33,075 nt of DNA from Spirochaetota bacterium (GTDB taxonomy: Bacteria; Spirochaetota; Spirochaetia; SPDA01; B32-G16): the NCBI GenBank assembly GCA_003645645.1, contig QNBH01000011.1, forward strand, positions 1-33,075, written 5' to 3'. A program made the position numbers and the translations under genes. A model generated the notes under the pieces. That model made no database searches, was not told where the DNA came from, and saw nothing but the letters and a program-made list of their open reading frames with translations. Shown here piece after piece: positions 1 to 33,075 of the stretch; position 1 is the first letter of the stretch, and every line of letters starts with the position of its first letter.

Positions 1-80
1 ATCATCTAAATATTAATACATTTTATCGGATGGATCAAGAGAAAAGATTACCTTATTTATTTTGCCATATGATATTCGAT

Positions 81-179
81 TATGCTCCGAAAGAAGGTAG
101 AAGGGCTTAAGCCCGTCTCTTAACCTGTCTTTCGATCGGTGGACCGCCACCTATGGTGGTAGCCTTCTTTCGTAGTAAA
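81..179 (+). repeat. 99-bp structured intergenic repeat, copy 1 (closing stem plus three hairpins)
   Basis: Same length and about 83% identical (17 differences in 99) to 9679-9777. Closing stem CGAAAGAAGG (88-97)/CCTTCTTTCG (163-172); hairpins AGAaGGGC-TTAA-GCCCgTCT, ACCtGTC-TTTC-GATcGGT, GCCACC-TAT-GGTGGT. Confidence 0.85.
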
Positions 180-380
180 AAATTTAAGGGACCTTGGTAT
201 CTCAACGGAAAGAAGCTCGGAGTAGTTAAAAGGACTCTGCTTAAGTTTTTCAGTATCAAGTATCTTCAGGTTAACGACATCCCCGAGAACTCGGTGGAAT
301 TTTTCTCTTTCGGGAAGTGGGAAGGTATTAACAAGAATATTTAAACAGTAGTCTATAAAATATATTTGGAGTCAAGCCTA

Positions 381-848
381 TCAAAATCTCTCTTTTATCG
401 CCCTTTCCTGTTCACGGTCTAAATCTCGTCTTTTTATATCTTCACGTTTATCATATTTTCTCTTTCCTCTGCATAACCCTAAATCAACTTTAACTAGCCC
501 CCTTTTCGTATACAGCTTAAGAGGGACGAGAGTGACTCCCTTCTCCTCAACCTTTCTCTTAAGTCTTTTTATCTCCTGCTTATGAACCAGTAGCTTCCTG
601 TCACGGTCAGGTTCGTGGTTAAAAATATTACCCTGAGGATATGGGGGAATATGTAAGCCTATCAGCCAGAGCTCACCCTCCTTTATCCTGGCATAGGAAT
701 CGGAAAAGGAAAATCTACCGCTTTTAACCGATTTCACCTCTGTACCTTTAAGTTCGATTCCACATTCCAGTCGATCTTCAACCTGGTAGTCGAATCGTGC
801 TCTCTTATTTTCCGCCAGCATTTTTATCTGCGAATTGCTTTTACCCAT
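381..848 (-). CDS. smpB: SsrA-binding protein SmpB
   Basis: 155 aa; NKRARFDYQVEDRLECGIELKGTEVKSVKSGR...SYARI... and a basic C-terminal tail, typical of SmpB. Confidence 0.97.
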   Translation of the reverse strand: MGKSNSQIKMLAENKRARFDYQVEDRLECGIELKGTEVKSVKSGRFSFSDSYARIKEGELWLIGLHIPPYPQGNIFNHEPDRDRKLLVHKQEIKRLKRKVEEKGVTLVPLKLYTKRGLVKVDLGLCRGKRKYDKREDIKRRDLDREQERAIKERF

Positions 849-858
849 AATCGGCTAC

Positions 859-2469
859 TTATTGTTTTATGATTACCGGTCTGAATCCCAGAACAGGTGT
901 ACACCATGAGGGAGGTTGTGATCCTCTGGTGGTGTAATCCACGCTTATAGAGGGATTTGCCCAGGATCCGCCTCGTACAACCTTTTCCGAACCAATATCA
1001 AAAAAGGCAGGCCTGTATCTTTCACCTTTCCAGGAGGTAAAAAAGTAAGCTCCAGGATAGAACCAGTCTTCACACCACTCCCAGAGATTCCCCATCAGAT
1101 TAAATATCTTACCTGATTGCAAAGCATCGGAGGTGAGAGATTGAGGACCGGAAGAGTTTCTTTGGTAAAAAATGGGTGGATAGTCGGCACCCCTGGAAAG
1201 ATGTGCCCATTCCCATTCTTCTTCGAGTGGCAGCCTTGCCCTGTAGCCTCTGAAATTGTAAGGAAGTTTTGTCTCAAGCCATTCACAGAAGGCTCTTGCA
1301 GCAAAGTAGGATATATGGCTTACTGGTGTACTCTCATTTTCAGACCAACCTTTAAGGTAGTTTTCCGTAACCAACCCTTCCTTTTCCAGGTTTTTTTGAT
1401 TTTCCGGTTTCCAATCAGGATTTTCATCGAGGAATTTTTTGTATTGCATCTGGGTGATCTCCCCTGCAGACATGAAAAATCCCTCTACTTTTACCGGATG
1501 GGGATGGATAAGAGGTTCATTAGAACCAGCTCCCATTATATACTCTCCACCTTGAACGTATACGAATGGTATACCCTCTATCATGATAGTATTTGTGCCG
1601 GTTTCTGATCCTGGATTAAATCTTATTCCCCCTTTCTCTTTTAAAAGCGTTTCGTATTGCGTAATCCTTCGCCTATACCATTCCGTTGAAATAAGTGATT
1701 CCCTTTTTTCTCCGGATAGGGTTGATAGAACCCAGAATGGTATATTCTCATATTCCTGCTTGAAGAAGGAGAGCTTCCCTAATAATCTGTACAACCCAGC
1801 GGGAGTAAGAATCTGTCCTTCAGAATAGTAAAGCCCCCATGAGAGAAGCGCGTCTTTAAGAGCATATTCGTTGTTTATCCCCGGCATTGCGGCTGAAAGC
1901 ATGTTTTCAAGCATTTTTTTATATTCACTGTGAGGTACTGTCCTGTAACCGGAAAAAAATTCCAGTACGGTTTCTGATAAAATAGGAGGAGCCTGATATC
2001 TTTCGTGAATTGATTCAATCAAAGACCAATCGGAAAATAATCCGTATTTCCATTTAAGAAGACCTTCCACATCCACAATTTCAAGATTTACATTTATTTT
2101 TTCTCTCAAGGGGAAGATCATGCTTCCAAATACCCGACCCTTTATATCTTTTTCTTCATAAATTTGTTTATAAAAGGCTTTTCGAATTGTTATCTCGTGT
2201 AATCCTTTCTCAATAAATACCTCACAAGGGGTAGAGCCTGCATAATTTCCATCCACATAAACTGCTGCCTTCTTGGGTATTGTGTTAAAAGAAACGTATG
2301 TACCGTTTTTCCGTAACCCCGGCAACACCAGAATAAAAAATAGAATTGCAATTATAAGAAGGAGATAGATAACACTCAGGTATAAACCTGGTTTAATACC
2401 GAATATCGGTTTTAGCCGTACCTTTATCTCTTTGGGAGGAGTCGGTGCTCCTTTTTTCCGTTTGCTCAT
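859..2469 (-). CDS. Membrane-anchored PEGA-domain protein with C-terminal FGE-sulfatase (SUMF1-like) domain
   Basis: The track ORF runs to 2547, but a consensus promoter lies at 2479-2507, so the start is placed at ATG 2469 (MSKRKKGAPTPP...). TM segment LYLSVIYLLLIIAILFFILVL, PEGA-like VSFNTIPKKAAVYVDGNYAGSTP, and FGE motifs (GGEYIMG, RLPLEEEWEWA, GNLWEWCEDWF, VVRGGSW...GFRPV). Confidence 0.85.
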   Translation of the reverse strand: MSKRKKGAPTPPKEIKVRLKPIFGIKPGLYLSVIYLLLIIAILFFILVLPGLRKNGTYVSFNTIPKKAAVYVDGNYAGSTPCEVFIEKGLHEITIRKAFYKQIYEEKDIKGRVFGSMIFPLREKINVNLEIVDVEGLLKWKYGLFSDWSLIESIHERYQAPPILSETVLEFFSGYRTVPHSEYKKMLENMLSAAMPGINNEYALKDALLSWGLYYSEGQILTPAGLYRLLGKLSFFKQEYENIPFWVLSTLSGEKRESLISTEWYRRRITQYETLLKEKGGIRFNPGSETGTNTIMIEGIPFVYVQGGEYIMGAGSNEPLIHPHPVKVEGFFMSAGEITQMQYKKFLDENPDWKPENQKNLEKEGLVTENYLKGWSENESTPVSHISYFAARAFCEWLETKLPYNFRGYRARLPLEEEWEWAHLSRGADYPPIFYQRNSSGPQSLTSDALQSGKIFNLMGNLWEWCEDWFYPGAYFFTSWKGERYRPAFFDIGSEKVVRGGSWANPSISVDYTTRGSQPPSWCTPVLGFRPVIIKQ

Positions 2470-2478
2470 AGGAGGACA

Positions 2479-2507
2479 ATTATAGAGTGCCACCAACATC
2501 TTGTCAA
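2479..2507 (-). promoter_or_regulatory. Consensus sigma70-type promoter for the FGE-sulfatase/smpB transcription unit
   Basis: Minus strand reads TTGACA - 17 nt (AGATGTTGGTGGCACTC) - TATAAT. Confidence 0.75.
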
Positions 2508-2562
2508 CTTTTACAATTTTATGATAGGCTCCGAAAATAAGAGGCAATCGCAGGTACTTTCA

Positions 2563-3537
2563 ATGGATAAGTGGTATAAAACCATTCAGACTCTAACAGA
2601 AGATTTTCTCACATGGCGTAAAAGAAGAAAACTAAAAAAAATAGAGAAGCAGAAGAAAAAACACCCCCTGATAGATTGGCTGGAAGCGTTTCTATGGGCA
2701 GCCGTTGTTGTTCTGTTTATCAATCAGTACTTTTTTCAGGCTTATCAGATTCCTTCGGGATCTATGAAAAACACCCTGATGATTAAGGATCGAATTTTTG
2801 TAAATAAGTTTATCTATGGCCCGGAAGTTCTGCCCGGTTTATGGAAATTACCGGGTTTTAAAGTACCGAAACGTTTGGACGTCATCATTTTTGAAAGCCC
2901 CACCTATATCTCCAGAGGGACGCTTTTCGATGTTGTCCAGAGAATTTTATATATGATTACTCTGTCTCTGGTCGATATAGACAGAGATCAATACGGTAAT
3001 CCAAGACCGCATTTCTTAATAAAGCGTGCAGTAGGAGTAGAGGGCGATAGAATTCGCATGGTCGAAGGAGATGTAGAAATACGACCACCCGGAGAAAAGG
3101 AGTGGATTCCGGAAAGAGAATTAAATGTATTATATAGACCCGATTATGAAATAAGGAGAACCGTAAAAAAAGAGGAGTATGAAAAAATCAAGAGAGTTGC
3201 CACAGAGGACGCCTATGAACATCTCCTTCTAAGGATTAATCCGGAAGAGCAGGACCATTTTGTAGATTCCAATGTAAGATACGATGATATCTATGAGTGG
3301 AGTAAATGTAGATATCGGACACTGTACTCTCTCTATCCGCATGAAAGAGACTATGGTAGTGAATGGAGAAAGGCTGAGATTGGATGGTACATTCCTGAAG
3401 GGTTTATTTTTCCCATGGGTGACAATAGGGACAACTCTAAAGATGCAAGATACTTTGGACCTGTTAATCTTAAAAATGTTCTGGGAAGAGCAATGTTTAT
3501 TTACTGGCCTTTAAATCGAATCGGTCCTATCGAATGA
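2563..3537 (+). CDS. lepB: Signal peptidase I (first paralog)
   Basis: N-terminal TM, box with Ser nucleophile (SGSMKNTL), Lys box (IKRAVGVEGD), MGDNRDNSKDARYFGPV. The track start is 2521; ATG 2563 (MDKWYKT) is an equally plausible start. Confidence 0.93.
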   Translation: MDKWYKTIQTLTEDFLTWRKRRKLKKIEKQKKKHPLIDWLEAFLWAAVVVLFINQYFFQAYQIPSGSMKNTLMIKDRIFVNKFIYGPEVLPGLWKLPGFKVPKRLDVIIFESPTYISRGTLFDVVQRILYMITLSLVDIDRDQYGNPRPHFLIKRAVGVEGDRIRMVEGDVEIRPPGEKEWIPERELNVLYRPDYEIRRTVKKEEYEKIKRVATEDAYEHLLLRINPEEQDHFVDSNVRYDDIYEWSKCRYRTLYSLYPHERDYGSEWRKAEIGWYIPEGFIFPMGDNRDNSKDARYFGPVNLKNVLGRAMFIYWPLNRIGPIE

Positions 3538-3556
3538 ATTCGGGGAGAAAAGAAAA

Positions 3557-4315
3557 ATGTCGCCACTTTCGAGCGAGTTTATTAAGCAAGAGTCATATCG
3601 ACCCAGGCCCTCATTAAGACAAAAAATTTTTCGCCTGATAAAGTTTCTCATTTTATTTTTCATTCTATTTCAGTTTATTACTACTTTTTTACTTCAATCG
3701 TACACTGTAGGTTCCAACTCCATGAGACCGATTTTGTCGGAAAATGACAGAATAATCGCCACTCCTCTGGCATACGGTTCTCTTGTACCATTTTTATCTT
3801 ATAGATTACCCGGTTTTTCCAAACCCCATCGAGGAGATGTAGTACTTAGCAAACCTAAAAATTTTGTAGAAAAACCCCTTGTAGTGAAGATTTTTGATCA
3901 GGTTGTTAGATTTTTTACATTACAAAAAGTCGATATCCAGAAAATCTCAAAAAAGGATGTGGATAACGATCTGATTATAAAGAGAATTGTAGGCATTCCC
4001 GGTGATACAATAAAGATTAAAGATCATACGGTATATATAAAACCGGAAGGAAATACCTACTTTATTCCGGAACAGGAAATAATCCGCAGCGAATACAGAT
4101 TTATATTCCAGGATATTCCCGAAGAGTGGGACAAGTCGGATCCTTTCTCAGATTCTCTTGAAGAGATCACTTTAAAAGAAGGAGAGTATTATCTCCTTGG
4201 AGACAACCGTTCGGCATCCAACGATTCTAGATATTGGGGGCCGGTTCCCTTTTCACATATTACAGCAAAGGTAATTTTAAAATATTGGCCGATAAACGAG
4301 ATATCATTTCAATAG
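3557..4315 (+). CDS. lepB: Signal peptidase I (second paralog)
   Basis: TM plus SNSMRPIL, IIKRIVGIPGD, LLGDNRSASNDSRYWGPV boxes; directly downstream of the first paralog. Confidence 0.92.
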   Translation: MSPLSSEFIKQESYRPRPSLRQKIFRLIKFLILFFILFQFITTFLLQSYTVGSNSMRPILSENDRIIATPLAYGSLVPFLSYRLPGFSKPHRGDVVLSKPKNFVEKPLVVKIFDQVVRFFTLQKVDIQKISKKDVDNDLIIKRIVGIPGDTIKIKDHTVYIKPEGNTYFIPEQEIIRSEYRFIFQDIPEEWDKSDPFSDSLEEITLKEGEYYLLGDNRSASNDSRYWGPVPFSHITAKVILKYWPINEISFQ

Positions 4316-4364
4316 TGGTTCCATTAAAACCCGCCCTCACGAAAAAGCTCTATTACGTCTTATC

Positions 4365-4391
4365 TTGACAACCCGATTATAGAAATAATAC
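4365..4391 (+). promoter_or_regulatory. Candidate promoter for yebC-ruvCAB-queA
   Basis: TTGACA at 4365-4370; TAATAC at 4386-4391 (15-nt spacer), or TACATT at 4389 (18-nt spacer). Confidence 0.45.
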
Positions 4392-4420
4392 ATTGTATTG
4401 GAAAGGAGAAACAAAGGAGT

Positions 4421-5167
4421 ATGTCAGGCCATAGCAAGTGGTCCAGTATTAAACATAAAAAGAGTGCGGTCGATGCAAAGAGGGGCAGGTTGTTTACCAA
4501 ACTAATCAGGGAAATCACCGTTGCAGCTCGTATCGGTGGAGGCGATCCGGAATCAAATCCAAGATTGCGGACGGCTGTCCTCAAGGCAAAAGAAGCCAAC
4601 ATGCCTAAAGAAAACATTGACAGGGCAATAAAAAAGGGTACCGGAGAGCTTGAAGGGGAACAGTTTTATGAAATGACCTACGAGGCTTACGGTCCTGGTG
4701 GAGTTGCTATATTGATAAATACACTTACCGATAATAAAAACAGGACAACAGCGGATCTTAGAAATATTCTATCAAGGTCTAATGGTAGTTTAGGTGAAAG
4801 CGGCTGTGTTGCATATCTGTTTAAACGAAAGGGATTAATTACTTTCAGTGCAGAAAAGTATTCCGAAGAGGATATATTCAGCGCAGCTCTTGAAGCAGGT
4901 GCAGAAGATGTAATCACCGAGAATAAAACTATAGAAGTCACGACTGCACCCGATGAATTCGAATCTGTGTTTGGTTCTCTTAAACGAGCAGGGTTTAAAG
5001 AAACTTTTGCAGAGATAACCATGATTCCGGAAGCCACGATAAAACTCGATGAAGAGAGTACCAAAAAGGCTATGAAACTTATCGATCAACTTGATGATCA
5101 TGAGGATGTGCAGTCTATTGCTACCAATCTGGATATTCCGGATGATTTTAAACTGGAAGATGAATGA
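4421..5167 (+). CDS. yebC: YebC/PmpR family protein
   Basis: MSGHSKWSSIKHKKSAVDAKRGRLFTKLIREITVAARIGGGDPESNPRLR, the family hallmark; AAAGGAG upstream. Confidence 0.97.
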   Translation: MSGHSKWSSIKHKKSAVDAKRGRLFTKLIREITVAARIGGGDPESNPRLRTAVLKAKEANMPKENIDRAIKKGTGELEGEQFYEMTYEAYGPGGVAILINTLTDNKNRTTADLRNILSRSNGSLGESGCVAYLFKRKGLITFSAEKYSEEDIFSAALEAGAEDVITENKTIEVTTAPDEFESVFGSLKRAGFKETFAEITMIPEATIKLDEESTKKAMKLIDQLDDHEDVQSIATNLDIPDDFKLEDE

Positions 5168-5688
5168 TAAGAGTACTGGGGATTGATCCCGGACTGGCTC
5201 ATACCGGCTTTGGAGTGATAGAGATTTACAATAGTAAAATTCACTATCTCGATCATGGCGAGTTTACCACCTCTTCGGAGTTAACCGTGGGCAACAGATT
5301 GGAAAAAATCTATACAGAGCTCATTTCTCTTATACGGCAATACAAACCAACCGAATCAGGAATAGAGAGTCTATATTTTACCAGAAACAGTAAGAGTGCC
5401 ATTCCTGTGGCACAGGCAAGAGGAGTTATACTGCTTGCTCTTGCACAGAAGGGCGTATATGCAAGAGAGTATACTCCACAGGAGATAAAGCAGGCTATTG
5501 TGGGAAGCGGAAGGGCCGAAAAGAGTCAGGTCCAGGAATTTGTAAAAATTCTTCTTGGTTTAACCGATATTCCTTGTCCCGATCATGCAGGGGATGCCCT
5601 TGCAGCGGCAATCTGTCATTTTCACAATGGATATGGTAAACCCTATTCTATTAAAAAGGACTCTACAGAAAGTTACTATGATAAATAG
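5164..5688 (+). CDS. ruvC: Holliday junction resolvase RuvC
   Basis: MIRVLGIDPGLAHTGFGVIE..., IESLYFTRNSKSAIPVAQARGV, DHAGDALAAAICH; overlaps the yebC stop. Confidence 0.97.
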   Translation: MIRVLGIDPGLAHTGFGVIEIYNSKIHYLDHGEFTTSSELTVGNRLEKIYTELISLIRQYKPTESGIESLYFTRNSKSAIPVAQARGVILLALAQKGVYAREYTPQEIKQAIVGSGRAEKSQVQEFVKILLGLTDIPCPDHAGDALAAAICHFHNGYGKPYSIKKDSTESYYDK

Positions 5689-6262
5689 TCTATACGGTAG
5701 AGTAACAGGTAAAAAGGATGGGTTCCTGTTCATTAAAACAGGAGGAGTCGAGTGGGAACTGACTGTTTCTAGTTTTTCACTGGATCAGATATCCCCTGTA
5801 GGGGAAGATGCGAAAATATTCGTCTACCTTCATCATAGAGAAGACCAAATGAAGCTTTTCGGATTTTCTACCGAAGAGGAACGGAGCATATTCATGGATC
5901 TCTTAACGGTGGATGGAATCGGCCCGAAACAGGCTATTAAAATTTTATCAGGAATAAATCCCTCTAATTTTATTGAAACACTTGAAAAGGATGATCTGGA
6001 AAATCTGTGTAGAATACCGGGGCTTGGAAGAAAATCGGCTCAAAAGATACTTCTCTCTCTCAAGGGTAAACTAAAGGTGAATATTGAAGAACGCTCGGAG
6101 TATGAAGATATCGTTAATGCCCTTGCTGAAATGGGATTTGACAGAAAAGAGGCATTTCAGGCGGTGTTAAAGGTAAAAAAAGAGTTAGATACCGTCTCTT
6201 TAGATAAGGGAGAGATGGAGAGAGAACTCTTTAAAAAGACAATTTTACTGTTAAGCAGATAA
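5678..6262 (+). CDS. ruvA: Holliday junction branch migration protein RuvA
   Basis: True start probably ATG 5678 (MINSLYGRVTGKKDGF); the track ORF starts at 5585. HhH motifs VDGIGPKQAIKIL and IPGLGRKSAQKIL. Confidence 0.95.
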   Translation: MINSLYGRVTGKKDGFLFIKTGGVEWELTVSSFSLDQISPVGEDAKIFVYLHHREDQMKLFGFSTEEERSIFMDLLTVDGIGPKQAIKILSGINPSNFIETLEKDDLENLCRIPGLGRKSAQKILLSLKGKLKVNIEERSEYEDIVNALAEMGFDRKEAFQAVLKVKKELDTVSLDKGEMERELFKKTILLLSR

Positions 6263-6275
6263 TGGGTAGTATGTT

Positions 6276-7298
6276 ATGAAAAATACAGGGATACTTAACG
6301 GCTATTATCATGCCGAATCGGATGTAGCCGAAGCAGCTTTAAGACCCAGGAGCTTAAAAGATTTTAAAGGGCAAAAACGACTAAAGGAAAATCTTTCTGT
6401 TTTTATTAAAGCTGCCAGGGAGCGTAAGGAGGCGATTGATCATATTTTTTTAAGCGGCCCTCCAGGTTTGGGTAAAACTACTCTTGCAGGAATTGCCGCT
6501 TGCGAAATGGGAACGGAGTTTAAAGCAACTTCCGCTCCTGCTTTGGAAAAACCGAAGGATTTGGCAGGTCTCCTTACTACTCTTAAGGAGGGATCGATCT
6601 TTTTTATCGATGAGATTCACAGATTAAAACCCGCCATCGAAGAGATGCTTTATGTAGCCATGGAAGATTTCGAACTAGATTGGGTAATAGGACAGGGACC
6701 ATCGGCTCGCTCCATTCGTATCCCTCTCTCACCATTTACCCTGATAGGTGCTACTACAAAGGCCGGTCAGGTAGCCAGTCCCCTGTACAACAGATTTGGA
6801 ATAACTTTTAGAATCAACTTCTACGAAAGACAGGACATTGTAAGTATTATTCTCAGGTCGGCAAAAATACTAAAAGTAAAGATTGATGATGACGCAGTGG
6901 ATTTACTTTCTCTCTGTTCAAGAGGTACTCCGAGGGTAGCCAACAGGTTGCTCAAACGCATCAGGGATTTTGCCCAGGTTATGGGGGATGGTGTTGTCAC
7001 CAAAGAGATAGTAAATTTAAGCCTCGAAAGATTGGGGATCGATCGGTATGGACTGGAACAACATGATCGTGAGATACTGAAAGTAATAATAGAAAAATAT
7101 AACGGTGGGCCTGTCGGTGCAGAAACTTTGGCTATCTCTGTAGGAGAACCAATCGAATCCCTGGAGGATTTTTATGAACCTTACCTTATTCAAAGAGGTT
7201 TTTTAAAAAGGACTCCAAGGGGCAGAGTGGTTACACCCGCTGCATACCGACATCTGGGTTTAAGAATAAGGGATGAAGACCAGAGATCTCTTTTTTAA
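6276..7298 (+). CDS. ruvB: Holliday junction branch migration ATPase RuvB
   Basis: [19 protein letters not shown], Walker [35 protein letters not shown]. Confidence 0.98.
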
Positions 7299-8289
7299 CA
7301 TACCGGATCACCTTATCGCACAACATCCTCCAAAGGAAAGATGCAAGTCAAGGCTCCTGGTGTTGAACAGGGGGGACGGATCTTTAAAGCATTCAACAAT
7401 GGAAAGCTTCCCTGAGTTTATAAGGCCTGGTACGGTTGCAGTATTTAATGACACAAGGGTTAGGAAATGCCGGATTTACGGTTATTCGAGTTCAGGTGGT
7501 AATGTAGAGTTTCTCCTTCTGAAGGAGCAAAGAAAAAACCTCTGGGAAGCTCTGGTTAGGAGAATCGCGAAACAGAAAGAAGGAAAAGAATATAATTTTC
7601 CTGGTGGTATCAAAGGTAAAATAGAGAAGAGAGAGAGTTCAACTGTTCTTGTCCGCTTTGATTCCGATATAGATGATGACTATCTTGAAAGATATGGGCA
7701 CATTCCCCTGCCTCCTTACATAAAGCGGGAAGATACTCCTGAGGATGAGCTTAGATATCAAACTGTATATTCTAAAAAAACCGGCTCAGTAGCCGCACCC
7801 ACTGCAGGACTGCACTTTAATGAAAAAATAATCGAAGAGCTTAAAGTAAGAGGAATTGAGATTTTATTTGTTACTCTTCATGTAGGGTTGGGTACATTCA
7901 CACCCATACGAACCGAAGAAGTGGAAAACCACAGAATGCACAGAGAAGAGTATGAGATTGATGAACAGACGGCAAACTCCATAAATAAAGCCAGAAGAGA
8001 AGGGAGAAAAATACTGGCAGTAGGAACTACGACGCTCAGGGCTATTGAATCGGCCTATGATGAGGAAATGGTTCGGGCGAAAAGGGATGAGACGGATTTA
8101 TATATTTATCCCGGGTACAGGTTTAAAGTTGTGGATCAGCTTCTGACAAATTTTCACGCGCCAGAGTCCAGTCTTCTTGCGCTGGTTATGGCTTTTAGTG
8201 GTAAGGAATCGATACAAAGAGCCTATAGGGAAGCCGCCCTGAAAGAGTACAGATTTTTCTCCTACGGCGATGCCATGTTGATTTTATAA
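7273..8289 (+). CDS. queA: S-adenosylmethionine:tRNA ribosyltransferase-isomerase QueA
   Basis: [86 protein letters not shown]. Confidence 0.97.
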
Positions 8290-8292
8290 CAG

Positions 8293-8943
8293 TCAATAAG
8301 TATTTTGGTCCATGTTCTGAAATTTTCTCATTACTCTTTTTAACCTCTCAAGGTGAGAGTTGATTATCCTTTCGTAATCAAGCTCTCCTGTTTCAATTCT
8401 ATGATTTTCATCTTCCCAGTACTGAATCTCCTCCAGGTGTATCCAACTCAACATAATTGCTTTCGAAGATTCTCTCTTCGCTTCCTCCCAGTAGACCAGG
8501 GCATACTCATAGATCTTTTCTGCTTTATCGAGGCTTTCTAAGTTTAAATATTTCCATGGATAGTTGAAAAAATATGCTTCCTTCTTATCATATTTGCTTG
8601 CAAGTCTTAAGTATAATTCCACGAGTTTAAGATTCACATGCATACGGAAAAGGTATCTATATCTTTCCCACTCGGTTTCATTTTCTATTCGGGCAAGAGC
8701 ATTAAGAGGGTTGCAAAAATCAGATCGTAATGCCTTCTCTAGATAGAAAATATTTTCCAGCACGTCTTCCGGATATTGGTTAAAGTGAACATGATAGAGC
8801 TTGAAGAATTGTTCTGCATATAAAATTTTATAACCGTAGACCTGTGAAGAGGATAGGAAGAAAATATTTAGAAACAGAAATAGTTTTACGGATACTCTAA
8901 TGTACACATTAATTATATCGGAAGAGGGTGAATAATACTCCAA
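8293..8943 (-). CDS. Hypothetical protein with N-terminal signal/TM segment
   Basis: Long ORF overlapping the tmk 3' end; hydrophobic VSVKLFLFLNIFFLSSSQVYG followed by a helix-rich body. No family recognised. Confidence 0.75.
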   Translation of the reverse strand: MEYYSPSSDIINVYIRVSVKLFLFLNIFFLSSSQVYGYKILYAEQFFKLYHVHFNQYPEDVLENIFYLEKALRSDFCNPLNALARIENETEWERYRYLFRMHVNLKLVELYLRLASKYDKKEAYFFNYPWKYLNLESLDKAEKIYEYALVYWEEAKRESSKAIMLSWIHLEEIQYWEDENHRIETGELDYERIINSHLERLKRVMRKFQNMDQNTY

Positions 8944-9542
8944 ATTTTTCTGCTTATTTCTTGAAAATCCAGAGTCCCGTCAATTCGATAAAACTTCATA
9001 TCGGAATCTTTATAAACAAGAAAAGAACGTTCATATCCCTCATAGATCTTCTCCTGTATTTTTGGATCATCAAAGATATCTTTTTCTGCACGTGCAGAAA
9101 TTCTTTTCTTGCACCCTTCTGGGGACACATCAAGAAAAAAGAGAAACTCCGGCAGTGGAAAATTTTTATTAAGACTCAAAACATAATCAAATTCGCACTC
9201 TACAGATTGATACGCAAGTGAGGAAAACAGGTACCTGTCGCATAAAACCTTTTCTCCACGTGAAAGATGTGAAATTATTCCGTTTTTCTTGTTAAAAAGA
9301 TGCTCATTTCTGTCTGCAGCAAACAGCAAGGCGAGAGTTACCGGCTCGACCTCCTTTCTACCTCTAAGAATATCCCTTATATGCTTTCCAATTGTGCTAT
9401 CGGAAGGCTCGAATGTACACCAGTGTTTTATTTTATTTTCAATGTGCATTTTTTCAAGAAGCATGAGTTGAGTTGTGGTTCCCGAACCATCCAAACCTTC
9501 AAGCACGATAAAGTTTTTTAAAATTTCAGGCTGATTCTTCAT
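8913..9542 (-). CDS. tmk: Thymidylate (dTMP) kinase
   Basis: NFIVLEGLDGSGTTTQLMLLEKM, EPSDSTIGKHIRDILRGR, LLFAADRNEH, VLCDRYLFSSLAYQ, FFLDVSPEGCKKRISAR. Confidence 0.93.
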   Translation of the reverse strand: MKNQPEILKNFIVLEGLDGSGTTTQLMLLEKMHIENKIKHWCTFEPSDSTIGKHIRDILRGRKEVEPVTLALLFAADRNEHLFNKKNGIISHLSRGEKVLCDRYLFSSLAYQSVECEFDYVLSLNKNFPLPEFLFFLDVSPEGCKKRISARAEKDIFDDPKIQEKIYEGYERSFLVYKDSDMKFYRIDGTLDFQEISRKIWSIIHPLPI

Positions 9543-9568
9543 AATATTTGTAACTTTAACATCTCTAT

Positions 9569-9596
9569 ATTATATTTTATTAAAGAGGAAAGTAAA
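9569..9596 (-). promoter_or_regulatory. Candidate promoter for tmk
   Basis: Minus strand TATAAT (9574-9569) with TTTACT (9596-9591), 16-nt spacer. Confidence 0.4.
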
Positions 9597-9601
9597 CGGC
9601 C

Positions 9602-9628
9602 GCTTGCAAAGCCTAAGGCTTTGCAAGC
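9602..9628. repeat. Perfect 12-bp inverted repeat (hairpin)
   Basis: GCTTGCAAAGCC - TAA - GGCTTTGCAAGC. Confidence 0.9.
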
Positions 9629-9638
9629 CGTGCAAGGG

Positions 9639-9671
9639 CTAACTAATTTCTGCTTTGCAGAAATTAGTTAG
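9639..9671. repeat. Perfect 15-bp inverted repeat (hairpin)
   Basis: CTAACTAATTTCTGC - TTT - GCAGAAATTAGTTAG. Confidence 0.92.
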
Positions 9672-9678
9672 GTGGTTG

Positions 9679-9777
9679 TATGCTCCGGAAGAAAGTAGAA
9701 GGGCTTAAGCCCGTCTTTCAACCGATTTTTTAACCGGTGGACTATCACCGTAGGTGGTCGCCTTCTTTCGTAGTAAA
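9679..9777 (+). repeat. 99-bp structured intergenic repeat, copy 2
   Basis: Aligns without gaps to 81-179; same closing stem, GGGCTTAAGCCC hairpin and two further hairpins. Confidence 0.85.
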
Positions 9778-9900
9778 CGACAAAGGACAGGCTATTTTAC
9801 AACAATACACAAGTGATTTTTACCACTCCCACTCAACAGGAGTGCTAAACCCTACACCTGAACAAAATAATATGATAAGTTTAAGAAGGAGAATCTTTAC

Positions 9901-12900
9901 GTGATCGAAAAAAGAATACGGATTAATACGATTCAGGTCTTTGTTCTTCTCCTTCTGATTGTGATTACAGCTCTAATATTTTCTCCTATTCAGAAAGAAG
10001 TTAACAGGAGAATCGAAATAATTAAAACAGAGGTGGTAAACTATCTCCAGCAAAAGATAGATAGGAAAATTTCTTACGAAAATATATCTCCCTCGATCTT
10101 TAGATTTTTAGAGTTTCGAGACCTGATCATATATAAGAAAGGTGATTCCCGGAAAGAGCTCATTCGGATAAAACAAATACGGGTATATTTTAATATATTA
10201 AAACTTTTCTCGAGTAATCCGGCAGAGGCATTTGAAGAACTAAGTATAGAAAACTCTTTCTTCTCCTTTAATACTGAACACGACGAAGATCTGATAGAGC
10301 TTTTCCGGAAGTTAGCCTTTGGAAGAGAAGTCTCAGGGGATGTCAAATTAAGTGGAAAAAATCTATCGATAAATGTTCAATTCAATAGAGGGAACTTTAA
10401 AATCGAAAGACTTTTCTTCTCTTTGAACAGCAATGGAAAAACTACAAACATCCAATTAAGAGGAGAAACCAGGGCGGATTTTTCTACCCATAACGCCTTG
10501 GCAGGGATACGAGAATTAAAAACAGGAATTAGAGTATCCGGAAAGGTTGGTTCCAATATTGAATGGACGGATTTAAAGATAAGTTTCAACCAATTTAACT
10601 CCAATGTAATATCTTTAAACAAACAGACATTTCTGGTGAGTTATAGAGATAATCAATGGATAGTACGAAAAATTGAGGATAAGGCTCCTCTGGATTTCAA
10701 GCTAACTTTCGATGTGGAGAGTGAGAAGTTTTCGGTTCATTTTGCAATGGATAATTTTGTTCCAGACCACTATTTCTCTCTTGGTAAGGACATTAAAAGT
10801 TATGGTCACTGGTTGAATACCGTACTTAAAGGAGAGGGAGAGCTTGTATACAACCTCAGGGAGAAATACTACACTTACTCGGCTACTATGAGGGCTCTAA
10901 TTGATAACAAGCAGGTTTCCGAAAAGGTACAACTTTTTACGAGATTAAGCGGAAACAGGGATTACATTATTTTGCCCGAACTTTCCCTTACATCCGAATC
11001 GGGAAATATCGAGTTTTCAGGAAATGTTAACCTCAAGGATTTCCTTCCTGCGGGTAAGATTGCCCTTAACGATGTAAAATATTTAAATGGAGAAAGAGTA
11101 AATGGAGAGTTTGGTTTGGAGAGAAAAAACGGCTATCTCTCCATAACAGGAAGAGAAATGTCAATCGGAGAGGCAGAGTTTACCGATCTAGACCTCTCTC
11201 TATTATTTCACCGAACAAATATAGATTTTCTATTTTCAACATCATTGAGAGAACCTGTTTCGGATGAGAATAAACCCGGAAGTATAAGAGCAGAGGGAAG
11301 TATACATTTTAAGCCTGAACTTTTTCTTAAGCTTGCAGTTGACCTGGAAAATGTTTCTCCAGATAAAATATACACCTTGGCCAATATCTCTCAGGATATC
11401 ATCCCTTATCAATTATTAGAGAGAGTTGAATTAAGTTCGGAAATCTTTTTAACCAGTAATTTCAAAGATTTCTCCTTTGCCTCCCCCTATATGAAAATTA
11501 CCGATAAGAATAATAAAAACAATTATATCCGGCTAAGCACATGGGGAAATAATAGAGAATTGGAGATAGATGAATTCGAGGTATCCTGGGACTCTCATAG
11601 GGTGAGCGGATCTATAACAGGTATGTATAACTTTGGAAAAGCTCTAAACTTCCAGGCAGAATTGTATGCAGATAACACACCCTACCAATTTGAAGGATTC
11701 TTCCTACCCGGCGAGGGAGTTGTAGTTCAAGGTGATTACGATTTAAATGTGGTGGCTTTAAAAATTGGAAGCAAGTTTTTCTTTCGATTTAAAATAGATA
11801 AAATGCCTCTGCCATTTAAGGATACCCTCACATATATATCTCTGAATATTGAAGGAAATTATCTAAATCGTGAACACTGGGAAATACTAATCGAAGAATC
11901 AAGTTTAAGCAACTTACCTCTGTTTACAGGAAAACAAAATAAATTGAGTCTTTCTGCACGAGTAACTGCCGAACGGGGGGAAATATATCGATTGGCGTAT
12001 GAAGACAGTATCTCCACTCTTATTGGAAATGGTGAGCTTAAACTTGATCTTTCAAACAGCTATGAAGGAGAAGGGTGGGTACAGCTTAATAATCTTACAG
12101 GAAATGAACAGTACGAAGCCCATATAGCACTTCAAAACGAAAAAATGGAGGGAACGGTAATATTAACGCAGGCGCCGCTTACCAGGTTGGTAGATTCGCC
12201 GATAGAAGGAGCGGTTTCCGGTTTTGCAAGTTTTTCCGGCTCCTATCCCAATCTTAACCTCAATGCCAACTTAAAAATGGAAAGAGGACGGCTCTATTCG
12301 GATCCGTTCACTTTTGAGTCTTCCTTCTCAATAACCAATGAGAGGTTAACTATCAATCAACTTAGCGTTAACTACCTTACAAACAATTTTCGAAACGGCT
12401 CAGGAGAGCTGCTTCTCTCAAATGGGCAATTTCATTTTTCCTCAGAATACAGTGGTCGTTTTCAGGGAGAACCTATTGGGAGTTTAATTGATATAAACGG
12501 TGTTACCGAAGTCAGTAGTAAAGAGGAAATGCTTGAAGGACTTCTACAGCAAAAAATGGAAGGCACCATATCTCTTTCTAATATTTTCAAGGGTAAAAAC
12601 AGCTTTCCAGGCTGGGAAATACGTTTCAAAAAAACAGAGAGAGAGTTGTCATTCTACAGGTGGCCTGACTATGCAATAGTCGGTTCTCTCATAAATAACG
12701 AAGAGTTTAATTTTTCTCTCTCTCATCCCCTTCCCATATCGCTTTCGGCTCGTGGGACTTTAAAGGGGAACACCCTGCAAGCCAGACTTGATGATGTTCT
12801 CCTTGATTTTGAAGCGTTGAATACTCTGTTCAGCATTCCCTATTTCAGGATTAAAAAGGGTATAGCCAGAGGGGCATTGGATATCAGCGGTCCGCTAAAC

Positions 12901-14238
12901 GATCCGGATTTTTTCGGGACTCTTTTTGTGAAAAATTGCCAGGCAAAAATACCTCCGGTGCCCGAGAAAATTGGAGAGTTTGATGCCACACTCCATTTTA
13001 ACGGTAAGACCTTTTTCATAGAAAAAGAGAGATTACAAGTGGGGAATGGAGAGGCGAATGCCAGAGCTACATTTGCAATTGACCACTGGATACCCATGGA
13101 ATATGAAATATTTGTAAAAACAGTTGAAAAGAAAAAAGTGCATATAACAGATACATTTATCGACTACATCTGGATAGACGGATATGGAGCGGGAACTTTA
13201 CATATCACAGGAGATTTTCAGGGATTGTCCCTCAAAGGTTCTGTAGAAATTAGTAATTGCAGAATAACCTTAGGAGGTGAAGGGGGCGAAGAGAAAGAAG
13301 AGACTAACGGTATTGGCAGGGAGTTTTCACTCCTGGTGGATTTAAATGTAACTACAGGCCGACAAATGGAATTTTTATGGCCTACAAAGGAGTTCCCGGT
13401 TTTAAGGGGATTTGCGGAAACAGGCGAAAGGGTGTCAATCCGATACGATGGTTTCAGAGAGACCTATTCGGTTAAGGGGGATGTAAGAATTAAAGGTGGG
13501 CAGGTATACTACTTCAGCCGTAATTTCTACCTTAAAGACGGTATGATTTCGTTTAACGAAAATGAAAACAAGTTTGATCCACACCTTTCAGTTTTGGCAG
13601 AAATAAGGGAAGTAACAAGTGATGGGGAAGATGTTAAGATATACCTTGTTGCAGATAACAATCCTTTCAGCAGATTTTCTCCGAGATTTGAATCGGAACC
13701 ACCACTTCCGGATACCGAGATTCTTGCAATGCTGGGTGAAAATGTCATTGCCGAGTTCGGTGGACAAAATATAAACTTAACCTCTACTCTATTGCTCACA
13801 GGAGACATCCTTCTCGGTCAATTTGGATTGCTAAGAACTTTTGAGGATAGAGTAAAAGAAATATTTAAACTCGATTTATTCACCATCCGTACGCAAATGT
13901 TTCAAAGCCTTGTTCGAGAGAAAGTTTTAAAAGAAGATACCGTTACTCAAGTTGAATCCACTTCAACCTTTGGCAGGTATCTTGACAACACCACACTATT
14001 CCTGGGAAAGTACCTTTCGGACGATATTTTTCTCGAAGCGATGGTTAGATTACGTTCGCGAAACAATTACTACACAGAAGCAGATGTAATGGAAGAACTT
14101 AAGATAGAAAGCGAAATAAGCATAGAATGGAAAACCCCTATTGCACTCATAGAATTGACATTTCTTCCTGATGTTAATGATCTTTTTTCTTCACTCGAGA
14201 AAACAAAACTTGCTCTATCATGGAGATTTTCGTACTAG
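9901..14238 (+). CDS. tamB: TamB-like translocation/assembly protein (DUF490 C-terminus)
   Basis: 1445 aa, single N-terminal TM, long beta-rich AsmA/TamB-like repeats, C-terminal LPDTEILAMLGENV...; directly upstream of bamA. GTG start with AAGGAG upstream. Confidence 0.88.
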   Translation: MIEKRIRINTIQVFVLLLLIVITALIFSPIQKEVNRRIEIIKTEVVNYLQQKIDRKISYENISPSIFRFLEFRDLIIYKKGDSRKELIRIKQIRVYFNILKLFSSNPAEAFEELSIENSFFSFNTEHDEDLIELFRKLAFGREVSGDVKLSGKNLSINVQFNRGNFKIERLFFSLNSNGKTTNIQLRGETRADFSTHNALAGIRELKTGIRVSGKVGSNIEWTDLKISFNQFNSNVISLNKQTFLVSYRDNQWIVRKIEDKAPLDFKLTFDVESEKFSVHFAMDNFVPDHYFSLGKDIKSYGHWLNTVLKGEGELVYNLREKYYTYSATMRALIDNKQVSEKVQLFTRLSGNRDYIILPELSLTSESGNIEFSGNVNLKDFLPAGKIALNDVKYLNGERVNGEFGLERKNGYLSITGREMSIGEAEFTDLDLSLLFHRTNIDFLFSTSLREPVSDENKPGSIRAEGSIHFKPELFLKLAVDLENVSPDKIYTLANISQDIIPYQLLERVELSSEIFLTSNFKDFSFASPYMKITDKNNKNNYIRLSTWGNNRELEIDEFEVSWDSHRVSGSITGMYNFGKALNFQAELYADNTPYQFEGFFLPGEGVVVQGDYDLNVVALKIGSKFFFRFKIDKMPLPFKDTLTYISLNIEGNYLNREHWEILIEESSLSNLPLFTGKQNKLSLSARVTAERGEIYRLAYEDSISTLIGNGELKLDLSNSYEGEGWVQLNNLTGNEQYEAHIALQNEKMEGTVILTQAPLTRLVDSPIEGAVSGFASFSGSYPNLNLNANLKMERGRLYSDPFTFESSFSITNERLTINQLSVNYLTNNFRNGSGELLLSNGQFHFSSEYSGRFQGEPIGSLIDINGVTEVSSKEEMLEGLLQQKMEGTISLSNIFKGKNSFPGWEIRFKKTERELSFYRWPDYAIVGSLINNEEFNFSLSHPLPISLSARGTLKGNTLQARLDDVLLDFEALNTLFSIPYFRIKKGIARGALDISGPLNDPDFFGTLFVKNCQAKIPPVPEKIGEFDATLHFNGKTFFIEKERLQVGNGEANARATFAIDHWIPMEYEIFVKTVEKKKVHITDTFIDYIWIDGYGAGTLHITGDFQGLSLKGSVEISNCRITLGGEGGEEKEETNGIGREFSLLVDLNVTTGRQMEFLWPTKEFPVLRGFAETGERVSIRYDGFRETYSVKGDVRIKGGQVYYFSRNFYLKDGMISFNENENKFDPHLSVLAEIREVTSDGEDVKIYLVADNNPFSRFSPRFESEPPLPDTEILAMLGENVIAEFGGQNINLTSTLLLTGDILLGQFGLLRTFEDRVKEIFKLDLFTIRTQMFQSLVREKVLKEDTVTQVESTSTFGRYLDNTTLFLGKYLSDDIFLEAMVRLRSRNNYYTEADVMEELKIESEISIEWKTPIALIELTFLPDVNDLFSSLEKTKLALSWRFSY

Positions 14239-14252
14239 TAGAAGGAGATTTT

Positions 14253-16913
14253 ATGCAGAAGCTTCTTTTTTTGTCCCTACTCATGCTAATGCCACTCCTA
14301 TTTCTCAATTCTCAGGAATCTGAAGATTGGTTTGTAGGAAAAACTATCACCGATATTAGATTTAAAGGCTTGGAACATGTCTCAAAGAGAGAATTGGACG
14401 GAATAGTGAGGCCTTATATCGGTAAGAAATTTTCCGAATCACTTTTTATCGAACTTCAGAGCAAACTTTATGCCCTCGATTTTTTCAGACGAATAGTACC
14501 TAACGCTCTACCGGGAGATGAGGAGCGCAATTCCGTTATTATCGAGTTCCAGGTAGAGGAAGTACCTGTAATTACCGAGATAAAAATCTCTGGCAACAGG
14601 CAATTAAGAAGAAATGAAATCCTCGATGTTGTCCTTTTAAAGAACGGTGATATGGTAGATGAAAGTAAGGTAAATCTTGATGTCCAAGCCATAAAAGAAC
14701 TATACCTTGAAAGGGGATTCCCCGATGTTGAAGTCGAAGGAAATATCAACGAAAATAAGGAGGAAAATACGGCCGTAGTTACATTTACTATAAAAGAAGG
14801 CAATCAAACCAGAATAAAAGAAATACTGTTCTCCGGTAATTCCTTCGCATCCGATGGAACTCTAAAGAGAATAATGTCAACAAAAGAGCAGTCTCTCTTC
14901 TCAAGCGGTGTGTTTCAACAGAGTAAATTCGAAGAAGACCTTCGAAAAATTGAAGAGTATTACTGGAACCGAGGATATGTGGAGACCAGGGTAGTAGATG
15001 TAAAGAGAGATGTAGAAGTCGATGAAGAAAAAAATCGAAACTATCTTATCATAACTATATATATTGAGGAGGGAGAGCAGTATACGTTTGGGGGTTATGA
15101 GTTTGAGGGAAACAGGCTTTTCGACGATGAAACCCTTCTCTCAAAAACATCTCTTAAACCGGGAGATATTCTTAACAAGGGAAAGCTCGAAGAAGATTTC
15201 ATGAAAATAACCGATCTCTACTACAATGATGGATATATCTATAATGTCATAACAAAAGAAGAACAGAGGGATGAAGAGACAAGAACAATTTCCTATACCA
15301 TCAATATAATAGAGAAAGATAGGGCTCACATAGAGAATATAATTATAAGGGGAAACGAAAAAACAAAGGATTTTGTTATACGAAGGGAAATTCCCCTGGA
15401 GGCTGGCGATATTTTCAGTAAAGATAAAGTAATAGAAGGGATCAGAAATCTCTATAACCTTCAATTTTTCGACAGTGTAACTCCAACCACTCCCGAGGGA
15501 AGTGTTGAAGGATTGATGGATCTTGTTATAAACGTCGAAGAGGGTAAAACAGTAGACATCAATTTTGGTGTTACCTTTACCCAGGCAGCGGGAGATTTCC
15601 CCGTTATGGGATTTTTGAAACTGTCAGACAGAAACTTCAGAGGGCTGGGGCAAAATCTTAATATAGGCACCGAAATTTCCCCATCGAGACAGACTCTCAA
15701 TCTGGGATTCCAGGAGGATTGGCTTTTTGGTAAGCGTCTATCAGGAGGTATCGATATTTCGGCATCTCATGAGCTTACCACCAGAGTGGAGCAAGATTTA
15801 CTTCCGCCTGTCTTTAACAAAGACGATCCCAACAGAGTACCCGATCCATTTTATGGCCATTACGTTTTTTCGGAGCAAAAAGAGTATCCGGAAGGCAGCG
15901 GAACCATCTATGAAGCAGGAGAAGACTTCCCCGGAATACCAACAGATGAAGATATTGAAAAGTACAATCTTAAAACCGACTATGCCTATGCGATGCAGGA
16001 GGGAGAGAGCATCCCGTTGGCTTATCTTATGAACTATGATTCCTTTGACTTATCCCTCGGATTGAGTACCGGATACAGGTGGCCCACACGAATCGGCCGT
16101 TTTAATACGGGAACGGGTATAAGAACCTCACTTACAAATATCACCTACGATTCCTCATCGTACAGGCCTTACAATGTAAATGTAAGAGAGAATCTGAATA
16201 AGTGGAGATTTGTAAACAAGTGGTGGATAAATCTTTCCTGGGATACCAGAGATATAATATACAGTCCCACAAGGGGATTTTATTTAAACCAGAGAATTAC
16301 TTTTACCGGGGGATTCCTGCTGGGGATTCGTCATTATATTAAAAGTGCCTCCAAAGCAGAAGTTTTTTTAAAGATTCTCGATGTACCGGTATTCGAAGAG
16401 TGGAATCTAAAGCTCATACTGGCTGCTCATGCTGCATTTTCGGCGATCCTGCCAACGGTTAAAGTAGCACCTGTAAGAATAGACCCACTGGATAAGGATA
16501 AAGATGTCACACGCCAGGATATGCTTTATATCGACGGAATGACTATTGCCCGGGGCTGGCCTCAGATGTTCGGAGGACAAACTCTCTGGGACAACTGGCT
16601 TGAGCTCAGAATACCAATACTTGAGAGATACTTCTGGTGGGACTGGTTCATAAGCGGCACTTCCATGTGGGAGAGTTTTGATGAGATGACAAGATACGAT
16701 AATTTTAATAGTTTCATAGGTGATTTCTATTTCAGTGCAGGAGGGGGTTTGCGTTTTACAATACCAGGACTCCCCATAGGTTTATACCTTGCAAAGAGAT
16801 TCAAGATAGTAGACGGAAGGTTCGAACCACAAACAGGAAGTGTTTTTAATAGAGAAAACACGCCGAAGAAAGGACTCGATTTTGTAATATCTTTTACCGC
16901 AGAGATCTTTTAA
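14253..16913 (+). CDS. bamA: Outer membrane protein assembly factor BamA
   Basis: ATG 14253 preceded by GAAGGAG; signal peptide MQKLLFLSLLMLMPLLFLNS, five POTRA-like repeats, C-terminal beta-barrel ending in Phe. The track ORF starts at 14220. Confidence 0.95.
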   Translation: MQKLLFLSLLMLMPLLFLNSQESEDWFVGKTITDIRFKGLEHVSKRELDGIVRPYIGKKFSESLFIELQSKLYALDFFRRIVPNALPGDEERNSVIIEFQVEEVPVITEIKISGNRQLRRNEILDVVLLKNGDMVDESKVNLDVQAIKELYLERGFPDVEVEGNINENKEENTAVVTFTIKEGNQTRIKEILFSGNSFASDGTLKRIMSTKEQSLFSSGVFQQSKFEEDLRKIEEYYWNRGYVETRVVDVKRDVEVDEEKNRNYLIITIYIEEGEQYTFGGYEFEGNRLFDDETLLSKTSLKPGDILNKGKLEEDFMKITDLYYNDGYIYNVITKEEQRDEETRTISYTINIIEKDRAHIENIIIRGNEKTKDFVIRREIPLEAGDIFSKDKVIEGIRNLYNLQFFDSVTPTTPEGSVEGLMDLVINVEEGKTVDINFGVTFTQAAGDFPVMGFLKLSDRNFRGLGQNLNIGTEISPSRQTLNLGFQEDWLFGKRLSGGIDISASHELTTRVEQDLLPPVFNKDDPNRVPDPFYGHYVFSEQKEYPEGSGTIYEAGEDFPGIPTDEDIEKYNLKTDYAYAMQEGESIPLAYLMNYDSFDLSLGLSTGYRWPTRIGRFNTGTGIRTSLTNITYDSSSYRPYNVNVRENLNKWRFVNKWWINLSWDTRDIIYSPTRGFYLNQRITFTGGFLLGIRHYIKSASKAEVFLKILDVPVFEEWNLKLILAAHAAFSAILPTVKVAPVRIDPLDKDKDVTRQDMLYIDGMTIARGWPQMFGGQTLWDNWLELRIPILERYFWWDWFISGTSMWESFDEMTRYDNFNSFIGDFYFSAGGGLRFTIPGLPIGLYLAKRFKIVDGRFEPQTGSVFNRENTPKKGLDFVISFTAEIF

Positions 16914-16926
16914 GAGGAGTTTTATT

Positions 16927-17457
16927 ATGAAAAAAACGATTAGCATATTCATACTGATGTTTATAACTTTCGGAGCTATTGGTGCTGAACAACTATCCAA
17001 AATAGGAATTATCGATCTTTCCACTATTTTTTCTAATTATTTTAAAGAATCGCAAGCCTGGAGAGAATTGGAAGAAATGACCAGACAGTACGAGGATGAA
17101 AAAAACCGGATAATTCAGGAAATTGAACAACTGGAAGAGAGGAAGTTTAGGGAACAAAACAGTGGCAATGAGGCTGAAGCTCTGCGATTGGAAGAGGAGA
17201 TTTTGAATAAAAAGGAATATCTTAAAGAATATAACCGCATTAAGTATAACGAGATAAAAAGAAAAAGGGAGAACCTTCTGGAATCTCCCTCATTTCTTGC
17301 AGAAATCATGAGAGAGATAAAGTATATAGCAGAAAGCGAAGGGTATTCGGTAATCTTTCAGAGCAAAGATCCTGATATAATCTGGTGGAGTCCACAGGTA
17401 GATATTACCGAGCTCGTTCTTGAACGACTTAGAAAGAAGAGTACATCCAGGAATTAA
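16927..17457 (+). CDS. skp: OmpH/Skp-family periplasmic chaperone
   Basis: Signal peptide, KIGIIDLSTIFSNYFKESQAWRELEEM, long coiled coil; located between bamA and mutS. Confidence 0.88.
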   Translation: MKKTISIFILMFITFGAIGAEQLSKIGIIDLSTIFSNYFKESQAWRELEEMTRQYEDEKNRIIQEIEQLEERKFREQNSGNEAEALRLEEEILNKKEYLKEYNRIKYNEIKRKRENLLESPSFLAEIMREIKYIAESEGYSVIFQSKDPDIIWWSPQVDITELVLERLRKKSTSRN

Positions 17458-17468
17458 AGAAGGGGTGT

Positions 17469-20084
17469 ATGGGCAACATAGCAACCCCAATGATGAAACA
17501 GTACAAGAAAGCAAAACAAAAATGCGGGGATGCTATTCTCTTTTTTAGATTGGGCGATTTCTATGAAATGTTTCAACAGGATGCAAAAGAAGTAAGCTCC
17601 CTGCTAAACCTGACCCTGACAAAAAGAAACGGTATACCCATGTGTGGTATACCGTACCATGCAGCACAATCTTATATCGGAAGGCTTCTTAAACTGGGGA
17701 AAAAGATAGCCATCTGTGAACAGGTCTCCTCTGCTAAACTGGGGAAGGGGATCGTTGAAAGAGAGATCACGGAGGTAATTACTCCAGGTACTGTTTATGA
17801 TGAGAGTTTTCTAGATAAAAGCTGGAACAACTATCTTATTGCTCTGGGAAGAGTACGGGATAGCCTGTCTTTCTCCTATATTGATTCATCTACCGGAGAG
17901 TTTTTCGCAACCTCTTTTAAATGGAATGAACGTTCCGAGAAATTAAAAGAAGAGCTAGAACGCCTTAAGCCGCGAGAAGCACTTGTTCAGGAGTCTTTAC
18001 TCGAAGAAGATCGGGTTATAAGCAGTATATTCAATCAACAGCAGGGAATATTGCTGAATAGATTTGCCGATTGGCATTTTAACATAGAAAATAGCGAAAA
18101 AATACTAAAAAGACAGTTTGGAGTATCAAATCTCAAAGGATTCGGTTTCGATTCCGGAGACCCTGCGATTATAACCGCCGGCTTACTTCTTGAGTATCTG
18201 GAAGAGACATCCGGTAACTTTCTTACCCATATAAAAGATATAAAAAAATACTCTTTCAGTGAGTTTCTAGGACTGGACTACTCTACACAGCGAAATCTCG
18301 AGCTTTTAAAAAATCTTCATGATGGAGGTTCTAACTATACTCTACTGGAAGTACTGGACTACACATCTACTTCAATGGGTGCGCGTAAATTGAAAAGCTG
18401 GCTCGTTCATCCTTTAAAAGATAAAAAACAGATCAGAGAAAGACAGAACAGAGTAAAGTTTTTATACAGAAATCAAATACTCTTATCATCGATAAGAGAA
18501 AGGCTAAAATCTATCCTTGATATTCAACGCTTAACAGCACGTGTAGCCATGGATAGAGCCCATGCTAAGGATCTCCTTGGGCTTAAATATTCTCTTAACA
18601 ATCTCAATTCGATACAGGAATTACTGCAGGAATGGAAACAGGAGGAGTTTTTTCTACCTCTCGGCAATGAGAAAAAAAGGGGGATACTCGATATACAAAA
18701 TCTTCTGGAATGCGGAATACATGAAGATCCTTCCATTCAATTGAACGAAGGTCGCCTAATAAAAAAGGGATATTCTCCTTGGTTAGACAATTTAAAAAAA
18801 TTAAAGGCAAACAGCCAGGCAGTGCTGAACGATTACTTGAACTCAGAGAAGGAGAACACGGGGATAGGATCGCTTAAAATTAAATACAACAAGATAATAG
18901 GTTACTATCTGGAAGTTACCAAACCGAATGTACATCTTGTTCCGGAACACTTTATAAGAAGACAGTCTCTGGTTAGTTCTGAAAGATACACAACAGAGAA
19001 ATTAATCGAACTGGAAACAGAGCTTAATAACACCTCTGAACAAATTATTGAGCTTGAAAAGAAACTCTTTCTGGAAATCAGAGACAGGGTTAAGGAGAAA
19101 CTTTCCCTTCTTTTAGAAATAGCAGATTTTATCTCCAGGCTGGATTGTTACTGTTCTTTTGCCGTTTCGGCCACTATCCGCGGGTATTCGTGTCCGGTAA
19201 TTAATAACACCGATAAGATAATCATAGAAGAAGGCCGTCATCCTGTGGTCGAGGCTCACCTGCCGCCGGGAGAGTTTATACCCAATAATGTAGAATTGGA
19301 CGGTAAAAACAAGACTTTTCTTTTAATTACCGGTCCCAATATGGCTGGTAAATCTACCTATCTTCGACAGACTGCTCTGCTGGTATTGATGGCTCAAATC
19401 GGCAGTTTTGTTCCTGCCGGTAAAGCCTCCATCGGAATTGTTGACAAAATATTTTGCAGGGTGGGTGCTACAGATAATCTTGCAAAAGGCGAATCAACAT
19501 TTCTAGTTGAGATGAATGAAACTGCAAATATACTTCGCTCGGCCACCGAAAAGAGTCTTATTATTATGGATGAGGTTGGAAGAGGTACAGGTACCAATGA
19601 CGGTTTATCGATTGCATGGGCCGTTTCGGAATATATATTAAATACACTCCGGGCAAAGACTCTGTTTGCAACCCATTATCACGAGTTAACACATTTGAAC
19701 CACCATCAAAAGAGAAATCTTTCTATGGGGGTAAAAGAGAAGGAAGGTGAGATCGTATTTTTAAAAAAGGTCTGTAAAGGCGCTTCTAGTAACTCATATG
19801 GGATCCATGTAGCGAAACTTGCAGGACTTCCCGAGGAAGTTCTGTTTCGTGCACAGCAAATACTGGAAACAATGGCAAACTCGAGTAAAACAGAAGAGCA
19901 AATTCCAAAACCGGTTCTTGCTGATACTATCGATGGGGCGGAAACACCCCATCCTATACAGGCAGAACTTTTCTCACCTTTCGAGCTCATAGAAAGGGAA
20001 TTACAGTCTATAGATGTAAATAATTTGACTCCTCTACAGGCCCTCAATATGCTTGCCCGATGGAAAAAAGAGGTTGAACGTTGA
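17469..20084 (+). CDS. mutS: DNA mismatch repair protein MutS
   Basis: TPMMKQYKKAKQKCGDAILFFRLGDFYEMF, Walker A TGPNMAGKSTYLRQ, DEVGRGTGTNDGLSIAWAV, FATHYHELT. Confidence 0.98.
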   Translation: MGNIATPMMKQYKKAKQKCGDAILFFRLGDFYEMFQQDAKEVSSLLNLTLTKRNGIPMCGIPYHAAQSYIGRLLKLGKKIAICEQVSSAKLGKGIVEREITEVITPGTVYDESFLDKSWNNYLIALGRVRDSLSFSYIDSSTGEFFATSFKWNERSEKLKEELERLKPREALVQESLLEEDRVISSIFNQQQGILLNRFADWHFNIENSEKILKRQFGVSNLKGFGFDSGDPAIITAGLLLEYLEETSGNFLTHIKDIKKYSFSEFLGLDYSTQRNLELLKNLHDGGSNYTLLEVLDYTSTSMGARKLKSWLVHPLKDKKQIRERQNRVKFLYRNQILLSSIRERLKSILDIQRLTARVAMDRAHAKDLLGLKYSLNNLNSIQELLQEWKQEEFFLPLGNEKKRGILDIQNLLECGIHEDPSIQLNEGRLIKKGYSPWLDNLKKLKANSQAVLNDYLNSEKENTGIGSLKIKYNKIIGYYLEVTKPNVHLVPEHFIRRQSLVSSERYTTEKLIELETELNNTSEQIIELEKKLFLEIRDRVKEKLSLLLEIADFISRLDCYCSFAVSATIRGYSCPVINNTDKIIIEEGRHPVVEAHLPPGEFIPNNVELDGKNKTFLLITGPNMAGKSTYLRQTALLVLMAQIGSFVPAGKASIGIVDKIFCRVGATDNLAKGESTFLVEMNETANILRSATEKSLIIMDEVGRGTGTNDGLSIAWAVSEYILNTLRAKTLFATHYHELTHLNHHQKRNLSMGVKEKEGEIVFLKKVCKGASSNSYGIHVAKLAGLPEEVLFRAQQILETMANSSKTEEQIPKPVLADTIDGAETPHPIQAELFSPFELIERELQSIDVNNLTPLQALNMLARWKKEVER

Positions 20085-20118
20085 AGCAAATGCTCTATTA
20101 TTGGTGTTATAACTATAT

Positions 20119-20865
20119 GTGAAATCCAAAGGAATCAGCATAGCAGAAATCCTTGAAAGATGGACTTCTCTTTTTTTAGAAATTGCCTTTCCCGGAAATT
20201 GTCTGTTATGTAGCAGATCTCTCATATTTGACTCCGACCGGATTGTTCCTCTTTGTCTTTCTTGCAGACATTCGATAAAGTCTATAGAAGAGCGGATTGG
20301 TGATAACGAAAGATGCCGTAGATGCAGTAAACCTCTTATTTCTGAAGAACATCTATGCATGAAATGCAGAACCCGTGAGTTTGCCTTCCTGAGTAATTAT
20401 TCAATTTTTGAATACAAGAGCATAAGGGAACTTTTATATCTTTACAAGAAAAAGGGAAACAGAAGGCTGGCTTCTTTTTTTGCAGAAAGGACTGCGAAAG
20501 CTTATAAAAGAAAATATGCTTCTCTTCCTTTAATTCCCGTACCTACCAGAAAAAGCGAAAAACGGAGAAGAGGCTGGGGGCATACAGAAGAAATCGTGAA
20601 GATATTAAATAAGAAGTTTGGCATAACTGTTCTTACACCTCTTAGTCGAAAAGAAGCCCGGGCTCAAAAGGAATTGGGATACGAGGAGCGTCTCAACAAC
20701 ATCAAAGGAAAAATAGTTTTTTCCCCTGTTATAAAAGAATTACCTGAAAAGGTAATTCTTTTTGATGATGTTTTTACAACAGGCGCTACAGTTGATGAAT
20801 GTACGAGAGTTCTACTGGAATATGGAATAAAAGAGATTTCAGTTTTAACTCTGGCCATGGATTGA
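20119..20865 (+). CDS. comF: ComF-family phosphoribosyltransferase-like protein
   Basis: N-terminal zinc finger CLLC...CLSC...CRRC...CMKC; PRPP-binding motif VILFDDVFTTGATVDEC. GTG start. Confidence 0.9.
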   Translation: MKSKGISIAEILERWTSLFLEIAFPGNCLLCSRSLIFDSDRIVPLCLSCRHSIKSIEERIGDNERCRRCSKPLISEEHLCMKCRTREFAFLSNYSIFEYKSIRELLYLYKKKGNRRLASFFAERTAKAYKRKYASLPLIPVPTRKSEKRRRGWGHTEEIVKILNKKFGITVLTPLSRKEARAQKELGYEERLNNIKGKIVFSPVIKELPEKVILFDDVFTTGATVDECTRVLLEYGIKEISVLTLAMD

Positions 20866-20892
20866 TCTGACTATCGAGAGTGAGGTTGCTTA

Positions 20893-20921
20893 TTGACATT
20901 ACTCTATCATGGTGATATTTT
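20893..20921 (+). promoter_or_regulatory. Candidate promoter upstream of the rimP-nusA-infB leader terminator
   Basis: TTGACA (20893-20898) - 17 nt - TATTTT (20916-20921). Confidence 0.5.
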
Positions 20922-20941
20922 TTTATTGAGTGTAAATATTT

Positions 20942-20973
20942 AAAAAAGAGCCGGTTGGGCGGCTCTTTTTTTT
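20942..20973 (+). terminator. Intrinsic terminator between comF and rimP
   Basis: AAAAAAGAGCCG-GTTGGG-CGGCTCTTTTTTTT: GC stem followed by a T tract, with A tract on the 5' side. Confidence 0.9.
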
Positions 20974-20985
20974 AAGGTTTTATCT

Positions 20986-21426
20986 TTGAAAAGGCAAAAG
21001 TCAAAGGATAATCTTTATTTCTTATTGAAGCCCGTAATAGAAGGGATGGGCTTCTCGATTGTAGAGATAAGGTCAAGGCAGTTACGAGAAAAGTTTTTTG
21101 TTGGGTTGACAATATATAGAAATGAAGGAGTAACTATAGAGAATTGCACGGAGGTGTACCATACGGTATTACCAAAAATTGAGCTTGCTGAAAACACGAG
21201 AGATGTCCACCTGGAGGTTTCTTCTCCGGGTATTGACAGAGTTTTAAAGAACTCTGATGAGTTTTCTATATTTACCGGTAGAAAAGTAAAAATGCTGGTG
21301 GAGGGTAGTAACGAATGGGTGAGGGGAATAATAAAAGAAACAGATGAGGATAGAGTAATGTTACAAATAGAGGATAAAATAGCTGGATTTACCTACGATT
21401 CCATTCGCAAAGCCCAACTCGAATAG
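20986..21426 (+). CDS. rimP: Ribosome maturation factor RimP
   Basis: LKPVIEGMGFSIVEI..., LEVSSPGIDRVLKNSDEF, immediately upstream of nusA. TTG start. Confidence 0.93.
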   Translation: MKRQKSKDNLYFLLKPVIEGMGFSIVEIRSRQLREKFFVGLTIYRNEGVTIENCTEVYHTVLPKIELAENTRDVHLEVSSPGIDRVLKNSDEFSIFTGRKVKMLVEGSNEWVRGIIKETDEDRVMLQIEDKIAGFTYDSIRKAQLE

Positions 21427-21446
21427 ATTCAGGGGGATAAAAAAAG

Positions 21447-22928
21447 ATGGCTACTGGATTGGCAGATGCCGTAAGAGCTCTTGTACAGGATAGAGGGATA
21501 TCCGAAGAGCTTATACATAAAACAATAGAAGATTTTCTTCTGGCCGCATATAAAAAGAAGTTTGGTACCATGGAGAATGCGGTAGTTCGGTTTAGTGAAG
21601 ATGGTTCGGATGTCTCTATCTTTTCGAAGAAAAAAATCGTAGATGAGGTAACAAATCCGGTTACAGAAATTTCTCTGGCTGAAGCATTGGAGTATAACAC
21701 TGAGTGTGAAATAGGGGATGAGCTTCTTATAGAGATCGATCCCAAAGAGTTTGATAGAGTTGCTGTGCAAAGTGCAAAACAGAAGGCCAGACAGACTTTA
21801 AGGGAAATTCAAAAAGACACACTCTTTTCCGAGTTTAAAGATAAAGTAGGAGAAATGATTATTGGTTACTACCAGCGGGAGAGAAACGGGAATATTTATG
21901 TGGATCTGGGAAAACTAGAAGGCATTCTCCCTAAAAAATTTCAATCACCCAGAGAAATATACCGGCCGCACGACAGGATAAAAGCCCTTATCTACGAGGT
22001 TAATAAAACTTCCTCGGGATTACAGATAGTTCTTTCCCGTACTCATACGGATTTTGTAAAAAAAATATTCGAATTGGAAGTTCCAGAAATCTACGATGGA
22101 ACAGTAGAAATCTTCAAAATAGTACGGGAACCGGGTTACAGAACAAAGATAGCAGTCTATTCCAACAGGGACGATGTTGACCCGGTTGGAGCATGTGTCG
22201 GAATTAAAGGTGTAAGGATTCAAGCTATAGTGAGAGAATTGGAGGGAGAGAAAATCGATATACTCAAATACGACACCGATCCGAGAGTATTTATAAAAAA
22301 TGCCCTTTCACCGGCAGAAGTTGAAACAGTAATAATTATGGACGAGGCGAAAAAACAGGCTCTTGCCGTGGTAGATGAAAATCAGCTTTCCCTCGCTATA
22401 GGGAAACAGGGTTTGAATGTTCGTCTTGCAAATCGTCTGGTTGATTGGACGATAGACGTGAAAACACGGACTCAATTTGAAGAAATGGACATTTCTGCAG
22501 AGAAGAAAAAAGCTCTATCCAGTCTCTTCACAGACATAAAAGAAGAAGAGGAGGAGATAACCAAAATATCCGAGCTTCCGGGTATTTCCGAAAGGCTGGC
22601 AGAGATTCTAAGACAAAACGGCATAGAGTTGATAGAAACTCTTGTATCTATGGATCCCGAAGAACTTTCTCAGATTGAAGGTATTACTCTTCAGGATGCC
22701 GAAACAATTCAATCGATAATTAACGAAAATGTAGAGATTGTAGTAGAAGAGGAGGAAGAATCTCCTGAGGGAGAAATTGAAGAGATAGAAACTATTGAAA
22801 CCGAAGAAGAAGAAGAGGCTTATGAATGTCCCGAGTGCGGGACACCTATAAAGTTAGGCATGACTACTTGTCCGAATTGTCATGTCGGTTTAAGTTTTGA
22901 GATAGAGGAAGAAGAAGAGGAATCTTAA
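21447..22928 (+). CDS. nusA: Transcription termination/antitermination factor NusA with C-terminal zinc-ribbon and acidic tail
   Basis: NusA N-domain, S1, KH domains (VGIKGVRIQAIVRELEGEKIDI; LAIGKQGLNVRLANRL), HhH region; then an acidic stretch and CPECGTPIKLGMTTCPNC. Confidence 0.97.
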   Translation: MATGLADAVRALVQDRGISEELIHKTIEDFLLAAYKKKFGTMENAVVRFSEDGSDVSIFSKKKIVDEVTNPVTEISLAEALEYNTECEIGDELLIEIDPKEFDRVAVQSAKQKARQTLREIQKDTLFSEFKDKVGEMIIGYYQRERNGNIYVDLGKLEGILPKKFQSPREIYRPHDRIKALIYEVNKTSSGLQIVLSRTHTDFVKKIFELEVPEIYDGTVEIFKIVREPGYRTKIAVYSNRDDVDPVGACVGIKGVRIQAIVRELEGEKIDILKYDTDPRVFIKNALSPAEVETVIIMDEAKKQALAVVDENQLSLAIGKQGLNVRLANRLVDWTIDVKTRTQFEEMDISAEKKKALSSLFTDIKEEEEEITKISELPGISERLAEILRQNGIELIETLVSMDPEELSQIEGITLQDAETIQSIINENVEIVVEEEEESPEGEIEEIETIETEEEEEAYECPECGTPIKLGMTTCPNCHVGLSFEIEEEEEES

Positions 22929-22961
22929 TATATACTAGGTATTCAGGATTAAAGGGGTTTT

Positions 22962-25337
22962 ATGTCTGAAGAAAGAGAGAATAAACTAAAAGCTACACTC
23001 ATTAAACACAAAAAACCAGAGACTCATAATCAACAGGAGCAGGAGAAAATCGACAAGAAGAAAGTCGTCGTTGTAAAGAAAAAGAAACCGGCTTATAGGG
23101 TGGTAGCTAAGAAAGATTCGACAACAGAAACTCAACAGATAGAGGTATCGAGAGAAAAAAACGGGGATATTAAAGGTAGAGAAAAGCAAAGAACTTTTAA
23201 AAGGAGTTCCCAGCCCGAAAATGAAAGGAAACAGGGCAGCGGACCTTTAGGAACCTCAGAACAAGCTGTTAAACCTGCAATTAAAGAGGAGAAGAAAGAG
23301 GAAGAGCGAAAGACCAGGTTCAGACCAACAGAGTATCGCAGAAGAGAAGCTCGGACGGATATCGAAAAAAGAGAGGTTAGCAGAGAAGCAGAATATCAGA
23401 AAGGGAAAGCTCCTCAAGATAAAAAGGGAGCTGTAGAAGCTCCTACTATCGACCGTAAGCAGGGGAATAAAAAGTTCTACCGGGCTAAAAAGAAGGATGC
23501 CTATCAAAAACCGAAAAAAGAAGAACATGAGGAGAAGGTATTACCTGTAAAGAAAAAACCGCCAAAGAAAACAAGCCCGGTTCCAAGAGAAATCGATATA
23601 ATGGAAGTGATAACTGTATCCGATCTTGCAAAAAAGATGCACCTTAAAGCTTCGGAACTTATTTCTAAACTAATGAGCATGGGAATGATGGTTACGATTA
23701 ATCAACAGATCGATTCAGATACTGCAGCAATCCTGGCAGAGGAGTATGGGTGCAAGGTTAATATTGTATCTCTGTACGATGAGACAGTAATAGAAAGTGA
23801 GGGTGATCAGGAAGAGGAACTTCGTCCACGACCACCCATTGTAACAGTTATGGGTCATGTTGATCATGGGAAAACCAAGCTCTTAGACGCTATTCGTAAA
23901 ACAAATGTGGTAGAATCTGAGTTTGGAGGGATAACTCAGCATATCGGAGCTTACGTGGTAGGACATGGCAGAGGTAAAATAGTTTTTCTGGATACTCCAG
24001 GTCATGAAGCCTTTACAAGGATGAGAGCAAGGGGAGCTCAAATTACAGACATCGTGGTATTGGTAGTTGCTGCTGATGATGGAGTTATGCCCCAAACTAT
24101 AGAGGCAATCAATCATGCGAGGGATGCAAAGGTACCTGTAATTGTGGCCATAAACAAAATCGATCTTGAAAATGCCAACATAAAAAGAGTTAAACAACAA
24201 CTCTCCGAATACGATTTACTTCCCGAAGAATGGGGAGGAAATACTTTATTTAGCGAAGTCTCTGCACTTAAAGGAACCGGGATAGATGATCTGCTGGAAA
24301 ATATTCTCCTGCAGGCGGAGATGCTGGAATTAAGTGCAAACTACAACTGCAGGGCAGAAGGAAAAATTATCGAATCGAAAGTAGATCACGGTAGAGGAAT
24401 AGTTTCTACTGTACTTATCGAGAGAGGTACACTTCGAATCGGAGATGCCTTTGTTGCGGGTATCTATCCAGGTAAAGTGAGGGCAATGTTCAATGACAGG
24501 AATCAAAAGATCGAAGAGGCTACTCCTGCCATGCCGGTTGAGATTCTCGGGTTTACGGGGATACCCAATGCAGGGGATCCCTTTCAGGTGACAGAAAGCG
24601 AGAAACTTGCCAGACAGGTCGGAGACAAGAGGCAGGAGTTAAAGAAGATAAAAGAGGCAAAGAATGTAAGAAAGATTACCTTGGATAACCTCTATGACTC
24701 CATTCAGGAAGGTGAAGTCAGGGAATTGAAAGTAATAATAAAAGGAGATGTTCACGGTTCTGTAGAAGCACTTCATACTGCACTGGAAAAACTGAGCAAA
24801 GATACGGTAAAACTTTCTGTAATTCATGCATCGGCAGGAGCTATAAATGAGAGTGATGTTATGCTTGCCTCAGCATCAAATGCAATTTTGATCGGTTTTA
24901 ACGTACGTCCCATCTCCAACGCACTGACTCTGGCCGAACAGGAAAAGGTGGAAATACGAAAGTATAATGTGATATACGATGCCGTAAACGATATTAAAGC
25001 GGCAATGGAAGGACTTCTGGAACCGGAATATGAAGAACATGTAACAGGTCGTGCCGAAGTAAGAGAAACCTTCAAAGTTCCCAAAGTGGGTATTATTGCA
25101 GGTTGTCATGTAACATCCGGGAAGGTAAACAGAAATTTCTCTGTTCATGTAATAAGGGAAGGTGTCAGGATATATACCGGTAAGATCGGTTCTTTGAAGA
25201 GATTCAAAGATGATGTAAGAGAAGTAGAGGCAAACTACGAGTGTGGTATCGGTATTGAAAATTTCAATGATATTAAAAAAGGAGATGAACTGGAGTTTTT
25301 CGAAGTTAAAAAAGTAGATAGAAAGCTCGATGATTAG
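22962..25337 (+). CDS. infB: Translation initiation factor IF-2
   Basis: Charged N-terminus; [26 protein letters not shown]-motifs. Confidence 0.98.
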
Positions 25338-25345
25338 GAGGGGAT

Positions 25346-25693
25346 ATGCCTGAGTTACGATTAAAGAAGGTAGAGACCCTTCTTCAACAAGAGATAAGCA
25401 TAATGATCAATACCAACAAAGTAAAGGATCCAAGAGTCAGTACGTTGATTTCTGTTTTTCGTGCGGAAGTTTCCAAAGACCTGAATTACGCAAAAATCTA
25501 TGTCAGTGGAATGGTGGAAGAAGAACAGATTGAAAAATCTGTTCATGCACTAAATCATGCAGCTGGTTTTATACAAGCGATGCTTCGAAAACGTCTGAGG
25601 ATAAAAAAAATCCCCAGGTTATCCTTTTTCCAGGATCGTTCTATCGAAGAAGGATTTATTATAAATAAAAAAATAGAGGGACTTATTTCTTGA
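25346..25693 (+). CDS. rbfA: Ribosome-binding factor A
   Basis: RLKKVETLLQQEISIMI..., KDPRVSTLISV..., LRIKKIPRLSFFQDRSIEEG. Confidence 0.95.
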   Translation: MPELRLKKVETLLQQEISIMINTNKVKDPRVSTLISVFRAEVSKDLNYAKIYVSGMVEEEQIEKSVHALNHAAGFIQAMLRKRLRIKKIPRLSFFQDRSIEEGFIINKKIEGLIS

Positions 25694-26565
25694 ATTATAG
25701 TAGCGGGCTTGTACTGATCGATAAGCCTGTTGGAATGACCTCTAACGATGCAATTTCAATAGTAAAAAGCCGACTCCCCGGAGCTAAAGTCGGTCATACC
25801 GGTACTCTGGATAAATTTGCACAGGGATTGCTTATCGTTTTAGCAGGCAAGTTAACCAGACTTACACCCCTATTTATGAAAGAGGAGAAGGAGTATAGAG
25901 CTATTTTTCATTTTGGTATACAAACAGACACCCTTGACCCTGACGGAAAGGTAATAGCAGAGGCGGATTGTCCGGAAGCCTCGACCATAGAGAATACCCT
26001 TAAAAAGTTTGAGGGGGAAATTATGCAGAAACCTCCACTCTATTCGGCAGTTCATTACAAGGGTAAACGCGCCTATAAAATGGTTCGTATGGGTAATATT
26101 CCTGAACTCATAGAAAGAAAAATAACTATTTTCTCAATAGAGAATCTGGGTTATGACCCACCATTTTTACACTTAAAAATTGTCTGTTCAAAGGGTACTT
26201 ATATAAGATCTCTGGCCAGGGATTTGGGCCTGTCATGCGGATCAAGAGCCTACGTTGAAAAGCTCGAAAGAACAAGAATTGGTGCTTTTCCGGTTAAGGA
26301 TTCGGTAGCTCCCCGGGACTTTAATCCAGAAAAAGATCTGAGATCTTCAAAGTGTGCATTTACAGCTTTGGGTATTCCCGTTCATTTAATAAAAGGCGAA
26401 TATTATAAAAAGATTGCAAGGGGGATCCCTTTGAATGACTTATTTTTTGAATATCCACCGGAAAGAGATGGCTTATGTGCTCTATTTGATCGGAAAGAGA
26501 GATTCGCAGCTTTAATTGAGAAAAGAGGTAAAAAATACAGGTATCATTTTGTAGGAGCTGCTTAG
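25690..26565 (+). CDS. truB: tRNA pseudouridine(55) synthase TruB
   Basis: GLVLIDKPVGMTSNDA, VGHTGTLDKFAQGLLIV, PPLYSAVHYKGKRAYKMVR, CSKGTYIRSLARDLG. Asp of GTLD present. Confidence 0.96.
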   Translation: MNYSSGLVLIDKPVGMTSNDAISIVKSRLPGAKVGHTGTLDKFAQGLLIVLAGKLTRLTPLFMKEEKEYRAIFHFGIQTDTLDPDGKVIAEADCPEASTIENTLKKFEGEIMQKPPLYSAVHYKGKRAYKMVRMGNIPELIERKITIFSIENLGYDPPFLHLKIVCSKGTYIRSLARDLGLSCGSRAYVEKLERTRIGAFPVKDSVAPRDFNPEKDLRSSKCAFTALGIPVHLIKGEYYKKIARGIPLNDLFFEYPPERDGLCALFDRKERFAALIEKRGKKYRYHFVGAA

Positions 26566-26566
26566 A

Positions 26567-27352
26567 ATGCAAGTTTTATCGTGGAAAGATTTTGTAGAAA
26601 GAGGTGTACTTAAAGATACCGAGATTGCATTAACAGTAGGTGTGTTCGATGGAGTTCATATTGGTCATAAGATATTGATAAAAAAGATAGTCAATGATTT
26701 ACCTCATTTAATTCCTGTGATAATAACCTTCCGTGATAATCCCTCGACTATATTGCATCCTGAAAATCACACCGGTGATATTTTAACCCTCGAAGGGCGT
26801 ATTGAAAAGTTCCGGGAGCTGGGAGCGGGAAAAGTAATGCTCATTGACTTTTCAAGTAATTTTAGTAAACTATCAGGAGAAGATTTTTTTAACATCATAT
26901 TAAACAACACAAAATTACGATATGTCGTATTGGGAGCTAATTTCAGATGCGGAGAAAATGCTGCAACCAGTGCTTATGATGTGAGAGATTTTTTAAAAGG
27001 GAGGGGAGTGAAAACAGAAATTATTAAACCTGTAAAAATCGACGAAATCCTGGTAAGTAGTACCAGAATAAGAAATAAAATCAAGGAGGGTAAAATAAAC
27101 ACTGTTGAGAAGCTAATAGGAGAGAAGTTTTTCATTGAGCTAAACAGTAATAGAGAAGATTGCTTTAACAGTGAGAGGATATTTATTAAAAGGGAAGAGA
27201 TTAAACAACTTATGCCAGATAGAGGAGTTTTTGATATAACTCTCATGGATAAACATAATTCAACACTTGATTCAAGACTGATAATTTCAGAAGAAGGAAT
27301 AGAATGGTCTCAACCAGAAAACTTTAAAACCAAAAAAATTATTTTCAAGTGA
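26567..27352 (+). CDS. ribF: FAD synthetase / RibF-family protein with atypical C-terminus
   Basis: VGVFDGVHIGHKILI, VITFRDNPSTIL, VLGANFRCGENA, VSSTRIRNKIKEG. No recognisable riboflavin kinase motif downstream. Confidence 0.9.
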   Translation: MQVLSWKDFVERGVLKDTEIALTVGVFDGVHIGHKILIKKIVNDLPHLIPVIITFRDNPSTILHPENHTGDILTLEGRIEKFRELGAGKVMLIDFSSNFSKLSGEDFFNIILNNTKLRYVVLGANFRCGENAATSAYDVRDFLKGRGVKTEIIKPVKIDEILVSSTRIRNKIKEGKINTVEKLIGEKFFIELNSNREDCFNSERIFIKREEIKQLMPDRGVFDITLMDKHNSTLDSRLIISEEGIEWSQPENFKTKKIIFK

Positions 27353-27376
27353 ATAAAAATCAAAAGGAGAAAAGGA

Positions 27377-27646
27377 ATGCCGTTAACAAGAGAAGAAAAA
27401 AAAGAAATAGCAAAAGAGTTTGGTAACGATGAGAAAAATACCGGAGCAACGGAAGTTCAAATTGCTCTTCTTACGAAGAGAATACAGGAACTGACCGAAC
27501 ACTTTAAAACACATAAGAAAGATCATAATTCAAGAAGAGGTCTTCTTAAACTTGTCGGTCAGAGGAGAAGACTCCTTAAGTTTCTTCAGAAAAAAGACCT
27601 TAATAAATATCGAGAACTCATTGCAAGATTAAACTTAAGAAAATAA
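27377..27646 (+). CDS. rpsO: 30S ribosomal protein S15
   Basis: 89 aa; [48 protein letters not shown]. Confidence 0.98.
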
Positions 27647-27674
27647 AAAATAAATAAAAAACCAAGGAAAAAAC

Positions 27675-29858
27675 ATGATACATCAGTTCAGTTATAGAAT
27701 AGGAGAACACGATTTAATACTCGAAACAGGGAAAATGGCCAAACAGGCCAACGGAGCTGTTATAGCCAGCTATGGCGGTTCGGTTGTTCTCTGTACGGTC
27801 TGTTACTCGGAAACAGAAGTAGAAGGACTCGATTTTATACCCCTCCAGGTTGAATATAACGAAAAGTTCTATGCTGCCGGGAAAATACCAGGAGGATTTT
27901 TTAAGAGGGAAGGAAGACCAAAAGATAAAGAGATTCTCGTTTCCAGGCTCATAGATCGACCTATGAGGCCACTGTTTTGCAAGGACTTTAATAGAGAGAT
28001 TCAGATTGTCCCCACCACCCTTTCTACAGATCAAATCAATCCACCGGATATTATCGCAATGGTAGCCGCTTCGGCTTGTGTGGTAATTTCAGAGATTCCA
28101 TTCGACGGACCCATAGGAGCTGTTAGAGTAGGGTCTATAAATGGAAAGCTTATAATAAATCCCACTTACGAGCAAATTGAGAAGGGAGAGCTGGACATGG
28201 TTGTTGCAGGTACAAAGGATGAAATCACAATGGTTGAAGGTGGAGGACGAGAAGTTTCAGAGCAGCATTTAATCTCTGCAATTGAAAAGGCTAAGCCCAT
28301 AATTGCAGATATTTGTGATCTGCAGTTGCAATTAAAGGAAAAGGCAGGAAAGGAGAAATTATCCATAGAAAAAAAAGAGGAGCAACCTCTGGAAACGAGA
28401 GAAAAAATCTGGTCACTGTCATACGACAAAATGGTAGAAGCATGCTTTATTAAAGGTAAGGAAGAGAGGAGTAAAGCTATCAAGCAGGTAAAAATTGATA
28501 CTCTCACAGCTCTAAAAGAAGAGATTACCGAAGAACAGAAAAAGAGTGTTGATATTTTATTCGATGATATGGAATATGAAATAGTAAGAAAATCGATTCT
28601 AGAGAAAAACCTTCGGACAGACGGAAGAACACCCGAACAGATTCGTCCAATATCCTGCGAAGTGAGTGTGTTGCCAAGAACCCATGGTTCTGCCCTTTTT
28701 ACCAGGGGAGAGACCCAGGCACTCGTCATTACTACACTTGGAACGGTATTTGATGAACAGGTAATAGACGATATTGAGGGAGATAAGAGGGAGAGTTTTA
28801 TGCTCCACTACAATTTTCCTCCTTTCTCTGTAGGAGAAACAGGAAGACTGGGTCCTGGAAGGAGAGAGATCGGGCATGGATACCTGGCGCAGAGATCACT
28901 GGAGGCCGTACTTCCCTCTAATGAAACCTTCCCCTATACCATACGTGTAGTCTCAGAAATATTGGAATCTAACGGATCCTCATCCATGGCCTCGGTATGC
29001 GGCGGATCCCTCTCATTGTTGAATGCCGGAGTTCCTCTGTCCAAACCCGTTGCAGGAATTGCAATGGGACTTGTAAAGGAAGGAGATAAAACTGTTATTC
29101 TAAGCGATATTCTGGGAGAAGAAGATCACCTTGGAGACATGGATTTCAAGGTTGCAGGAACAGAAGATGGAATTACTGGATTTCAGATGGATATAAAGAT
29201 TTCCGGTGTGAGTTCAGAAATTCTGACCAGAGCTCTTGAACAGGCTAAAGAGGGCCGGCTTCATATACTTAAGATTATGAACAAGACTATAAGTATTCCG
29301 GAGATCTCTCTTTCTGAATATGCGCCAAAAATTATTACGTTGCAGGTAGATTCAGATAAAATAGGTCAAATAATAGGGCCGAGCGGGAAAACCATCAAGA
29401 ATATGTCCGAAAAGTACGATGTAGAGATCAACATTGAACCGGGTGGTAAAGTTACCATTTACGGTAAGGAGAGAGAAAAGACACTGGATGCAGAACGCGC
29501 TATTCTCAGTTTAGTAGAAGAACCTGAAATAGGTAAAATATATACTGGAAAGGTAAAAAGGATTACCGACTTTGGAGCATTCGTAGAAATTCTTTCCGGA
29601 AAAGAAGGGCTTGTCCATATCTCAAAGCTCTCAAGAGGAAGAGTAAATTCTGTAACCGATGTTTTAAGTCTTGAGCAAGAGATTAAGGTAAAGGTAATAG
29701 AGATAGATAAGCTGGGAAGAATAAACTTAAGTTATATAGATGCAATAGACGATGGTGGCGGAGAAAGACAGGGAAGGTCTAAAACTCATTCCAGAGGTTT
29801 CTCAAGATCTTACTACAAAAATGATAAGGGCGGAAATTTCCGTCGGAGAAGGGATTGA
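27675..29858 (+). CDS. pnp: Polyribonucleotide nucleotidyltransferase
   Basis: Two RNase PH domains ([28 protein letters not shown]), KH ([10 protein letters not shown]), S1 ([20 protein letters not shown]), Arg/Gly-rich tail. Confidence 0.98.
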
Positions 29859-31123
29859 TTGTACAAAAAAAGCTTAATAATGGTGCATCCGTTCTCCTGG
29901 AAACTGTTGAAACAACAGAGGTAGTATCGATCGGTTTCTGGTTTAACATTGGCTCCGGAGACGAAAATGATACAGAACGAGGTTTGACACACTTCCTGGA
30001 GCACATGGTTTTTAAAGGCACAAAAAAGAGGACTCCCCTCCAAATAGCCCAGGCAATCGACCGTGTAGGTGGAGTCTTGAATGCATTCACCGAAAAAGAG
30101 CAAACATGTTTCTACTGTACTCTTCCCTCTGAATATCTAGAGCTTGCAATAGATGTTCTCTCTGATATGATATGGGGTTCAATTTTTCCTGAAGAAGAGA
30201 TAAGTAGAGAAAAACTGGTGGTGATAAACGAAATAAAAGCTACACAGGATTCTCCAGAGGAGGTCGCATATGAGCTCTACCTCAGAGAGATGTGGGGAAA
30301 TCATCCTCTAGCAGCCAAAATTACAGGTGAGCTTAATGATATTGCAGCCATTACGAAAAAGGATTTGTTAAATTTTCATAAAAACCGATATAAAACCACA
30401 AACCTGATCGTCTCTATTGCAGGCAATTTTTCTCCAGAGCAGGCATTATCCCTTCTGGAAAAGTTTCTTCCCGAAGATAGAAACGAAAGAGATAATTTTT
30501 CACCGGCAGAGCGTATAGCTCCGGTCAGGAAACCGAGCTGGAAATATGTATCGGGAAATTTTAAACAAGTACAGTTATATACAGGAATCACCTTTCCGGT
30601 TTCCAAGAACATTCAAGATTTTTACAGTTTTTTAGTCTTCAGTACTGCCTTTGGAGAGTCAATGAGCTCAAGACTATTTCAGAATATAAGAGAAAAAAAG
30701 GGGCTCTGTTATTCAATTTATTCACTCAGGTCTTACTTTACACATGTTGCAGAATGGCTAATATATGCAAACACGTCCGAAGATCTCTTTACTCGATTAA
30801 TCGAGTCGTTAAATGAGGAGTTTCACCGGTTACTCGATACCTTTTTTACAGACATGGAGATTAAAAATGCGGTGTCGCACCTCGCGGGGGGAGTAATTCT
30901 CTCAAAAGAAGATATGGAGAACCGTATGAAAAGAATGGTGCGCCAATATTTAATGATAGGAGAGATTTTAGACATTTCTCAATCGATAGAAATTCTCCAC
31001 CAAATAGAGGTACATCATATACAATCCATCAAAGAACAATATATCCGTAGCGAATTGTTTAATCTTCTTGCATATGGTTCCAGAAACTTAAAAAAATATA
31101 GACTGGTCAGATTCGATTTCTGA
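29855..31123 (+). CDS. M16-family zinc metallopeptidase
   Basis: Inverted zinc motif HFLEH ([16 protein letters not shown]), [33 protein letters not shown] start overlapping the pnp stop. Confidence 0.93.
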
Positions 31124-32406
31124 TGGCAAGAACATACAGATCGATCTATTTTTATATTGGAAAAGAGTTTCTTATTTCATTTCTAGTAGCATTTTTATTT
31201 TTCTTTTTCATCTTTTTTGTAAATCAGTTACTATTTCTTGCAGAAGATATTCTTTCCAAACGTGCTCCTTTAATAGATGTATTTCTTCTGGTTATTTTCT
31301 CTTTACCTCTCATTATCTCTCTCTCTTTCCCCTTTGGTGCGCTTGTCGGTGCCCTTATGGCGGTGGGTAGACTCTCTTCAGATAATGAAATCCTGGCTCT
31401 CAGGGCTTCGGGAGTCTCTCTCAGACGGATTTTCTTGCCACTGATTTCTATAAGCCTTATATTTTCAGTTATCTCTTTTTTTACTAACGATTATTTTTTA
31501 CCCAGAGGAACTGTAAATTTTGGTAAATTATATAGAGAACTGATCTATTCCAACCCCGGAATCGAGCTTGAATCTTACACTGTAAAACACTACCAGGACA
31601 GCATCATAATAACCGGTAAAGTCAGCGAAAACCAGATAAACAATATTATGATCATTGACAGAACAGAGAAGAAGGAGAGACGAATAATAAAGGCAGCCTG
31701 GGCAACCTTCAATAGAAGTATGGAACAGGAGGGAATAGTTTCTCTCGAATTGGAGAATGTCTTTATTCATACCACAGATAATAAAAAAAAGAGAGAATTT
31801 GAGTATATAGAATCGGAAAGAATGATATACAATATTTTACTGAAAGATATAAGCTTCTCAATTCGAAACCCAGGACCGGCTGAAATGAGCTCTCTTGATG
31901 TATATAAAGTTATTGATGAAAAAGAAAAGGGCTTCAGGAAGAAGATCGAGACTCATAAAAGAGAACTGATGCTAAAAAAATATAATCTTTCCCAGGAATA
32001 CTTCGCAGCAAGAGAATTGTTAAATGAAAAAGGAAAGCTTCCGGATAAAAATCTCAATAGACTGCGCCACTATCTGGAAGAATACTTAAAAGAAAAATCC
32101 AGGAAAATAACAGATAGGATTCTCAAATTATATAAACTTGAGTTTCATAAAAAATTGGCGGTACCCTTTGCATGTTTTTTCTTTATGATTCTAGCATTCC
32201 CTGTTGGTCTTTTTACACGTAGAAGTGGAAGGGCTGTGGGCTTTGGAATAGGGCTGTTTGTTTCAATTATTTATTGGGGAATGCTTTTTGCGGGACAGAC
32301 CTTTGGATTGAGAATGGATGTCTCTCCGGTTCTTTCCATGTGGATGCCTAACATAGTAATATTTCTGACAGGGGTGATTTTTATAATATTGAGGGCAAAG
32401 AGGTGA
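31123..32406 (+). CDS. lptF: LptF/LptG-family (YjgP/YjgQ) permease
   Basis: ALVGALMAVGRLSSDNEILALRASGVSLRRIFLPL and C-terminal TMs FHKKLAVPFACFFFMILAFPVGLFTRRSGRAVGFGIGL. Confidence 0.9.
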   Translation: MARTYRSIYFYIGKEFLISFLVAFLFFFFIFFVNQLLFLAEDILSKRAPLIDVFLLVIFSLPLIISLSFPFGALVGALMAVGRLSSDNEILALRASGVSLRRIFLPLISISLIFSVISFFTNDYFLPRGTVNFGKLYRELIYSNPGIELESYTVKHYQDSIIITGKVSENQINNIMIIDRTEKKERRIIKAAWATFNRSMEQEGIVSLELENVFIHTTDNKKKREFEYIESERMIYNILLKDISFSIRNPGPAEMSSLDVYKVIDEKEKGFRKKIETHKRELMLKKYNLSQEYFAARELLNEKGKLPDKNLNRLRHYLEEYLKEKSRKITDRILKLYKLEFHKKLAVPFACFFFMILAFPVGLFTRRSGRAVGFGIGLFVSIIYWGMLFAGQTFGLRMDVSPVLSMWMPNIVIFLTGVIFIILRAKR

Positions 32407-33075
32407 AAACGCTTCATTCGATGGTAGTAAAGGCTTTTTTCCCGGTTTTGATTCTATCGCTTCTTTTTTTTATACTTATACTCCAATTGGTGGATCTTTT
32501 TGCTAATTTATGGAGATACCTGAACCAGGATGTTCCGCTTATAACGATAGCAGAAATAGCATGGTTATATCTGCCCAAATGTGTATCCTTTTCTCTACCT
32601 TTAGCACTTCTTTTTTCTGTATCTTACACGCTGGGAACGCTATACTCTAACAATGAGCTTATCTCTGTATTCGGATCGGGAATCTCTCTATACAAGTTTA
32701 TATCACCGTTAATAGCTGTTGGGTTCTTGCTGAGTTTTATTAATATTTATTTTGAGGAGAAAATTGTTATAAAGTCTTTTAGAGAAAAAAATGAGCTTAC
32801 AAACACTGTATTAAATCAAAAAGTCTCATACAGCAATACGAACATAACGGTGAGAGATAATAAAAAGAATCTTATCTATCACGCCGATTATTACAACGAC
32901 AATACCGGAACCCTATCGGGTCTTATCATAATAGAGTTGGATGAATCCGGTTTGTTGAAGAAAAGAATAGATTCAGAAGAGGCAAGATGGAATGGAAAAC
33001 ACTGGGAGCTGATCAATTGTAGAATATTTTCATGGAAAGACGATGAAGGAGTGATGATACAGGAAAATAAAGATC
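32403..33075 (+). CDS. lptG: LptF/LptG-family permease, second paralog, truncated by window end
   Basis: GTG 32403 overlapping the lptF stop; open to the window end. My translation MKTLHSMVVKAFFPVLILSLLFFILILQLVDLFANLWRYL...SVSYTLGTLYSNNELISVFGSGISLYKFISPL. Missing from the ORF track because no stop is in the window. Confidence 0.87.
   Translation, partial: MKTLHSMVVKAFFPVLILSLLFFILILQLVDLFANLWRYLNQDVPLITIAEIAWLYLPKCVSFSLPLALLFSVSYTLGTLYSNNELISVFGSGISLYKFISPLIAVGFLLSFINIYFEEKIVIKSFREKNELTNTVLNQKVSYSNTNITVRDNKKNLIYHADYYNDNTGTLSGLIIIELDESGLLKKRIDSEEARWNGKHWELINCRIFSWKDDEGVMIQENKD

Follow-up and report, generated by a model that had tools for sequence, protein, structure and literature searches.

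A gene-less element of about 186 nt with two multi-hairpin domains and GTAAA boundaries in a Spirochaetota genome, probably of the PATE-like kind

A 99-nt repeat found in a Spirochaetota draft genome (assembly GCA_003645645.1; the window analysed was positions 1 to 33,075 of contig QNBH01000011.1, 33,075 nt in length) was the right half of a gene-less mobile element of about 186 nt, which ran from GTAAA to GTAAA and was composed of two consecutive multi-hairpin domains. The element is, with a probability of about 0.72, non-autonomous, PATE-like, and mobilised by a Y1 transposase of the IS200/IS605 type; this reading rests on four marks of IS200/IS605 elements (subterminal hairpins, insertion beside a five-base target that is fixed, and the lack of both a terminal inverted repeat and any further target duplication) and on a related family with an end resembling the right end of the resident IS200. 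Among the three options offered in the preliminary description (a structured RNA, a PATE of the IS200/IS605 type or MITE, and a protein-binding repeat), the PATE was thus the best supported, and the structured RNA gained no support. As for the class of the enzyme and the single-stranded intermediate, both are what we infer.

Extent, copies, and variants of the element

The preliminary description had reported two copies of a 99-nt unit (81-179 and 9679-9777) that aligned without gaps and differed at 17 positions. This alignment was reproduced, with a similarity well beyond chance (E about 4e-23), and both copies folded as had been described (minimum free energy -42.5 and -32.6 kcal/mol; z -6.0 and -3.2). 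The start of the unit and the size of the family had to be revised: (i) once the copies were aligned with their flanks, the majority extended another 87 nt upstream of the start at 81/9679, this part being a second hairpin domain, and copy 2 was a complete element (Table 1); and (ii) the genome search that had been proposed as a check returned dozens of copies rather than two. Over the host draft genome (3.98 Mb in 380 contigs), the right-end pattern gave 104 matches at <=2 mismatches, 53 on one contig strand and 51 on the other, versus 10 for the reversed-pattern control, which puts some 95 right ends above the background; 62 complete elements were recognised.

The element consensus was GTAAA-CAACCACC-three hairpins-GGTGGTTG-TATGC or TTTGC-TCC-GAAAGAAGG-three hairpins-CCTTCTTTC-GTA-GTAAA, 186 to 190 nt long, and in its folds each end carried subterminal hairpins. 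Alignments of 24 and 19 copies represented the two main subfamilies, which differed chiefly in the right half; the centre was TATGC in subfamily 1 and TTTGC in subfamily 2. The left half was closed in the consensus by the stem CAACCACC/GGTGGTTG, which was weaker in copy 2 (CGGCCGC/GGTGGTTG); the left-half hairpins of copy 2 lay at about 9604-9626, 9626-9641, and 9640-9670. The 80 nt upstream of copy 1 were unrelated to the left half of the element. Downstream of copy 1, window positions 180-345 held an open frame (KKFKGPWYLNGKK...) with no Pfam match; this frame may belong to a gene that the insertion of copy 1 interrupted at the contig edge.

Table 1. Features of the two element copies in the window
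Feature	Coordinates	Strand	Basis
Copy 1, truncated: right half only, central TATGC to right-end GTAAA	81..179	+	Alignment with about 40 genomic copies
Copy 1 right-end GTAAA (TTTAC on minus), proposed cleavage/target site	175..179	+	Conserved right end GTAGTAAA; empty-site logic from other copies
Copy 2, complete 186-nt element of subfamily 1, left to right GTAAA	9592..9777	+	Alignment; boundaries from flank analysis
Copy 2 left GTAAA (TTTAC on minus)	9592..9596	+	Common to 51/62 complete copies; outside flanks unrelated
Copy 2 left half, multi-hairpin domain	9597..9678	+	Sequence; consensus fold
Copy 2 central TATGC, candidate guide, partly complementary to both terminal GTAAA	9679..9683	+	Direct reading; comparison with L216; bias at base -1
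Copy 2 right half, second multi-hairpin domain	9679..9777	+	Fold; alignment

Some further copies had extra internal hairpins or were short derivatives of 38-85 nt; in L005, L011, L158, and L190, an extra hairpin CTGTGGAATAAGC...GATTATTCCACAG was located inside the left half. Copies were dispersed singly and not arrayed, which would make integron attC sites an improbable reading. At one locus (L145), a right-half copy abutted the 3' end of a tRNA-Ser gene within a cluster of five tRNA genes, and CTCCG was common to the copy and the tRNA end. Among 398 genomes of the class, diverged matches were found only in G094 and G006, which belonged to two other families, and the plasmid, phage, and viral collections searched gave no matches to the element. 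A 23-mer scan of GTDB genomes yielded one match, in a gene of a Fibrobacter MAG, and it was judged a chance match.

Target site and empty sites

The terminal site was GTAAA at the left end of 51 and at the right end of 54 of the 62 complete copies, and the sites deviating from it included GCAAA, still complementary to TTTGC. The base before the left terminal site was A or G in 55/62 (background 54%; p 5e-9), A alone accounting for 38 of the 62 copies (p 8e-12). No target duplication was detected beyond GTAAA: across the 62 complete elements, flank-to-flank identity was about equal to that of shuffled flanks for k=1-9.

Site-specific insertion and a strict 5-bp target duplication are inseparable from the shared GTAAA by itself. 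A DDE-type MITE making a strict GTAAA duplication would likewise account for the GTAAA on either side of the insert and for its single occurrence at each reconstructed empty site; however, the left end CAACCACC and the reverse complement of the right end CTACGAAAG differed, so the element lacked a terminal inverted repeat, and, given the above counts, almost the same 5-mer would need to have been duplicated each time. Such a MITE is very unlikely.

Three kinds of empty site were reconstructed: (i) at L174, where the element was inserted in cbiD, keeping one GTAAA joined the frames as CAVAGVR-KDSGDDPDDTHG, and the two flanks matched positions 1-56 and 59-254 of the CbiD profile; (ii) at L157, inserted in an NMT1-like/histidine-kinase gene, the joined frame read NPEL-VKRFTHATLKGW and its upstream part matched NMT1; and (iii) in another high-copy repeat, the sequence at the insertion point was about TTTAGGTAAA-AAAACAAAATC in more than 20 uninterrupted copies; a variant of the present element (L007) and a related element (L208) occupied exactly this junction, and in L183/L185 the left end entered there. 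Since these empty sites carried a native GTAAA, the target has GTAAA before insertion.

The repeat in (iii) was itself a multi-hairpin repeat (CATATCGCAATC...TGTG...AATAGCATAA) with at least 40 copies (L222-L251, e.g., L224 and L226); read directly, it had the same layout as the present element, with CATA at its termini and TGTG at its centre, and it was into its GTAAA that the present elements inserted. A right-half copy was also found in a Sua5/YrdC gene (L017); its reading as an intron was rejected because the middle of the domain was missing as well, and the gene was for the same reason taken as a pseudogene.

Stem variation and the active strand

The stem changes between the two window copies were read from the fold in a register slightly different from that of the hand alignment: pairing was kept at 10/90 (A-T to G.T), 49/54 (C-G to T-A), 65/78 and 67/76 (C-G to T.G), and 66/77 (G.T to A-T), and it was broken at 16/84, 47/56, and 69/74. 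The claim that sequence changes follow the fold was then examined on more copies. Within subfamily 1 (24 copies) it failed, pairing being 93.7% versus 93.7% for shuffled columns and the covariation being equalled by 279/500 shuffles. Across subfamilies it held, mostly for one hairpin: the left half covaried (0/500 shuffles as high), mainly at a single hairpin in which A-T and G-C replaced each other with no wobble intermediates. Such cross-subfamily covariation is better explained by inheritance of different founder hairpins, together with mobility that depends on hairpins, than by an RNA maintained after insertion.

The plus strand had been proposed as the functional one on account of G.U pairs. 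Stem sites with A.C (equal to G.T on the minus strand) were at least as frequent as those with G.T (27 versus 19 and 10 versus 8), giving no plus-strand wobble excess. Placement was likewise even: 51 copies were assigned by simple ORF calling, and those beside tandem genes comprised 16 sense and 16 antisense; of the rest, 14 lay between divergent genes and 5 between convergent ones. No replication-strand bias of element copies was seen by GC skew, which counts against the PATE-like reading. The comparison with Rfam, suggested for recognition of an RNA class, gave no match at gathering or permissive thresholds. A functional plus-strand RNA was thus not supported. The wider proposal, that the repeat is a structured RNA with a function, as a small RNA or an mRNA element, and is repeated by happenstance, would agree with the strong folding and with the left-half covariation across subfamilies, but subfamily 1 lacked covariation, sense and antisense placement were equal, and copies sat inside genes that they disrupted; with Rfam empty as well, we regard this proposal as highly improbable.

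The ends of the element were further compared with those of resident IS200 copies and of family C (L203, L204, L207, L208, and L214), a related family of shorter elements (about 110 nt) with CCACC hairpins. One family C end was like the right end of resident IS200 (GCAAAGCCACCTGC..GCAGG..TTTAC; permutation p from <0.0005 to 0.03), and the left end of family C read TTTAC...AAAG-hairpin on the minus strand; the elements of about 186 nt (family A) had ends only weakly similar to the IS200 right end (permutation p 0 to 0.054). Taken on the minus strand, the present element follows one TTTAC and has another as its end. From the comparison of family C with IS200 ends, the active strand is probably minus, not plus.

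Candidate transposases, guides, and known systems

The TnpA of IS200/IS605 cuts folded single-stranded ends beside a tetra- or pentanucleotide (PMC7290912); the TTAC of IS608 is recognised via a guide, AAAG, at the foot of the hairpin (PMC5934647). For the present element, an IS200/IS605-type Y1 transposase, a single-tyrosine HUH enzyme, would most likely fold one strand of each end, cut beside TTTAC, which is GTAAA read on the minus strand, excise a single-stranded circle, and insert it beside another TTTAC, with the outcome of one GTAAA per end and no further duplication; the central TTTGC and the AAAG at the hairpin foot would act as guides. On this reading, copies like that at 81-179 are truncated remnants, and inserted copies mostly decay, with no selection for pairing.

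No intact transposase gene with the ends of the element was found in the host draft genome, and a search with a 28-mer hairpin pattern for more IS200-type ends gave nothing. Of the two resident IS200 copies, L151 was disrupted near its N-terminus and had HIR at the HUH site, and L154 was truncated; similarity between the two stopped right after TTTACTC. Two other Y1 genes, L152 (341 aa) and L153 (170 aa; 1318-1830), looked intact and kept the motifs HYH and HFH while the IS200 copies were broken, and they had the look of RAYT (REP-associated Y1 transposase) genes. These genes, the GTAG inside the right end of the element, and a 158-aa Y1 protein similar to L153 in G094 (locus L253, 1354-1830), where a diverged copy of the element also occurred, would suit a REP-like element that a RAYT, and not an IS200 TnpA, had spread. 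Against this, no matching element ends were found in the loci around L152 and L153, the G094 protein had QIH at its HUH site, and the element measured about 186 nt with only 5/51 copies between convergent genes, in comparison with REPs, which are 20-40 nt long and mostly found where the neighbouring genes are unidirectional or convergent (PMC3733652); a RAYT origin is accordingly considered unlikely.

Under the IS200/IS605 reading, two candidate guides were compared. Pairing of the central TTTGC is possible with the GTAAA at either end, and in L216, a diverged copy from a different family of this class, both ends were ATAAA and the centre was TTTGT, the change being present on both sides. The TATGC of subfamily 1 mismatched GTAAA at one position, yet its target was the same GTAAA, so central pairing is not strict. 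At the hairpin foot, TTTAC was accompanied by AAAG in both family C and IS200, and in L216 AAAG was unchanged despite the changed target. A one-guide, two-domain architecture, in which a single centre would pair in turn with the cleavage sites of both ends and with the target and would set specificity, is tentatively put forward and rather doubtful; its possible examples are GTAAA/TTTGC in the host, ATAAA/TTTGT in the other family, and CATA/TGTG in the second host repeat.

The present reading would explain a high-copy repeat that would otherwise pass for a candidate RNA, and the case illustrates that compensatory changes taken from just two copies can mislead. The copies supplied empty and occupied sites at the DNA level for the study of target choice, and they formed a natural set of elements for comparing target sequence with internal guide.

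Comparison was also made with three groups of known systems. Free-standing IS605 stem-loops of Borrelia plasmids (PMC2775950) are similar in being IS605-type hairpins dispersed without a transposase, but they are single and some are kept at the RNA level by lipoprotein genes, whereas the present element had no RNA-level conservation within its subfamily. GTAG REPs, REPINs, and RAYTs (PMC3733652, PMC3116915) share high-copy palindromes, genomic Y1 transposases, and a GTAG by the right end, but the present element was about 186 nt with fixed GTAAA boundaries, did not flank Y1 genes, and was not concentrated at gene 3' ends. PATEs and IS200-IS605 ends (PMC5934647, PMC7290912) differ in that the present element had multi-hairpin ends instead of single hairpins, one partly complementary centre common to both ends, and no intact partner transposase seen; they agree with it in having no terminal inverted repeat, no duplication beyond the shared site, no genes, hairpins at both ends, and insertion beside a fixed short sequence (TTTAC here; TTAC in IS608), and the TTAC/AAAG pair of IS608 (PMC5934647) has its likeness in the minus-read left end of family C.
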